This document shows positions 1 to 64,000 of a stretch of DNA of 64,000 nt, piece by piece. Position 1 is the first letter of the stretch. Each line of letters begins with the position of its first letter. Where the stretch lies: the NCBI GenBank assembly GCA_030748575.1, contig JASMLR010000002.1, positions 230,069 through 294,068 of the forward strand. The letters run 5' to 3'. The translations under genes were made by a program, and so were the position numbers. The notes below the pieces were generated by a model, which saw only the letters and a program-made list of their open reading frames with translations, made no database searches and was not told the origin of the DNA. Source of the DNA: Phycisphaerales bacterium (GTDB lineage: Bacteria; Planctomycetota; Phycisphaerae; Phycisphaerales; SM1A02).

Positions 1-898
1 CACGGTGGCGGTGTTTCTCTCCATTCCTCCGGACCGCGTCGATGTCAACGTGCATCCCGCCAAGACGGAGGTGCGGCTGCGGGACGACCGGCTGGTCTTC
101 TCCACCCTTCGGCGGTGCATCGAGTCCGCCCTGCAGGCGGCGGACATCGTTCCGGCGGTCACCATTCCGGATGCGTCACCAGCCAAGTCGGCTGCGCCAC
201 CGGCGTTGTTCGGACGGTCGGCGGCGGGAGGTGCCCCCGGGTTCTCCCCGGTTGCAGCCAGGGCGGCCGTGGGGCCAGTTGGCGAGCGTGATGAGGGAGC
301 GCCCGTGTCAATCGTGCAGGCGGCCCGCCCGGCGATTCAGGTCCATCGCATGTTTCTCGTCACCGAAGACGCTGAGGGCGTCCTCATCATCGACCAGCAC
401 GCCCTGCATGAACGCGTGATGTTCGAGCGGCTCTTCGATCGGATCTCGGAAGCGAAGCTTCCATCGCAGCGGCTGCTCGTTCCGGAACTGGTCGACGTTT
501 CGGCGGAGACCATCGAGGCCATGGAGGCGATCGGCACCATGCTGGACCGACTGGGGTTCGACCTGGCGGCGTCGGGTCCGGGCACGGTGGCGGTGCATGC
601 CGTGCCCTCGCTGCTTGCAGAGCGGCGGGTGTCGATCGGCTCGTTTGTTGCGGACCTGCTCGATCGGGCCGCGGAACTCAGAGACGCGGCCGACGAAGAG
701 ACCGCCCTTCGCGACGTGCTGGACATGATGGCCTGCAAGGCGGCGATCAAGGCGGGTGATCCGCTGAACGAGCGGGAACTTGCGGATCTTCTCTCCATGC
801 GTGAGCAGGTGGAGCGGTCGAGCAATTGCCCGCACGGGCGGCCAACAACGGTGCGGCTGTCCATCGAGGAACTCGAGAAGCGATTCGGCAGGCGGTAG
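1..898 (+). CDS. mutL: DNA mismatch repair protein MutL, 3' part (5' end outside window; frame starts at base 2)
   Basis: DRVDVNVHPAKTEVRL motif of MutL N-terminal region; C-terminal dimerisation domain with QHALHERVMFE and CPHGRPT motifs. Confidence 0.95.
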   Translation, partial: TVAVFLSIPPDRVDVNVHPAKTEVRLRDDRLVFSTLRRCIESALQAADIVPAVTIPDASPAKSAAPPALFGRSAAGGAPGFSPVAARAAVGPVGERDEGAPVSIVQAARPAIQVHRMFLVTEDAEGVLIIDQHALHERVMFERLFDRISEAKLPSQRLLVPELVDVSAETIEAMEAIGTMLDRLGFDLAASGPGTVAVHAVPSLLAERRVSIGSFVADLLDRAAELRDAADEETALRDVLDMMACKAAIKAGDPLNERELADLLSMREQVERSSNCPHGRPTTVRLSIEELEKRFGRR

Positions 899-1144
899 TC
901 AGCCGCCACTGACGGGCGGGATGATCGCGACGCGGTCGCCGGCCGCTACCGGGTGAGAAGCGTCTGCATAGTGTTCGTTGACGGCGACTGCGAGGCTGCT
1001 GCGCATCTGGGCGATGATGTCGTGCCGCTCGGAGAGGAGGTCGAGCACGTCTTTGACGGATTCGACGTCGGAGGCGGCCAGAGTTTCTGCGCGTTGGTCG
1101 ATGGTGCTTGCGAGTATGGCGAAGTACTGCACGGTGATCGTCAT
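899..1144 (-). CDS. moaD: MoaD/ThiS-family sulfur carrier (molybdopterin synthase small subunit)
   Basis: About 81 aa from MTITVQYFAIL, ends ...VAIIPPVSGG with C-terminal GG; adjacent to moeA. Confidence 0.85.
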   Translation of the reverse strand: MTITVQYFAILASTIDQRAETLAASDVESVKDVLDLLSERHDIIAQMRSSLAVAVNEHYADASHPVAAGDRVAIIPPVSGG

Positions 1145-1154
1145 GGGGAGCCTT

Positions 1155-2333
1155 TCATGGCCAGCGCGTGAACGCAACCTCGGTTCCAGCTTCGGCCGAT
1201 GCTGCCAGTGGCAGACGGATGACGCCTCTGGTCCCGGCCGCGTGGACGAGGTCGCCCGAACCATGCCAGACCGGGACGACGGCGGTGTCCGGCTGTGGTG
1301 TGCGGGCCGGGCGAAGCATGGTCCGCCGCGGGTTGCACCGAACGGTCTCTTCGAGCCGGACGGTTCGCCACCGCGGACCGGCTGGCAGGCCCAATCGGGT
1401 TCGCAGGACGGGTGCCAGAAACATGGCCGCGGTCACGAGGGCGGACACCGGGTTGCCAGGAAGGCAGACGACGACGCAGTCTCCAAGCACCCCCACGCGT
1501 GCGGGCTTGCCCGGCTGCATGCTCACGCCTTGAATGCACCACGTGGTGCCGGCAGCGTCCAGCGCCGCGGCGATGTGATCGTGTCGGCCGACGCTGATGC
1601 CACCGGTCGTCACGATGACGTCTGCCGCAGCGGTCTCGATCGCCGCGTCGACGGCCGCCCGATCGTCTGCGAGGTGCGAGGCGTCGGCCACTTCGCCGCC
1701 GATGCGGTGGATCATCGCGGTGACCATGGGCGCGTTTGAGTTTCGTATGGCGTGCGGCGAGGGGTCGGTTCCCTCGGCAACCACCTCGTTGCCGCTGGTC
1801 AGAATGGCAACCGTCGGCCTTCGGCGGACCAGCACCTTGTCGCGCCCGACCATGGCGGCAATGCCGACCTCCGCCGGGCCGAGCCGCTGGCCTTCGTGGA
1901 GGACGCAGTCGCCTTGCTCAACATCCTCCCCGCGTCGATGAATGTGCATGCCGCGGGGGGGCACCTCGCCGGTGATCATCATGGGATCGCCGCCATTGGT
2001 CTGCTCAATGGGAATCACCGTGTCGCAGTCCGGTGGAACGGCCGCCCCCGTCGAAATGCTCACGCAGGCGCCCGCGGGAACGCGGGGCGGGTCCTCGTCC
2101 CCCGCGCGGACGTCGCCGACGACGGGCCGGGGGCCTGCATCATCGGCGTGGGCGAAGGCATAGCCGTCCATCGCGGCGCGGTTGAAGGGTGGCGTGTCGC
2201 GGTCGGCGAGCACCGGCTTGGCCAGCACGCGGCCCTCGGCCGTCGGGAGGGGGACTGGATCGCAGTGGGGCGTGCACGCGCCAATCTGCGCGACGACGTC
2301 AAGGGCCTCGTCGAAGTTCATGAGGGCGGCCAT
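1155..2333 (-). CDS. moeA: Molybdopterin molybdenumtransferase MoeA
   Basis: 392 aa; PFNRAAMDGYAF, TSGNE and TTGGISVGRHD and QPGKPARVG-type motifs. Confidence 0.93.
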   Translation of the reverse strand: MAALMNFDEALDVVAQIGACTPHCDPVPLPTAEGRVLAKPVLADRDTPPFNRAAMDGYAFAHADDAGPRPVVGDVRAGDEDPPRVPAGACVSISTGAAVPPDCDTVIPIEQTNGGDPMMITGEVPPRGMHIHRRGEDVEQGDCVLHEGQRLGPAEVGIAAMVGRDKVLVRRRPTVAILTSGNEVVAEGTDPSPHAIRNSNAPMVTAMIHRIGGEVADASHLADDRAAVDAAIETAAADVIVTTGGISVGRHDHIAAALDAAGTTWCIQGVSMQPGKPARVGVLGDCVVVCLPGNPVSALVTAAMFLAPVLRTRLGLPAGPRWRTVRLEETVRCNPRRTMLRPARTPQPDTAVVPVWHGSGDLVHAAGTRGVIRLPLAASAEAGTEVAFTRWP

Positions 2334-2355
2334 CGGCGCAGCCTACCACCCGTGC

Positions 2356-2604
2356 TCAGCTCGCCTCGATCATGAGCGGAATCCGGCTCTCGCCGGTCTC
2401 GAGTACCTGCTTGAGGTAGGGGCGGCACATCCCGCAACTCCCGCCGCAGCCCCACTGGTCTTCAATGTCCGCGAGCGTCGTCTCACCGCGGTCCGCCGCC
2501 CAGTCGAGGATGTCCTGAAACGGGACCTCGTGGCAGATGCAGCGATCGACGTGCGGTTTCGGCCGCGGCGTCAGATCGGCGAGAGAGTCGCTGTTGTGAT
2601 CCAT
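2356..2604 (-). CDS. BFD-like [2Fe-2S]-binding domain protein
   Basis: 82 aa; CICHEV ... WGCGGSCGMCRPYL cysteine pattern of BFD-like domains. Confidence 0.75.
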   Translation of the reverse strand: MDHNSDSLADLTPRPKPHVDRCICHEVPFQDILDWAADRGETTLADIEDQWGCGGSCGMCRPYLKQVLETGESRIPLMIEAS

Positions 2605-2622
2605 GATTCCCTTCCAGAACGC

Positions 2623-3438
2623 TCACCGAGGATCATAGGCGGAGGCGTCCTCTGAAAGAAAGCCATTTCTGGGCCAGTCAAGTTGGGCGGTCATCCACGC
2701 TGGCAGGCTGTCCCAGTGTGCGCCGCGGTGCATGTGCCGCTGGGTCGAGACGTGGCCGTCGATCCACCCGACGTTGGAGCCGCCGTCTGGGAACGCCTGC
2801 CCGCCGCCGTAGGCGGTGTCGTAGCAGCCGGGGGCATTGACCGGCGATCGCATGAACTTGTTGACGCCGCCGCGTCTGCCTCCCGTTCCGAAGAGGGCCG
2901 CGGCGGCGCTTCGCCTGCACTGCTGAAGCGTGAGCGCCGCGCCGCCATCGAGATTGGGTTTCTCGATGACCAGATCCCACGCCCCGAGACCTGCATCGGT
3001 GCTGGTCGGGGGGCGTGCTTCCGCAGCCACGAACGCAACGTTGTAGTTGTAGCCCGTGGCAGGGTCGCCGCTCCAACCGGGATTGACGTGTTCGGCAGTG
3101 GGACACTGGAGGACTTGACGCTCGGAATTGCCATCCACGAGTGACCACAACTCGCCCGGCGTCACGGTTCCTGCGGCCGACCGCGTCCAGTCCCAGGCCC
3201 TGACGATCCCGCTGGTTGCGTTGCGGTCGGTGCCATAGAGCAGTCCGGGCGGAAACCGACCCTCCCGCTGCGCCGCGTAGCTCAGGGCCGCTCGCGTCAT
3301 CTGTCTGAGATTGCTTGCGCACTGCGCCCTGCGGGTGGACGTCGCCGCCGCGTCGAGGGCGGGAATCGCCAGGCTGGCGACGATGCCCAGCACGGCGATC
3401 ACGACCAGCAGCTCGGTGATGCTCAGGCCCCGCCTCAT
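2623..3438 (-). CDS. Prepilin-type N-terminal cleavage/methylation domain protein (H-X9-DG-like pseudopilin)
   Basis: MRRGLSITELLVVIAVLGIVASLAIP N-terminus; C-terminal GSNVGWIDGHVSTQRHMHRG; 4-nt overlap with upstream CDS. Confidence 0.85.
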   Translation of the reverse strand: MRRGLSITELLVVIAVLGIVASLAIPALDAAATSTRRAQCASNLRQMTRAALSYAAQREGRFPPGLLYGTDRNATSGIVRAWDWTRSAAGTVTPGELWSLVDGNSERQVLQCPTAEHVNPGWSGDPATGYNYNVAFVAAEARPPTSTDAGLGAWDLVIEKPNLDGGAALTLQQCRRSAAAALFGTGGRRGGVNKFMRSPVNAPGCYDTAYGGGQAFPDGGSNVGWIDGHVSTQRHMHRGAHWDSLPAWMTAQLDWPRNGFLSEDASAYDPR

Positions 3439-4310
3439 GCCCAGGCATCCAGAACAATCAGCAGGTCATCCACCCCTACGACGCCGTCCTGGTCCAGGTC
3501 CGCGCTGCTGTCCTGCTCGCCCCAGGCTCCGATGATCATGAGCAGGTCGTCGACGCCGACCACGCCGTCACCGTTCAGGTCCGCATCCGTCCACGGCCCG
3601 GCGTCGACCACCGCGTCGATTTCCGCCGAGAGCCAGGCGTCGGCGTCCACCGCGATGCGGACAAAGGAAATGGCCGCAAGCCCGGTCGGCGCCAGATCGA
3701 TGCCCGCGCCTCCGGCAGCGCCTCCGTAGAGGGTGAGGAGTTCGTTGAAGGTCAGCCCCTCGGCATCGGCGGCGCTCAGCGCAGGGTCCATCGCCGCGGT
3801 GGGGTCGGTGGGAATCTCGCCAGGCGCCTCGTCGTACGGGCCGGCGTCCTGCCAGGCCAGCGTCGGCCAGAGGCCGTCTGCGTGGATCCCCGAAATCTCG
3901 TGCCAGGTGACCCCGTCCCCGCTGACCGAGATGTCCCCTCCGTCGGCGCCGAAGAGACCACCGCACACTCCAGCGGGGAACGCGACGTCGATGAACCCCG
4001 CATTCCCGTACACAATCAGGTCGATGCCCCACGGGTTGGCCGGATCATCCAGCACGGGCTGGTCGAAGGCGAGCGTGATCGCGCCGCCAGCACCAAGGGA
4101 CACCACTTCGTCCGGTCGCCACGCCGGCGAGAACGGGGAGACCACGGAGGTCGTGGCGGTGTCCTCCCCGGTCAGCGTCTCGGGGGGCCCGAGTGCCGTG
4201 GCGGGGACGTCGTACCCCGGCGCGGCTCCGGTACCCGCTTGATAGGACACGACGGCATCGGCCCAGGGGTCGGATGCGAGCAGGGCGGTACAGATCAGCA
4301 GCAGGGGCAT
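3435..4310 (-). CDS. Secreted protein with C-terminal dockerin-like repeats
   Basis: N-terminal signal MPLLLICTALLASDPWA; two C-terminal repeats DLNGDGVVGVDDLLMIIGAWG / DLDQDGVVGVDDLLIVLDAWA. Confidence 0.85.
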   Translation of the reverse strand: MPLLLICTALLASDPWADAVVSYQAGTGAAPGYDVPATALGPPETLTGEDTATTSVVSPFSPAWRPDEVVSLGAGGAITLAFDQPVLDDPANPWGIDLIVYGNAGFIDVAFPAGVCGGLFGADGGDISVSGDGVTWHEISGIHADGLWPTLAWQDAGPYDEAPGEIPTDPTAAMDPALSAADAEGLTFNELLTLYGGAAGGAGIDLAPTGLAAISFVRIAVDADAWLSAEIDAVVDAGPWTDADLNGDGVVGVDDLLMIIGAWGEQDSSADLDQDGVVGVDDLLIVLDAWA

Positions 4311-4452
4311 GGCACACTCGCGTGTGGTCGCTCCAGGTCGCGTGGAGCGGCTCCCGGTCCATCCCGCACGCGGGGCTGGTTCGGCAGGACGCGGTCACCG
4401 GGAGCCTGGCGAGCGGCGCTGCCGACCCGGTTCGCGCGGGTCGAGGGCGAAT

Positions 4453-4614
4453 CACCGTGGAGTAGGTCTTCCGGCTCCGGGATTTCTGCCCGGCCTTCCC
4501 ACCCCGAGGGCAGCCTCGGGGCAGTGGCTTGGTGGGCGTTCGGGCAGTATGCCCTCCCGTTACGGCGGCGCGTCCGCGGTGGTCTCTCACCACACTTCCC
4601 TTGACGCCACGGTG
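4453..4614 (-). promoter_or_regulatory. Cobalamin (B12) riboswitch aptamer
   Basis: Minus strand: P1 CACCGTGG (4614-4607) pairs with CCACGGTG (4460-4453); core CAAGGGAAGTGTGGTGAGAGACCACCGCGGACGCGCCGCCGTAACGGG, B12-box-like AGCCACTGCCCCGAGG, GGGAAGG, and AAATCCCGGAGCCGGAAGACCTACTCC. Confidence 0.9.
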
Positions 4615-4759
4615 GCCCGGAGGATAGCAGGATGCCCAATCCACCGCCTTCAGGGCTGCGTTTGGCTTGCTCGGGTCCGCCGCCCTGACTATCCTCGCCG
4701 CTCCCCTTGTGCCGCCGCCATGTGGGCCAGCGCGGCACGTGACCCTGGAGCCAGTATTC

Positions 4760-6907
4760 ATGCGTATGCCTCTTCGACTTGCTTGCCTGACCACGGCCCT
4801 GATCGCGACCATCTGCGTCGCGACGCGACCCGCGGCGGCAGCCGATACGTCCCCGACCGAGATGCTCGAGGACTTTGTGCACTACGCACTGACCGCACAG
4901 GTAGAGCTGGCGAAAGCCAACGGCGAGGCCCTGCTGAGCAGCGACCTGAGCGACGAGGCGATTGCGGCGCTGGTCGATGAGGACCCTCGGCTGCGGGACC
5001 GACTTCCGGTGGCCATTCGGTGGGCTCGGGAAGTGCCGGGGCTGGTCGACATCGCCGGGGCGCTGGAGTCGCGTGTTGAGAAGGGGCGCATGGATCTTGC
5101 CCGCGACGAAGCGAGAATCCTGGAAGCGATTGACATGCTCGGCGGCACGCGGCGGGCCCGCTCGCTGGCTCGAACGCGGCTCGTTGAGGCCGGCGAGTAC
5201 GCGGTGCCGATGATGCTCGTGGCATTGAGCGACCCGGCCACCGCGCCGGACGTGCAACTCGGGCTGACCAGCACGCTGCCCACGCTCGGCCGTGAGGCAG
5301 TGCTGCCGCTCACGGCGGCGCTGCCCAACGTGCCGGAGTCCCAGCAGGTTCTGATCATCAACACCCTTGCCGACATCGGGTACCCGCACGCGGCCGCGTC
5401 GCTTGCAACCGTCGGACAGAATCCGGAGGCGTCAGACGTGGTTGTTGCCGCCTCTGCGAGGGCACTTCAGCGGCTGGGTTGGGAGACCCCCGATCTGGAC
5501 CTCGCCAGCCTGCACGTGCAGTTGTCCGAAGACTATCTGCGGGAGATGGAACACCTGCGAGCCCGGCCGACGCTGGCCGTGGATTCGAACGGTGATCTGG
5601 TGTCCTGGCAGACGATCTGGGGCTGGCATGACCACGGCGGGCTGGTCACCCAACTGGTCCCGACGGACCTGTACTGGCCGACGATGGCCGTGCGGCACGC
5701 CGATGAGGCCAGATCGATCGACCCCTCCAACGATGCGGCACTCGTGAGCTTTGTCGCGGGCAACCTCCGCCTTGAGAACCGTCTTGGAAGCCGAGATGTC
5801 GAACTTCCGGTGCCGGATCTTGACCGCAGCCCGAGCTTCCACGCCACGGTGCACGGCCCGGCCGTGGCCCGCGCCGTGCTCCTGATGGCGATCGATCAGA
5901 ACGATCCCGTGATGGCGCGTGATGCACTGGCGGCGCTGGCGAGAACCGGCGGTTCGGCCAGCCTGCTCGACGGTGGATCTCGGGAGGCCATTACCGAGGC
6001 GCTGGCGCATGACGATCAGCACGTTCGGTACGACGCAGCGCTCGTTGTGGCGCGTGCCATGCCCGATCAGTACTTCGCCGGGAGCAACCGCGTCGTACCG
6101 CTGCTCGGCGCTGCCGTGCAGGGTGGTGCGGGCCGGCAGGCCGCCGTGGTTGGCGGCTCGCAGACCGAGCAGCAGACCGCAGAAGACTGGCTCCACGCGG
6201 CCGACTATCAGATTGCAGGCACCGCGGCTTCGTGGGATGCCCTGCACGCGTCCACCCGCGCCGGCGGACTCGACCTTGCGGTCGTGTATGGCGGCGATGC
6301 ATCGACGTGGCAGGCCTTGACCGAAGCGGGCGTGCCCGTCGTGTTGATTGTGCCGTCGGCCGAGTTGGAGGACACGCGACTGGCAACAGCCGACGCCCAT
6401 GGCGTTGGCGTCATGAAGGCCGGCGCTACTGAAAAGGCTTTCGACGCCGTGCTGAAGGGCATGGGTCTGGCCAAGCCGCTGGACGAAGGTGATCGCCAGT
6501 TCTACGCCTCAGAGAGTCTCGCGGCGCTGCGTGACCTGGCTATGGCCAGACCGGCCGGGCTCAATGCGGCGGAAGCGGCGCCCCAACTGGAGCGAGCCCT
6601 CTCGGAAGACGATGGCCCGCAGCAGTTGATGATCGCAGAAGTCCTGGCCGTCATCGACGAGCCCTCGGCCCAGCAAGCCATCGTGGATGCTGCATTGCAT
6701 GCGACGGACGACTGGCAGCAGGCTGCCCTGCTCGATCTCGCAGCGGCGTCGGCCCGGAGATTCGGAGATCGCGTCACGCCCCGACAGGCCGCCGATCTCC
6801 GCAAGTTCATCGCCTCGGCGCGAGGCGATGTCGCGGACGCGGCCGCCCGACTCTACGGCGCGCTGGACCGAGGCGATCTGGTCTCGGCGAGCGCCAGCGG
6901 ATCCTGA
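4760..6907 (+). CDS. Secreted HEAT-repeat-like protein with internal receiver-like region
   Basis: Signal peptide MRMPLRLACLTTALIATICVATRPAAAA; alpha-helical repeat sequence; internal RQAAVVGGSQTEQQ...PVVLIVPSAELEDTRLATADAHGVGVMKAGATEKAF segment. Confidence 0.7.
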   Translation: MRMPLRLACLTTALIATICVATRPAAAADTSPTEMLEDFVHYALTAQVELAKANGEALLSSDLSDEAIAALVDEDPRLRDRLPVAIRWAREVPGLVDIAGALESRVEKGRMDLARDEARILEAIDMLGGTRRARSLARTRLVEAGEYAVPMMLVALSDPATAPDVQLGLTSTLPTLGREAVLPLTAALPNVPESQQVLIINTLADIGYPHAAASLATVGQNPEASDVVVAASARALQRLGWETPDLDLASLHVQLSEDYLREMEHLRARPTLAVDSNGDLVSWQTIWGWHDHGGLVTQLVPTDLYWPTMAVRHADEARSIDPSNDAALVSFVAGNLRLENRLGSRDVELPVPDLDRSPSFHATVHGPAVARAVLLMAIDQNDPVMARDALAALARTGGSASLLDGGSREAITEALAHDDQHVRYDAALVVARAMPDQYFAGSNRVVPLLGAAVQGGAGRQAAVVGGSQTEQQTAEDWLHAADYQIAGTAASWDALHASTRAGGLDLAVVYGGDASTWQALTEAGVPVVLIVPSAELEDTRLATADAHGVGVMKAGATEKAFDAVLKGMGLAKPLDEGDRQFYASESLAALRDLAMARPAGLNAAEAAPQLERALSEDDGPQQLMIAEVLAVIDEPSAQQAIVDAALHATDDWQQAALLDLAAASARRFGDRVTPRQAADLRKFIASARGDVADAAARLYGALDRGDLVSASASGS

Positions 6908-6940
6908 ATCCAGCGAGACGCTATCCTCCCCGCGTTCCAG

Positions 6941-7013
6941 GCCACCCTAGCTCAGTTGGTAGAGCGGAGCTTTCGTAAAGCTCAGGTCAGCGGTTCGAGT
7001 CCGCTGGGTGGCT
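6941..7013 (+). tRNA. tRNA-Thr, anticodon CGT
   Basis: Acceptor GCCACCC/GGGTGGC, D-arm GCTCAGTTGGTAGAGC, anticodon arm GAGCT-TTCGTAA-AGCTC, T-arm AGCGGTTCGAGTCCGCT; no encoded CCA. Confidence 0.95.
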
Positions 7014-7065
7014 CTTTGGGGCGGCGTCATGTACGGACGCCGCGTGTGGTGCAGGAGGACGACGC

Positions 7066-8055
7066 ATGATGCGACTCGCCGGCGTATTGGCTGCAGCGAT
7101 GTTGAGCGGTACTGTCTGGGGACAGGATCAGGCGGCTTCAGAGCCTCCACCCGCCGCGGCGACACCGCCGACGGTTGAGGCCATCATCGACCGGTACGTC
7201 GAAGCGACCGGCGGTCGCGAAGCGTGGGCGTCGCTGCGGTCCCTGCGGGGGCTGGGGCGGCTTGAGGTCATCGGGGCAGGCCTGACTGGCAACGTCGCGG
7301 TCTTTCAGACTCGATCGGGCTTTCGCCGGTCTGTCGACGTCGCTGCGGGTGGATCGCAGATCACGCTCAGACGCGGCGATCAGGCCTGGGCCGTTCGGCC
7401 GGACGGCACCGTGAGCGAACTGGCAGGCGATGAACTGCGTCGCCTCATGCGGGATGGCGGGTTCAACCCGCTGCTGGATCCGACAGCGTTGTACTCGTCC
7501 ATGTCGCTGGCCGGCGTTGAGGATGTTGAGGGCGCTCAGGCATGGAAGGTGATCTGCATTCCCAATGACGCGCAAGGCGCCTCCGATGTTCGATACTTCG
7601 ACATCGAGTCGGGGTTGCAGGTCAAGGTGGTTGAAACGGGGGAAGGCAAGGCCGCCGCGTTTCCGACGGAGATGTACATGTCGGACTACCGGCAGGTCGG
7701 CCCTGTGCGGATCGCGGTGGACTCGACCGTAGCCATTGGCCGGAACCGGATTCGCATTGTCATGGACGCCATGCAGGCCAACGTCGAAATCCCGGCGTGC
7801 CTCTTCGATCCGCCGACCGGACCGGTACAGGCTGCACCTTTGCCGGACCCGAAGGAGACGCTGGAAGCGTTCATGAAGGTCGATCTTGACCGGCTCTCGC
7901 AAGGCGAGACGCAGCGTTGGCTCGCCCGCCTCACCGACGCCAGAAAGGCGATCGACGATGCCTCCCCGAACGCCAGCGAGATGAATACAGCGCTTCGCCA
8001 GTTCCAGATTGACTGCGCGACCCACCTGCGGGAGATCACCTCCGGCGGCGAGTGA
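7066..8055 (+). CDS. Secreted protein resembling outer-membrane lipoprotein-sorting (LolA-like) proteins
   Basis: Signal peptide; VEAIIDRYVEATGGREAWASLRSLRGLGRLEV start; similar overall pattern to the CDS at 55893-56636. Confidence 0.6.
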   Translation: MMRLAGVLAAAMLSGTVWGQDQAASEPPPAAATPPTVEAIIDRYVEATGGREAWASLRSLRGLGRLEVIGAGLTGNVAVFQTRSGFRRSVDVAAGGSQITLRRGDQAWAVRPDGTVSELAGDELRRLMRDGGFNPLLDPTALYSSMSLAGVEDVEGAQAWKVICIPNDAQGASDVRYFDIESGLQVKVVETGEGKAAAFPTEMYMSDYRQVGPVRIAVDSTVAIGRNRIRIVMDAMQANVEIPACLFDPPTGPVQAAPLPDPKETLEAFMKVDLDRLSQGETQRWLARLTDARKAIDDASPNASEMNTALRQFQIDCATHLREITSGGE

Positions 8056-8454
8056 GTGTCGGGGCCCTGGCACCGCGGCCGCCCCTGAGGTTGATCAAAG
8101 CGTTCACGCCCTGTCCGGGCGGCGTCGTCGAGGCGTGCCCATCATGCAGGCGGGGCCGGTTCGGCGGCGGGCCGTTGGCTGGCGGCGAGTGCGCGTCGGG
8201 GCCTCGGTAGCGGGGCCGCCCCTGAGGTTGATCGAAGCGACCACATCTTGTCCGGGCGGACGGATCGTGGCGTGCCCATCATGCAGGCGGGGCCGGTTCG
8301 GCGGCGGGCCGCTGGCTGGCGGCGAGTGCGCGTCGGGGCCTCGGTAGCGGGGCCGCCCCGTGGGCTGATCGAAGCGTTCACGCCCTGCCCGGGCGGCGGC
8401 GTCGTGGCGCGTTCACCTTGCAGGCGGGGTCGGTTCGGCGGCGGCACTTCGCTG
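8044..8454 (+). repeat. Three tandem copies of a 137-bp repeat
   Basis: Landmarks recur exactly 137 bp apart: ggcggcgagtg at 8044/8181/8318(/degenerate 8455), ttgatc or ctgatc at 8091/8228/8365, atgcagg or ttgcagg at 8144/8281/8418. Confidence 0.93.
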
Positions 8455-8518
8455 GCCGGAAGTGGCCGGGCGTCCTTGGCGCGGAGCGGTGGAGGGGCCT
8501 GCGTGCCCGCGCATGACA

Positions 8519-8548
8519 GCGGGCGCCGGTCCGAAGACCGACGCCCGC
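8519..8548. terminator. Terminator-like hairpin between convergent genes
   Basis: GCGGGCG-c-CGGTC-cgaa-GACCG-a-CGCCCGC; weak U-tract. Confidence 0.5.
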
Positions 8549-8576
8549 TGGATTGAACACGAAACCTCAGGTCAGA

Positions 8577-11500
8577 TCACGGCGAGCATCCGAAGTCGGC
8601 GATTGCTTCCAGCAGATCGTCGACGTCGAACTCGGTGCCGAAGCCATTGATGATGTGAAGGATGTCGTCCACATCGGTGTCTCCGTCACCATCGGCGTCG
8701 CCGGTGCAACCGCTGTCGCACTCGTCCGGCACGCCGTTGCCGTTGGCGTCTTCGCTGGTGCCGTTGGCGATATCACACGCGTCGGGCATGTGGTTGCCAT
8801 TGCAGTCCTGCTCACCCTGATAGGTGGCAGTTGCGCCGGCAGCCTGTTGCCAGACTTCGCCTGCGGCGTTGCGGCCCTGCAGGAGGGCGTCGAACATGAT
8901 CTCCGAGCTCAGGCTCATGGTCGTGAGCCGTGCGACCCAGACGCCATGCCGCTGGTCACAGTTCTGATCTGTGTATCCAGCCGCTGCGCCAGCGGGGTCG
9001 TCCGGGATGATGAACCAGACGCCGTTGTCAGCGCTGACGTCACCACCGGCTTCGAAGTTGTCCCAATCGATGCCAATGTCATTCAGACCGTTGGCCGGAT
9101 AGGGGTATCCGCTCGCATCGATCGAACCGATGCCGACGCGGCTGTCCCATTCCAGATCGGGCGCCAACTCATAGAACTCGGGGTTCACGCCGAGGCTCGT
9201 CGGCCCGCCATACCCGTCCTGATAGAAGGACGTGCTGCTGGTGAGCGTCTTCAGTTGAGCCTCGTTGCCCGCGACGGCGTCCAGACGCCAGCCCGCGGGA
9301 AGGTCGACAAAGATGTCGATGGTGTAGTGGGGCTGATCGAGGGCCGTGAGATCCACGCCGACGATGCTCCACGTCACGGTGACGTCGTCACCGCCGCCTG
9401 TGTCGCAGGGGTTCGACGCGCAGGTCGTGCCGTTGCCCTGGTAGGTCCCTTCGATCGCGAGGCACTCGACCTCGGTCAACGAACCGTAGCAGTTGGTGCC
9501 GACACAGCAGGCGCCCGTCTCAGGCGTGCCACAGGGGTCGGGATCGCACGGTGCGTCGTCGCCCTGATAGGTGCCGCCCTTGAGCGTGCACTCGGTCTCG
9601 GTCATGGTGTAGCAGACGCCCGCAATGCAGCAGCCGCCGGTCGCCGGAGCGGCGCACGGATCGGGAGAGCACGGGACGCCATCACCCTGATAGACGCCGT
9701 TGCCTGAGTAGCACGCCGCTTCAGTGACGTAACTGCAAGCGCCGTCAATGCAGCAAGCGCCCTGCACGGGCTGGTCGAGATCGGCGTCGATCGTCAGTGT
9801 GCCGGCACCAGTTGCGGCCTGCCAACCGCCGAGGCGGATGTAGTAGCTCTGGCCGCCTGTGACGGTCACATTGTCGATCTGTGAGTGGTAGTCCTGACAG
9901 CCTGTGCTGTCGCCGTAGTCGCCGTTGCAAGCGATCTGGACGAGGCTGCTGCAGGAAGAACCTTCGTAAATGACGAGCGACGTGTCATAGGAGGACGTAT
10001 CGCACGTGTGGAACGTGGCGGTTCCGTCTGCCGCCGGGGTCCAGACAAACCACTGATCGGGGCTTCCCAACCAGTCGAGATAGGTGCCCTCGCACTGGGT
10101 CTCATCTGGATCGCCGTAGCCACTGTCCGACATGGTGGACGTGTCAAACGGGTTGCCGCCTTCGTTGGCGACGACTGCATCGCTGCAGGTGTCACCTTCG
10201 CCGCCGCCGCCGCCGCCGCACGGGTTCCCGGTGCAGTCGGTGCCGTCGCCCTGGTAGGTGCCGCCAAAGCTGGAGCAGTCCGCCGGGGTCGCGATGGCGC
10301 AATCCGTGCCAATGCAGCAGGCGCCTTCAGCGCCGCCACCACCGCAGGGATCGCCACTGCAGTCGGTGTTGTCACCGAGGTAGGTGCCGCCCGATGAAGT
10401 GCAGTCGGCTTCGGTGGTGACGCTGCAAGCGGTCCCGATGCAACATCCGCCGAAGACGTCGTCACAGACGCAGTCGCCGCCGTCGCAATTGAACTCGGCG
10501 CAGTTGAGATAGATCGGCACGCCGTTCCATGTATAGGTTCCGTCGTCGCAATAGCCGTCGCCGACCCAGTAGTCCGGGCAGCAGTTGCCATTGCAGTCCT
10601 CAATCTCACCTGCGGGGCAGTCGCCGCCGCCGCCACCGCCGCCTGCGCAGACGTCGTCCCGGACGGTGACGAATCCCGCCTTGTCAATGCGGGTGCCGTA
10701 GTTCTCGCAACTGTAGGAGCAGTGCGTCACCACACCGATGATCTCACCGTTGTAGAGGATCGAGGAACCGGAGTTTCCGTAGGTGACGTCCAGGTTGTAG
10801 TAGAGCGTGTCGGAGTCGGTGCCGTCGAGCGGGCCGTCGCAGAATTGCTGAACCTGGCTGCGGACACACTGGTCGTCGACCCCGTAGCCATTGACGGTCA
10901 AATTGCCCGATCCGGGCACACTGCTGGCGATATTGACGAAGGCGCCGTACCGCTCGTAGGGTGTCTGGCCGTCGCTGTTGGTGCCGGCCTTGACCGCTCC
11001 GTAATCGTTGCCGACGCCGCCGTCGACACCGTCGAGGCCCGTGATCGGGAACTGGTCAGCGACCGGCGGGTTGTTCGTGGAGCAGTTGCTGTTCGAGTCG
11101 GGGACGTTGAACTGAAGGACGTCGCCCGAGGACAGGCAGTGTCCCGCCGTGACGAAGCACGACTCCGCGTTGTACATCGTGGCACTACAGCCGGTCGGGT
11201 ACAGGCGGGCGAAGCGGTTGTCACTGGACGGCACGCGGTCATCGGCGCCGCAGATGCCGCATCCATCTCCCCGGTCGGAGTCGACGGCCTCCCACGTGGC
11301 GGTGTCGATGGAGAGCTGGTTGGTCGTCAGACCACCGGCCACAACCTCGACACGCACCGAATTGCCATTGAAGTAGGCGGAGGTGTTGTTCCACATGGCA
11401 AGGGTGCTGGAGTCGAGTTCCTGCACCTCGCCGTCGCGGAGGCTGGTGACGCGAATGAACGAGTCGGTGCCCAGTTTCGTGTCGTCGCCAAAGTACAACC

Positions 11501-11717
11501 GCAGCCAGGCCGCGTTGCCGACGGACACGACGTCGTCATAGACGACCGCCGGGGCCTTGCTCGAGTTCTCAAGATCGAGCCCGCGGGCTCCGATCCACGC
11601 GTGGTTTCCGACCGGCCAGTTGAGGGTGTCGCCCTCATCCGAGGCAGCAGTAACTGCGCCCATCGGAACCACGACCAAGGCTGCCGAAACGGCAGCGTAT
11701 GCGAGACATTTACTCAT
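8577..11717 (-). CDS. Large secreted trypsin-like serine protease with five Cys-rich repeats and dockerin-like/calcium-binding-like C-terminus
   Basis: Signal MSKCLAYAAVSAALVVVPMGAVTA; ESCFVTAGHC and TYGNSGSSILYNGEIIGV active-site-like motifs; five CCxGxxC...GGTYQGDGTxC repeats; DANGNGVPDEC and DADGDGDTDVDDILHIINGFG tail. Confidence 0.85.
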   Translation of the reverse strand: MSKCLAYAAVSAALVVVPMGAVTAASDEGDTLNWPVGNHAWIGARGLDLENSSKAPAVVYDDVVSVGNAAWLRLYFGDDTKLGTDSFIRVTSLRDGEVQELDSSTLAMWNNTSAYFNGNSVRVEVVAGGLTTNQLSIDTATWEAVDSDRGDGCGICGADDRVPSSDNRFARLYPTGCSATMYNAESCFVTAGHCLSSGDVLQFNVPDSNSNCSTNNPPVADQFPITGLDGVDGGVGNDYGAVKAGTNSDGQTPYERYGAFVNIASSVPGSGNLTVNGYGVDDQCVRSQVQQFCDGPLDGTDSDTLYYNLDVTYGNSGSSILYNGEIIGVVTHCSYSCENYGTRIDKAGFVTVRDDVCAGGGGGGGDCPAGEIEDCNGNCCPDYWVGDGYCDDGTYTWNGVPIYLNCAEFNCDGGDCVCDDVFGGCCIGTACSVTTEADCTSSGGTYLGDNTDCSGDPCGGGGAEGACCIGTDCAIATPADCSSFGGTYQGDGTDCTGNPCGGGGGGEGDTCSDAVVANEGGNPFDTSTMSDSGYGDPDETQCEGTYLDWLGSPDQWFVWTPAADGTATFHTCDTSSYDTSLVIYEGSSCSSLVQIACNGDYGDSTGCQDYHSQIDNVTVTGGQSYYIRLGGWQAATGAGTLTIDADLDQPVQGACCIDGACSYVTEAACYSGNGVYQGDGVPCSPDPCAAPATGGCCIAGVCYTMTETECTLKGGTYQGDDAPCDPDPCGTPETGACCVGTNCYGSLTEVECLAIEGTYQGNGTTCASNPCDTGGGDDVTVTWSIVGVDLTALDQPHYTIDIFVDLPAGWRLDAVAGNEAQLKTLTSSTSFYQDGYGGPTSLGVNPEFYELAPDLEWDSRVGIGSIDASGYPYPANGLNDIGIDWDNFEAGGDVSADNGVWFIIPDDPAGAAAGYTDQNCDQRHGVWVARLTTMSLSSEIMFDALLQGRNAAGEVWQQAAGATATYQGEQDCNGNHMPDACDIANGTSEDANGNGVPDECDSGCTGDADGDGDTDVDDILHIINGFGTEFDVDDLLEAIADFGCSP

Positions 11718-11884
11718 TGATACAGACTCCTCTCCTAAGGGGCTTGGGTGGTCCCCGCCCACGCCAACCCTACCACAAGCGGCGATGGTGACAACCCCGT
11801 TATTGGGATGGGGGGGCCTGTAGAGAGGCGTTGGAGGCCGTACCTGATACGCTCCCACCCACGCGATACGGAGGTGTTGGACCC

Positions 11885-12787
11885 ATGGGTGTGATTCCAG
11901 CGGGGGTCGGTTTTGAGGAGTTTGTCGGGCGGCTGCATCCCTTGCTGCTGCACTTTCCCCTTGCCCTGCTGATGGTGGCCGCCGGCGTTGAGGTGGTCCG
12001 CTACATGTGCGGAAGGCGGGAGGAGCCCTCCCAGGCCGGCACGGTCTGCCTGTGGGTGGGGCTGGTGACCGGCGTGCTGGCGGTGTGGGCCGGCTGGGAA
12101 CTGGCGGAGTTTGAGGGGGAGTCCGGGACGCTGGTTGGTCTGCACCGGTGGACCGCGGTGGCCGCCATGGCTGTCGCCGCCGCTGCGGCGGGGGCGTGGA
12201 TCATGCGTCGGACGCGGGGTCGGGACTGGACCGGAGCGCACGTCTCGCTGCTGTTGGTGGCGGCCGTGCTCGTGGGAATCAGCGGGCACTTCGGGGCTGA
12301 AATGAAGTGGGGCGATGACTGGCTGACCAGGCCCTCAGCGTCGGAGCCGCCCCCTGTGGCCGCCCCGACCGGCACCGTCGGATGGGCCGATGTGTCCCCG
12401 ATTCTGGCGGCCCACTGCGAGAAGTGTCACGGACCCAAGCGGCAGAAGGCGGGCCTTCAGTTGGTGCCGTGGAAGGCCATCTTTGCGGCCGACTCGGCCG
12501 AATGGGTCGTTGCGCCAGGCGATCCAGCGGGCAGCCTTCTGCATACGGCCATCACGCTTCCGGCCTCCGAAGAGGGCGCTATGCCCCCGGAGGACAAGGC
12601 CGAGCCGCTCACGTCCGGACAGATCGACCTGCTGAGCCGGTGGATTCAGGATGGGGCGCTCGGGCCAGACGGAGCCATCCCGCCAGCCGCTGGCCAGGCA
12701 GGTCCTCCGGAGGCCCCTCCAGCAGACCCGCCGGCCGAAACGCCGCAGAAGCCCGACGCCGCTGCGGCGGCTGGAGCGGGCCTGTGA
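11885..12787 (+). CDS. DUF2231-like membrane protein fused to Planctomycete-type cytochrome c domain
   Basis: HPLLLHFPLALLMVAAGVEVVRY N-terminal membrane domain; CEKCHGPKRQKAGLQLVPWKAIF...VVAPGDPAGSLL...MPPEDKAEPL. Confidence 0.8.
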   Translation: MGVIPAGVGFEEFVGRLHPLLLHFPLALLMVAAGVEVVRYMCGRREEPSQAGTVCLWVGLVTGVLAVWAGWELAEFEGESGTLVGLHRWTAVAAMAVAAAAAGAWIMRRTRGRDWTGAHVSLLLVAAVLVGISGHFGAEMKWGDDWLTRPSASEPPPVAAPTGTVGWADVSPILAAHCEKCHGPKRQKAGLQLVPWKAIFAADSAEWVVAPGDPAGSLLHTAITLPASEEGAMPPEDKAEPLTSGQIDLLSRWIQDGALGPDGAIPPAAGQAGPPEAPPADPPAETPQKPDAAAAAGAGL

Positions 12788-12981
12788 TCCGCGGCGGCCT
12801 GGGTCTGGCCGGCGTGATGGTGGCCTGTCTGACCTGTGGCTGTGGACCGGAGCAGGAGGATCCGCTGCAGGGCAGCCGGGACGCGTGGAAGGCCCAGCAG
12901 CAGACGCATCAGGAAGCCCTGCGGGAGGCGCAGCGGCAGCAGGCCGAACTCATGCGGGACCTTGGCGTGGGCGGGCCGTGA
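12784..12981 (+). CDS. Small putative lipoprotein (GTG start)
   Basis: VIRGGLGLAGVMVACLTCGCGPEQEDPLQGSRDAWKAQQQ...; start overlaps upstream stop (GTGA). Confidence 0.5.
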   Translation: MIRGGLGLAGVMVACLTCGCGPEQEDPLQGSRDAWKAQQQTHQEALREAQRQQAELMRDLGVGGP

Positions 12982-13392
12982 GTGACACGCGTTCTGGAGG
13001 TTGAGGTTCCGGGCCGCGGGCTGCACGAGGTGACGGACCGTGTTCAGGCCGAGGTCCACGCATCCGGCGTCAACGATGGGGTGTGCACGGTGTTCATTCA
13101 ACACACGTCTGCGAGTTTGACCGTGCAGGAGAATGCGGATCCGTCGGCGCGGCGTGACCTGGAAGCGTGGCTTGAGCGGTCCGTACGAGAGGACGACGCG
13201 GCCTGGACGCACGTGGCAGAAGGTCCGGATGACATGCCGGCGCACGTGCGATCCATGCTGACCGATGTGTCGCTGTCCATCCCGATCGGGGGAGGCCGCC
13301 TGATGCTGGGCACGTGGCAGGGAATCTATCTTTGCGAGCACCGCCGCAGCCCGCACCGAAGGCGGATCGCGGTGAGCATCATTTCGGAGTGA
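12982..13392 (+). CDS. YjbQ/UPF0047 family protein
   Basis: 136 aa; VFIQHTSASLTVQENADPSARRDLE and GGGRLMLGTWQGIYLCEHR motifs; GTG start. Confidence 0.93.
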   Translation: MTRVLEVEVPGRGLHEVTDRVQAEVHASGVNDGVCTVFIQHTSASLTVQENADPSARRDLEAWLERSVREDDAAWTHVAEGPDDMPAHVRSMLTDVSLSIPIGGGRLMLGTWQGIYLCEHRRSPHRRRIAVSIISE

Positions 13393-13405
13393 GCGGGAGA
13401 CGCGT

Positions 13406-13585
13406 ATGACACAACGAGCCGTCATTCAACTGCTGGTGTTCATCGGCATCCTTGTGCTCCTCAACGCCGCCTTCGGGATTTTCGGCGTGCATGAGCACAT
13501 TGACATCGTCGGGAGCATCATCCTGACGATCGTGCTGTCCTTCGGACTGACCGTGCTGCTGGGCCGACGAACCCCGAAACGCTGA
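13406..13585 (+). CDS. Small hydrophobic membrane protein, 59 aa (missing from the supplied ORF track)
   Basis: MTQRAVIQLLVFIGILVLLNAAFGIFGVHEHIDIVGSIILTIVLSFGLTVLLGRRTPKR. Confidence 0.55.
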   Translation: MTQRAVIQLLVFIGILVLLNAAFGIFGVHEHIDIVGSIILTIVLSFGLTVLLGRRTPKR

Positions 13586-13590
13586 TCGGA

Positions 13591-13986
13591 CTACAGCCGG
13601 TCGATGAGGTCGTGGAGATCTTTCTTGACGGCCTGCCGCGCGTTCGGGCCGAGTTTCTCCATGATCTCGGTCAGTTCAATGAATCGTGCCCGCACCTGCT
13701 CAGGGCGAAGCCCGGAGGCGGCGATCCGGGTGTACGGCGCCGCCACGCGGGTGACAACGCGTTTGGTCTTGGCGGGCCGTCGGCCTCGCTTGGCCTTGAT
13801 GCCAAACTTCTTGAATGCCTTGTTGATGGTGAGCATGGAGCACCCGAGCTCACTGGCAATCTCTTTCTGCGTCTTGCCGTCCTGCTCGTACAGCTTGCGA
13901 AGAACGGACTCGTCGTGCCAGAGTTTGGAAGCGCCGGATCGCGCGTTGGCGGTGGGCATTTTCTTGAGAACCTTTGACTTGCTCAC
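13591..13986 (-). CDS. Helix-turn-helix DNA-binding protein
   Basis: DESVLRKLYEQDGKTQKEIASELGCSMLTINKAFKKFGIKAKRGRRP HTH; GTGA overlap with upstream redoxin gene. Confidence 0.65.
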   Translation of the reverse strand: MSKSKVLKKMPTANARSGASKLWHDESVLRKLYEQDGKTQKEIASELGCSMLTINKAFKKFGIKAKRGRRPAKTKRVVTRVAAPYTRIAASGLRPEQVRARFIELTEIMEKLGPNARQAVKKDLHDLIDRL

Positions 13987-14564
13987 GATGCATCTCCGCA
14001 GCATGGACCGCATGATTTCCACTTGATGTTGCACCCGATCGAGGGTGACTGCTGCCCGGCGGGCGGGCGACCTTCCGAGACAGCCTCCAGCGCCTTGCGA
14101 AGGTCATTGCCGGTGACCGGGCTGCCGTCGCCGGGTCGACTTGCGTCCAGTTGGCCCCGATAGACGAGCGTTCCGGATGGTCCGTACAGAAAGAAGTCGG
14201 GCGTGCAGGTGGCATCAAACGCCCTCGCTACGTCCTGTGATGCGTCAAAGAGGTACGGAAACGTCAGCCCGTAGGTTTCTGCGAACGCCGGCATGTGGCT
14301 CGGGTCGTCCTCCGGGTACGTGGCCGCGTCATTGCTGTTGATGCCCACCACGCCCATGCCTCGCTCGGTCCACTCCGCACCCAGCCGGCCGAGTTCGGCC
14401 GCGACGTGCACGACGAACGGGCAGTGATTGCACATGAAGATGACGAGCGTTCCCGCCGGTCCCTGAAGGGCATCCGAGGCGTGGGCAATCCCGGCGCCGT
14501 CCGGGAGCGTGAAACTCGGCATCGGTGTGCCGAGTTGGACCATGCTGGAGGGGGTTCTTGCCAT
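13983..14564 (-). CDS. Redoxin (AhpC/TSA, thioredoxin-like) family protein
   Basis: LGTPMPSFTLPDGAG...LVIFMCNHCPFVVHVAAELGRLGAEW...GINSNDAATYPEDDPSHM. Confidence 0.88.
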   Translation of the reverse strand: MARTPSSMVQLGTPMPSFTLPDGAGIAHASDALQGPAGTLVIFMCNHCPFVVHVAAELGRLGAEWTERGMGVVGINSNDAATYPEDDPSHMPAFAETYGLTFPYLFDASQDVARAFDATCTPDFFLYGPSGTLVYRGQLDASRPGDGSPVTGNDLRKALEAVSEGRPPAGQQSPSIGCNIKWKSCGPCCGDAS

Positions 14565-14687
14565 CGGGGTGCTGCCTGCGCTCCCCGGAGACAGAGAAGC
14601 ATACCAGACCGCCGGCCGCGCACGGCCACTGCTACCATGCCCCGCTCTCACACAGTGGCCCTCTCGGGCTTGGAGCAGTACACGTCC

Positions 14688-15884
14688 ATGAAGATTCATG
14701 AGTATCAGGCGCGGGCGTTGTTGGCCGGCGCAGACATCCCCGTGCCGGATGGCGACATGGTGACAACGGTTCAGGACGCCGTCGCGGCGGCCGAGCGACT
14801 CAGTGCTGACGGTCCGCCGGTCATGGTTGTCAAGGCGCAGGTTCATGCCGGCGGGCGTGGCAAGGCCGGATTCGTGAAGGTTGTTCGCACCGTGGACGAA
14901 GTGCGAGAAGCTGCTGAGTTCATGCTGGGCAATCGGATGGTGTCCCCGCAGACACCTCCGGAAGGGCTGGAAGTCGACCGACTGCTGGTGGCGGCCGGCG
15001 TGGATATTGAGCGAGAGATCTACCTTGCCATCACAACGGACCGAAACCGCCGAACGAACACGCTGATTGCCTCGGCGGAAGGCGGCGTGGAAATCGAGCA
15101 GGTCGCAGCCGAGCGGCCCGACGCCATTCTCAGCGTGCCGATGCACCCTCTGGATGGCCTGTGCCCGTTTCAGGCGCGTGATCTGGCGTTCGCACTCGGA
15201 CTTCAGGGCCGTCAGGTGCGGCAGTTCACCACGCTGGCGATGAATCTGGCCCGACTCTTCATGGAGTCCGACGCGTCGCTTGCGGAAATCAACCCGCTGG
15301 TGGTGACACCCGCGACCGATGATGCGCCCGACGGTCAGGTCATTGCGATCGACGCCAAGTTCAACTTTGACGACAATGCGCTGTTTCGCCAGCAGGCGAT
15401 TGCCGAGCTGTTTGATCCCAAGGAAGAAGATCCGGACGAACTGCGGGCGCGAGAGGCTGGACTCAGCTTCGTTGCGCTCGATGGCGACATCGGGTGCCTG
15501 GTCAACGGCGCTGGGTTGGCGATGAGTACGATGGACATCATCAAACTCCACGGTGGTGCGCCAGCGAACTTTCTGGATGTCGGCGGCGACGCCAGCCAGG
15601 AGGCCGTGACGGAGGCGTTCCGCATCATTCTGGCCGAGGCGTCGGTCAAGGGGGTGCTGGTGAACATCTTCGGCGGGATCATGCAGTGCGATCGGATTGC
15701 CCGGGCCATCGTTGCGGCCGCCGAGGAGGTCGGCTTCGAAGTGCCGCTGGTTGTCCGGCTGGAAGGCACCAATGTCGACGCGGCCCGGGAGGTCCTGGCC
15801 GAGGCTCAGGAGCGTTTGCCGACGATGCGGACGGCGACCGATCTTGGCGACGCAGCCCGGCAGGTGTGCGCGGCGGTGGCCTGA
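14688..15884 (+). CDS. sucC: Succinyl-CoA ligase (ADP-forming) beta subunit
   Basis: MKIHEYQARALLAGADIPVP; KAQVHAGGRGKAGFVK; NGAGLAMSTMDIIKLHGGAPANFLDVGG; VNIFGGIMQCDRIA. Confidence 0.95.
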   Translation: MKIHEYQARALLAGADIPVPDGDMVTTVQDAVAAAERLSADGPPVMVVKAQVHAGGRGKAGFVKVVRTVDEVREAAEFMLGNRMVSPQTPPEGLEVDRLLVAAGVDIEREIYLAITTDRNRRTNTLIASAEGGVEIEQVAAERPDAILSVPMHPLDGLCPFQARDLAFALGLQGRQVRQFTTLAMNLARLFMESDASLAEINPLVVTPATDDAPDGQVIAIDAKFNFDDNALFRQQAIAELFDPKEEDPDELRAREAGLSFVALDGDIGCLVNGAGLAMSTMDIIKLHGGAPANFLDVGGDASQEAVTEAFRIILAEASVKGVLVNIFGGIMQCDRIARAIVAAAEEVGFEVPLVVRLEGTNVDAAREVLAEAQERLPTMRTATDLGDAARQVCAAVA

Positions 15885-15889
15885 GCAGC

Positions 15890-16555
15890 ATGCTGCTGCT
15901 CTTCGACATCGACGGGACGCTGCTGAAGACGGGCGGTGCCGGTGTTGCCGCATTTGCCCAAGCAGGGCAGCACCTGTACGGATCGGCGTTCAGCCTCGAC
16001 GGAATTCAACTCGCCGGACGTCTTGACCGGCACATTCTTGCCGACGCATTGCAGGCATGCGGCCACCCTCGCTGTGATCACGCGTCCTTTCTGGATGAGT
16101 ACAGGCGACGCCTGTCTGCCGGGCTCGACGCCGGCGCGTGGGAGAGTAGGCCCCTGCCAGGCGCCCGAGCCTTGGTCGAGATGGCGCACACGCATCCGGA
16201 CTGGACGTGCGGTCTCCTGACCGGAAACTGGTCCGAGACCGGGACGCTCAAGCTTCAGGCCGCGGGCTTTGATCTGACCCACTTTGTCGTTCGGGCCTGG
16301 GCCGGAGACGGATCGGATCGCCCCGGTCTGGTGCGTGCTGCGCTGAGTCGGTGGGGTGGAGCCGGGGATGACGCGGTGGTCATCGGGGATACCCCGCACG
16401 ACGTGCACTGCGGCCAGGCGCACGGGTGTAGAACCATCGGTGTGACGACCGGACCGTTCGGGCGGGCTGAATTGGAGGCCGCGGGGGCTGATCTGGTCGT
16501 GGATGACCTGACGGACACGGCTCGTCTTACCGCGTGGTTGGAGATGGATCGATGA
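15890..16555 (+). CDS. HAD-family hydrolase
   Basis: MLLLFDIDGTLLKTGGAG; VVIGDTPHDVHCGQAHGCRTIGVTTG. Confidence 0.9.
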   Translation: MLLLFDIDGTLLKTGGAGVAAFAQAGQHLYGSAFSLDGIQLAGRLDRHILADALQACGHPRCDHASFLDEYRRRLSAGLDAGAWESRPLPGARALVEMAHTHPDWTCGLLTGNWSETGTLKLQAAGFDLTHFVVRAWAGDGSDRPGLVRAALSRWGGAGDDAVVIGDTPHDVHCGQAHGCRTIGVTTGPFGRAELEAAGADLVVDDLTDTARLTAWLEMDR

Positions 16556-17781
16556 CCCCTCTGGTGGGGCCGACGCCGGGCAGTAGCCGCATTGAGGCCC
16601 TCGATGTACTTCGAGGCGTTGCCGTTCTGGGGATTCTGCTGCTCAACGTCCGGACGTTTGCGTTGGCCTCATCCTCCTACGCGGCCCCGGTGTACGGAGG
16701 CGGCGAGACCGCGGTTGACATGGCGGCCTTCATCGCAGTGCAGGTGCTGGGCGACCTCAAGTTCATGGCGATCTTCTCGTTTCTGTTCGGTGTCGGCATC
16801 GTGCTGTTCACCGAGCGGGCCGAGGCGGCGACCGGCCGGAGCGGCGGCATCTGGTACCGCCGCATGGCCTGGCTGCTCGTCATCGGGCTGTGCCACGGGT
16901 GGCTCCTGTGGTGGGGAGACATTCTGGTGGCCTATGCGCTCTGTGGCATGCTGCTGTATCCAGCGCGGCGCGCCCCGGTATGGGCGCAGGCCGCTGGTGG
17001 GGTGTGCATGCTGCTCGTGGGAAGCGGCGTGTGGTGGGCCCTTGGGGCGCTCATCGCTCTGGGCGGGCCTGAGGCGGCCGCCGAGTTTCTTCCGACCGCT
17101 GAGGGGCTTGAGGCGGAACACGAGGCGTGGAGCGGCAGTTGGCTGGACCAGACGCCGGCCCGGATCGAGCTGACCGTCAAACTGGAGACGGCCGCCTTCT
17201 GGCTGTGGGAACTGTGGCGGTGCGGCGGCCTGATGCTGCTTGGCATGGCTGTGTGGCGGGCGAGATGGTGGCAGCGGGGGCGGTCCAGGGCGGCGTGCCT
17301 GGCGGTGGCCGTGATCGGGTTGGCGATCGGCGCGCCGCTGACCATCTACGGCGTGCTTCAGGCCGACGCGGTGCAGTGGCGGGGGGTCGACTTCGTCTTC
17401 GGCCTGAGTCTCTGGAACTACTGGGGGAGTCTGGGTGTGGCCGCGGGCTGGGCGGGTCTGGCATTGCTGCTCTCCCAGATACGGGCTCTTGAGCTGCTTC
17501 GGCGCGTGCTTGCCGCGGTCGGCCGCATGGCCCTGACCAACTATCTGGCGCAGAGCCTGCTGTGCGGCGTCTTCTTCTACGGGTGGGGGTTGGGGTGGTA
17601 CGGGCATCTCGGGTACGCGTCGCAGTTGATCGTCGTGGCGGCGATCTGGGCCGCGCAGTGTCTGTGGTCTCCGGTGTGGCTCGCGTGCTTCCGCTTTGGT
17701 CCGATGGAGTGGCTCTGGAGGTCGCTGACCTATTGGCGGCCGCAGCCGATGCGCCGAGGGACGCTACCATCGGCGGCGTGA
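16552..17781 (+). CDS. DUF418/YeiB-like integral membrane protein
   Basis: SRIEALDVLRGVAVLGILLLNVRTFA; multiple TM segments; ATGA overlap with upstream CDS. Confidence 0.85.
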   Translation: MTPLVGPTPGSSRIEALDVLRGVAVLGILLLNVRTFALASSSYAAPVYGGGETAVDMAAFIAVQVLGDLKFMAIFSFLFGVGIVLFTERAEAATGRSGGIWYRRMAWLLVIGLCHGWLLWWGDILVAYALCGMLLYPARRAPVWAQAAGGVCMLLVGSGVWWALGALIALGGPEAAAEFLPTAEGLEAEHEAWSGSWLDQTPARIELTVKLETAAFWLWELWRCGGLMLLGMAVWRARWWQRGRSRAACLAVAVIGLAIGAPLTIYGVLQADAVQWRGVDFVFGLSLWNYWGSLGVAAGWAGLALLLSQIRALELLRRVLAAVGRMALTNYLAQSLLCGVFFYGWGLGWYGHLGYASQLIVVAAIWAAQCLWSPVWLACFRFGPMEWLWRSLTYWRPQPMRRGTLPSAA

Positions 17782-18527
17782 CGGTTGCTTCCCAATCCCT
17801 CGGCGCGTTGTGCACCGACTTCTATGTGAACCAGCGGCTTGGTCTGACGCTCGATCTGCCGTCGCACCGGGAATCCGTACTCGATCTGTTTGGCCGACTC
17901 CGCAAGGAGATGCCCGAACTGGATCGGTTTCGGCGGTACGCCGGTGAAATCGCACTCGAGTCGCCGGAGATTGCCGGGCGGTACTCCTGGGTGTCCTTGC
18001 AGCGAACGAGCGTGCGAAGCGGGTGGGTCAATCCGGACGACCTCGACGGGCCGTACCACCTGCACCGATTGTTGCTGGAGACGGCGCCCTACTTTCTGTC
18101 AATCACGCCGCTTGATGTCGAGTGCATCGAACTTGTGTTTGGGTTCGATCTCGACGTGTCCGGGAATCGCAACGAGATTGTGTTTGATGCGCTGCTCTCC
18201 GGGTCAGCCATTGCCGAGGTTGTGCAGCAGGACCGCGAGCATCTGGCGGACGTGCAGCCGTTCATCGCGCTCTCGCTCGACGAGCAGGATCGCACGCAGG
18301 CGAGCCTCGAAGTGAAGACACGGGGCGGCCACAGGGAAGGGCAGGCCACGGAGGGACGCGAGCCGCTCAGCGTGTACCTGACGCTTCGCCGCAACGGGCC
18401 GTTCCACACGCTGAAGGAACTTCCGGACATCTTCGCCACGCTCGCGGGGCATGCGGAACGGATGGTCGAGGACCGCGTGATTCCAAGCGTGCTGATGCCG
18501 CTGCACGCCAGAAGCGTTTCAGGCTGA
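17778..18527 (+). CDS. Conserved hypothetical protein (GTG start)
   Basis: Continuous frame, stop-start overlap with the DUF418 CDS. Confidence 0.65.
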   Translation: MTVASQSLGALCTDFYVNQRLGLTLDLPSHRESVLDLFGRLRKEMPELDRFRRYAGEIALESPEIAGRYSWVSLQRTSVRSGWVNPDDLDGPYHLHRLLLETAPYFLSITPLDVECIELVFGFDLDVSGNRNEIVFDALLSGSAIAEVVQQDREHLADVQPFIALSLDEQDRTQASLEVKTRGGHREGQATEGREPLSVYLTLRRNGPFHTLKELPDIFATLAGHAERMVEDRVIPSVLMPLHARSVSG

Positions 18528-18584
18528 TGCACCGGGTGCGGCTGCCCTCGGCGGCGAGGCGCTGCGCCGGGCACGCATGTCCAA

Positions 18585-19533
18585 TCAGGTTCGCCCGATC
18601 ATGTTGCGAACGTGCTCCGGGTCTTCGACCTGCCGCGTCAGACAACTGAGCCTCGCGCTCTCCAGGGCAATCGCTGCCTCGATGGAGATGGTCGGGATCG
18701 GTTTGTTGGTGGCCAGACGCCGAAGGTGCCACCCGGCGAGTTCCCCTGCGTTGGCCTGTCCCTCCGTCGGTGGGGCCTCCTGCGCCTCACCCTCCGGATC
18801 GGTCCACGACACGCCTTCGTCCGTCACAATGATCCGTCCGCCTTCCCCCAGAATGACGACGCGGCGAATCCAACTCCCGCCCCCGTCGCTGACGGTGATG
18901 GACGCGGCCCGCTCGGTGCCGAAGCGCATCGCGGCCGACATGTGCCCCGGCCGCTGCACCGTGGGGTCCGCCGAGATGGGCGACTCTCCGGCGTGGGCCG
19001 CCCAGATCTCGTCCGGAACACCAAGCAGATGGGTCACCAGATCGAATGCGTCAAGGGCCAGCGCCGAGCCGCAGGTCTGGTGGTCGCCTGCCGTGGATGA
19101 AACGTGCATGCAGTGAATCTGCCCGAAGCTCTCCATCGCTGTTGCTGCGGCGCTGAACGCAGCCCCGCCGCGAAGCAGGGGGATGAACACCGCCGGCATG
19201 CCACCGTCCGGCTCGGAGAGCAGATCGGCCAGTGCCGCCGGGGGCGGGGCGGAGGTGGCGACCGGGATGGGTGAGGATCGCGCGATGGCTCGGGCGTCAG
19301 AGGTCAGCGTCGACGGCGCCGCGAGCCAGGCGACGTCGGCATCGGCCTGCAGGACGTCGCGAAGGTCCGAGGTGAACGGCGCGTCAAGGGCCTCGCCCAG
19401 GGCGGCGGCTGCCGCAGGGTTCGCCGCGCCGACCAGTGTGGGCGAGAGCCGCTCAGCCGGAGGTCCCTCTCCGAGCGCGCGCTCGATCAGCTGCGTCTGA
19501 TTCGGCGCAGCCCAGATGGCGATGCGTGGCATG
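18585..19533 (-). CDS. Gfo/Idh/MocA-like oxidoreductase family protein
   Basis: MPRIAIWAAPNQTQL... Rossmann-like start and C-terminal oxidoreductase-like region; moderate similarity by eye. Confidence 0.55.
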
Positions 19534-19571
19534 GCCAGAGCATACGCGTCTCGGGCATGTGATGAAAAGGT

Positions 19572-19601
19572 CGGCGGGGCGGGCTGTCGCCCGCCCCGCC
19601 G
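19572..19601 (-). terminator. Rho-independent terminator of rnpB
   Basis: Perfect 13-bp stem CGGCGGGGCGGGC-tgtc-GCCCGCCCCGCCG; minus strand followed by ACCTTTTCATC. Confidence 0.85.
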
Positions 19602-19605
19602 CTCG

Positions 19606-20003
<398 letters not shown>

Positions 20004-20033
20004 GCACAGGATAGCCGCCGAACGCCACGGGGT

Positions 20034-21941
20034 CTATCTGGCCTTCAGGGTCACGGGCAGTTTCAGTTTCTCGCCATCGCGAATGAGCGTGATGGTGATG
20101 GTGTCGCCCGGCGCATGGCTTCGCAGCTTGTCCATGAGGTCGCGTCCGCCGTCGATGGTCGCATCGTCCCAGCCGATGATGATGTCTCCCGCGGCCAGCC
20201 CCGCGTCGGCTGCGCTGGTGCCTTCCGATACGCCATCGATCAGGACGCCCGGCTCGTCCGCCGTCGTGTACGAAGGCATGACGCCAAGGCGAATCTTCGC
20301 GCCCGTGTTGCGAGCGGGGGTGCCGGCTGTCGACTCCCTGAAAGTGAACATGGCGTCGCGGTGCATGGCTTCGTCAAGAATGACCTCGCACAAGTCGATG
20401 ATTCGCAGCGTGCCTTCGGGATTGACCCGCCACGCGACGTCCTCCGGTGTGTGATAGTCGTCATGGAGACCCGTGAAGAAGAACAGCACTGGCACGTCGG
20501 CCTTGAAGAAGTTGGAGTGGTCGGATGGGCCGAGCCCGCTGCTGGTCGTCAGTACGGTCAGGCCGGAGGGCTCGACCAGCCGCGGGAGCATTTCTGTGAA
20601 CTCCTCTGCAGTGCCTGTGCCGTTAAGCGCGACGGTGCCGCCCCGCAGGCGTCCCATCATGTCCAGGTTGAGCATGAGGTTGGTTCGATCCAGATCGATC
20701 GGGGGATCGGCGACAAAGGCGGTGGAGCCGTGCAGGCCCGCTTCCTCTCCGCTGAATCCCACGAACAGCGCCGATCTGCGGTCCCTGCCGTCTGTCTCGG
20801 CGGCTTCCGCCAGCCGGTCGGCCAGAATGAGCATGGCGGCGGTGCCCGAGGCATTGTCGTCAGCGCCCGGGTGGACCCGCGAGTCTCCCGGCGATCGAGA
20901 GCCGGTGTACCCGTGCCCGAGATGGTCGTAGTGCCCGCCGATCACCACCCACTCGTCGGCCAGATCGCCTGCCCCGGGAAGAATGCCGCCGACGTTCCAC
21001 GTCGGATAGTTCGGGGGCTCCAGGTCGACCGTGACTCGGGCTTTACGCCACGAGGGAAGGTGGGTGACCCCGCCCCCCTGGTTGGCGGTGGCCTCGACGG
21101 CCTTCAGGTCCAGCGATCCGCCGGATGCGGTCTGGAGCAGGGCCTCGGCCGTCGCCTGGGAGAGGTGCAGGACCGGCACGTCCAGGGTCTGGCCGAACCC
21201 GACGGAGGACTGTGGGGTTTCCAGATCCGCAGCGTCTGAACTCGGCGGGTTGACCAGAAGAATGGCGGCGGCGTTTCGGTCTGCCAGAGCCGCCAATTTG
21301 TCACGCATGTTCGCGCGAGGCGAGTACCCGGAAGGCGTCCACTGACTCGACCCTTCATCGGTGAGCGGTTCGTACCTCAGAAGCAGCACCGCCCGGCCCG
21401 AGAGGTCATCGTCCTCGGCAAAGGAACTGAATCCGTTGGGGCCTCGTTCAATGCTGTAGCCGGCGATGCTCAGGGGCAGTCGCGTGTCCGCCGGGCCGCT
21501 CGGGGCAAGCACCTGGAAGTCCGTGCCGTGTGTGAACTGCGTGTTCCCGACTGCGAGTGCCGCCTCGCGAATGGTCGGCGTCTGGCCAGACAACTGAAAC
21601 TCAAAGCCCTGCCGCCACGCCCCGCCATCGTCGCCGGGAAAGGCCGGCAGGAGCCCCGCATCGCTCAGATACCACTGGATGTACTCGGCCGTCAGTTCGT
21701 CCCCGCGGGTGCCCGGCTGCCTGCCGCCGAACCAGGGATTGCTGAGCGTCTGCACATGCTGATACCACAGGGTTGCGTCGGGATCGAGACCGTTCATGTA
21801 GCCGGCGAGGTCGAATTCACGTTCGTCCCACACCGGATCGAATCCCGTGATGCCGTCCTCATTGGGCGAGACGGTGCCGCCTCCCGGCATGGGGGTGGTC
21901 AGCGCGGCGACGACGGCGAGCAGGGCGGGAATCATGCACAT
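20034..21941 (-). CDS. M28-family metallopeptidase with PA-like and PDZ domains, secreted
   Basis: VVIGGHYDHLGHG...HPGADDNASGTAAML; FVGFSGEEAGLHGS; C-terminal PDZ-like GLAAGDIIIGWDDATIDGGRDLMDKLRSHAPGDTITITLIRDGE. Confidence 0.9.
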   Translation of the reverse strand: MCMIPALLAVVAALTTPMPGGGTVSPNEDGITGFDPVWDEREFDLAGYMNGLDPDATLWYQHVQTLSNPWFGGRQPGTRGDELTAEYIQWYLSDAGLLPAFPGDDGGAWRQGFEFQLSGQTPTIREAALAVGNTQFTHGTDFQVLAPSGPADTRLPLSIAGYSIERGPNGFSSFAEDDDLSGRAVLLLRYEPLTDEGSSQWTPSGYSPRANMRDKLAALADRNAAAILLVNPPSSDAADLETPQSSVGFGQTLDVPVLHLSQATAEALLQTASGGSLDLKAVEATANQGGGVTHLPSWRKARVTVDLEPPNYPTWNVGGILPGAGDLADEWVVIGGHYDHLGHGYTGSRSPGDSRVHPGADDNASGTAAMLILADRLAEAAETDGRDRRSALFVGFSGEEAGLHGSTAFVADPPIDLDRTNLMLNLDMMGRLRGGTVALNGTGTAEEFTEMLPRLVEPSGLTVLTTSSGLGPSDHSNFFKADVPVLFFFTGLHDDYHTPEDVAWRVNPEGTLRIIDLCEVILDEAMHRDAMFTFRESTAGTPARNTGAKIRLGVMPSYTTADEPGVLIDGVSEGTSAADAGLAAGDIIIGWDDATIDGGRDLMDKLRSHAPGDTITITLIRDGEKLKLPVTLKAR

Positions 21942-21974
21942 CTCCTCAGTGGCGGGAGACGCATGGTAGGAGGC

Positions 21975-22448
21975 TCAACCGATGAGCAATGCCAGCCTGA
22001 TCAGGCCCGCGGCGGCCAGGCCGGCGAGGAGATCGTCCGCGAGCACGCCCCAGCCTCGCGGGAGCCGCTGGCTTTGCATGATGGGGGGGGGCTTGAGAAT
22101 GTCCAGGATCCGGAAGAGCACAAAGCCGGCCGCGGCCAGCGCGGCGGCCCGACCCGGCGACGCGCCGTCCCAGGGCAGCAGTGAGAGGCACAAGGCCATA
22201 CCGGCGACTTCGTCGCAGACCACCTCCCCGGGGTCGGCGCGTCCGAAGTGCCGCTCGTACCACGGGGCAAGCAGGATGCACGCGACGCTGCCGGCTGCCA
22301 CCAGCCCGGCCATCGCGAGCACGACCGGCATCCAGCCCGCCGGGCTGATCGCGACGGCGGCCACGGCCGGGGGGAGCGATCCCCAGGTGCCCGGCGCTGG
22401 CCGCAGCAGCCCCAGCCCGCCCGCGGTGACCAGAAGCAGCCTGGTCAT
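21975..22448 (-). CDS. pgpA: Phosphatidylglycerophosphatase A
   Basis: GTWGSLPPAV; DPGEVVCDEVAGMALCL; FVLFRILDILKPPPI; DDLLAGLAA. Confidence 0.92.
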   Translation of the reverse strand: MTRLLLVTAGGLGLLRPAPGTWGSLPPAVAAVAISPAGWMPVVLAMAGLVAAGSVACILLAPWYERHFGRADPGEVVCDEVAGMALCLSLLPWDGASPGRAAALAAAGFVLFRILDILKPPPIMQSQRLPRGWGVLADDLLAGLAAAGLIRLALLIG

Positions 22449-23092
22449 GACGTCGATTCGCCGCCTCGCATGAGGGTCGGCAGGACGGCGAGGTAGGGGA
22501 TTCCTGACCACACCGTCACCGCCACCATGGCCCAGACGAGGCCCTTGATGGCCCACTCGGACCACGGGTGATCCCCGGGCGGTGCCGCCATCAGGAGCAC
22601 CATCACCACCGGTATGACGGCGGATTGAAGCATCATCTTGGCCTTGCCGCTCCATTTGGCGCCGCACTGCATGCCTCGGGCCTCGGCCACCCCCCTGACG
22701 CTGGTGACGAAGAACTCCCGAGCGAGCATGACGACCACCATCCACGGCATCAGTCCGGTGGCCAGGACCACCGGGTGGCCCGCCTCGGCCCAGGCCGGGA
22801 CGACAAACCGGGGGCCCGCAAGGCACACGACGGCTCCGAGTACCAGCAGCTTGTCGCAGAACGGATCCATCACCCGGCCAAAGGCCGACACGACCTTCCA
22901 CCTGCGGGCGAGGTACCCGTCGAGAAAGTCCGTGGCGGCGGCCAGAATGAACACGATGGTGGCGATCAGCAGCCAGTTCGTGCCAACGGCGGGGTACTGG
23001 TAGAGGCTGATGGCGACGAAGAACAGAATCGCCATGATCCCCCTGGCCATCGTCAGAAGATTCGGGATGTGGCGGATTGAGCCGGCCGGCAT
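22445..23092 (-). CDS. pgsA: CDP-diacylglycerol-glycerol-3-phosphate 3-phosphatidyltransferase
   Basis: IPNLLTMARGIMAIL; AAATDFLDGYLARRWKVVSAFGRVMDPFCDKLL CDP-alcohol phosphotransferase motif. Confidence 0.93.
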   Translation of the reverse strand: MPAGSIRHIPNLLTMARGIMAILFFVAISLYQYPAVGTNWLLIATIVFILAAATDFLDGYLARRWKVVSAFGRVMDPFCDKLLVLGAVVCLAGPRFVVPAWAEAGHPVVLATGLMPWMVVVMLAREFFVTSVRGVAEARGMQCGAKWSGKAKMMLQSAVIPVVMVLLMAAPPGDHPWSEWAIKGLVWAMVAVTVWSGIPYLAVLPTLMRGGESTS

Positions 23093-23260
23093 GCGGGGAT
23101 CCTACCGTGGGCCGGGGCGGGTGCTTGTGGGATACCCGCGGTCGGTTGCCGCCACGCCTGCGCCCCTTTATTCTCCCGGTCTCTCCTGCGGGATGTGTGA
23201 CTCGGATACGGGGCACATGCCGCGACAGGCGACCGATCACGCCGCATCAGAAGGTCACGG

Positions 23261-24202
23261 ATGGACCCCATCCTTCCCTACATCGCAACAGCAGGCGCGG
23301 CGCTCGGACTGCTGCTCGTTCTCACCGGCCGCACGATGGCCGCCCGGAGTTCCGGTGGCGTGGTGGGGCTTGCGTCGCTGGCCTGGCTGTTCGGAATGGC
23401 GGGGGGTCTGCCGGGCGCCGCTGGCGATGTTGCCGAACACGTGTTCTTTCTGATTTTCGCGCTGACAGCCGTCGCGTCCGCGGTGCAGATGATCCGGCAG
23501 AAGCGGCCGGTCTACTCGGCACTGTTCTTCGTGCTGGTCATCATGAGCGTGTGCGGTGCATTGGTGATGCTCGAGGCATTCTTCATTGCCTTCGCGCTGG
23601 TGATCGTCTACGCCGGGGCCATCCTGATCACGTACATGTTCGTTCTCATGCTCGCGCAGCAGGCGTCGGATTCGGCCCATGCCGGCGAGACGCCGGAGTA
23701 CGATCGATCGCCTCGTGAGCCGTTCGCCGCGGTGATGGTCGCCGGCCTGGTCATGGCGACCGTCGTCTCAGCGGCCTTCACTGGTCTGGGAGATCTTCCG
23801 CCTGCCGCGGGTGCTGAAACGCGGGTGCAGGCCGATGCGGCCTTGCTCCGCTCACTTCCGGCTCAGGTGCAGCGAGAGGCCTCTCAGGCGGGCGTGTCCC
23901 TGGAGACGGAGGACATCGCCCAGGGCGTGCGCGTTGACGGTGATCAGGTTCTGATCGACGGCGTCACGGAAGCGGGCGACCCGACGACTGTGCATTTGAC
24001 GCGGCCCGGCAATACCTCCCACGTCGGGTGGATGCTGGTCGCGTCGTTCCCGGCGAGCCTGGAACTGGCCGGGGTCATTCTCCTGATGGCCATGTTCGGC
24101 GCCGTTGTGCTTGCGCGGCGTGAGATTGACCACGCTGAGCGAGCGCTTGCCCGTTCGGCAGGTCGAGTGGCCGAAGATTCCGAGTCGGGGCAGGACGCAT
24201 GA
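23261..24202 (+). CDS. nuoJ: NADH-quinone oxidoreductase subunit J
   Basis: NuoJ-like membrane protein (ALVMLEAFFIAFALVIVYAGAILITYMFVLML), followed by nuoK. Confidence 0.9.
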   Translation: MDPILPYIATAGAALGLLLVLTGRTMAARSSGGVVGLASLAWLFGMAGGLPGAAGDVAEHVFFLIFALTAVASAVQMIRQKRPVYSALFFVLVIMSVCGALVMLEAFFIAFALVIVYAGAILITYMFVLMLAQQASDSAHAGETPEYDRSPREPFAAVMVAGLVMATVVSAAFTGLGDLPPAAGAETRVQADAALLRSLPAQVQREASQAGVSLETEDIAQGVRVDGDQVLIDGVTEAGDPTTVHLTRPGNTSHVGWMLVASFPASLELAGVILLMAMFGAVVLARREIDHAERALARSAGRVAEDSESGQDA

Positions 24203-24531
24203 TGCTGCTCGCGGCCGAATCGATGACTCAGGCTTCTCTGGCGCACGTCCTGCTGCTCGCCGGCGTGCTGTTTGCGATTGGAATCGCAGGCTTCCTGGCC
24301 AGACGCAACCTCATTGTGATGTTCCTCTGTACCGAGTTGATGTTCCAGGCCGTCATTGTCGCGATGGTCGGATTCGGTCGCTGGTACTGGGATTTCTCTG
24401 GCCAGGTGTTCGTCATCTTCATTCTGACGGTTGCGGCTGCTGAAGCGGCGTTGGCGCTCGCACTGGTGGTCCTTCTTCACAGGCGACGCTCGACGCTCGA
24501 CGCGGAGTCGTGGACGGAGCTTCGAGAGTGA
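24199..24531 (+). CDS. nuoK: NADH-quinone oxidoreductase subunit K
   Basis: LLAGVLFAIGIAGFLARRNLIVMFLCTELMFQAV...AAAEAALALALVV. Confidence 0.95.
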   Translation: MMLLAAESMTQASLAHVLLLAGVLFAIGIAGFLARRNLIVMFLCTELMFQAVIVAMVGFGRWYWDFSGQVFVIFILTVAAAEAALALALVVLLHRRRSTLDAESWTELRE

Positions 24532-26690
24532 TCGGCTACGCGATGGCCATCACGAAGGCGTCGGCAGGCGTGCCGGCAGTGCCGGCGGCAGAAGCCATCA
24601 TGGCGCCCGAACTGTCCTGGGCCGGGCTCATTCTGTTGCTGCCGCTGCTCTCCCTGATCCTGTGCGGTCTGTGCGCGGCGGCGAAGGTCACGTCGAAACT
24701 GCCTGCCGTCATTACCGCGACGGCCCTGGCCGGGGCCTTCGTGACATCGGTCTTTCTGTACCTGAACTACCAGCCACCAGGTGACGTGATTCCGCTCCTG
24801 GACTGGATGAACATCAGTTGGGGAGACGGCCAGTTCGAGTCGTTCTCGGCCAACTTCGCCCTCTACATAGATTCGCTCTCGCTGTTGTGGATCATGTTCG
24901 TCACGGGGCTGGGGACCCTGATCACGATCTACGCAAGCGAGTACATGGAGCCGGACCTCGGCAAGGGGTACAGCCGGTTCTTCGCGGGCGTCAGCGTTTT
25001 CCTCTTCGCCATGGCTGCGTTGGTGCTCTCCGACAACCTCTTGATGCTCTACCTCGGCTGGGAGGGCGTCGGCTTCGCCTCCTACTGGCTGATCGGCTAC
25101 TACTACCAGCGGCCAGCGGCGGTGGCTGCGGCCAAGAAGGCGTTCATCGTCAATCGAATCGGCGACCTTGGTCTGGCGCTGGCGGTCTATCTGATCTGGA
25201 CGACGTTCGGAACCGTCCAGTACGACGAGTTGATGACCGTGCTGGAAGACGGGGACTACCGCGCGGCGTTTGAGGGGTGGACCGTCTCGGCGATTCCATT
25301 CCTCCTGATGCTGGCGGCCTTCGGCAAGTCCGCCCAGTTGCCGCTGTACGTCTGGTTGCCCGACGCGATGGAGGGTCCGACGCCCGTGTCGGCGCTGATC
25401 CACGCCGCGACCATGGTGACGGCAGGCATTTACCTCGTGGCCCGCACCTATCCGCTGTTCCTGCTCGAGCCCGTGTCGCTGCACGTTGTGGCCTGGGTCG
25501 GCGGCTTGACCGCGCTCCTTGCTGCGACGATCGGCATGGCCCAGTACGACATCAAGCGGATCATGGCGTACTCGACCGTGTCGCAACTTGGGTACATGTT
25601 CCTGGGGCTTGGCGTTCTGACGACCTATGGCGCCGCCTATCACGTCTTTACGCATGCCTTCTTCAAGGCCGTGCTGTTTCTCACATGCGGCGCCATCATG
25701 CACGGCTTTGCCGGGCAACTCGATCTGCGGCACCTGTCCGGCCTGCGACACATGCGAGGGTGGCGGATCACGGCGTGGACCATGTTCATCGGCTGCCTGT
25801 GCCTTGCCGGGTTCCCGTTCACGTCGGGCTACTTCTCAAAGGACGCCATCCTGGCCGAGGCCTTTGTGACGCAGGGCCCGGGCTTTGAGATTCTCGGCTG
25901 GATCGCCATCTTCACCGCCGGGCTGACCGCGTACTACACGTTCCGCGTGTGGTTCAGAGTGTGCGCCGGCCCGGTCGCCTATGAACCGGGGGACGAACTG
26001 CACGGCGAGGACGATCACGGCGGCGAGTTCCACCCCCATGCCCCTCGGCTTGCAATCAACGGTGTGCTGGTCCTCATCGCTCTTGGGGCGTTGGTTGCGG
26101 CGGTGCCGTACTTCATGTCGAACACGGCCGACGAACATCTTGCCGGTGGGTGGGTTGCCGACATGGTCCACGATTCGACGGCCCGCGAAGGCATCCCCGG
26201 ATTCCACGGCGATGCCCACGCTGGTCACGGTGACGCGCACCCCACGATCTTCGGTGCGGATCCCCACGTGGCCATGTACTGGATCTCCGGGACCGTGGGG
26301 ATGATCGGCCTGCTGTTTGCGGCCTGGCTGCATCTGTGGAGGCGAAGCCAGGCGGATGCGATCAAGGCCTGGTTGCTGCATCGGGCCTGGATCGGGTGGC
26401 TGCCTCGGGCCATGGAACGCAAGTGGTACGTCGATGAGGTCTACCACGCGCTCATCCGAGCGCCGCTCTGGATCCTCGGTCACATTCTGTATGCCTTCGA
26501 CCGGTTCATCATCGATGGTCTGCTGGTCGACAGTGTTGCTCGCATTCCACGCGGTGTCGCTCGATGCCTCCAGCCGCTCCAGTCCGGAGCCGTGCAGGCC
26601 ATGGCCATTGTCATGGTTGGTGGCGCCGCGATCATTCTGCTGCTCATGGCACTCTTCATGCAGTTCGGCTGGTTCGGAGGGCAGGCCTGA
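24528..26690 (+). CDS. nuoL: NADH-quinone oxidoreductase subunit L
   Basis: LMLYLGWEGVGFASYWLIGYYY; LPLYVWLPDAMEGPTPVSALIHAATMVTAG; IKRIMAYSTVSQLGYM. Confidence 0.95.
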   Translation: MIGYAMAITKASAGVPAVPAAEAIMAPELSWAGLILLLPLLSLILCGLCAAAKVTSKLPAVITATALAGAFVTSVFLYLNYQPPGDVIPLLDWMNISWGDGQFESFSANFALYIDSLSLLWIMFVTGLGTLITIYASEYMEPDLGKGYSRFFAGVSVFLFAMAALVLSDNLLMLYLGWEGVGFASYWLIGYYYQRPAAVAAAKKAFIVNRIGDLGLALAVYLIWTTFGTVQYDELMTVLEDGDYRAAFEGWTVSAIPFLLMLAAFGKSAQLPLYVWLPDAMEGPTPVSALIHAATMVTAGIYLVARTYPLFLLEPVSLHVVAWVGGLTALLAATIGMAQYDIKRIMAYSTVSQLGYMFLGLGVLTTYGAAYHVFTHAFFKAVLFLTCGAIMHGFAGQLDLRHLSGLRHMRGWRITAWTMFIGCLCLAGFPFTSGYFSKDAILAEAFVTQGPGFEILGWIAIFTAGLTAYYTFRVWFRVCAGPVAYEPGDELHGEDDHGGEFHPHAPRLAINGVLVLIALGALVAAVPYFMSNTADEHLAGGWVADMVHDSTAREGIPGFHGDAHAGHGDAHPTIFGADPHVAMYWISGTVGMIGLLFAAWLHLWRRSQADAIKAWLLHRAWIGWLPRAMERKWYVDEVYHALIRAPLWILGHILYAFDRFIIDGLLVDSVARIPRGVARCLQPLQSGAVQAMAIVMVGGAAIILLLMALFMQFGWFGGQA

Positions 26691-28252
26691 TGCTGAGTGT
26701 GCTGCTCATGGTGGTACCGCTGGCGGGTGCGATCGTCATCATGCTGGCGCCTGCGCGAGCGGCCCGCGGCATCGCGATGATTGCGACGCTGGCCGGGGCG
26801 GGTATCGCGGTCGCGGCCGCGACGAACTTCGATGGATGGGGGACCGGCGGGTGGGGGCTCGAGTTCCAGAGCGAGTTGTTGCCGACATTGGGCATCACGT
26901 TGACGTTGGGTGCCGACTCGGTATCGCTCATGTTGATCCTGTTGACGGCCCTGCTGATGCCGCTGGCAGTGCTGGGCTCATGGACGGCCGTGACGACGCG
27001 GCTTCGGGAGTACTACGGGTGGATGCTCGTGCTCTCGACCGCCATGATCGGCGTGTTTCTGGCTCGCGATCTGCTCGTCTTCTACATCTGCTTCGAGTTC
27101 ACGCTCGTTCCGATGTACTTCCTGATTGCCATCTACGGCAGCGGCAACCGGGCCTGGGCCAGTCTGAAGTTCTTCATCTATACGTTCCTGGGCTCGTTGA
27201 TCGCGCTGGCAGGTCTTCTCTACGTCGTGTGGCAGCACGCGGCCGTTGCAGGCGCCTGGTCGTTCTCAATTCCGGAACTCGCTGCGTTCGCCTCAACCGG
27301 GCTGACCAGTGTGGAACAGGCCTGGATACTCCTGGCGCTGATGGCCGGGTTCGCCGTCAAGATCCCGCTCTTTCCAGTCCACACGTGGCTGCCGCTGGCG
27401 CATACGGAAGCGCCGACTGCCGGATCGGTTCTGTTGGCGGGCGTCCTGCTGAAACTCGGTACCTACGGGCTGTACCGATTTGTGCTGCCCATGGTGCCGG
27501 CCGCAGTCGTTGAGTGGGCACCGCTGATCGCCGTGCTTTCGATCATCGGCATCCTCTACGCCGCACTGATCTGCTGGGTGCAGACGGATGTCAAGAAGCT
27601 TGTGGCCTACTCGTCGGTCAGCCACCTGGGCTTCTGCGTCCTCGGTCTGGTGGCGCTGAATCCACTCGGGCTGCAGGGATCGGTGCTGTACATGATCAAC
27701 CACGGTCTTTCGACCGGTGCATTGTTCTTCCTGATCGGCATGATGTACGAGCGGTATCACACGCGGGACATGGGGCAGGTGGGGGGGCTGGCGTCGAAGA
27801 TGCCGGTGTGGTCCTGCTTCATGGTGTTCTTCGTGTTGGCGTCGGTTGGACTGCCTGGACTCAACGGCTTCGTGAGCGAGTTCCTGTGCCTCATAGGCAC
27901 CTTCGCCGCGGGTGGAAGCGGCGCCTATCCGGGCGTCCTCGGACCGTGGCTGGCCGCGATTGCAGCGATCGGGATGATCTTCGCCGCGATGTACCTGCTC
28001 ATCATGGTGGGCAAGATCGTCTTCGGAACGCTCCGAGAGCCTCCGGGGCACGCATCCGACATGCCGTCCGATCTCAACTTCCGGGAGATTGTCGTTCTTG
28101 TTCCGCTGGCAATCGGGTGCATCCTGCTTGGTGTGCAGCCGGACCTGGCGATTCATGCCATGGAGGGCGCGGTTGCTGACACGCTCTCCGCATATCCCGA
28201 CGTGGTTACGGGCGTTCTGAACTCCGTGTCGCCACAGGGAGCGACTCCATGA
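26690..28252 (+). CDS. nuoM: NADH-quinone oxidoreductase subunit M
   Basis: FYICFEFTLVPMYFLI; KIPLFPVHTWLPLAHTEAPTAGSVLLAGVLLKLGTYG. Confidence 0.95.
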   Translation: MLSVLLMVVPLAGAIVIMLAPARAARGIAMIATLAGAGIAVAAATNFDGWGTGGWGLEFQSELLPTLGITLTLGADSVSLMLILLTALLMPLAVLGSWTAVTTRLREYYGWMLVLSTAMIGVFLARDLLVFYICFEFTLVPMYFLIAIYGSGNRAWASLKFFIYTFLGSLIALAGLLYVVWQHAAVAGAWSFSIPELAAFASTGLTSVEQAWILLALMAGFAVKIPLFPVHTWLPLAHTEAPTAGSVLLAGVLLKLGTYGLYRFVLPMVPAAVVEWAPLIAVLSIIGILYAALICWVQTDVKKLVAYSSVSHLGFCVLGLVALNPLGLQGSVLYMINHGLSTGALFFLIGMMYERYHTRDMGQVGGLASKMPVWSCFMVFFVLASVGLPGLNGFVSEFLCLIGTFAAGGSGAYPGVLGPWLAAIAAIGMIFAAMYLLIMVGKIVFGTLREPPGHASDMPSDLNFREIVVLVPLAIGCILLGVQPDLAIHAMEGAVADTLSAYPDVVTGVLNSVSPQGATP

Positions 28253-29802
28253 CGGATCGGCTGTGGCTGCTCATCCCGGAACTTGTTCTTCTGGCCGGTG
28301 CGGTCAGTTGTGCCATCCTCGGCGTGTCCCGAAGCGTTGCGATTCGGCGTCTGCTGCCAGCGGCAACGGTGGTCACGCTGCTCGTGGCGCTCGCTGCGTC
28401 GGTGTTTGTGTATGTGCCGGGTGCGGTCGAAGCCGCCACCGGGCCCGGCGCGGTCCCGCTGCCATGGCTCGGCCGGGCGGTCATTCCGATCACCGTTGTG
28501 GTTGGCCTGGTCCTCGTGCTTGTACAGGCCGGCTTTGTCGATCGCGTCTACGAGATGGCCGTCGCGTCTGGCCGAACCACCTTTGATCCTCTCCGGTCCG
28601 CTCGCGGTGAGTACTACGTCTTCTTCCTGTTGAGCATGGCTGGGCTCATGCTCACGTGCGCGGCCCCGGATCTCATCTGGCTCTTCCTGGCGCTCGAACT
28701 GACTTCGCTTCCAACCTACGTGATGGTGGCGATGAGCCGTGATGATCGTCGCGCGCAGGAAGCGGCGATGAAGTACTTCTACCTCGGCGCGATGTCGGCG
28801 GCGATGTTCCTCTTCGGCTTCGCCCTGTTGTACGGGGCGACCGGCACCATGGTGCTTGGGGATATGCAGGCAGTGCTCGCCGGTCGAATGGCCGACACCG
28901 GCTCGATCGGCTCGCTCGCAGTCATCGGGCTGCTGCTGTCGGTCCTTGGCATCGGCTTCAAACTCGCTGCGGTTCCGATGCACCTCTATGCACCAGACGT
29001 GTACGAAGGCGCCGCAGCTCAGGTGACGGCCTTCCTTGGGTTTGTCCCCAAGGCCTCCGGAGCCATCGCGCTCATGCTGATCCTGTCGCTGACCGGATGG
29101 ACGGAGGAAGGCGGTTCACTCCCGCCAGCGGTGCTCATCACGCTCTGGCTGATGGCCGTGCTCACCATGACGCTTGGCAACATCGGAGCCCTGTTGCAGT
29201 CCAACGTCAAGCGGATGCTCGCCTACAGCTCGATCTCACACAGCGGGTACATGTTGATCGGCATCATTGCCGGGCCCGGGGCCGGGTTTGCTGCAGTGCT
29301 TGTGTACCTGTTGGCCTACGGCCTGGGGAACACGGCAACGTTCGCCGTGCTGGCGAGCCTCCGGGCGGGCGATCACGAAGTCGAGTCCATCGATGACCTC
29401 GCCGGCCTTCGGGAGAAGCATCCCGGATTGGCCTGGGCCATGGCGATTTCGGCGGGATCGCTGCTTGGATTCCCACCCCTGATGGGCTTCTGGGGGAAAC
29501 TGCTTCTGTTCATCGCGGGCGTGGCCTCCGGTCATCTTGTGCTCATCGTGATCGCCGGCATCAACAGTGCCATCAGCGCGTGGTACTACCTCCGTCTGGT
29601 CGCGCTCCCGTTGACTGGCACGCCGTCGAGTACAAGTGGCTCCATTGAGCGGCGACCCTACGAGGGGCCGAGGATGGCTGCGGTGGCCTGCACTGTGCTG
29701 CTGATCTGCCTGCCGCTGCTGCTCGGATCGATCATGAGTCAGGCCAGCGATGCGGTGGTCACGGTGGACGAGCTCCGAAACTCCGCGGGAGTGGACGAGT
29801 AG
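28249..29802 (+). CDS. nuoN: NADH-quinone oxidoreductase subunit N
   Basis: LIWLFLALELTSLPTYVMVA; VPMHLYAPDVYEGAAAQVTAFL; VKRMLAYSSISHSGYML. Confidence 0.95.
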   Translation: MTDRLWLLIPELVLLAGAVSCAILGVSRSVAIRRLLPAATVVTLLVALAASVFVYVPGAVEAATGPGAVPLPWLGRAVIPITVVVGLVLVLVQAGFVDRVYEMAVASGRTTFDPLRSARGEYYVFFLLSMAGLMLTCAAPDLIWLFLALELTSLPTYVMVAMSRDDRRAQEAAMKYFYLGAMSAAMFLFGFALLYGATGTMVLGDMQAVLAGRMADTGSIGSLAVIGLLLSVLGIGFKLAAVPMHLYAPDVYEGAAAQVTAFLGFVPKASGAIALMLILSLTGWTEEGGSLPPAVLITLWLMAVLTMTLGNIGALLQSNVKRMLAYSSISHSGYMLIGIIAGPGAGFAAVLVYLLAYGLGNTATFAVLASLRAGDHEVESIDDLAGLREKHPGLAWAMAISAGSLLGFPPLMGFWGKLLLFIAGVASGHLVLIVIAGINSAISAWYYLRLVALPLTGTPSSTSGSIERRPYEGPRMAAVACTVLLICLPLLLGSIMSQASDAVVTVDELRNSAGVDE

Positions 29803-29838
29803 CGAGCGGACGCCGCTTCGCGCATCCACCGGGGCTCC

Positions 29839-30642
29839 CTAGGAACGGCTCTGATTGGCCGGCGGTGTCGGCTTGGTCATGCCCTGAACGACCAGCCCGA
29901 TCACAGAGGCGCCGAGCCAGGCGAGCGTCAGCGTGCCGCCTGCCGGGTCGGTGGCGAGCCACTCCGGGGCCACGTCCCATTGAGCGAGTAGTCGAGGCAG
30001 CCCTGCGATGATCAAGCCCGCCCCGGCGACCGCCGTCAGCAGGATGGCGCCGGTTCTGGTGAAGAGCGTCGAGAGCACCAGCCCTCCCAGGAGCCCGCCG
30101 CCGGCCATGAGCAGAATGGCGAGCCGGGGATCCGCAGGCATGGCCGTCCACGCCGACCGAATGGGGGTGAGGTGCGCATGGTTTGCCAGCTGCAGCGGCA
30201 TGGTCAGGCCGGGCACCTGGGCTGGGAGTGCATTGGACGGCTCGGCGGCGCCGGCGGGTGGGACTGCTTCGGGCAGACCGAAGAGCATGCCGACCGGGAC
30301 CGGGGGCACGTCCGGTTCGGTCAGCGAGAGGACCGTCCACGTGGTGGTGGATGCGAGCAGCGCAAGCGACAACGCCAGCATGACGCCGGCAAGCAGTTTG
30401 TACGCCAGAAGGGCTACGCAGGCCGCGATGATGCCGCCGATCAAGGGGGCCGCCCACGCCGGTCCGATGCCGGTTTCGATCCAGATCAGGAAGCCGCCAA
30501 GGACGCCCAGCCCGAGCCCCAGAGCTCCGACCGCCGGCCGGAGGACCCAGCCCCCGGCGGCCCACAGAATGACGCCGACGCCGACCAGAATCACGGCGGC
30601 GGCGAGATCCCCGGAGGCTGCGGTGATCGGAATGGCGTTCAT
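29839..30642 (-). CDS. Multi-pass membrane protein, DUF4203/TMEM198-like
   Basis: Repeated Gly-rich TM helices [33 protein letters not shown]... Confidence 0.55.
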
Positions 30643-30757
30643 GAGAAGCATGTTGGACGTGTATCGGGTCGCTGGTTGTTGGGAATGGAGGATTGGGGCT
30701 TTCAGAGGGGCCATCTGGCTGGCGGATCCTGCCGAAGGGGGTGATATAGTCCCCGCC

Positions 30758-33100
30758 ATGCCGACCATGGACTCCTCCAGGGCCGTCGCAGCAGTGGTGG
30801 CGGGCCTCCTCGTGGCGGCCACGCCTGCCATGCCGAACGAGCCAACGACCCAGCCCCATCGCCATCCTGCCAACCGGCTGGCGGGCGAGACCAGTCCATA
30901 CCTGCTCCAGCACGCCCACAATCCCGTGGATTGGTATCCGTGGGGCGAGGAAGCCTTCGAGGCGGCACGTCGGGAGAACAAGCCGATCTTCCTGAGTATC
31001 GGGTACTCGACCTGCTACTGGTGCCACGTCATGGAGCGGCAGTCGTTCGAGAGCCCGGAAGTGGCGGCGGTCCTGAATGCGTACTACATACCGGTCAAGG
31101 TCGATCGCGAAGAGCGTCCCGACGTGGACGACATCTACATGACGGCGGTCCAGATCATGACCCGGCATGGCGGGTGGCCGCTGTCGGTGTGGCTCGACCC
31201 GGACACGCTCATGCCGTTCTTCGGTGGGACCTACTTCCCTCCGAACGATCAGGGTGAGCGGCCCGGCTTCATGACACTTCTGCACGCCATTGATCAAGCG
31301 TGGGAGCAACGCCAACCGGAGATGCGGGCGCAGGCGGAGCGGGTTGGCCAGGCGGTTGCCCGGCGACTTGCCGCCGACGTGGACACGGTGGCCTTGGATG
31401 CCGGCGTGGTCGATGCCGCCATCGCGCAGCTCATGGCCAGTTACGACCCGCTGGATGGGGGCTACGGTGACGCTCCGAAGTTCCCCATGCCGGTGCACCT
31501 GGACCTGCTTCTGGAGGCGGCCTGGGATCGACAGGATGTGCAGGATTCTCTGCGGCACACCTTGAATCGAATGGCGATGGGCGGCATGTACGATCAGGTG
31601 GGCGGGGGATTTCACCGCTACAGCACCGACGGCCAGTGGCTCGTGCCGCACTTCGAGAAGATGCTGTACGACAACGGCATGCTCGCATCTGTGTATGCCG
31701 AGGCGTACCAGCGAACGGGCGATGGGTACTACGGCGCGGTGGTGGCCGAGACGCTCGACTATGTGTTGCGGGAGATGGTCGACGATACCGGCGCGTTCTG
31801 GTCGGCCCAGGACGCGGAGTCAAATGCCCGCGAGGGCGAGTCCTACCTCTGGACGCCGCAGCAGATTCGCGACGTGCTGGCGGTCGCCGGCTACCCGCCC
31901 GCGTGGGCCGAGTTCACCCTTTCCGTCTACGGTCTCGATCAGGGCACCAACTTCCAAGATCCGCATCACCCGGGGGAGCCGGCGTCCAACGTCCTGTTCC
32001 TGCCGGCCCATCCTCGCGACCTGGCGGCCGCGATGGACCTGACCATTCCAGAGTTTCACGACAGGATGGTCAAGGTCAATGCCTCCCTGCTTGCCGAGCG
32101 GGGCACGCGCGACCAGCCTGCGACCGACGACAAGGTGCTGGTGGGGTGGAACGGGTTGATGATCGGCGGCATGGCCGACGGCGGCCGCGTGCTGAAGTCA
32201 CAGCGCCATCTTGACGCAGCGGCTCGGGCGGCGGACTGGATCAAGTCACACATGTGGGATCCGTCCTCCGGTCTGCGCAGAACGGCCCGGAATGGCCGCG
32301 TCTCACAGATTCCCGGCTTCCTGGAGGACTATGCGTTTCTCATTCGGGGTCTCTTGAAGCTGTACGAAGCGACCGGAGCGCGGCAGAATCTGGACTGGGC
32401 CGCCGAACTGGCAGGGCAGGCGGAGGCCATCTTCTTTGACGAGGCCCAGGGCTGGCACGACACGCCGCCAGGAGACGAGAGCCTGTTTGTGCGGGGCCGA
32501 TCGCTCTATGACGGTGCCGTGCCGAGCGGCACGTCGGTCATGCTTGACAACCAGAGACGGTTGTACGAGATCACGGGAGATCCAGCGTGGCTCGACGCCG
32601 CCGACCGAACGCTCGGGCCGATCGCGCAAGGGCTCAACCGATCGCCTCGTGGGGCGGCGCAGGCCATCGCGGCCCTGCACCATCTCCGCGCAGCCGACCC
32701 GGAGCGGTTTGGAGGAACGCCGGGGGGCGATGCTGGGGGCCCGGTCACCGTTCAGGCCCGCAAGGTCGGCGCTGCGCCCGGCGCATGGCATGTCGAGTTC
32801 GACATCACCTCACCATGGCACGTGGCACTTCCAGGAGCCGCGGGCGTCATGCCACTCCGCATTGACGCCCGATCACCGGACGTCTCGATTGACGTGGCGT
32901 GGCCGGAGGGGCACGTCTTCGATGGACCAAGTGGCGAGGTGACCGTGCTCGACGGCGCGGCGGTCGTGCCGATTCAGGTCACCGGCGGCGACGGCGCGTC
33001 GCCCGTCACCATCGCCGTCTCGTGGCAGGCCTGTAATGACAGCATGTGCCTGCGCCCCCAGACTCGATTGCTGCAACTCGACGTGGGGGCGTCTCACTGA
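30758..33100 (+). CDS. DUF255/YyaL-like thioredoxin-domain protein with C-terminal DsbD-alpha-like domain
   Basis: [45 protein letters not shown]-terminal [18 protein letters not shown]. Confidence 0.92.
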
Positions 33101-33102
33101 CC

Positions 33103-33651
33103 ATGCCGACCTCAGAACGATTCGTCCCACTGGACATCGCCCTGCTTTCAACCGGCGGGACGATTGAAAAGACCTACGATCCGCTCGAGGGTGTGCTGCG
33201 GAATGACGTAAGCGTGCTCGATGTCCTTCTGTCGGAACTTCGCCTCGAAGGCGTGAGGCTGCACCGGAGGGCCGTGCTGAACATGGACAGCATGGACATG
33301 ACTCCTGAGGATCATGAACTGATCGTCGAGGCCGCGCGGGAGGCTTCCAACGCGTATGCCGGCGTCATCATTGTGCACGGAACGGACAGGTTGGCGGCCA
33401 CAGGCGAAGCGATTGCAGCCGCGTACGACCCGCCAGTCCCCATCGTGCTCACCGGCGCGATGACGCCGTGGATTCTCCGGACGTCGGATGCCAAACAGAA
33501 CCTCACGGAGGCGCTCACCGCCGTTCAGTTGCTGAGCCAGGGCGTCTATGTCTGCATGCACAACCGCGTGATCGCATTCCCCGGGGTCGTCAAGGATTGC
33601 CGTAATCTCCGGTTCGTCCGGAACTCGGATCTTCAACACGAGGAAGTTTGA
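33103..33651 (+). CDS. Short (182 aa) asparaginase N-terminal-domain protein
   Basis: ALLSTGGTIEKTYDP; IIVHGTDRLAATGEAI; IVLTGAMTP; ends without the asparaginase C-terminal domain. Confidence 0.88.
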   Translation: MPTSERFVPLDIALLSTGGTIEKTYDPLEGVLRNDVSVLDVLLSELRLEGVRLHRRAVLNMDSMDMTPEDHELIVEAAREASNAYAGVIIVHGTDRLAATGEAIAAAYDPPVPIVLTGAMTPWILRTSDAKQNLTEALTAVQLLSQGVYVCMHNRVIAFPGVVKDCRNLRFVRNSDLQHEEV

Positions 33652-35699
33652 TGACTAGTACCGCCAATACCGCCGAGAAACCGGCGCTCAAGCACACCTA
33701 CCGGACAGCCCCGGTCGCATCGCCGGGGATGCCGTCCGGCATTCCGTACATCATCGGAAACGAAGCCGCAGAGCGATTCAGTTTCTACGGGATGAAGGGC
33801 ATCCTGGTCATCTTCATGACCACCTACCTCTTCCTCCTTCCGGGCGCTACGGGCAGTGAGCCGATGCCCGAGACCGAGGCGATTGCGAACTATCACTGGT
33901 TCACGACGGCCGTCTACTTCACGCCCATTCTGGGCGCGCTGCTCAGTGACATCTTGTTCGGAAAGTACCTGACCATCATCACGCTGAGCGTGGTGTACTG
34001 CCTCGGGCATGGTGTGCTGGCGCTGATGGGCATGGGAGATGACATCAATCCGGCACTGATGCTGCTGATCGGACTTGGCCTGATCTCCTTCGGCTCCGGA
34101 GGCATCAAGCCGTGTGTGTCCGCGCATGTCGGCGATCAGTTCGGCGAGCGCAACAGCCATCTCATTTCCAAGGTGTTCGGATGGTTCTACTTCGCGATCA
34201 ATACCGGCGCATTCCTCTCTACGATGATGACGCCGTGGTTTCTTGAGTGGTACGGACCACACCTGGCGTTCGGGGTTCCGGGCGCCCTGATGGTGATCGC
34301 CACCATCATGTTCTGGGCGGGGCGGCACGAGTTCATCCACGTGCCCGCCGGAGGCGTGACCTGGTTCAAGGAAACGTTCAGTTGGAAGGGCATTGCGTCG
34401 ATTCTGAAGCTGGGCATCATCTACATCTTTGTTGCCGTGTTCTGGGCGCTGTTTGATCAGACCGGCTCGTCCTGGGTCCTGCAGGCTCGCGATCTTGACA
34501 GGCACTTCCTCGGGATCGAGTGGTTGCCGTCTCAGATTCAGATGGTCAACCCGATCATGATTCTGATTCTGATCCCGACGTTCTCCTTCCTGATCTATCC
34601 CGCCATCAACCGCGTGTTCCCATTGACCCCCATTCGCAAGATTGGCATTGGCCTCTTCGTCATGGTGCCGGGGTTTGCCATGGTCGCACTGCTGCAAGCG
34701 GCCATCGACGGTGGCGCGAGCCCGAGTATTGGTTGGCAGATCGCCGCTTATGCGATTCTGACAGCGTCCGAAGTCATGGTGTCGATCACCTGCCTGGAGT
34801 TCTCGTACACCCAGGCGCCGCGGGCGATGAAGTCCGTCATCATGGCCATCTTCCTGATGAGCGTCTCGCTCGGCAACATCTTCACCGCGGTCGTCAACAA
34901 GGCGATCTTTGTCGAGTCGAGCGCCACGCCTGCCAAGACGCTGGCCGTCTCAATGGGCAAGGAGGACATGGACGGCGATGCCCGTATGGCGGCAGCGAAG
35001 AAGGCCGGCGTCACGTACGAGTCCATGCCGGGCGAAGACTTTGCGCTGTCGCTTGCTGGCGTTGACGGTGTGCTTGGGTCAGATGACGACATTCGATTGG
35101 GCTTTGCGCCTGACGGGACGATGTCCGGATTCGTCGACGACGAAGCAGACGCGATTCAATCCGCGATCGACCGAATTGGCGACGCATGGAAGGCGGCAGG
35201 GCGATTGCCAACGCAGGAAGCCGGCGGCGCGTTGGTTGAGTCTCTCCTGGACCCGTGGGGGAACCCGCTGCGGTACCAGTTGGTCAGTCGTGATCAGTTC
35301 ATTGTGTCCAGTGACGGGCCGGATGCCGTGTGGCAGAGCGAGTACGACATTCGGGCCGAGGTCACGGTGACGTCGACACATTCCAGCGAGGCGAAGGCAG
35401 ACGCCGGGGACGAGCAGCGGGGCGACCTGATGGCCTGGGCGCACCCCGAGAAGACCTGGATCGAGCGTCGCATGGAGGAGTTGGACCGGACGCCCGAAGA
35501 GGCTGGGGTGGCCGAGCCGGAAGACAACGGCGACTTCGGGTACGACGTTCGTTGGGATGTCGGAGGCGCGACGACGCTCGCGGGCGCCGCCTACTTCTGG
35601 TTCTTCACCTGGGTGATGCTCGGGACGGCGGTGCTGTTCGTTCCGGTGGGCTGCCTGTATCGACCGCGGACGTATCTGCAGATCGAGGAGGATGCCTAG
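33651..35699 (+). CDS. POT-family (proton-dependent oligopeptide) MFS transporter with large predicted periplasmic insert
   Basis: IIGNEAAERFSFYGMKGILVIFMT; GLGLISFGSGGIKPCVSAHVGDQF; FGWFYFAINTGAFLS; about 215-aa hydrophilic insert before last TM. Confidence 0.93.
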   Translation: MTSTANTAEKPALKHTYRTAPVASPGMPSGIPYIIGNEAAERFSFYGMKGILVIFMTTYLFLLPGATGSEPMPETEAIANYHWFTTAVYFTPILGALLSDILFGKYLTIITLSVVYCLGHGVLALMGMGDDINPALMLLIGLGLISFGSGGIKPCVSAHVGDQFGERNSHLISKVFGWFYFAINTGAFLSTMMTPWFLEWYGPHLAFGVPGALMVIATIMFWAGRHEFIHVPAGGVTWFKETFSWKGIASILKLGIIYIFVAVFWALFDQTGSSWVLQARDLDRHFLGIEWLPSQIQMVNPIMILILIPTFSFLIYPAINRVFPLTPIRKIGIGLFVMVPGFAMVALLQAAIDGGASPSIGWQIAAYAILTASEVMVSITCLEFSYTQAPRAMKSVIMAIFLMSVSLGNIFTAVVNKAIFVESSATPAKTLAVSMGKEDMDGDARMAAAKKAGVTYESMPGEDFALSLAGVDGVLGSDDDIRLGFAPDGTMSGFVDDEADAIQSAIDRIGDAWKAAGRLPTQEAGGALVESLLDPWGNPLRYQLVSRDQFIVSSDGPDAVWQSEYDIRAEVTVTSTHSSEAKADAGDEQRGDLMAWAHPEKTWIERRMEELDRTPEEAGVAEPEDNGDFGYDVRWDVGGATTLAGAAYFWFFTWVMLGTAVLFVPVGCLYRPRTYLQIEEDA

Positions 35700-35702
35700 C
35701 GG

Positions 35703-36923
35703 CTATCTGGCGGGCTCGGCCGCCTGCCGGGCCTCGGCCGTCTCCCGACGTGGCCGCATGGCTCGAAGGCGGACCGTTTCGGCCCCCGGATCGAGGAGGA
35801 CGAACGGCCGCATGGGATCGGTCGTCGACCGGGCATAGACCGGCGCATGGTCGACCCGCACGACGTTGCGAAGGTCCGAGCGGCTCTGCCAGTGCAGACC
35901 CTTGGGCATGGTGAGGAGAAAGTCGCCCCGGTTGTCGTAAATGGCGTCGATCGACCCTGGTGCGAGGGACACCAGTCGATCGTCGTTGATGCCTGTCGGC
36001 ATCCACACGTTGATGCACTGTTGGGTGGGGTGGTAGAACACGACCTGCTCAACCGCCGGACTGGCCAGGCCCTGCACGGCGGTTCGGTTGGCGGTTGCTG
36101 CCGCCGCATCCCAGCGGCTGGCGCCGACCATGACAAGCACCTGCCGCGGGTTCTCCTTGATGGTGTCGGGACGCTCGCCATTGATCGAGAGCAGCGACAG
36201 GACCCCTTGGCTGTCCAGTCGCCAGACTGAGAGCCGGGTGCTTCGCGGACTCCACATCGGGAAGAGCCAGTCTTCGTCATCCGCCGGGAGTTCGAATTCC
36301 CGTCCGTCAGCGAAGCGGAAGGCCAGCGAAAACGACACGCCGTCCCGCGGCCGCGTGGACCACGCCAGACGCCCGCGTGGCCCGAGGGTCGGCATGGTGT
36401 TGACCTGATCGTCACGGACGAGCCAGGTCAGCTCGCCGGACCGCCAGTCGATGCGGGCGATCCACCTGCTGCCGTCGCGTCGGAGTGATTCGACGAGGAA
36501 GCCCTCCTTGTCGGCAGCGTCGGTCAGCACGAGCGGGGACTCAATGGTCGTCTGCAACCGCATCCCGCCGAACCCGGGGAGAATCTCCCAGATCTCGATG
36601 CGGGCGCCCTCCGGAGGAACCGCCCCGGGCAGGCCCATGCGGGCCGCGTTGCTCGGGGGTGTGCCGGCGCTTGTTGCGATCCACCGCCCGTCGGGGCTCA
36701 GAAGTGGAAGAATGGTCGCATTCCACGGCAACGCGCCAAGCGACCATGCTTCTCCCTGAAACGCGCCTTGCGTGGCCTCATTGGCCCGCTGTTGCCGCTC
36801 CGCGATCTCATTGAGGGCGTCAGCCTGCGACTGCGTCAGTCGCGTTCGCTTGGGCCATGTTGACTGCTCGCACCCGGCTGAGGCGAGGACGGCCGCTATC
36901 AGAATGAGGCGTCCGATGGTCAC
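35703..36923 (-). CDS. Putative lipoprotein encoded at the distal end of the T2SS operon
   Basis: MTIGRLILIAAVLASAGCEQ lipobox; WD/beta-propeller-like blade repeats; 4-nt overlap with secretin CDS. Confidence 0.7.
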   Translation of the reverse strand: MTIGRLILIAAVLASAGCEQSTWPKRTRLTQSQADALNEIAERQQRANEATQGAFQGEAWSLGALPWNATILPLLSPDGRWIATSAGTPPSNAARMGLPGAVPPEGARIEIWEILPGFGGMRLQTTIESPLVLTDAADKEGFLVESLRRDGSRWIARIDWRSGELTWLVRDDQVNTMPTLGPRGRLAWSTRPRDGVSFSLAFRFADGREFELPADDEDWLFPMWSPRSTRLSVWRLDSQGVLSLLSINGERPDTIKENPRQVLVMVGASRWDAAAATANRTAVQGLASPAVEQVVFYHPTQQCINVWMPTGINDDRLVSLAPGSIDAIYDNRGDFLLTMPKGLHWQSRSDLRNVVRVDHAPVYARSTTDPMRPFVLLDPGAETVRLRAMRPRRETAEARQAAEPAR

Positions 36924-39900
36924 GGCGAGGTGTTCCTCCGTGGCGTCAGTTCGATGAGTTCAGGTTCGTATGCATCGATCTGATTCTGGGTGGGCTCTTC
37001 GCTCGGAAGCAGGACGCGGCCTCCGCTCCCGGAAGGGGTGTGTCGTCCCAGTCGCTCATGGACGTTCAGATCGATGATCTTCTCGCCCTCTGCGATCTGC
37101 TCTGCGAGCGGTCGGGCGACTGACTCAAGGCGTCCGAGGTCTTCGAGGTTGTAGTTGTCGTAGTTGTCAACGGGGCGGTGCACGACCGTGGGCGTGATGA
37201 AGGCGATCAACTCGGTCCGCTCCAGCTTCTCGTCATTGAACTCGAAGAGTTGGCCGATGATCGGAATGTCCGCCAGTAGCGGAATGCGGTCCCGCTTGAT
37301 CTGCTCCAGTTCGCGAAGCAGCCCGCCCAGCACGATGGTCTGGCCATCGAGCAGAATGGCGTGGGTCGTGACCTGCTTTCGGTCAAAGATCTCACTCTGG
37401 GTGTTGCCGACGTTGACGGCGCCCTTCGCCTGAGAGAGTTCCAGGCTCACGGCCAGATCGACCGCGCCTTCCTCGGTGATCCGCGGTCGAACGTTCAGGA
37501 ACACACCGACATTCTTGTACTCGATGGTCGTTGTGAGATTCTGCAGGCCGGTTGATGCCTCCACCGATCCCGTGGCGATCGGATACTCCTGGCCGGCGAA
37601 GAACACGGCTTCCTCGTTATCTGCAGTGAAGACTCGTGGCTCCTGGATCACGCGGGTGTTGGTGATCGAGTTGAGCGCTTCGATAATCACATTGATGTCA
37701 AAGGGGCCGAGCGTCAGCGTATTGGTCTGTGATCCATCGAGCATGTTGGTGATGAAGTCGATGGCTCCCATTGTGAGATCGACCGATCCGGCGACCAGGG
37801 CACCGGTGTCCGGTTGCCATCCGGTTCCGACCCGCATGCCGAGATTGAGCGCGTCGCCCAGATCGACCTCGACGATGGTGGCCGAGAGCATCACCTGACG
37901 CCTCGGTTGGTCAAATGCTTCGATCAGTTTGCGCATCGGCTCGCGGTACGCGGTGGGGGCCAGGATGGCCAGCGCGTTCTGTCTGACGATGGGAACAACC
38001 CGGACTTTCCCGATGAGTGACGATTCCGGAGCCTGTTCGTCAGAGTCGCCGGAGTTGCCCCAGGGGAACTGAAGATCCGATGACGTTCCTGAGGTGTCGG
38101 GTCCGGAGACGTTGAGGCCGTCGCCACTGGTTGAGAACCCTTCAGCCGTGAGCCCGGTCTCCGGGCGAGGAAGCGATACGCGTCCGCCTGCCTTGGCCAG
38201 CAGGATGTTGATCTCCTCCGTCAGAGCCACCGCGTCGGCGTACTTCAGCGGAATGATCTCGGGAAGACCGGCATCGGAAGGCTGGTCGATTTCTTCGATC
38301 ACGCTCTGAATGAACGAGAAACTCTCTTCGGTCTTGGCCAGCACGAGCAGGGCGTTACGGTCGGGGAAGGCCTCGAACTGGTACACGCCAGCAATGCCGG
38401 CGGTTGCATCGGTCCGCTGCGACTGGCCGGACCCGCCCTGGCGGCCCGACCGGCGGTTGCTGGAGCCGGAGGATCCGGAAGAGCCGCCGCCGAGTACCGC
38501 CGTCAGCAGGTCGGTCACCTTGATGGGATCGGTGTACTTCAGAATGAAGAGGCGAGAGGTCCCCTCCGGGCGAGGGCGATCCCACTGGGTCTCGATGAGC
38601 GTCGCGATCTCTTCGACCGTCTTCTGCTCGCCCTGCACCGTCACCGTGTTCTGCTGCTCATTCACGGTCAGCCGCAACTCGGCTTCCGGGATGCCTTCGG
38701 TGGACGTCGTCGTGGCGCCCGAGGAGCCGGAGCTTCGGTTCCGCTGATTGCGGTTGCTCTGGTTCTGGTTGGATCGGTTCGTGGACGATGTGCCTCCGGA
38801 CTGTTCAAACAGTTCCAGCACATTGGTTTCGATCTCGCGGGCGTCGGCGTAGCGGAGCCGGAATGTCTGAATGACCGGTTGGAGCCACTTCCGGTCGATG
38901 TCGTTGATGATCTGCTCCACCTGCTGGCACAGCCCGACGTCACCGAGCACCATGATCTGGTTGGAGAGGTCGTCCTCGCTGATGATGGCCCAGTCTTCAG
39001 GGAAGAACCCCTGGAGCCCGTCCTTGATCTGGGCGGCATCGGTGTTCCGAATCTGGAAGATCTTGAAAATGAGGCCCCCGCGGTCCGTCCGGTCCGCGAC
39101 CGATGTTTCCGCGGACACGACCTCGATCTCTCCGAGTTGCGTCACCATGTTGTCCATCTCGCCGATGAAGATGACGCGAGGTCGCTCGATGATGCCGATG
39201 TCCTGCATCCGCAGGTAGGTGAAGATGAAGTCCAACGCTTCGGTTCTGGACATCGGGTGATCGGCCACAATGTTGTACCCGTCGCGGGACCCGCCCGGGT
39301 TGTTTGGCAGATCGATCGGCATCACGATCTTGCCGGTCTCCAGCGCGATGAACTCGATGAGTTCCTCCAACTGCACATCCTTGAACGCGAGGACCACCGG
39401 TTCGTCTTTGACCGGACGTCGGTCGGGTCGAATGCCCTCGGTGCTCCACACGACCGGCTCCGGCTCGGCCGCTGCATCGGCCTCCTCGCCTGCGTCGTCG
39501 TCAGGCAGGGCCGCTTCCTCAGCCGGTGCCTCTTCGAGCGACGCCTCGGCAATTTCCTCTTCGAGCACCGCCTCATCGGCGTCGCCAGCCGCCTCTTCCG
39601 TGACTTCTTCCACGACCTCGATGTCGGCTTCCGGCTCGGCTTCCGGGGCCACGCCCGGCTCGTTGGCCTGAGCGGGTTCAGCCGGCGGCGAGACCGCGGG
39701 GTCATCCGTTGGGTTCGGTTCGGCCGGAGGTGGCTCCAGCGGCACCGGCGGTGGGGGCGGCGCGGGTTCGGGCCGGCCGCTCTGGGCACCTGCGGGGGTC
39801 GCCAGCATCACGGCCAGCAGTACGGCCGGCAGTATGGCCAGCAAGGGCGCAATCGCTGAAATCCTTCGAGACGTCATTTCCACGGGGCGTCCTCTCTGTG

Positions 39901-39958
39901 GTCGAGCCCGAGTAACGCGGAAGGGGCGGCGTGATTCGGTGAAATCCATGAGATTCAT
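36920..39958 (-). CDS. gspD: Type II secretion system secretin (GspD-like)
   Basis: Repeated N-domains, Ser/Gly linkers, secretin domain VGTGWQPDTGALVAGSV...RVIQEPRVFTADNEEAVFFAGQEYPIATG...LNVRPRITEEGAVDL...TTHAILLDGQTIVLGGLL; an alternative start at 39877 gives MTSRRISAIAPLLAILPAVLLAVML. Confidence 0.93.
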   Translation of the reverse strand: MNLMDFTESRRPFRVTRARPQRGRPVEMTSRRISAIAPLLAILPAVLLAVMLATPAGAQSGRPEPAPPPPPVPLEPPPAEPNPTDDPAVSPPAEPAQANEPGVAPEAEPEADIEVVEEVTEEAAGDADEAVLEEEIAEASLEEAPAEEAALPDDDAGEEADAAAEPEPVVWSTEGIRPDRRPVKDEPVVLAFKDVQLEELIEFIALETGKIVMPIDLPNNPGGSRDGYNIVADHPMSRTEALDFIFTYLRMQDIGIIERPRVIFIGEMDNMVTQLGEIEVVSAETSVADRTDRGGLIFKIFQIRNTDAAQIKDGLQGFFPEDWAIISEDDLSNQIMVLGDVGLCQQVEQIINDIDRKWLQPVIQTFRLRYADAREIETNVLELFEQSGGTSSTNRSNQNQSNRNQRNRSSGSSGATTTSTEGIPEAELRLTVNEQQNTVTVQGEQKTVEEIATLIETQWDRPRPEGTSRLFILKYTDPIKVTDLLTAVLGGGSSGSSGSSNRRSGRQGGSGQSQRTDATAGIAGVYQFEAFPDRNALLVLAKTEESFSFIQSVIEEIDQPSDAGLPEIIPLKYADAVALTEEINILLAKAGGRVSLPRPETGLTAEGFSTSGDGLNVSGPDTSGTSSDLQFPWGNSGDSDEQAPESSLIGKVRVVPIVRQNALAILAPTAYREPMRKLIEAFDQPRRQVMLSATIVEVDLGDALNLGMRVGTGWQPDTGALVAGSVDLTMGAIDFITNMLDGSQTNTLTLGPFDINVIIEALNSITNTRVIQEPRVFTADNEEAVFFAGQEYPIATGSVEASTGLQNLTTTIEYKNVGVFLNVRPRITEEGAVDLAVSLELSQAKGAVNVGNTQSEIFDRKQVTTHAILLDGQTIVLGGLLRELEQIKRDRIPLLADIPIIGQLFEFNDEKLERTELIAFITPTVVHRPVDNYDNYNLEDLGRLESVARPLAEQIAEGEKIIDLNVHERLGRHTPSGSGGRVLLPSEEPTQNQIDAYEPELIELTPRRNTSP

Positions 39959-40686
39959 TCCGGTGCCGTCCTTCGAGGTCGCGCCTCGTCAACTGTGCGT
40001 GTGGTCGATGCTGTGGGGAGTTCAATCACGTCCTTCAACGGGCCATCTTCCCAGGGGTCCTCGGCCTCGTCGAAAAGTGAGACCGTGAAGGGGCCGCCTT
40101 CCTTCCACATCAGTTCTGCGTGGTGGGGAGCCTGTACCGACACGACCTCGATCTCGTCCATCATTCGTCCGACCGGGATGACCATCAGGCCCTTGTCGGC
40201 TCTGAAAATCACGTCGGACCCGTAGATGGCGATGATGTCCGGCCCGCCGTACCGCTTCGGACGTGGATCCACCTTCGGGACATCGGCCGGCTTGGGCGCC
40301 TCGCGCGGCTTGCACGTCTCCGGTCCGCACGTGGTGTCCTTGCCCTGGAATCGTCCGCCGCGATCGAGGCAGGCGTCCCGCCGCATCACGGTGCACTCCT
40401 GGCCTACGCAGCAGGCTCCGGTGGGCTCGGGCGGCTTGGGCTTCGGGGGTGCCGGTGGCTCAAAGAAGAATGACCGGCCGTGGACCCGGTTGAGGTCCGT
40501 GCGATGCGCCTGGTCATGGGTGGCCAGCAGTTGGGAATACGTGGCATCGCTCGGCGCCGCGCCTCCCCCAAGCGCACCGAGCGAGGCAAGAAACGGGATG
40601 ACCAGCCAGAGCGCCAGGACGACAAGCCCCGCACCACAGAACAGGCTGACTCCCAGAGGGCCTCTGAGGGCCTCGCGGTCGATCAT
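39955..40686 (-). CDS. T2SS/T4P inner-membrane GspC/PilP-like protein with a six-Cys module
   Basis: One N-terminal TM; GACCVGQECTVMRRDACLDRGGRFQGKDTTCGPETC; position between secretin and PilO-like genes. Confidence 0.65.
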   Translation of the reverse strand: MIDREALRGPLGVSLFCGAGLVVLALWLVIPFLASLGALGGGAAPSDATYSQLLATHDQAHRTDLNRVHGRSFFFEPPAPPKPKPPEPTGACCVGQECTVMRRDACLDRGGRFQGKDTTCGPETCKPREAPKPADVPKVDPRPKRYGGPDIIAIYGSDVIFRADKGLMVIPVGRMMDEIEVVSVQAPHHAELMWKEGGPFTVSLFDEAEDPWEDGPLKDVIELPTASTTRTVDEARPRRTAPE

Positions 40687-41264
40687 CGCCGCCTTCCTCC
40701 ACGCACCCATGCTTCGATCGTCAGCTCAACGGCCAGTTTGCCACCGGCTTTGCCTCGCTGCACACGGGCGTTGCTGATGGCCTCAAGGGCCGGGCTGTCC
40801 TCCAACGCCCCGATGATCTCGATGGCCTTCTCATGGTCGGCCTCGAAACTGACGGTGGCCTTGATGCGGTCGATGCCCGGCAGCGTCGCCCCGCCGACCT
40901 TGACCGCGCTCGACGCCTCATTGAACTTGTATCCGCGTACCTCGAACTCACGCATGATGGCGTTGACCGCTTCAAGCATGTCCTGGGACTCCGTCGCTCG
41001 CTGCGACGGGGAGGACAGGGGACCGTACGCAACGACGTTGGATCGCTGCATGGCGGCCTGCTCACGGGCGCGATCGACGCGTTCCGTCTGCGCCTCGATC
41101 TCATCGGCAGCGCCGCCCCACGAAGACGAGATCGGGTCGATCAGGCTCGACCAGAGGAGAAACACCACCAATACCAGTCCAAGCCCGAAGATCAGCCGGG
41201 TGCCCCGGCTCATGCGGTTGTATTCATCTCGCAGGCGAGGCGCCAGTCCCGTCGCGTCGGTCAT
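40683..41264 (-). CDS. GspM/PilO-like protein
   Basis: Single TM (LIFGLGLVLVVFLLWSSLIDPI) then coiled-coil/ferredoxin-like; operon context. Confidence 0.65.
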   Translation of the reverse strand: MTDATGLAPRLRDEYNRMSRGTRLIFGLGLVLVVFLLWSSLIDPISSSWGGAADEIEAQTERVDRAREQAAMQRSNVVAYGPLSSPSQRATESQDMLEAVNAIMREFEVRGYKFNEASSAVKVGGATLPGIDRIKATVSFEADHEKAIEIIGALEDSPALEAISNARVQRGKAGGKLAVELTIEAWVRGGRRR

Positions 41265-43246
41265 GACCCGCCCTCCCGCCCCAACTTGCGGAGGTGCTCA
41301 AAGAGCCGCCTCCAGTAGTCGTCGAGCGTCGGATCATTGAAGCGGGCCTTGACTTTGGTCACTTCATTGACCTTGGCGAGGGTCTCCGCGCGGTTGAGCG
41401 TGGCGATCTGCGCGTCGGTCAGAATCTCCGGCATGGCGCCGAGGTCCTCGGCTGAGAGGTCGCCGCTTCGCGCCGACGTGCCAGCCACGCTCCGCGACGC
41501 CGTGTCCGACGCCGACATGTCGCCACCGCCGCCGGGACGGGAGCCACCTGGTCGCGTGTCGGTTCGGCGGGGGATGACCGATGGGGGCGTCGTCGATGGG
41601 GGTGTATGGGGCTTCGTTGCCGCGGGGCTGCCTGCGCCGGAGGGGCTCGCTGGGCCTTGAGCCAGGGTGCCGCCGCCAGGAGACGCGGGTGTGGACGGGC
41701 CGGCCGGCGCCGGTCGGGCGGATGCTGGTGCGGGGCCGCCAGTGCTCGCGTCCGCTTCACCTGGCAGCCAGGTGGCGGCCACGCTTGGTCTGGGATCGGG
41801 CCCACCCTCGGCGGTCGTCGGGAGCGAGTATCGCCGCTGCTGGTGCGTCCAGGCCGCGAAGTCCTGCTCGGGTGGGTAGGTCGGGCGGACCGCCGGAGCG
41901 CCGATGTCTGCGTTCAGCGAGAAAGACCGCTCGCCCAGATTGGACTGGCCACCCCACTCCACGGTGACGTCTTTGAAGACGCGGGAGGACTGCATGTTCG
42001 CCTTCATGTTGCCGATGAGGTCGGCGGCCGGCGTGCCCTGGTAGGTCGTCGCGTCCCCCGCGATCCGAATCGGCTCACCGGCTCCCATCTTGATGCTCTC
42101 GATCTTGACGCCCAGAGGCGTCGCGGCGGCAATGTCCGCCAGCAGTTTGGTGACCGGCAGGGAGCCTGTCCCCAACTGGGCGTACAGCCGGTTCCGCTGC
42201 TCCACGGCCGAGGCGGATTGCACGGCTTGGGTCAGTCCGGAGTGGGCCATGCTGAGCAGGGCGTAGCGGACACCGTTGAGCACCAACGGGCCGAGCAGCA
42301 GCACAATGACGAAGGCTGCCGCCAACCGAAGGGCCATGCGTGGGTTCGACAGTCGATCGATCCACCGCTCGGTGAAGGTGGGCTCGTGCTTCGGGAGTCT
42401 GGGCCGCAGGACGGTCAGCGAGGCAAAGTCGTCTGAGGTGGCCAGGCCGCACGCCAGGGCCATCAGGAAGGGCGTCGGATCCTCAGGAAGCGAGCCTGTG
42501 ACGCGCCGCAGAATCAGCGTGGCGGCCTCCGGCGAGAGCGCATGGTCCGGGCTTGCCGTTGCGGGGGCCGACAGGCGGGTCGCTTCGTCGGCCGACCACC
42601 CTGCTTGCATGGCGGACTCCAGCACAAACCGCGTGGCGGCTTCAGGGGAATCAAATGCGCCCGCGTGCGTGGAGCGGAGTGCCAACTTACCTCGGCCCGA
42701 AAGCACCAGCGCCGTACTGCCGTCGGCCGCGTCATGCCAGAGGAGCGGGACGTCCGGGTGCCCGCTGGCCGCCGCGGAGAGCAGGCCCGCGACGTCCGGA
42801 ACGGCCAGCGTCGACGTCTCATCGAGTGGTGGAATCGGCACCTCTCGAGCGGAGGGCCAGGCCACCGCGACGCCCACGCGTTCGTCTTCCGGGCCCGTGG
42901 CCGGAAGGAGGGCGACTGCCTGACGGTGCAGGGGTGCCGAGTCGCCCAATCGTTCGGCCGCAATCTCGTGCAGGCGATGATCGACGTCCGCTTCATCGCC
43001 TCGGCCCAGCCCGATCGAACGGCAGATCACGCTCCGAGCGGGGATGACGATTCGGGTGGCGGTGTCGGCCGGGTTGCACCAGGCCGGGACCTGATCAGTC
43101 TCCAGCCGGGCGGCATCCAGAACCTCGATGCCGGTGGCTCCAGGGCGGTATCGCACGGCGGACCAGGCCCCGTCCACCCAATGCAGCATCGCCATCGAAG
43201 TGGCGGTGTCCTGGGCCGATTGGCTGGGGGCTCCGAGCCTGCTCAT
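41261..43246 (-). CDS. GspL-like (PilM-PilN fusion-like) protein
   Basis: N-terminal actin-like/PilM-like region, one TM (MALRLAAAFVIVLLLGPLVLNGVRYALL), PilN-like periplasmic part; operon context. Confidence 0.6.
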   Translation of the reverse strand: MSRLGAPSQSAQDTATSMAMLHWVDGAWSAVRYRPGATGIEVLDAARLETDQVPAWCNPADTATRIVIPARSVICRSIGLGRGDEADVDHRLHEIAAERLGDSAPLHRQAVALLPATGPEDERVGVAVAWPSAREVPIPPLDETSTLAVPDVAGLLSAAASGHPDVPLLWHDAADGSTALVLSGRGKLALRSTHAGAFDSPEAATRFVLESAMQAGWSADEATRLSAPATASPDHALSPEAATLILRRVTGSLPEDPTPFLMALACGLATSDDFASLTVLRPRLPKHEPTFTERWIDRLSNPRMALRLAAAFVIVLLLGPLVLNGVRYALLSMAHSGLTQAVQSASAVEQRNRLYAQLGTGSLPVTKLLADIAAATPLGVKIESIKMGAGEPIRIAGDATTYQGTPAADLIGNMKANMQSSRVFKDVTVEWGGQSNLGERSFSLNADIGAPAVRPTYPPEQDFAAWTHQQRRYSLPTTAEGGPDPRPSVAATWLPGEADASTGGPAPASARPAPAGPSTPASPGGGTLAQGPASPSGAGSPAATKPHTPPSTTPPSVIPRRTDTRPGGSRPGGGGDMSASDTASRSVAGTSARSGDLSAEDLGAMPEILTDAQIATLNRAETLAKVNEVTKVKARFNDPTLDDYWRRLFEHLRKLGREGGS

Positions 43247-43325
43247 TGGTGTGGGAGGATATCCGAAGAGACCTGCCGCGATCGCCTCCGAGGACCGTCC
43301 ACGGCGGGTCTGCGTTGCCCTGAGC

Positions 43326-44663
43326 TCAGTTCTCTCGATACTCGAGGATTCGCACGGGCAGGGTTGAACGATCGACCACCACGTGGATTTCCGCGACCTC
43401 GTCAGTTGCGTCACTTCTTCCTCGGGAGGAGATGGTGAACACGTTGCTGTCGGTCCCGAACATCGGCAGCAACTGCTCCAGCGTGGCCTGGTCGGCCCCT
43501 GAGAGATCCCAGAAGTCCACGAGGCTGGGCAGTCCGTTGGCCCGCTGGGTGCGGAGGGCGAGCAGGGCGTCCACGAGCCGCTCGTTCTCCTTGAACATGG
43601 CGTAGAGCGTCTCTGGGGGCACGGTGTTGATGTTGATGCGGCCGAAGTCCCTTCGGTGCAGGGGTGTGAGGCTGGTCTCGGAGAGGATCACCGCCACTTC
43701 GTCCGGGGTCCATGTCAGATCGATCTGGACTTCGCCCTCGTCAGACTCCGCTTCGCTCGCGGCCTCTGGGGCCGCGCCCAAGTTCGCCACGAGGGAACTG
43801 GCCTCAATCTCACCGGCCACGGCGTCATTGATCAGTTTGTCGGCCTTCTGCGGGCTGAGTTCCAGACCGAGCAATTCGAATCGCTCCATGAGTTCTGGTC
43901 CGTCGGTGGCCAGCAGCCAGATTCTGGGCAGCCCGCTCGTCGTCGCGCCGTCGGCGACCGATTGCACCGTGAGCATGCGAGCCCATCCACCATCGAGCAC
44001 CCCCGACTCGTTGTCCCACGGAAGCGTCTCATCCCCGTCGTCCTCGGAAGGATCGAGCAGGTTGTTCATGTTCCAGTCTTCTCCGCGAATGTCCTCCGGC
44101 TCGACACCCGCGACCAGTTCCAGTTCAGCCACGCTTTGAAGCGGCGCATTCCTCGGCTCATATCGAGCGTTGAGCGACAGGTAGTAGTCACGTTCCACGC
44201 CGAACTCACTGGGCTCGTCGTCTTCGTCAATCCAGTCTTCAATGGCGGCGAAAACGCCCCAGGAGAGCGGGCCGAACATGACGTCCATGTACCCGCGATG
44301 CGGGCCGTTCACATTCAACCTGGCGTGTTCGTCCAGTGGCCCCGCAAAGGGCACCGGGCTGTCGCCTGAGGCGTGCTGGATGATCCAGTCGCCACCTTCG
44401 ACCGTGCCGGCATGGACGTTTTCAAGATCACGAATGAGCGCATACGCGTCGTCCGGTATCGGATAACGCGTATGAGTCGCGAGTTGCGCGATGGTCGCCT
44501 CGACGCCCGCTCGGGCCGCCCATCTGGCCCGAATGCGTTCCATAGAGTCCCGGCCGAGCATGGCCATTCGGTTGGTTCCCACCTGCAGCGCCGCGACGAG
44601 CAACGCCGTCAGGGTGAGTCCCCACAGGACCACGACCATGGCTGTTCCGCGTCGGCAGGTCAT
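43326..44663 (-). CDS. gspK: T2SS minor pseudopilin GspK-like
   Basis: MTCRRGTAMVVVLWGLTLTALLVAAL; long periplasmic domain ending NVFTISSRGRSDATDEVAEIHVVVDR. Confidence 0.88.
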   Translation of the reverse strand: MTCRRGTAMVVVLWGLTLTALLVAALQVGTNRMAMLGRDSMERIRARWAARAGVEATIAQLATHTRYPIPDDAYALIRDLENVHAGTVEGGDWIIQHASGDSPVPFAGPLDEHARLNVNGPHRGYMDVMFGPLSWGVFAAIEDWIDEDDEPSEFGVERDYYLSLNARYEPRNAPLQSVAELELVAGVEPEDIRGEDWNMNNLLDPSEDDGDETLPWDNESGVLDGGWARMLTVQSVADGATTSGLPRIWLLATDGPELMERFELLGLELSPQKADKLINDAVAGEIEASSLVANLGAAPEAASEAESDEGEVQIDLTWTPDEVAVILSETSLTPLHRRDFGRININTVPPETLYAMFKENERLVDALLALRTQRANGLPSLVDFWDLSGADQATLEQLLPMFGTDSNVFTISSRGRSDATDEVAEIHVVVDRSTLPVRILEYREN

Positions 44664-45604
44664 CGGGGACTTCCTCCCGAGCCGCCCTGATTGAGTGTTG
44701 CATTGCCGTCCGGCCCGATGATCACGGTGCCCGCCGGCGTCTCGATGGTCTGGCCGGGGACGCCCCCGCCCGAGGCTGCTGACGTGCCATCGGTGTCGAT
44801 GAGCCCTCCGCCGGGGGTGGCCGTCGGGGTGCGTGGAATGGGTGGGGGGGTACTGGTCGCCACTGCGTTGACGACATCGTCGTAGAGCTCCGGCTCCAGC
44901 CCGAAGCGGTCCATGATGTCCTCGGCAAGCCGCGCGTCGGCCACCTCGAATGGCATGCGGCTGCGGTCGACGGGGACCACCGTGCGGAGCGTTGCGATGG
45001 GGTGGCCGGCCGTGGGCAGTCCCGGCTCGGCGCCGGTGGCTGTGACGGTCACGCGGAAGGCCCACGGGAGGCCGTCTTCGTCACTGTCCCACTCCTCATG
45101 CCAACTGATGCCGTTCCACGCTTCGATGTCCATCTCGGTGACCCCTTCGACGACCGGGGTGACGATGCCACCGCCGCGGGGATACCCGTCAGGCATGGGG
45201 TCGCGTCGGGCCAGCAGCATCGGGCCGAGATCATCTTCTTCCACGCGGTAGTGGGTCTCGAACTCAAGCCCGTCGCCGTTGTACGTGATGTCGCGGGTCG
45301 CCTGAAGCCGGTTGTTGAAGAGGAGAATCTCGTCTCGCGCGACCACCTCGCCGTCACGGGTCGAGTCTGCATTGAGCAGCAGCACGCGGGTGTAGAACAG
45401 GTCCTCTCGTCGGAGTACGGATGCGAGGTCGCGTCGAACCATGCGAAGTGCGGAGTCTGCCCGCAGGTGGGCGTCGATTCTGTCTCGTGTGGCATTCTTC
45501 GATTTGACGACTTGCTGCATCGCTACGCCCATTGCAACCAATACAGCCGCCAGCAAGACGCCTGCCAGCAGAAACTCCACCATGGTGAATCCACGGCGCA
45601 TCAC
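44660..45604 (-). CDS. gspJ: T2SS minor pseudopilin GspJ-like
   Basis: MMRRGFTMVEFLLAGVLLAAVLVAMGVAMQQ; ATGA overlaps on both sides. Confidence 0.8.
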   Translation of the reverse strand: MMRRGFTMVEFLLAGVLLAAVLVAMGVAMQQVVKSKNATRDRIDAHLRADSALRMVRRDLASVLRREDLFYTRVLLLNADSTRDGEVVARDEILLFNNRLQATRDITYNGDGLEFETHYRVEEDDLGPMLLARRDPMPDGYPRGGGIVTPVVEGVTEMDIEAWNGISWHEEWDSDEDGLPWAFRVTVTATGAEPGLPTAGHPIATLRTVVPVDRSRMPFEVADARLAEDIMDRFGLEPELYDDVVNAVATSTPPPIPRTPTATPGGGLIDTDGTSAASGGGVPGQTIETPAGTVIIGPDGNATLNQGGSGGSPR

Positions 45605-46095
45605 GGCTCCGACCCCAGACCGGATTCATCGTCGGCTCCCCATTGCCGCTCCTCGCGGTCCAACGGCTCCTCGGGCTTCCAATCGAATGGGTCGTCAACG
45701 ATGTCGCCTTGCCGCGGCGCGACCTTGGTGGCGATCCGCACGGACATCGGCCCGGAACGATCCTGCCAGGTCACGGTTGCTGCGACGTCCCACGGCCCCC
45801 AGTCGCTGGGCTGGTTCATGTCCAGAACCCATTCGTATCGATCGAATGGCGGGTCAAAGTAGCCGGATGTCGGTTCGCTCTGCGAGTACAGCGAAGGCCC
45901 CACCGCAACGACCATGGCAAGCGCCTCGTCTGCCAGCCAGGAGGCGGTGAGTCGTCGTTCACCCGTCTGCTCGGCCCGCAACGCCTGGCTTGCCAGTGAC
46001 AACGTGACGCTGAGCCCGACCCCGAGCATGAGCGCGGCGAGGATGACGTCCAGAAGGGCGACGCCGCGGGCGTTGAAGGTTCGAGGGGGCGACAT
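45601..46095 (-). CDS. gspI: T2SS minor pseudopilin GspI-like
   Basis: ARGVALLDVILAALMLGVGLSVTLSLASQAL; operon position. Confidence 0.75.
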   Translation of the reverse strand: MSPPRTFNARGVALLDVILAALMLGVGLSVTLSLASQALRAEQTGERRLTASWLADEALAMVVAVGPSLYSQSEPTSGYFDPPFDRYEWVLDMNQPSDWGPWDVAATVTWQDRSGPMSVRIATKVAPRQGDIVDDPFDWKPEEPLDREERQWGADDESGLGSEP

Positions 46096-46679
46096 CACCA
46101 GTCTTCCTGCCACTGCCCCGACCGGTCGAGGTCCGTGGGTGTACGCGAGATGGCTCCGACTGGTTCACCTCGCATGGAATCCACCCGAATCGGTCGCCAG
46201 GCATTGCCTGACAGAATGAGCGTCACCGTCCTTGGCATCCTCGGGTCACGGCTCTGCAGCGTCACCTCAAGCCTCGGCCGGGGCTGCCCCGGGAGGTTCG
46301 TCACGGGTTTGAAAGTTGGGTCGACATGGTCGCCGTCGGCGAGAAACTCCATGTCCGACACCGAAATGGTGTCCGGGAGTCGCACCTCCGGAACGGAGAT
46401 GTCCTCGGCCCAACCGTCGTTGAACTCGTCTCGGTCGCCTCGTCTGATCAGAAGTTGGAGGCTGTTGCGGTCGGGGTTGGCTGAGATGCCGACGGGCTCA
46501 TTGGCGAACTCGCTTCGCATGGCGTACATGAGCAGGAGATCGCTGACTTTGTCGGAGGCCAGGTCAAACTCGCGGTTCGCGGCACCGGTCAATCGACTCA
46601 CCAGTACGGTTGCCAGCGCTGCCACCAGCACGGTGACCACAATGACCTCGATCAACGTGAATCCGCGGCGACCGGTCAT
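46095..46679 (-). CDS. gspH: T2SS minor pseudopilin GspH-like
   Basis: MTGRRGFTLIEVIVVTVLVAALATVLVSRL; operon position. Confidence 0.78.
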   Translation of the reverse strand: MTGRRGFTLIEVIVVTVLVAALATVLVSRLTGAANREFDLASDKVSDLLLMYAMRSEFANEPVGISANPDRNSLQLLIRRGDRDEFNDGWAEDISVPEVRLPDTISVSDMEFLADGDHVDPTFKPVTNLPGQPRPRLEVTLQSRDPRMPRTVTLILSGNAWRPIRVDSMRGEPVGAISRTPTDLDRSGQWQEDW

Positions 46680-46683
46680 GGCC

Positions 46684-47121
46684 CTACTGTGTGACGTCCG
46701 CGTTGGCCTGCTCGCCACCTGGCGCGCCGTCGCCGCCGAGGGAGAGAATGTCAAAGTCGTAATTCTCAACGCCCGGCACAACGACGATGAACTCATTGCC
46801 CCAGGGGTCGATCACATCGGTCTTCTTGGGCAGATACGGGCCGCCCGGGCCGCCGCCTTCGTCGGGCCGCATCGTGAGCACGTTCAGGTCGAAGTTGTCC
46901 TCGGGCGAGGCTGCGACGTCGATCATGTACAGCGTGTAGGCCTGGCTGATCTTGGCTGCCTGGCTTCGCGCGATTTCAGACTGGCCGCGGCCGAACACAC
47001 CGGTGAGCCGCGTGGCGACGACGGTCATGAGCAGCGCCAGGACGGTGACGATGACGATGACCTCGACGAGCGTGAAGCCACGGCGGATCGTCCGAGTTCG
47101 TCGCGATGGGTGACGGTGCAT
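46684..47121 (-). CDS. gspG: T2SS major pseudopilin GspG
   Basis: RRGFTLVEVIVIVTVLALLMTVVATRL; C-terminal DPWGNEFIVVVPGVENYDFDILSLGGDGAPGGE. Confidence 0.93.
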   Translation of the reverse strand: MHRHPSRRTRTIRRGFTLVEVIVIVTVLALLMTVVATRLTGVFGRGQSEIARSQAAKISQAYTLYMIDVAASPEDNFDLNVLTMRPDEGGGPGGPYLPKKTDVIDPWGNEFIVVVPGVENYDFDILSLGGDGAPGGEQANADVTQ

Positions 47122-47141
47122 GGTGGGATCTCCCGGCCGGT

Positions 47142-48383
47142 TCAACCGGCCAGATTCTGAAGTTCGAGGAGTGGAAGAAGAATGGCGGCAAGGACGAACG
47201 CGCCGAGCGCCGCCATGATGATGATGAGAAGCGGGGGAAAGGCCTTGGTAAAGAGCTTGATGGACACGTTGACCTGCCGATCAAAGGCGGTCGCTGCGTG
47301 TGAGAGCATGGTTTCAAGCCGGCCGGACCGCTCTCCCAGGTTTACGACCTGCACGAGCAGCGGCGGGAAGAGTCCGGATTTCTCCAGCGGGTCGGCGAGG
47401 GGCTTGCCTTCGGTGACCTGAGACTGAACGGTGTCAATGGCTTCCATCATGGCGGTATTGACGAGCGTGTCCCGCGTGATGTTCAGGCACTCCAGAAGGG
47501 GCAGGCCGGCAGCGGCGAGCGTGCCCATGGTCCGCGTGAAGCGAGCCACGGCGATGTCTCGGAGCAGTCTGCCGAGCACTGGAACCCGAAGTTTCCACGC
47601 GTCCCATCGCAGCCGGTTCTCCGGCGCCGCAATCCAGAACCGCCACCCCATGACCGACAACACGGCGATGGCGATACACACCAGCCACCACGAGGCAAGA
47701 AAGTCGGAGATGCTCAGGAGCATGCGAGTGGGCAGCGGCAGCGTCTTGACGCCGGCTGCCAGCAGCGGCTCCATCAGTCGCGGGATCAGCACGGTGACCA
47801 GAATGATCGCGCTTGAGAGAATCAGGGTGGCGACGATCAGCGGGTAGAACACGGCGCCGACCACCTCACGCCGCAACTCGATGCCACGCTCCAGAAGGTC
47901 GGCCAGTTGATGCAGCACGACGCTGCTCTCGCCCGAGGCGTCTGCGGCGCGAAGCATGCCCAGAATGAGATCGTCGAAGGGGGGGCCGTAGGAGGAGCCA
48001 GCCTTGTGGAGCGATTCGCCCGCCTCGACCCGCTCGATGAGATGGTCCAGGACCGCCTCTGGCCCCTTGCCCGCGGCTTGTCGGCGAATGGTCCTGAGGG
48101 CGGTCACCAGGGGAAGGCCGGCTTCCAGTGCAGTTGCAAGCTCACGCACCAGTGCGGCGATTTCGGTCTTCCGCATGGAGGGCCGTCCGGTACGCCGTCG
48201 CCGCGCCGCTGCGACCTTCGGCCGGCCGGGCTGACGATCCGACGCTGCGGTCGCGACGATGGCCGTGGCCGTCTCACCACGCTGCAGCAGCATGCGGTTG
48301 GCGTCCGCTCTGCTCGCTGCTTCGAGGACGCCTCGTCGCTGAGCCCCGGTCGCCGAGATGGCTTCGTACTCGAAGACTGGCAT
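47142..48383 (-). CDS. gspF: T2SS inner-membrane protein GspF
   Basis: MPVFEYEAISATGAQRRGVLEA; LATALEAGLPLVTALRTI; GLPLLECLNITRDTLVN. Confidence 0.95.
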   Translation of the reverse strand: MPVFEYEAISATGAQRRGVLEAASRADANRMLLQRGETATAIVATAASDRQPGRPKVAAARRRRTGRPSMRKTEIAALVRELATALEAGLPLVTALRTIRRQAAGKGPEAVLDHLIERVEAGESLHKAGSSYGPPFDDLILGMLRAADASGESSVVLHQLADLLERGIELRREVVGAVFYPLIVATLILSSAIILVTVLIPRLMEPLLAAGVKTLPLPTRMLLSISDFLASWWLVCIAIAVLSVMGWRFWIAAPENRLRWDAWKLRVPVLGRLLRDIAVARFTRTMGTLAAAGLPLLECLNITRDTLVNTAMMEAIDTVQSQVTEGKPLADPLEKSGLFPPLLVQVVNLGERSGRLETMLSHAATAFDRQVNVSIKLFTKAFPPLLIIIMAALGAFVLAAILLPLLELQNLAG

Positions 48384-48389
48384 GGGGGC

Positions 48390-50042
48390 CTACTCGTAGA
48401 GTTCCTCGGCGTCCTGCGTGGCGCGAAGCACTTCCGCGATCGTCGTGACGCCTTCTCGCGCGCGGTCCATGCCGTCTTCCCGCATGGTGTGGAAGTCCTT
48501 CGGCAGTGCCGAGCTGAGGGCCGCGGCCGCCGCCCCCGTGGCTATGGCTTGTCGCAACTCGCCATGGATCGAGAGCAGTTCAAAGAAGCCGACGCGGCCG
48601 CGATAGCCGCTGCCATTGCACTTGTCACAGCCGGCGCCCTTCCAGGCGTGCCCTTCAAATGCATCACGCTCTTCCTTGCGGATCCTGGCCGCGACGTCTT
48701 CCGAGAGCGGAACCCGCGTGCGGCAGTGCTCGCAGATCCGGCGTCCCAGCCGCTGGGCGAGCAGGCCCTCAAGGACCGAAGCGACGAGGTATGGCTCGGC
48801 CCCCATGTCCACGAGGCGTCCAATGGAACTCACGGCGTCGTTGGTATGCAGGGTGGAGAGAATGAGGTGGCCGGTCAGGGCGGAACGAATGGCAATGTCC
48901 GCGGTCTCGCCGTCGCGAATCTCGCCCACCAGCACAATGTCCGGATCCTGCCGAAGGATCGATCGGAGTCCCGACGCGAAGGTCAGGCCTCGCTTGGCAT
49001 TGACCGGGATCTGATTGATGCCGTTCAGCTCGTACTCGACCGGATCTTCGATCGTGATGATCTTTCGGCTCGGGTCGAAGATGCGGGTCAGGGACGCATA
49101 GAGCGTTGTCGTCTTGCCCGAGCCGGTGGGGCCCGTGTTCAACAGAATCCCGTGAGGCTTGGAGAGCAGGCGGTCCATCGACGCCTGCAGTTCCGGCCGC
49201 AGGCCAAGCGTGTCGAAGTCGAGACGCAACTGGCTCTTGTCGAGGATTCGCATGACGACCGATTCGCCGTAGAGCGTCGGCACAGTCGACACACGAATGT
49301 CGATCTTGCGGCCTTCGTATCGGAGCGAGATCTTGCCATCCTGCGGCACGTATCGCTCGGCGATATTCATGCCGGCCATGATCTTGATACGCCCGATCAA
49401 CGCCGGCTGAAGATGCTTCGGCGGAGGTGGCTGTGTATGCAGCACGCCATCGATGCGGTATCGCACCGTCAGTTCCTGCTCGAACGGCTCGACATGAACA
49501 TCGCTTGTGCGCGACTGGATCGCCTCGATCAGGATGAGGTTGACGAGGTTGACGAGGGTCGGCTCCTCCGCCATGCGGTGGAGATCGTCGGTCTCAAAGG
49601 CGTCCAGATTGTGCTCAAGGTCGTTGTCGCCGTCCTCGGTCTGCCCTCCGAGGAGATCCGCCATCTTGGATGCGGTCGTGCCGTAGTGCTTTCGGAGGAG
49701 TTCGGCGAAAATGCCGGGCTCCATGCCCTCCCGCTCGACTTCACGTTCGCACCGGACCGAGATCTCATCCGCCGCCTCGGTATCGAGGGGGTCGAACATG
49801 GCAAGCACCAACTTGTCCGCCCGCACGGCGATTGGAACAACCCGCAGCCGCACCGCGGTCTCGGGTTCCACAAGCGTGATCGCATCGGCCTCCGCCTCGA
49901 CCGGCTTCTCGTGCCAGGGAAGGTTCAGAATCCTGGCACGCTCGCGAATGGCCGCAGCTTGTTCGTCGAGCGTTCGTGCCGCCGTCAGCGTTTCCTCGCC
50001 TGGCTCAACGGCGGCATCGAATTGTGTGGGGTCGCGATCCAT
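48390..50042 (-). CDS. gspE: T2SS ATPase GspE
   Basis: GPTGSGKTTTLYASL Walker A; ITIEDPVEYELNGINQIPVN; GEIRDGETADIAIRSALTGHLILSTLHTNDA; CEHC...CDKC. Confidence 0.97.
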   Translation of the reverse strand: MDRDPTQFDAAVEPGEETLTAARTLDEQAAAIRERARILNLPWHEKPVEAEADAITLVEPETAVRLRVVPIAVRADKLVLAMFDPLDTEAADEISVRCEREVEREGMEPGIFAELLRKHYGTTASKMADLLGGQTEDGDNDLEHNLDAFETDDLHRMAEEPTLVNLVNLILIEAIQSRTSDVHVEPFEQELTVRYRIDGVLHTQPPPPKHLQPALIGRIKIMAGMNIAERYVPQDGKISLRYEGRKIDIRVSTVPTLYGESVVMRILDKSQLRLDFDTLGLRPELQASMDRLLSKPHGILLNTGPTGSGKTTTLYASLTRIFDPSRKIITIEDPVEYELNGINQIPVNAKRGLTFASGLRSILRQDPDIVLVGEIRDGETADIAIRSALTGHLILSTLHTNDAVSSIGRLVDMGAEPYLVASVLEGLLAQRLGRRICEHCRTRVPLSEDVAARIRKEERDAFEGHAWKGAGCDKCNGSGYRGRVGFFELLSIHGELRQAIATGAAAAALSSALPKDFHTMREDGMDRAREGVTTIAEVLRATQDAEELYE

Positions 50043-50048
50043 CGGAAC

Positions 50049-51401
50049 TCAGTCGTCGCCTCCGCGGCCGCCGGTCAGGCCGGCCGGCTTCGGCACGCCT
50101 GCGCCTCGCTTCTTGCCAAGGCCGTAGTCGGGATCCGGGCCGGCCGATCCGGAAGTGCTGATGCCTCCGCGGCCCTCACGCGTCTCCCGGCCCGCGTCAG
50201 GGTCTGCCTGCCGCTTTCTGGGCATGAAGCGTGCGGCACCATCCAGCGATGCGAAGAGATCGTCTCCGAGCAGGTCACGCAGCAACTGCACGTATCGGGC
50301 CGTAATCTTTCGCCGATCCTGATAGAGGGGGCGGGTGGGATCGTCCGGGCGAAGCATGGTCTGCCCATTGAGCCGCCGCAGGCGATTGGCAATCTTGGAC
50401 TCCTCCAACTCGGGCTGCCACGCCCGGGCCGTGTCCAGCAGGATCAGGTTGATCGCATTGAGTTCCCCCATGAACGCCGCATGGAGATCCTGGACGGCCG
50501 CGTACAACGAAGCGTTGTCGCGGATGGTCTGGTTTTTGAGCGCCGCGTTGAAGAGTCGTTCCTCCGGCGTCACGCGGAAGATGCGTGCGTATCCAAACTG
50601 CAGGGCCTTGCGGCGAAACGTCGGTCCATCGGCTGCGAGCAGCGGAGCGATGGTCTCGATGGCGTGGTCGTTGATGTCTCGGATCCGGATACGCACATCG
50701 AGTTCCTTCCGCCGCCGTCGCAGGTCCTCTTCGTTGGAGGAGTCTGCCTTGATCTGCTGGATCAGGTTCAGCCCCTGATTCGAGACGTCGGCTCGTTCCC
50801 GCAGTGCGGCGCCGAGTGAGAACTCCCATTCGGACATGGCGGCTGCGAGCGGCGTATCTGGTTTCACTTCGTAGGGAAGGTCTCGAAGGATGTGCTCAAT
50901 GTTGGTGCTCTCGCCCCAGAGCTGTCCCTGAGGAAGCAGTTTTTCCCGCTCCAGTCGACGGTTGAATGCGGTCCAGAGCGCCTGCTGGTCGGCGTCGAGA
51001 ATCACGCGGACGTTGTCGACGAGCTGTCTTCCGAGGACGTCTCGCTGTCCTGCCCAGCCCTGAATGGGTGACAGCACCGCCGCGACGATCGCGTCCTTGT
51101 CGTCTCCCAACGCTCCAACGTTGTGGGCGACATCTTCGACCTGCATCTGCATGGCATCAATGCCGGCGTGAAACTCGCGTTCGTAGTCGTCGAAAATGAC
51201 TTCCGTGATGGCCTGCTGCTCTTCGGTCAGGTTGAGACCTTCGATGAACAGCAGCAGATCGCGGCTGAAGTACTCAGGCTTCATGAGGCCGGGGATCCCG
51301 GTCAGCCCCTGCGCGAAGCTCGACGCGGCGAAGATGCACACGCCGATGACGCTCGCGATGGGATGGAGGCGTCTCTTGCAGGGCACGGTAGGGGCGGACA
51401 T
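50049..51401 (-). CDS. Secreted hypothetical protein upstream of gspE; Spy/CpxP-like LTxxQ flavour
   Basis: Signal peptide region; GLNLTEEQQAITEVIFDDYEREF and ILDADQQALWTAFNRRLEREKLLPQG. Confidence 0.6.
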   Translation of the reverse strand: MSAPTVPCKRRLHPIASVIGVCIFAASSFAQGLTGIPGLMKPEYFSRDLLLFIEGLNLTEEQQAITEVIFDDYEREFHAGIDAMQMQVEDVAHNVGALGDDKDAIVAAVLSPIQGWAGQRDVLGRQLVDNVRVILDADQQALWTAFNRRLEREKLLPQGQLWGESTNIEHILRDLPYEVKPDTPLAAAMSEWEFSLGAALRERADVSNQGLNLIQQIKADSSNEEDLRRRRKELDVRIRIRDINDHAIETIAPLLAADGPTFRRKALQFGYARIFRVTPEERLFNAALKNQTIRDNASLYAAVQDLHAAFMGELNAINLILLDTARAWQPELEESKIANRLRRLNGQTMLRPDDPTRPLYQDRRKITARYVQLLRDLLGDDLFASLDGAARFMPRKRQADPDAGRETREGRGGISTSGSAGPDPDYGLGKKRGAGVPKPAGLTGGRGGDD

Positions 51402-51588
51402 GGTGGACTCCGAATGCTCTCTGGGGTGCTGGGCAGATCTCGATCTACTGGGTCCGGGTCACCTGTGCAGTGCTCCGTCAGGGCCAGTGTGGTCTCCAAC
51501 GGAGGACGTGCCCAGGTATGACACTGAAACCCGTGGAATCGCCCGCGATTGTATCGCCCGGGCGTCGGTGGCCCCGTTTCGGGGGCCT

Positions 51589-52281
51589 TCAGGAGGTTGT
51601 TCGCTGCTCGATTCGCTTCTCGGACACGGTCTGGACGATGCGATCGACGTAGATCCCGGGCGTATGCACCGTGTCGGGGTCCAGATCGCCGATGGGGACG
51701 ATTTCCTCAACCTCCGCAACCGTGACGGCGCCGCACATGGCTGCGGCTGGGTTGAAGTTGCGAGCGGTCTTCCGGTACAGAAGGTTGCCGGCCTCGTCGG
51801 CCTTCCACGCCTTGACCAGCGACAGATCGGCACGGATTCCGGCCTCCAGGACGTGCGGGACGCCATCGAAGTCCCGGTGCTCCTTGCCCTCCGCAACCAC
51901 GGTCCCCACGCCGGTACGGGTATAGAAGCCCGGGATTCCGGCGCCGCCGGCCCGCATTCGCTCGGCCAGCGTGCCTTGCGGCGTGAATTCCACCTCCAGT
52001 TCGCCGGCGAGAAACTGCCGCTCAAACTCGGCGTTCTCTCCGACGTAAGAACTGACCATCCTGCGGATCTGCCGAGACTGCAGGAGCAGGCCGAGACCCC
52101 AGTCATCGACGCCCGCGTTGTTGGAGACCGCCGTCAATCCGGACACCCCCGAGTCTCGCAACGCGATGATCAGTTGTTCCGGGATGCCGCAGAGTCCGAA
52201 GCCCCCGACCGCCACGGTCATGTTCTCGCTGGTCAGCCCGTCCAGGGCGGCTTGTGCCGATGAATAGCGCTTGTCTGCCAT
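51589..52281 (-). CDS. scoA: 3-oxoacid CoA-transferase subunit A
   Basis: [64 protein letters not shown]. Confidence 0.95.
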
Positions 52282-52435
52282 GGTATCTTCGCCGTCTGTC
52301 CCGGCGTCTCGCGGGACCTGTGGACTGGGTGTGTTGAGGAGCCGGACCGACAATGTCGAGCGCAGTGCCTGCCGAGCAGAATAGCGAGATCACTGGGCTG
52401 CATCGGGTCGCCGCTGCAGGACCGGAAGGCGCTGC

Positions 52436-53650
52436 GTGAGCGAGCCGGCATCCAACGAGCGACTCAATGACCCTTCGGGTGAACTGTCAGGTGGCCGGAG
52501 GACGCTGGCGATCTCCCTCCTGATCGGGCTGGCCACGCTCCCGGACGGGCTTGTTCCGATTGCCCTCAAGGCCGCCGTTGTGGACCGCTGGGGTGTGACC
52601 CTCGCCGATGCGCACTGGTTTGCGGGGATGGCGCTGATTGGCGCGGTGCTGGTGGTTCCGCTGCTACGACCGCTGGAGCGGGCGTATTCCGCAGGCCGGA
52701 TCATCGCGGGCGCGTCGCTGCTCAACGCGATCGTGCTGATGGCGCTTGCAGCGCCCGTGCCCTGGAGCGTGGCCATGACGCTGCGGTGCGTGGCGGGGGG
52801 CTGCGACATGGTGACGCTGGCCGTGCTGCTTGGATTACTGGAAGCCGGCGGCGCCGGCCGCGCGGGCCATCGCTACGGACCTGCGACGCTGGCGGTGCTG
52901 CTCGGACTTGCGATCGGCTTTGCGCTCGGTGGCGTGCTGGTCACCCTGCTGCAGTCCGGCATCTTCCTCATTGGCGCGTCGCTGTCCCTGCTTCTTGCAG
53001 TGGCGGCAGGGTGCTCGGGCGGGCTGCTCCGCAGGGAGTCGCCGCGCTGGCAGGCGGCTCGAACGTCAGTTCGGTACTGGCCGACACTGGTCTTCAGTTT
53101 CAGCGACCGGTCGCTGGCGGCCATCGTCACGGTGACGGCCACCTTGTACCTGGTGACGTTCATCGGGATGCCGGAGCGGATGGTCGGGAGCGTGCTGGCC
53201 GGCGTCCTGGTGCTCATGGCGCTTGGCGCCTGGCCGGCCGGCGTGCTGGCCGATCGCTACGGCCCGCTGCCTGTGCGTGTGGCATCGGTCATCGGGTACG
53301 TCGTCGGCTTTGCGGGGCTTGGGGCAGCCGAGTGGTTGCCGGAGTGGGCCATTGTGGCGAGCCTCGGCATCATGGGGCTCTTCGGCGCGGGGCTGGCCCC
53401 CTCGGTCTATGTGCTGGCGTCACGAAAGACCCGCGGCGCCCTGGACATGGGCGGCGTGCAGGCGGCCGGATCGGCGGGCTACCTCGTCGGCTTGCTCAGC
53501 GCCGGTGCCATTCTGGCGGTGTCGACGTCCAGCCCCGGCGTCTTTCAGGGTGTGCTCTTTGGAGGCGGGACCGTGTACCTGCTGCTGAACCTGCCCGCTG
53601 TCGTCGCGATGGCCGGGTGGCGAGCGCCGGCGGCGGTCAGCGATACCTGA
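52436..53650 (+). CDS. MFS transporter
   Basis: 12-TM-like hydrophobic pattern; GVLADRYGPLPVRVASV; GTG start. Confidence 0.85.
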   Translation: MSEPASNERLNDPSGELSGGRRTLAISLLIGLATLPDGLVPIALKAAVVDRWGVTLADAHWFAGMALIGAVLVVPLLRPLERAYSAGRIIAGASLLNAIVLMALAAPVPWSVAMTLRCVAGGCDMVTLAVLLGLLEAGGAGRAGHRYGPATLAVLLGLAIGFALGGVLVTLLQSGIFLIGASLSLLLAVAAGCSGGLLRRESPRWQAARTSVRYWPTLVFSFSDRSLAAIVTVTATLYLVTFIGMPERMVGSVLAGVLVLMALGAWPAGVLADRYGPLPVRVASVIGYVVGFAGLGAAEWLPEWAIVASLGIMGLFGAGLAPSVYVLASRKTRGALDMGGVQAAGSAGYLVGLLSAGAILAVSTSSPGVFQGVLFGGGTVYLLLNLPAVVAMAGWRAPAAVSDT

Positions 53651-54986
53651 TCCATCGCAGCAGTTCCAGTGGCGATGGCGCCTTGCCCTGCATGAGCACG
53701 CCGACTCGGAAGACGCGTCCTGCTGCCCAGATCATGCCGGCGGCGCACGCAACGCTCCAGCCGATGGCGGCGGCCACCTCCAGCGCAGGAAGGGGCTCCG
53801 GTGAGGCGGCGATGCGCAGCACCATCACGAACGGCGCGACGGGTGGGATGAAACTCGTGACCATGCCAATCGTGCCGTTGGGGTCCTCCGTAACGACAGG
53901 CATCAGCAGCATCGGCAGGATCAGGATGACCATGGCCGGGCCCATCAGAGATTGCGCCTCGGTGATGTCACTGACCGCGCTACCGATGCCCGCCATGATT
54001 GCGGCAACCATGAGGTAGGCGAGCACGAAGAACACGCCCGCGAGGGCGAGGTCTCCCAGCGTGACAAGATCGAGGGCCGCGAACACGGTCATGACGACAG
54101 CCGCCACCGCGAGATACATACCAAGCATGACCGCCGAAACGCCCGCAAACCCCAGAATTTTGCCGGCGAGCAATTGGGTTGGGCTGACCGCGCTGAGCAG
54201 GACTTCCATGGCACGAGTCGACTTCTCCTCGATGGTCGACATCATGAGGTAATTGCCGCCAGTGAACGTGACGATCCACAGCAGCATCATGAACCCCATG
54301 GGCAGGAGCATTCTCGCCGCTTCAGACTCCTGCTTCTCGCCGCCGCCGCTTTCCAGCCGCGTGACGCTCGTTCTGGGGCCCCGCATGGCGGCGCGGACTA
54401 CGTCCGGCTGCAGGCCCAGATTCTGCAATCGGGTGTCGACAGCGGCGCGGGCGGCGCTGTCTTCAATGAGTTCCAGGTGGCTTGGCGGCGCCTTTGGAGC
54501 GACCCAGATGGACACCGTCCCCCGCGCCGTTGCCGTGGGATCTTCCACGCCTTCTTCAACGACGACAAGCCCACCGGCCTTGCCCGATCGCACATCGGCC
54601 TTGAGTTGCTCAAGCTCACTGGCGTCTCGCGACTCCACCTGAAGTTCGCTCGTATCGGGGCGAGTCTGCGCGGACGCGGCGGCCTCACTCTGCGCGAGGA
54701 CCTCCTTGACCATGTCGTCGGGGGATCCGGTCAGGGCCGGGGCACTCACCGGTGGCGACTGGGCCGGCGGGGCCAGTTCGGCGCGGAGGCGTTCAACAAA
54801 GGTGTCCGATCCATCGATGACCGCAACCGTGCCTTGCAAGGGCGGGATGTTCGGTTTGAGAAACACACTGGCGCCGATCGAGACGAGGACGATCAGGACC
54901 GGTATCACCACAGAACCGACGAAGAACGCCTTCGTCAGCACGGTGTGCCTGAACTCCCGCCCAGCGACAATGAGGAGTTTGTTCAT
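53637..54986 (-). CDS. ABC transporter permease (NatB/ABC-2 type)
   Basis: LLIVAGREFRHTVLTKAFFVGSVVIP; EEKSTRAMEVLLSAVSPTQLLAGKILG. Confidence 0.9.
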   Translation of the reverse strand: MNKLLIVAGREFRHTVLTKAFFVGSVVIPVLIVLVSIGASVFLKPNIPPLQGTVAVIDGSDTFVERLRAELAPPAQSPPVSAPALTGSPDDMVKEVLAQSEAAASAQTRPDTSELQVESRDASELEQLKADVRSGKAGGLVVVEEGVEDPTATARGTVSIWVAPKAPPSHLELIEDSAARAAVDTRLQNLGLQPDVVRAAMRGPRTSVTRLESGGGEKQESEAARMLLPMGFMMLLWIVTFTGGNYLMMSTIEEKSTRAMEVLLSAVSPTQLLAGKILGFAGVSAVMLGMYLAVAAVVMTVFAALDLVTLGDLALAGVFFVLAYLMVAAIMAGIGSAVSDITEAQSLMGPAMVILILPMLLMPVVTEDPNGTIGMVTSFIPPVAPFVMVLRIAASPEPLPALEVAAAIGWSVACAAGMIWAAGRVFRVGVLMQGKAPSPLELLRWIRYR

Positions 54987-55903
54987 GATGCAGGCCGCTC
55001 CTGCACCAGCTTTGTGAAGATCTCTTCGAGTGTTGGCTCGCGGAGGGCCACGGATCGGACGGGTACCGCGTCGAGTACCGCCCGCATGACGGCTCGCTCG
55101 TCGCACTGGTCATCCAGATGGAGTTCGACACGCCGGCCTTCGCCAGGCTGTTCGATGCTGGCGACGCCAGGCAGCGTGGGGATGGGCCCCGCATCGCCCG
55201 GGTCGACGGTGATGATGCGTTCACGGAATCGGGTGCGGATGCCTTCAAGATCGTCGTCCAGGAGTTTCGTCCCTCGGTCGATCAGGAAGATGCGGTCACA
55301 CAACTGTTCCGCCTGATGCAGCACGTGCGTAGAGAAGACGATGGTTCGGCCTTCCTCGTGCAGTTCCCTGACCACACGAGACAGCAGCGCGGCATTGACC
55401 GGGTCGAGTCCGGAGAATGGCTCGTCCAGGACGATCAGTTCAGGATCGTGCAGGACCGATGCAGCGAACTGGACCTTCTGCTGCTGGCCCTTGGACAACT
55501 CCTCGCAGCGGCGGGGCAGCGCTTCGGGAAGTTCAAGCCGCTCCATCCAGGTGGCTGCGGCGGCGTCGGCGTCGGCCCGGGAGAGCCCCTTGAGTCGACC
55601 AACGTATCGCAGCAACGTTCGCACCCGCATGCGTCGGTACAGGCCGCGTTCTTCCGGGAGGTAGCCAATCCGATCCTTGGCGTCCAGGGCCGACTTGCCG
55701 AGCACGTGGACGGAGCCCGCATCGGCGTAGATGATCGACATGATCATCCGAATCGTGGTGCTCTTCCCTGCGCCATTGGGGCCAAGAAAACCGATCAAAC
55801 ATCCGCGCGGTACGTCCAGGTCCAGCGCGTCGACGGCCGTGACGCTGCCGAACCGCTTCGTCACGCCGCGCATGGAAATCGTCGGGGCAGGATCAGGCAT
55901 CAT
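54983..55903 (-). CDS. ABC transporter ATP-binding protein
   Basis: GFLGPNGAGKSTTIRMIM; LSKGQQQKVQFAASVLHDPELIVLDEPFSGLDPVNA. Confidence 0.95.
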   Translation of the reverse strand: MMPDPAPTISMRGVTKRFGSVTAVDALDLDVPRGCLIGFLGPNGAGKSTTIRMIMSIIYADAGSVHVLGKSALDAKDRIGYLPEERGLYRRMRVRTLLRYVGRLKGLSRADADAAAATWMERLELPEALPRRCEELSKGQQQKVQFAASVLHDPELIVLDEPFSGLDPVNAALLSRVVRELHEEGRTIVFSTHVLHQAEQLCDRIFLIDRGTKLLDDDLEGIRTRFRERIITVDPGDAGPIPTLPGVASIEQPGEGRRVELHLDDQCDERAVMRAVLDAVPVRSVALREPTLEEIFTKLVQERPAS

Positions 55904-56636
55904 CGGCGGGTTCGGAGAATGCTGCGTCGGGAACGGGATCGAGTGAAATGGCGTCAAACTTCAACTGGAGATGAACGTCTGCGTGGTTGATGGAGACGCG
56001 GTGGAACAGGGTGAGCGGGCCAACTTCCGACCACTCTGCGAAGCGAATGGTGACGTCCGCCGGGCCCGCGGGGCCACGCTCACTCAGTCGAACTCCGAGC
56101 AGGAAGCTGGAGTCGGCCGCGAAGTAGAGCGTATGGGGGCGACCGGAGGCGTCCACCATGTACACCTCGTAGGCGTCGATGCCATCGAACGTCGATCGGC
56201 CGATCGTGGTGAACTCGGTAGCTCGGGCCGGAAGCGTCAACGCCAGTTCGAACCAGTTCGCGCGGCGTCGCCGCCGCTCGACTTCGTCCAGCGGGACCGC
56301 CCCGCGGTGCACGCTGTCCTCGAGTTCGACAATCTCCCAGCCGGTCTTCCCGTCGCTGCCGAAGCGGGAGCGGCCAAGGTCGGGGAACGCCATGTCAAAG
56401 ACGCAGCGTCCGCCATCGGCCACGCTCCATCGGAATCGGCCGGGCTTGGCGACGCCGGGCAGACCGATGCGGCCTTGGACGGTCATGGCCTCAATGTCCC
56501 GAATCGCCGCCTCGCCGCCGACAGCCCGCACAAACCGCTGGAGCACGACAGCGCCGCCCGGCAAGGGGGCCGGGGGGGCGAGCTGCGGCGGTGGGGCGGC
56601 GAGCGAGAGCACCAACATGGCGGTGGCACCGATCAT
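55893..56636 (-). CDS. Secreted LolA-like/lipoprotein-sorting-like protein
   Basis: VLQRFVRAVGGEAAIRDIEAMTVQGRIGLPGVAKPGRFRWSV...; similar layout to the CDS at 7066-8055. Confidence 0.55.
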   Translation of the reverse strand: MIGATAMLVLSLAAPPPQLAPPAPLPGGAVVLQRFVRAVGGEAAIRDIEAMTVQGRIGLPGVAKPGRFRWSVADGGRCVFDMAFPDLGRSRFGSDGKTGWEIVELEDSVHRGAVPLDEVERRRRRANWFELALTLPARATEFTTIGRSTFDGIDAYEVYMVDASGRPHTLYFAADSSFLLGVRLSERGPAGPADVTIRFAEWSEVGPLTLFHRVSINHADVHLQLKFDAISLDPVPDAAFSEPADDA

Positions 56637-56735
56637 GGGTGAGGGATCATACGCTGGCGCGGTCGCCAGCCATCCTGATCCGCTCATCCGGATAGACGGT
56701 TGAAGGGTTCGTCGGCCCGCGCTATGCTGCCGCTC

Positions 56736-59700
56736 ATGCCACCGCACCTGCTTGATGGGCTCGCTCGGCGACCGCTGGTCCTCGATGGCGCCATGGGGTC
56801 CACGCTGCAGGGCATCGACCTGGACGAAGCGCGGGACTACCTCGGCCACGAGAACTGCGTGGATCTGCTCGTGCGGTCGAGACCTGAACTGATTCAATCC
56901 ATCCACGAGCAGTATCTGGCTGCCGGGTGTGACGCTGTCGAGACCAATACCTTTGGCGCCAACCGGCTGGTGCTTGCCGAATTCGACCCGGAACTGGCGG
57001 AGTGGACGGTCGATCTGAACCGGGAGGCGGCCGAGGTGGCCAGGGCGGCGTGTGACGCGCACGCGAGCGCCTCGCACCCACGATTCGTCATCGGGTCGCT
57101 TGGGCCCGGCACCAGGATTCTCTCACTGGGACAAGCCACCTGGGCGGACATGGAGCGGTCCTACGCCGATCAGGTTCGCGGTCTGTTGGCCGGGGGCGTC
57201 GATGCGTTGCTGATCGAGACGGCGCAGGATCTCCTTCAGATCAAGTGTGCCGTCAACGGATGCCTTCGAGCCATGGACGAGGCTGGGACCTCGCCACGCA
57301 GGATTCCCATCCTCGTCAGTGTCACCATCGAATCGACAGGAACCATGCTGCTGGGCACGGACATCGCGGCGGCCGTCGCTGCGCTGCGGAGTTATCCCAT
57401 CGCGTCGCTCGGTCTCAACTGCGCGACCGGCCCCCGCGAGATGGCGCCGCACCTTGAGTATCTGTGCCGGCACTGGGACCGCTACGTCTCGTGCGTGCCC
57501 AACGCGGGCCTTCCGGTTCTGGTCGACGGGCGAACCGAGTTTCCACTTTCACCCGACCCTCTGGCGGAAACGGTGCGAGATCTGGTGACACGGCTCGGCG
57601 TCGACATCATCGGCGGGTGCTGCGGGACCACGCCTGCGCACATCGAACTGCTCGCAAGGACGGCCGCTGAGCACCCCAGGGCCGCGAGACAGGTGGTGCC
57701 GCCTCCGGCGTCGTGTTCGAGTCTCTACACGCCCATGCCATACAGGCAGGAGCAGTCGTTCTTCATCGTTGGCGAGCGCATGAACGCGTCCGGGAGCAGG
57801 AAGTTCAAGCGGCTGCTCGAAGCCGAGCAGTTTGACGACATGGTCTCGCTCGGGCGACAACAGGTTCGCGAGGGGGCGAACTGCCTTGACATCAATGTCG
57901 ATCAGGCTGGGCGTGACGGCCCGGCAGACATGGCGCGGTTGGTGTCGGAGACCGTTCGCCAGGTGGACGCGCCGATCATGATTGACTCGACGCAGCCGGC
58001 GGTCATCGAGGCAGGGCTTCGCCATGCAGGCGGGCGGTGCGTCGTCAACTCGGCAAACTTCGAGGAGGGCGAAGAGAAGTTCGACCGCCTGTGCGCCCTG
58101 GCAAAGAAGTATGGCGCTGGCCTGGTGATTGGCACGATCGACGAAGATCCGGAAGAGGCCATGGCTCGCACGGCGGATCGCAAGTATGAGATTGCCCACC
58201 GCGGCATCGCCCGCGCGACTGAACTGCACGGGCTGGCGATTGAAGACCTGTTCATTGATCCGCTGGTGCTTCCCGTCTCCACGGGAATGGATTCGGATCG
58301 TCGCAGCTCGCTGGAACTGGTGGAGGGCGTTCGGCGGATCTCCGCTGCGTGGCCGGACGTTCAGATCACCTGCGGGCTCTCCAACTGCTCCTTTGGTCTG
58401 AATCCCGCGGCGCGGCAGGTGCTCAACTCCGTGCTCCTCTGGGAACTGCTTGACGCCGGTCTCACCAGTGCCATTGTGCATGCATCCAAGATTCAGCCCA
58501 TGAATCGGATCGATGCCGAACGCAAGCAGGCGGCACTGGACGTGATCTATGACCGGCGTGCGTTGACGCACGGCGGAACGGGGCTTCCGGCAGGTCTGCA
58601 GGACGAGTCGCACGATCCGCTGCAGCACTTGATCGATCTGTTTGACGAAGACTCCGGTGTCGAGCGAGCCGAACCGCAGACGCATCGGTCGCTCGAGGAG
58701 GTCCTGCAAGCTCACATTGTGGATGGCGAGAAGCGGGAACTTGAGGCGCATCTTGACGAGGCGATGGTGAGGTGGAGCCCCCTGGAGATCATCAACGAGC
58801 ACCTGCTGGCCGGAATGAAGACCGTGGGCGAACTGTTCGGATCCGGTCAGATGCAGTTGCCGTTCGTGTTGCAGTCGGCGGAGGTGATGAAGCGTGCCGT
58901 GGGGCACCTGGAGCCCCACATGAGCGCCGAGGAGGGTCCGGCCAAGGGGCATGTTGTGCTGGCGACGGTGAAGGGCGACGTGCACGACATCGGCAAGAAT
59001 CTGGTCGACATCATCCTGACCAACAACGGGTGGACGGTCGAGAACATCGGAATCAAGCGGACGATCGATGAGATCGTTCAGGCGTGGAGGCGAACCGGCG
59101 CCGACGCCGTTGGCATGTCGGGGCTCCTCGTCAAGAGCGTCATGGTGATGGAGGACAACCTTCGCGCGCTCAATGAAATGTCCATCGACGTTCCCGTTCT
59201 GCTCGGCGGCGCGGCGTTGTCACGCTCGTACTGCGAGTCACACTTGCGGGAGCTCTATGGCGGCCGTGTCTACTACGGCAAGGACGCCTTCGACGGCCTG
59301 CGTATCTGCGACGCGCTGGCGGAAGGCAGGGGCGGGGCGATCGACGCCGAGATTGATCGGCGGTTGTCGGCTCGGGCGGCGGCCGCGGAGCGAACTGAGC
59401 ACATGGAGACGGCGGAGCGGGGCGAAGGCGATGTGGCCACCATCGAAGTGGAACGCAGCGATGTTGCAACTGACGTCGCCGTGCCGACGCCGCCATGTTT
59501 CGGCCCGAGGGTCGTTCGGGACATTCCCCTCGACGCGGTGTACCCGTACGTGAATACCACGGCCCTCTTCAGGGGGCAATGGGGCTTTCGGCGGGGGCAG
59601 CGGAGCCGCGGGGACTTCCACAGGGTGCTTCACGAGGAAGCCGAGCCGGTCTTCGAGCGACTCAAGGCTGAACTGCGTGATGCGGACGTGCTCCAGCCGG

Positions 59701-60275
59701 CGCTGGTGTATGGATGGTTCCCGTGCGGCTCCGAGGGAGACGACCTGGTCATCTTCGACCCGGAGGCTCCGCAGGAGGAGATCGAGCGATTCACCTTTCC
59801 CAGACAGGGAAAGCGGCGAAGGCTCTGCATCAGTGACTTCTTCAGGCCGGTCGATGGGGGCGTGCCGGATGTGTTGGGGCTGTCGTGCGTCACGATGGGC
59901 GGCAGAGTCAGCGAGTTGGCGCAGTCTCTGTTCGAGCGTGACGAATACACCGAGTATCTCTACGTGCACGGGATGGGCGTGGAGTGTGCAGAAGCGCTCG
60001 CTGAAATGTGGCACAAGCGCATGCGGCAGGAGCTTGGGATTGCGGGCCAGGACAGCCCGCATGTTGAGCGTCTCTTTCAGCAGAAGTATCGGGGGAGCCG
60101 GTATTCGTTCGGCTATCCGGCATGCCCGGATATGTCGCATCAGGAGAAACTATTCGGCCTGCTCGACCCGAGCCGCATCGGTTGCTCATTGACCGAGAAC
60201 TGGCAGATCGACCCGGAGCAAAGCACGAGCGCGATCATCGTGCATCACCCCGAAGCGAAGTACTTCAACGTCTGA
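56736..60275 (+). CDS. metH: Cobalamin-dependent methionine synthase
   Basis: Hcy-binding GAMGSTLQ...NTFGANRL...GGCCGTTPAHI; pterin domain GERMNASGSRKFKRLL; B12 motif VKGDVHDIGKNLVDIILTNNGW; C-terminal activation domain. Confidence 0.97.
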   Translation: MPPHLLDGLARRPLVLDGAMGSTLQGIDLDEARDYLGHENCVDLLVRSRPELIQSIHEQYLAAGCDAVETNTFGANRLVLAEFDPELAEWTVDLNREAAEVARAACDAHASASHPRFVIGSLGPGTRILSLGQATWADMERSYADQVRGLLAGGVDALLIETAQDLLQIKCAVNGCLRAMDEAGTSPRRIPILVSVTIESTGTMLLGTDIAAAVAALRSYPIASLGLNCATGPREMAPHLEYLCRHWDRYVSCVPNAGLPVLVDGRTEFPLSPDPLAETVRDLVTRLGVDIIGGCCGTTPAHIELLARTAAEHPRAARQVVPPPASCSSLYTPMPYRQEQSFFIVGERMNASGSRKFKRLLEAEQFDDMVSLGRQQVREGANCLDINVDQAGRDGPADMARLVSETVRQVDAPIMIDSTQPAVIEAGLRHAGGRCVVNSANFEEGEEKFDRLCALAKKYGAGLVIGTIDEDPEEAMARTADRKYEIAHRGIARATELHGLAIEDLFIDPLVLPVSTGMDSDRRSSLELVEGVRRISAAWPDVQITCGLSNCSFGLNPAARQVLNSVLLWELLDAGLTSAIVHASKIQPMNRIDAERKQAALDVIYDRRALTHGGTGLPAGLQDESHDPLQHLIDLFDEDSGVERAEPQTHRSLEEVLQAHIVDGEKRELEAHLDEAMVRWSPLEIINEHLLAGMKTVGELFGSGQMQLPFVLQSAEVMKRAVGHLEPHMSAEEGPAKGHVVLATVKGDVHDIGKNLVDIILTNNGWTVENIGIKRTIDEIVQAWRRTGADAVGMSGLLVKSVMVMEDNLRALNEMSIDVPVLLGGAALSRSYCESHLRELYGGRVYYGKDAFDGLRICDALAEGRGGAIDAEIDRRLSARAAAAERTEHMETAERGEGDVATIEVERSDVATDVAVPTPPCFGPRVVRDIPLDAVYPYVNTTALFRGQWGFRRGQRSRGDFHRVLHEEAEPVFERLKAELRDADVLQPALVYGWFPCGSEGDDLVIFDPEAPQEEIERFTFPRQGKRRRLCISDFFRPVDGGVPDVLGLSCVTMGGRVSELAQSLFERDEYTEYLYVHGMGVECAEALAEMWHKRMRQELGIAGQDSPHVERLFQQKYRGSRYSFGYPACPDMSHQEKLFGLLDPSRIGCSLTENWQIDPEQSTSAIIVHHPEAKYFNV

Positions 60276-60297
60276 TTGCGAGCGGGGAAAACGAGTC

Positions 60298-60332
60298 GAG
60301 GGCCGGGAGTCGCGGCGCGACTCCCGGCCCTC
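60298..60332. terminator. Bidirectional terminator-like hairpin between metH and RRM gene
   Basis: GAGGGCCGGGAGTCGCG-g-CGCGACTCCCGGCCCTC: perfect 17-nt inverted arms. Confidence 0.75.
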
Positions 60333-60354
60333 GGCTTTGGTGCGCTGATCGAAA

Positions 60355-60600
60355 TCAGCGAGTCTTGGCGTGCGCCTCGTTCACGTTGATGGCACGGCCA
60401 TCAAGATCGGAACCGTTGAGCGCGTCGATCGCCTTGCGACCATCATCGTCGCTCATCTCGACGAAACCGAAACCGCGGGAGCGGCCGGTGTCGCGGTCCA
60501 TGACGACGTTGGCCGACGTGACGTGGCCGTGCTCGGAGAACATTTCGACGAGATCGTTATCACGAACGCGCCACGGAAGATTTCCAACAAAGAGCTTCAC
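60355..60600 (-). CDS. RRM-domain RNA-binding protein (GTG start)
   Basis: KLFVGNLPWRVRDNDLVEMFSEHG; RSRGFGFVEM RNP motifs. Confidence 0.93.
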   Translation of the reverse strand: MKLFVGNLPWRVRDNDLVEMFSEHGHVTSANVVMDRDTGRSRGFGFVEMSDDDGRKAIDALNGSDLDGRAINVNEAHAKTR

Positions 60601-60750
60601 GGGAGTAACCTCGAACCAGAGCAGTCACAGGGGTAGGAGAACTCGGTATCCGCCTGTGACGCCAGAAACCGGGAGTGCGGCCACTTGGCCGCGTCGCGGA
60701 TTCTACCTGACGCGACGATGCAACGCGAGCGGAAGGCGGTTTGGCGACCG

Positions 60751-61938
60751 TCAATCGGCTGCCATGGCCGTCAAACGGGCATTCAGGCCTTTCTGGCGAT
60801 CCCTGGCGGTCCAGACGATGAGGCATCGCCGGTCGGGCAGTGCCGCAATGCGCGGGTACCCGCTTCGCCGGCCTGCCTCCACAGCCGCGACGTTCACGGG
60901 GGCGTCGCCCCCGCTTTGCAGGGTTCCCATGGTGAGTGTGTGCGTGGTGTCGTCGGCAGGCCCCTCGGAAAGCCACACAACGATGGGGTCGCCCCCGGCG
61001 GGCCAGGCGACATCGACTCTGCCCAACGCTTCGTCGCCGGCGAACGTGATCGGCTCATCGAACGTCACGCCTCCATCCTCTGAAGTCATGATGCGGACCC
61101 CGGGCCGCGGGCCGCCGGTGAACCACGCGACCGCGACGCGGAGACCGTCGGCGTCGGCGGCCGGACCATTGACCGGGCACCCGTTGATCTCCCAGTTGTC
61201 GGGCCAGGGATCGGCGGGCGCGGTCCAGCCGTCCTCCCCCAGCCGGACGACGGCAATGTCACGCCGCTCGTCTACGCTGCGATCTCGATAGGCAGCAACA
61301 ACCCCCGTCCGCGTTCTGGCCATGGTGGTGGGGCAGCACTCGCAGGTTCGGTCGTCCAACCGGGTCGAGGGGCCCACTGCGTCCGTAATCAGTGCGGTTC
61401 TGAGTGTCATGTCGCCGCCGCCGTGTCCATGGTCGTCGTGCCCGCCGGCGGACATGCCGCGTCCGTCCAGCCAGACGGCCCGCACGCCGTCGCCCTCAGG
61501 CACCATGGACACGAAGCCGTGCTCGGTCTGCGTTCGATCATCGTTCAGCGTGCCCAGCATGGTCCAGGTCTGTCCGTCGTCGGTGGAGCGAGCGACGCCA
61601 ATGTCATAGGCATAGGTGTCGGGGCCGCTCTTCTGCAGCCACGTCGCGACGAGCGCGCCATTGCCGGCCACTGCAATCTGCGGGGTGTCGGCCCAGTTGA
61701 CAAAGAAGTCACGTCGCTGCGTGATGGTCCGAGGTGGAGCCCATGCAGCGCCGTCACATCGGCTGATGCGGAGCCGCCAGACATCGTCGGAGGTGGCCGT
61801 TGCGTGGGCGGCCGCCGGTTCCAGCCAGGTGGCCCAGACGCCCCGGTCGGTCGAACACAATGATGGGGCCATCGCATGGGCGGTTGCCGGTGGATGGGGC
61901 ATGGAGATGCTTGTTGCGAGAAGGAGCGTGGTCAGCAT
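60751..61938 (-). CDS. Secreted sialidase/BNR-like beta-propeller protein
   Basis: RSTDDGQTW and TSEDGGVTFDEP BNR-like blades; CECCPTT motif; GGHDDHGHGGG His-rich loop. Confidence 0.75.
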   Translation of the reverse strand: MLTTLLLATSISMPHPPATAHAMAPSLCSTDRGVWATWLEPAAAHATATSDDVWRLRISRCDGAAWAPPRTITQRRDFFVNWADTPQIAVAGNGALVATWLQKSGPDTYAYDIGVARSTDDGQTWTMLGTLNDDRTQTEHGFVSMVPEGDGVRAVWLDGRGMSAGGHDDHGHGGGDMTLRTALITDAVGPSTRLDDRTCECCPTTMARTRTGVVAAYRDRSVDERRDIAVVRLGEDGWTAPADPWPDNWEINGCPVNGPAADADGLRVAVAWFTGGPRPGVRIMTSEDGGVTFDEPITFAGDEALGRVDVAWPAGGDPIVVWLSEGPADDTTHTLTMGTLQSGGDAPVNVAAVEAGRRSGYPRIAALPDRRCLIVWTARDRQKGLNARLTAMAAD

Positions 61939-62540
61939 TCGGGGGGCTCCGGGACGTCGTGTATATGAGTCCGCTTGCCTGCCCAAACGCACAGGATTTC
62001 GACGGCCGTCTGTGCGCCGGCGCCTGCTGCGATGGCGAACTGGCTCGATCCACCTCCAAGCAGGCCGGCGACGCGCAGTTCTTCGCTGACGCAGTAAACC
62101 CCGTCGTGCTCAAGCATGATGCGGTCGGGTTTACCGCCGCGGGGGTGCGGCGAAGGCGTACACGCAAGTCCCTCAATCTCCCAACGCTTGAAGCCTGTGG
62201 CCAGGACGAGCGTCGCGGCTGTCCACGCGCGGCCGGACGCCGCCGTGACGGTCCAGCGTTCATCGGACCTCGATACGGTTGTGACGCGATCGGACTCCAG
62301 AGAGGCGACGCCGTACTGCAGGGCCTGCGCTCGCATGCCTGCCAAGATGTCGCTTCCCAAGGCGCCGATGGGCACGCCCGGGGCATTGCAGAGTCTGGCC
62401 TTGCCGAGGTCACTCATCCCGTCGTCGATGATCAGGATGCGTCGGTCCTTGAACCACGGCTTGGCGTGCGCGGAAGCGAGCGTCATGGCGCAGGCCAGTC
62501 CGCCGACCCCGCCACCGATGATGAGCACGTCGCACGTCAT
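61932..62540 (-). CDS. Short FAD-dependent (thioredoxin-reductase-like) oxidoreductase, 202 aa
   Basis: CDVLIIGGGVGGLACAMTLA; VLATGFKRWEIEG; C-terminal FAIAAGAGAQTAVEI. Confidence 0.8.
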   Translation of the reverse strand: MTCDVLIIGGGVGGLACAMTLASAHAKPWFKDRRILIIDDGMSDLGKARLCNAPGVPIGALGSDILAGMRAQALQYGVASLESDRVTTVSRSDERWTVTAASGRAWTAATLVLATGFKRWEIEGLACTPSPHPRGGKPDRIMLEHDGVYCVSEELRVAGLLGGGSSQFAIAAGAGAQTAVEILCVWAGKRTHIHDVPEPPEC

Positions 62541-62568
62541 GATGTAGAAGATAGCCCCGCGGGCTGAG

Positions 62569-63129
62569 TCACTGCGTCCAGTACCGTGTGCCCGCAAGCC
62601 CGTCGATGCTCTCGGAGTTGTGCTCCCGGGTGAATGCGCGGACCTTGTCCTCGCCCCATTCCCGGGCGTGGTGGGGGAGGTCTTCGCGGTGTCCCTGGAA
62701 CGCGTACTTCGGCACGCCGAACCCGCACGATGTCGAGACGCGAGCGATATGAAGCCGGATGATGCCGCGGGTGCCGGGCAGGTCCGGAAAGTGTGAACGG
62801 AGCGCGGCGAAGTCGTCGTGATCGGGTTCGATCACCTCGCCTCGCCCGTGCAGGCGAAGCAGTTTGGGCTTCTCATCGAACGAGCAGAACATGATGCACA
62901 GGCGGGCGTTCTCTCGAAGGTGCGCCGTCGTCTCGATGCCGCTTCCCCAGCAGTCCAGATAGGCGACGGTCTGATCGTCGATGATGGCAAACGTCCCTCG
63001 GAGCCCCTTCGGGGAGACGTTGACGTGCCCATCCGCTGCCAGCGGCGCGGTCGCGACGAAGAACATCTCCTGCGCTTCGATGAGTGTGCGGTGTGCATCA
63101 CTGATCGTGGTGTCGTGTGACATCGTCAC
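62569..63129 (-). CDS. Pyridoxamine 5'-phosphate oxidase-family protein
   Basis: MFFVATAPLAADGHVNVSPKGLRGTFAIIDDQTVAYLDCWGSG...ENARLCIMFCSFDEKPKLLRLHGRGEV. Confidence 0.88.
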   Translation of the reverse strand: MTMSHDTTISDAHRTLIEAQEMFFVATAPLAADGHVNVSPKGLRGTFAIIDDQTVAYLDCWGSGIETTAHLRENARLCIMFCSFDEKPKLLRLHGRGEVIEPDHDDFAALRSHFPDLPGTRGIIRLHIARVSTSCGFGVPKYAFQGHREDLPHHAREWGEDKVRAFTREHNSESIDGLAGTRYWTQ

Positions 63130-63136
63130 CCTCCCA

Positions 63137-63230
63137 ACCGCCGGTCACTTTATCTCTCTGCCACACAATAACTTACAAAAACGCAAAAGCGTAAGCCCTG
63201 CAGTGACAAGCACATAAAGTGACCGGCGGT
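63137..63230. repeat. Perfect 17-bp inverted repeat flanking a 60-bp spacer
   Basis: accgccggtcactttat (63137-63153) and ataaagtgaccggcggt (63214-63230) are exact reverse complements. Confidence 0.9.
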
Positions 63231-63241
63231 CAGTTCGGGGC

Positions 63242-64000
63242 TCAGCACGGCCCCCACGCAGCAATGACCGCGAGCAGGTCGTCCGTGCCGACGGTGCCGT
63301 CGCCGTTGACGTCGGCCGGGCTGCCGGCGGCGCCCCAGTCGGCGATCACGGCGAGCAGATCGTCGGTGTCGACGAAGCCGCTGCCGTCCACGTCGCCCGC
63401 GCACGGGTCGGGATCGGTGCAGTCCACACCCTGCGCGACGAGTTGCACGCCGTCGATGTGCCAGCCGGTGTACGTGTTGAAGAAGTCATCCACGCTGTCG
63501 AACGTGAAGGAGAGGGTGGCGGTGTCGCCGGAAATCGAGTCGATGTCGATTACGCGGGTCTGCCATCCACCATCGGGCGTCCGCTCAAGAATCTCGCTGT
63601 TGAGTTCGACCTGCGCGATGTCATAGGCGCTTTCATTTTCAGTCTCGAGATGGGAACAGAATGAGAGTTGGTACGGGCCGGCGACGCCGTCCACATTGAT
63701 GACGGGCGATCGGAGCGTGCCGGAGACGGCCTCTATGTCGTCATAGTCGCACGTGGCGTCCTGACCGAAGTACATGACGCCGCCCTCGCCGCAGCCGTCG
63801 CTTCCGGCGCAGGCGGTCGTGGCTTCGTGCCAGAAGCCGCTGGCGAGCCATCCCGCAGGAAGGCCGCCATTGAAGTCCGCCTCGAAGATGACGGTCTCCG
63901 TGAGCGTGCCGATGAGCAGGTGGTACTGGTCGCCTGGCGCGCCGTGGGGCAGGGTCGCTACACCACCGCCGTCGCCGGTGGCCTCGATGAACCAACTGAC
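63242..64000 (-). CDS. Secreted protein with C-terminal dockerin-like repeats (5' end outside window)
   Basis: Frame remains open to the right edge (..VSWFIEATGDGGGVATLPHGAPGDQYHLLIGTL...MYFGQDATC..); tail DVDGSGFVDTDDLLAVIADWG / DVNGDGTVGTDDLLAVIAAWGPC. Confidence 0.85.
   Translation of the reverse strand, partial: VSWFIEATGDGGGVATLPHGAPGDQYHLLIGTLTETVIFEADFNGGLPAGWLASGFWHEATTACAGSDGCGEGGVMYFGQDATCDYDDIEAVSGTLRSPVINVDGVAGPYQLSFCSHLETENESAYDIAQVELNSEILERTPDGGWQTRVIDIDSISGDTATLSFTFDSVDDFFNTYTGWHIDGVQLVAQGVDCTDPDPCAGDVDGSGFVDTDDLLAVIADWGAAGSPADVNGDGTVGTDDLLAVIAAWGPC

Follow-up and report, generated by a model that had tools for sequence, protein, structure and literature searches.

Surface scavenging of vitamin B12 is known from gut Bacteroides, where beta-propeller lipoproteins of the BtuG type bind the vitamin; one of them, BtuG1, bears a C-terminal BtuH domain (PMC10404256). 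BtuH proteins of these bacteria are secreted or surface-type and linked to a cobalamin riboswitch, and BtuH2 was reported to bind B12 with a KD near 6 pM, its Asn399 touching the phosphate of the ligand (PMC8941943). BtuJ proteins, which carry DUF4465 (PF14717), are likewise surface B12 scavengers under cobalamin riboswitches; binding of B12 by DUF4465 proteins includes one from the phycisphaeral planctomycete Mucisphaera calidilacus (PMC13398666).

Here, we describe a locus in a Phycisphaerales genome which is likely an operon serving a B12-dependent planctomycete of the Phycisphaerae in the scavenging of vitamin B12 (corrinoids). The riboswitch, the identities of the genes, the homology of one domain to BtuH and the conservation of the gene set were established directly. 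The window referred to below is the whole stretch of 64,000 nucleotides that was analysed.

Cobalamin riboswitch and gene order

The locus comprises the following features.

4444-4624, minus strand: complete cobalamin riboswitch aptamer (RF00174; cmscan, 53 bits, E 2.3e-10, model positions 1-189)
4560-4578, minus strand: P5/L5 region CGCGGACGCGCCGCCGUAA of the aptamer (alignment of 19 relatives)
4422-4444, minus strand: P13-like regulatory hairpin UCGACCCG-CGCGAAC-CGGGUCGG (script over 19 loci)
3435-4310, minus strand: secreted BtuH-related protein of 291 aa with signal peptide, BtuH-like domain (about residues 15-240) and dockerin tail
4002-4004, minus strand: codon of the invariant Asn103 (YGN motif), aligned with Asn399 of BtuH2 (alignment)
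3438-3584, minus strand: GC-type dockerin tail of the 291-aa protein (NF041540, 29.3 bits against a cut-off of 29, marginal)
2623-3438, minus strand: dedicated prepilin-like protein of 271 aa (TIGR02532), overlapping the 291-aa reading frame by 4 nt
2356-2604, minus strand: BFD-like [2Fe-2S] protein of 82 aa (PF04324, 33 bits, above cut-off)
1155-2333, minus strand: MoeA-like gene (PF03453/PF00994)

The aptamer is covered by the Rfam covariance model over its full length with a score well above the gathering threshold of RF00174 (31.5 bits), the E-value being computed for the 64-kb window, and it is the sole RF00174 match in the genome (2.38 Mb, 97% complete). Its P1 helix comprises 8 bp (arms CACCGUGG/CCACGGUG), and the GCCACUG box as well as the GGGAAGG and AAGACC blocks are present. 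The preliminary description, made from the sequence alone, had claimed a complete cobalamin aptamer on the minus strand with exactly these elements and named the lack of a significant covariance-model match as grounds for refutation; the claim withstood this search. Equally, the gene layout it gave, a secreted 291-aa protein with dockerin-like tail overlapping a prepilin by 4 nt and followed after 18 nt by a BFD-like protein, agrees with the coordinates and profile matches obtained here. Its remark that none of these genes is a canonical btu/cob gene was not quite right, as the secreted protein is a relative of BtuH.

Directly 3' of the aptamer lies a hairpin with a stem of 7-8 bp whose CGCG loop is complementary to L5 (ACGCGCC), a pairing which is predicted and without experimental support. 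This arrangement in the window is like that of kissing-loop cobalamin riboswitches. A hairpin with CGCG loop recurs in most of the 19 loci, with differing stem sequences and the CGCG of L5 kept; the script left L024, L019 and a few other loci unresolved. Covariation between the two loops is possible as far as the alignment can tell. L5 is unusual in the class, reading GACGCGCC in place of GGCCCCGCC, and some loci whose L5 is canonical or altered lack the CGCG-loop hairpin or have it displaced (L009, L010, L016, L019, L024). In L023, the corresponding hairpin bears AGGGA in its 3' arm, six nt ahead of an ATG, which suggests translational control in that locus on the evidence of sequence alone; in the window, unlike in L023, the start codon follows ~110 nt beyond the hairpin. 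A pattern scan of the locus found neither a terminator nor a sigma-70 promoter. The window riboswitch is probably functional, cobalamin binding and ligand-dependent expression being inferred.

Behind the riboswitch, the genes of the secreted protein, the prepilin, the BFD-like protein and the MoeA-like protein follow in tandem on the minus strand, with a gap of 18 nt between the second and the third. In 41 loci, a BFD gene with the orientation of the prepilin follows it at a distance of no more than ~110 nt. The MoeA-like gene comes after the operon in merely 5 of 21 loci; it is possibly co-transcribed with the operon and probably not part of the functional system.

Homologues of the secreted protein were found in 166 of 300 genomes of the class and, in a draw from the whole phylum, in 57 of 399 genomes, the strong ones nearly all from the class. 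By Rfam, a cobalamin riboswitch lies just upstream in 31 of 32 homologous loci. The exception is L017 (genome G178), a close relative which kept the BtuH-like gene and the prepilin; no cobalamin riboswitch was detected in its neighbourhood or genome, even at E 5. RF00174 matches occur in 283 of the 300 class genomes and, among the matches listed, 56 of the 65 riboswitches from genomes that also have a listed homologue are located upstream of the homologue, on the same strand and within 3 kb. Counting the riboswitch core by regular expression gave 43 of 64, which is a lower bound because this expression recovers 14 of 21 Rfam positives; several loci missed by it came out Rfam-positive. Had homologues never been associated with riboswitches or corrinoid genes, the initial proposal of a B12-responsive system would have failed; they are almost always riboswitch-linked, and relatives with corrinoid genes exist.

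Several further observations were made around the locus and in its relatives. The divergent neighbour of the operon (4667-6907, plus strand) encodes a secreted HEAT-repeat-like protein of ~715-746 aa, a homologue of which (cluster c2) occupies the same place in 14 of 20 relative loci examined. GC-rich repeated segments at ~8010-8450, with recurring translations such as 'PSCRRGRFGGGPLAGGECASGPR' in several frames, apparently represent an intergenic repeat, and a class A RNase P RNA is located at 19602-20003 on the minus strand (246 bits). In L149, L141, L148, L140 and L135, the riboswitch-led operon also includes second and third secreted proteins of DUF4465 and beta-propeller types, located before or after the BtuH-like gene; they end in PEP-CTERM or dockerin tails, and gene order varies by family.

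Relation of the secreted protein to BtuH

Pfam contains no family for residues 1-240 of the secreted protein, and single-sequence and profile searches of PDB and Pfam were likewise empty; its relation to BtuH surfaced solely through a fold search and a BtuH profile. An AlphaFold2 model built on an alignment of 30 homologues (pLDDT 93) was compared with the PDB by Foldseek. Of the matches listed, a single one had an E-value under 1e-3, namely Bacteroides thetaiotaomicron BtuG1 (E 9.2e-6; 8BLW chain B), and the BtuH2 structure 7BIZ was absent from the best 50 listed. As the superposition on BtuG1 was poor (TM 0.40, rmsd 14 Å), the relation to BtuH was therefore tested by sequence. The first lead to BtuH had been a Bacteroides sequence used as query; the conclusion rests on BtuH domains from database sequences of Bacteroides and from Persicobacter plasmid records.

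Alignment of the planctomycete profile with BtuH by hhalign gave a global probability of 97.6 and a local score of 63.1, compared to at most 20.1 for 60 column shuffles and 11.1 for the reversed profile. In addition, class proteins bridging both groups were identified in L150, L133, L135, L140 and L146, which match BtuH with E-values of 1e-25 to 1e-37 and the window family with 1e-16 to 1e-19 (L150: 2.2e-37 and 4.2e-16, respectively) and retain a PAPGQ-type motif (PAPGQF). Classification of the 240-aa domain as a divergent homologue of BtuH is well supported by these profile comparisons. This homology makes B12 capture the leading function of the secreted protein, as had been inferred in the preliminary description; B12 binding itself remains inferred, as no binding data exist.

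The alternative identity as a DUF4465 protein was rejected: PF14717 matched neither the window protein nor the 30 aligned members, and the hhalign probability of BtuJ2 (DUF4465) against the window family was below 1%. Viral contigs were also searched and no BtuH was found. Tails similar to dockerins are present in 30 of 37 homologues.

Function of the operon and competing explanations

A need of the genome for B12 uptake is indicated by the presence of MetH and the absence of CobD/CbiB: the metH gene is intact in the window (56700-60275), bearing out the earlier statement on a B12-dependent metH in this stretch, and CobD/CbiB was not found in the window genome. Outside the operon, this genome encodes one BtuC/BtuD-like pair and one BtuF-like protein of ambiguous substrate specificity. 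Its only strong FecCD-type permease (G000 contig 66, L158:4962-6768, minus strand) overlaps an ATPase gene beside an MsbA-like ABC gene without an adjoining periplasmic binding protein, and the single Peripla_BP_2 protein is encoded on contig 44.

For the scavenging operon that we consider likely, the following course of events can be envisaged. At low intracellular cobalamin, the riboswitch would leave the operon on, and the dockerin-anchored, BtuH-related secreted protein would capture corrinoids at the cell surface. The prepilin would probably be part of a pilus or pseudopilus, helping to present the binder or to bring captured B12 through the outer membrane; the small [2Fe-2S] BFD protein may have a part in reducing intracellular cobalamin. 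With sufficient cobalamin, the aptamer would be bound, the kissing contact between L5 and hairpin would form and expression would be shut off. This OFF-type control, the surface location of the binder and the roles of pilin and BFD protein are, like B12 binding, inferences. Against the scavenging reading count the seven of eight B12 contacts which are unrecognisable, the TM value of 0.40 together with the absence of 7BIZ from the Foldseek matches listed, the riboswitch-less L017, the ambiguous substrate of the BtuC/BtuD-like pair and the absence of expression and binding data.

The prepilin matches TIGR02532 with 23.0 bits (cut-off 16.3) and shows an N-terminal GLSITE prepilin motif, an H-X9-DG-like site and the C-terminal sequence NGFLSEDASAYDPR. 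An AlphaFold2 model (pLDDT 91.6) contains an N-terminal helix spanning residues 7-57, and the PDB profile matches, all to pilin helices, are restricted to this part; a fold search gave no PDB match for the head. Membership in DUF1559 (PF07596) was rejected with 21.0 bits, below the gathering threshold of 23.3. The prepilin profile comprised 23 sequences, in part taken from the tested loci themselves. With it, the prepilin was detected on the same strand in all 80 loci whose downstream sequence extends over 2.5 kb or more (~73 distinct contigs), at E-values of 1e-34 to 1e-83 and essentially full length in nearly all cases, and nowhere else in 1,922 strand-kb of flanks. The window genome has nine other prepilin-profile matches, which cover the N-terminal ~80 residues only. 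Judged by these comparisons, the prepilin is one dedicated, riboswitch-linked family; its inclusion in the system, as proposed from the start, is confirmed by this conservation, its role being inferred.

Both TonB domains, barrel (PF00593) and plug (PF07715), are absent from the window genome, while E. coli and Bacteroides controls were positive. In the class, a TonB plug is present in 59 of 151 genomes (39%) and absent from 92, and among the genomes with strong homologues it is missing from 13 of 17; some strains with the operon have TonB receptors. Planctomycete porins are said to pass only molecules of up to ~600 Da (PMC5394234), and our literature search found no answer to how planctomycetes without TonB receptors import B12, which at ~1.36 kDa is roughly twice this limit; the question appears unanswered. 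Pili-like fibres of planctomycetes have been linked to the uptake of macromolecules (PMC5394234). A dedicated, riboswitch-linked prepilin in an operon of the kind that bears BtuB in Bacteroides is therefore suggestive. One can speculate that in Phycisphaerae B12 crosses the outer membrane independently of TonB and assisted by a pilus, prepilin and surface corrinoid binders being switched on at B12 shortage in place of BtuB, so that the prepilin would draw captured B12 into the periplasm. We regard this specific route as tentative and rather unlikely.

Another role of the prepilin, which we take as a real possibility while leaning against it, is that of a pseudopilus or anchor for secretion or display of BtuH-like and dockerin proteins, with B12 entering independently of TonB through genes elsewhere. 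Such a role fits the resemblance of only the N-terminal helix to known structures, the GspG/pilin-type profile matches, the sorting system implied by dockerin and PEP-CTERM tails and the TonB receptors in 39% of the class, including strains that bear the operon. However, in L143-L145 the prepilin is under a riboswitch although no BtuH-like gene was recognised, and it belongs to a single dedicated family rather than being one of the other prepilins of the genome.

The binding site of the secreted protein raises the question whether the BtuH-like domain of this subfamily has lost B12 binding and acquired a new surface role (e.g. for a glycan or metal), the riboswitch being inherited from an ancestral B12 locus. 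Among the BtuH2 contacts Q333, N399, F401, H476, Y510, W511, W577 and L578, N399 alone is recognisable in the window protein (1/8); the position of Phe401 is occupied by Gly, and the loops bearing the equivalents of His476, Tyr510, Trp511 and Trp577 are shortened. That most of the loops in contact with the corrin are missing or reduced, and that Foldseek shows a distant likeness to carbohydrate-binding modules (every E above 0.01), speaks for such a loss. Several of the eight contact residues also vary among the aligned Bacteroidota BtuH domains. We consider the loss of binding improbable, since Asn103, which corresponds to the phosphate-contacting Asn399, is invariant across the window family and the riboswitch, the sole one for cobalamin in the window genome, is kept in 31 of 32 loci.

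Operons of relatives bear on a further explanation, namely that the system serves not uptake but a B12-dependent remodelling of the surface (biofilm or adhesion), low B12 triggering pili and dockerin proteins for attachment to B12-producing partners. A pilin and a dockerin-anchored secreted protein under a riboswitch would suit this idea, as would the pili-like fibres and holdfasts of planctomycetes (PMC5394234). In L149 (genome G008), however, the operon consists of genes for a DUF4465 protein (PF14717, 2.3e-56), a BtuH-like protein, a prepilin, Peripla_BP_2, an ABC ATPase and a FecCD permease whose best NCBIfam match is BtuC, the last three being of BtuF/D/C type, and the operon of L138 starts with a PduO-type cobalamin adenosyltransferase gene (PF01923, 3e-59). 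G021 points to uptake as well, with a TonB plug domain encoded ~400 nt downstream of a riboswitch. Remodelling is very unlikely in the light of these corrinoid genes. Chance similarity of a GC-rich leader to the riboswitch is hardly conceivable: the thermodynamic z-score of the leader is just -1.3, but the match is full-length at E 2.3e-10, recurs at the same position in 31 of 32 relatives and is followed by a hairpin whose stem varies while its L5-complementary loop is kept.

Comparison with known B12 scavenging systems

The B12 scavenging operon proposed here may show how a class mostly without the usual outer-membrane gate for B12 obtains this vitamin. It provides a concrete gene set, with a relative of the BtuH family beyond Bacteroidota and the few reported Firmicutes and a riboswitch-linked pilin family across the class. 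Surface B12 scavenging as known from gut Bacteroides would thereby reach into abundant aquatic bacteria, with the pilin as an unexpected addition. This combination was not found described in our literature search, the coverage of which excluded most subscription papers.

With BtuH of Bacteroides (BtuH1/BtuH2 and the H domain of BtuG1; PDB 7BIZ and 8BLW), the window protein shares a homologous domain, a secreted or surface-type nature, a cobalamin riboswitch and the Asn residue. It differs by its origin from another phylum, a core of 240 aa and shortened corrin-contact loops; moreover, a C-terminal dockerin or PEP-CTERM in the planctomycetes replaces the lipid anchor and PKD/propeller domains, and the operon lacks BtuB. 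A DUF4465 gene like those of the BtuJ type is part of the same operon in L149, whereas the window protein itself has neither a PF14717 match nor profile similarity to DUF4465. BtuG finds a parallel in several relatives with a PQQ-type beta-propeller in the riboswitch-led operon, in some of which this secreted protein is encoded between the BtuH-like gene and the prepilin; these propellers, however, are of PQQ_2/BamB type, several are dockerin-tailed, no B12-binding data exist for them and none occurs in the window. The prepilin has its N-terminus and H-X9-DG-like site in common with planctomycete prepilin-type/H-X9-DG (DUF1559-like) proteins but is single-copy and riboswitch-linked, with a conserved head and C-terminus of its own.

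Sharing a single homologous component and its kind of switch with the Bacteroides BtuG/H/J systems, the operon is best read as their planctomycete counterpart, set apart by dockerin anchoring, the BFD protein and, as a new component, the dedicated prepilin.

Follow-up and report, generated by a model that had tools for sequence, protein, structure and literature searches.

A six-cysteine module of secreted proteins inserted into the linker of a GspC-type protein in two sister genera of Phycisphaerales

A C-terminal PDZ or coiled-coil domain is usual, but not universal, in the GspC proteins of type II secretion systems (T2SS). The domain order of GspC is a transmembrane (TM) helix, a Pro-rich linker and the homology region (HR) (PMC3169554). 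Via the HR, GspC normally joins the inner-membrane platform to the secretin, and a further domain, which varies between GspC proteins (PDZ, coiled coil or none), can determine which substrates are exported (PMC12369372; PMC7949064). Secretion of VesB is PDZ-dependent and proceeds through the Ig-fold domain of VesB (PMC12369372), and PelI contacts both GspC and GspD (PMC7949064). PilP of type IV pili has a similar architecture, with a TM or lipid anchor, a linker and a beta domain and no PDZ. Here we describe a protein of 251 amino acids, P0002, which follows the same plan and carries a six-Cys module in its linker. It is encoded in a stretch of 64,000 nucleotides from a Phycisphaerales bacterium, which was analysed as a whole and is called the window below. 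The window also encodes a secreted protease, P0003, with five copies of this module.

The GspC-type host protein and its operon

The genes for GspD, the GspM-like protein and GspE/F/G/H/I/J/K form a single block on the same strand (Table 1), and the operon looks complete, the GspL call reflecting gene position and a weak PilN match only. The P0002 ORF shares 4 bp with gspD on one side and 28 bp with the gspM-like gene on the other. This agrees with an earlier reading made from the sequence alone (the sequence-only reading), which had placed a GspC/PilP-like host protein between gspD and a 'pilO-like' gene. A PilP structure (2lc4) was the top Foldseek match of the P0002 model. Unlike PilP, P0002 is encoded together with the pseudopilins GspG/H/I/J/K; these gsp genes identify the operon as that of a T2SS, in which P0002 occupies the place of GspC.

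In an AlphaFold2 (AF2) model of P0002, built from 12 sequences, the TM helix is followed by a periplasmic helix, then by the module and by a beta domain of six strands (at 158-211). The tail (residues 213-251) was neither helix nor strand and had a low pLDDT. P0002 shares with known GspC proteins (ETEC GspC HR, 3OSS; PulC HR, 6HCG) the TM helix, the Pro-rich linker (approximately 46% Pro among the GspC orthologues), an all-beta HR and a gene that adjoins gspD in a T2SS operon. Foldseek aligned the HR model with GspC 3oss_C (TMt 0.66, rmsd 2.5, prob 0.95, with a weak E of 0.52) and with PulC 6hcg_e (TMt 0.56). P0002 differs from known GspC proteins in that it matches no Pfam or NCBIfam model, has no C-terminal PDZ or coiled-coil domain and contains the six-Cys module in its linker. 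LspC of L. pneumophila also has no such C-terminal domain (PMC12369372). Among 23 orthologues of P0002, the GspC_delta model NF041515 matched two, weakly (best E 0.0013). Despite the weak Foldseek E (~0.5), the agreement of fold, gene order and domain order supports the assignment of P0002 as a GspC-type T2SS subunit, and its HR domain is expected to contact the secretin GspD in the source organism.

Table 1. Features of the window (positions numbered from its first letter).
Feature	Position	Strand	Basis
Module copy 1, secreted protease P0003	10344..10451	-	
Module copy 2, secreted protease P0003	10218..10325	-	
Module copy 3, secreted protease P0003	9654..9761	-	
Module copy 4, secreted protease P0003	9531..9638	-	
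Module copy 5, secreted protease P0003, x8 not x7 between Cys 3 and Cys 4	9405..9515	-	
gspD secretin	36920..39958	-	TIGR02517 E 2.6e-104
GspC-type T2SS inner-membrane protein P0002, 251 aa	39955..40710	-	ORF, synteny, HR fold, orthologues
GspC homology-region (HR) domain, residues 153-212, all-beta, pLDDT ~90	40075..40254	-	AF2, Foldseek
Pro-rich linker C-terminal of module, residues 134-152	40255..40311	-	
Six-Cys module in P0002, residues 98-133	40312..40419	-	profile E 1.7e-10 to 6e-11, AF2
Pro-rich linker N-terminal of module, residues 86-97	40420..40455	-	
P0002 periplasmic helix, residues 55-78, then invariant GRSFFFEP motif	40477..40548	-	AF2 model, alignments
P0002 transmembrane helix, residues 18-47	40570..40659	-	AF2 helix, hydrophobicity
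GspM-like protein gene ('pilO-like' in the sequence-only reading)	40683..41264	-	NF040576 XpsM E 5.7e-8, PF04612 E 5.4e-5
Other T2SS operon genes: GspL/PilN-like, GspK, GspJ, GspI, GspH, GspG, GspF, GspE	41261..50042	-	

The six-Cys module and its hosts

The module copy of P0002, GACCVGQECTVMRRDACLDRGGRFQGKDTTCGPETC, is read from the minus strand, and the plus-strand reading of these positions differs. Over its full length it shows the six Cys in module spacing, the G/A-C-C start and the core of G-G, an aromatic residue and G. It had been described as lying just after the TM helix; actually, it is located approximately 50 residues beyond, past the periplasmic helix and within the Pro-rich linker. 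A profile HMM made without any GspC copies matched P0002 with an E of 6e-11, and besides the protease this was the sole match among the 1057 ORFs of the window. When the protease copies were left out as well, P0002 was still matched over the full length of the module (E 1.7e-10; 1057 window ORFs). The 36 residues were also shuffled 20,000 times, which gave a top score of 13.7 bits compared with 38.3 bits for the real sequence, and the Cys spacing in none of the shuffles. The six-Cys module in the GspC-like protein, as recognized by the sequence-only reading, is real by these tests. Although Cys-rich patterns are capable of converging, the profile and shuffle tests rule out a chance or convergent pattern without relation to the protease repeats. 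The Gly and aromatic core is common to the copies besides the Cys, and we give this reading practically no credence. No module was found in the remaining T2SS genes of the window.

The copies of P0003 lie approximately 30 kb from P0002, as had been stated. The spacing CC-x4-C-x7-C-x13-C-x4-C, claimed for all five repeats, is exact in four, the fifth being the one with x8 for x7; likewise, the core GG-x-[YF]-QG is exact in two of the five and inexact in the other three. P0003 (8577-11858, minus strand) looks chymotrypsin-like (AGHC, GNSGSS) and gave no significant match in Pfam or NCBIfam. Serine- and reprolysin-type proteases with modules have in common a domain of approximately 180 residues of the GYGGPTS...ALAPDLEWDSRVTIG type, which is situated between the modules and a dockerin-like tail; it was seen in P0003, in L010:1621-4005 and in two ORFs of L013.

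In the source genome, approximately 43 module matches were distributed over 20 ORFs, 19 of which are not GspC. Judged by a simple hydrophobicity rule, the non-GspC hosts examined with a visible N-terminus all start with a signal-like hydrophobic segment, which bears out the earlier statement that GspC and secreted proteins have this module in common. The hosts include trypsin-like and reprolysin proteases, beta-helix proteins, a glucose/sorbosone dehydrogenase and others, and a C-terminal dockerin-like calcium-loop repeat is frequent among them. Secreted enzymes and beta-helix proteins make up almost all hosts and GspC is the exception. The module-bearing proteins may be exported by the T2SS.

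The module was present in 147 of 181 genomes of the family (43 of 45 genera) and, in a wider sample of the phylum, in 11 of 294 genomes, two of these 11 belonging to the source family. Some genera of the family possess a single host protein with four copies, and others 40 to 131 copies. Amplification was most extreme in genome G178 of genus g61 (131 matches) and genome G100 of genus g50 (95 matches), while several related genera have three. In genera with few or no other module proteins, a secreted four-module protein with a dockerin-like tail is kept (L136, L137, L138, L139 and L140; in the source genome L015:1831-3327). This protein may be the ancestral module host in the family. A genome from another family of the phylum contains an ORF of 692 amino acids in which the module is repeated in tandem at least 14 times (G206:C226:73711-75597).

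A scan of 79 module copies against Pfam-A and NCBIfam gave scattered chance matches only, so that no curated domain of these collections accounts for the module, and nothing relevant was found in the literature on the module or on planctomycete GspC. In the secreted proteins of planctomycetes, the module is thus a previously undescribed unit, and one that has been highly amplified. In AF2, an isolated 40-mer of the module adopted a strand-strand-helix-strand arrangement (b-b-a-b) with a pLDDT of 93, and the module is thus predicted to fold independently. Its disulfides are probably oxidised, since the Cys are conserved and the module is located outside the cytoplasm.

A module profile (A2) run against PDB sequences matched only iRhom1 and iRhom2, with a best E of 0.006 and all six Cys aligned (9xy4_A 201-236; 8snl_B 571-606). 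A broader profile (A7), made to firm up this match, gave a weaker E of 0.14. In Foldseek searches with the isolated module, iRhom1 and iRhom2 ranked first (rmsd 1.0-1.1 Å over 27 residues; prob 0.84 and 0.72; E 0.85-1.3). A segment of the iRhom homology domain (IRHD) of these animal proteins thus resembles the module in its six Cys and in the predicted fold, but homology between the two would be tentative. The IRHD was described in 2024 as a structure without precedent (PMC11248996), and part of it may have its first bacterial look-alike in this module. A second, partial module match occurs in iRhom approximately 100 residues upstream.

Origin and conservation of the module in GspC

GspC is close to universal in the family, with orthologues in 158 of 181 genomes and 44 of 45 genera, and presence of the module was scored on 74 distinct orthologues. 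It was found in ten, which are the seven recovered from the source genus and the three from a second genus, without exception; in two further source-genus genomes, both fragmented assemblies, no GspC orthologue was detected. The remaining 64 orthologues, which represent 41 further genera as well as two further families of the order, have no module, which rules it out as a fixed part of the T2SS GspC. Those members that have names are MAGs of uncultured marine Phycisphaerales, and several of them are labelled ALOHA.

For phylogenetic analysis, a GspC tree was computed without the linker and the module. The ten module-bearing sequences formed one clade with an SH-aLRT of 100, next to 59 rows without the module. 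The module was gained once in the common ancestor of the two sister genera and never lost in this sample. Because the gain happened once, it has no independent replication, and the ten sequences count as kin. Without the module, the linker of these proteins has a length of approximately 32 aa compared with 34 aa (27-46) in 67 module-less orthologue sequences, the linkers of which contain no Cys. The similar length shows that the module was inserted in place into an existing linker.

All ten sequences of the clade retain the module. Identity within the source genus (g1) was 0.70 for the module, 0.71 for the HR, 0.55 for the second linker and 0.42 for the tail; the corresponding pN/pS values were 0.26 (module), 0.27 (HR) and 0.52 (tail), where pN/pS is rough because synonymous sites are nearly saturated (pS ~0.73). 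For both identity and pN/pS, the module boundaries used were one residue too early. The module is thus conserved in its clade to about the same degree as the HR domain. Between the two module-bearing genera, GspC identity is approximately 40% and that of the non-Cys module positions 37%. The need to fold would by itself suffice to conserve a disulfide-rich domain.

The GspC copies of the module have a distinct charge. Their net charge is -1.3 compared with -5.1 for the secreted copies; at least three K/R were present in 10 of 10 GspC copies and in 0 of 212 secreted copies, and a K/R three residues N-terminal of Cys 4 in 10 of 10 and 3 of 212, respectively, although the ten GspC copies are related and a Fisher value for this comparison is not independent evidence. 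The basic residue near Cys 4 replaces Glu, the commonest residue of the secreted copies. As a control for host composition, GspC was compared outside the module and was also less acidic (-0.035 versus -0.107 per residue). Part of the charge shift thus goes with the composition of the host, and after this control the charge difference was no longer taken as proof of complementarity.

Possible roles of the GspC module

With moderate confidence, we regard the GspC module as a lineage-specific accessory interaction domain made by domain shuffling. A module that the family employs abundantly in its secreted proteins would have been copied once into GspC, at the Pro-rich linker that joins the periplasmic helix to the HR domain, in the ancestor common to the two sister genera, and would have been retained thereafter. 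There it would form a compact periplasmic accessory domain directly N-terminal of the HR, the predicted GspD-binding domain, and would add a protein-interaction surface which may position GspC, partners in the T2SS or envelope, or some exoproteins. Its role might be likened to that of the variable PDZ or coiled-coil domain of other GspC proteins, some of which select substrates (PMC12369372). Like the PDZ and coiled-coil domains of EpsC, OutC and XcpP, the module is a lineage-variable extra periplasmic domain on GspC. Those domains are C-terminal to the HR and have other folds, whereas the disulfide module is N-terminal to it and also occurs in secreted proteins.

A passive role is rather unlikely. 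The copy might have landed in a tolerant linker and been kept since a misfolded disulfide domain is harmful, or since it makes the linker stiffer or longer. The linkers vary and lack structure, a chance insertion is plausible in clade genomes with approximately 40-95 module copies, and the partial dependence of charge on host composition fits as well. On the other hand, none of the ten sequences has lost the module at the observed divergence of GspC between the two genera, and a GspC-specific Arg is invariant even though the non-Cys module positions have diverged so far.

It is unlikely that the GspC module serves in substrate docking, i.e. that it binds the modules of exoproteins by homotypic contacts or charge complementarity and hands these proteins to the secretin. 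GspC and the exoproteins carry the same module, the acidic secreted copies face far less acidic GspC copies with a basic residue near Cys 4, and accessory domains of GspC set the secretion of particular substrates elsewhere (PMC12369372; PMC7949064). Against this, the nearest genera in the GspC tree (g61, g5, g8 and g19) have 28-131 secreted copies and none in GspC. Since these genera are rich in modules, a module in GspC is no general requirement, and the module is ruled out as a tag that GspC would have to read for export. One may still picture the GspC copy as a built-in, charge-modified substrate receptor, whose module-module contacts would recruit exoproteins to the secretin, but this version is quite doubtful. 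Concerning the recognition or sorting module proposed by the sequence-only reading, the shared module and its GspC host stand, while the role so far does not, as 64 of 74 orthologous T2SS loci are without the module. A lineage-specific substrate-docking role is possible.

The choice of substrates by the T2SS is still termed elusive (PMC7949064). GspC, which elsewhere helps to choose substrates, has in a small clade acquired the same module that abounds in the secretome, and the module-less relatives flanking this clade provide a natural comparison for recognition by a shared domain.
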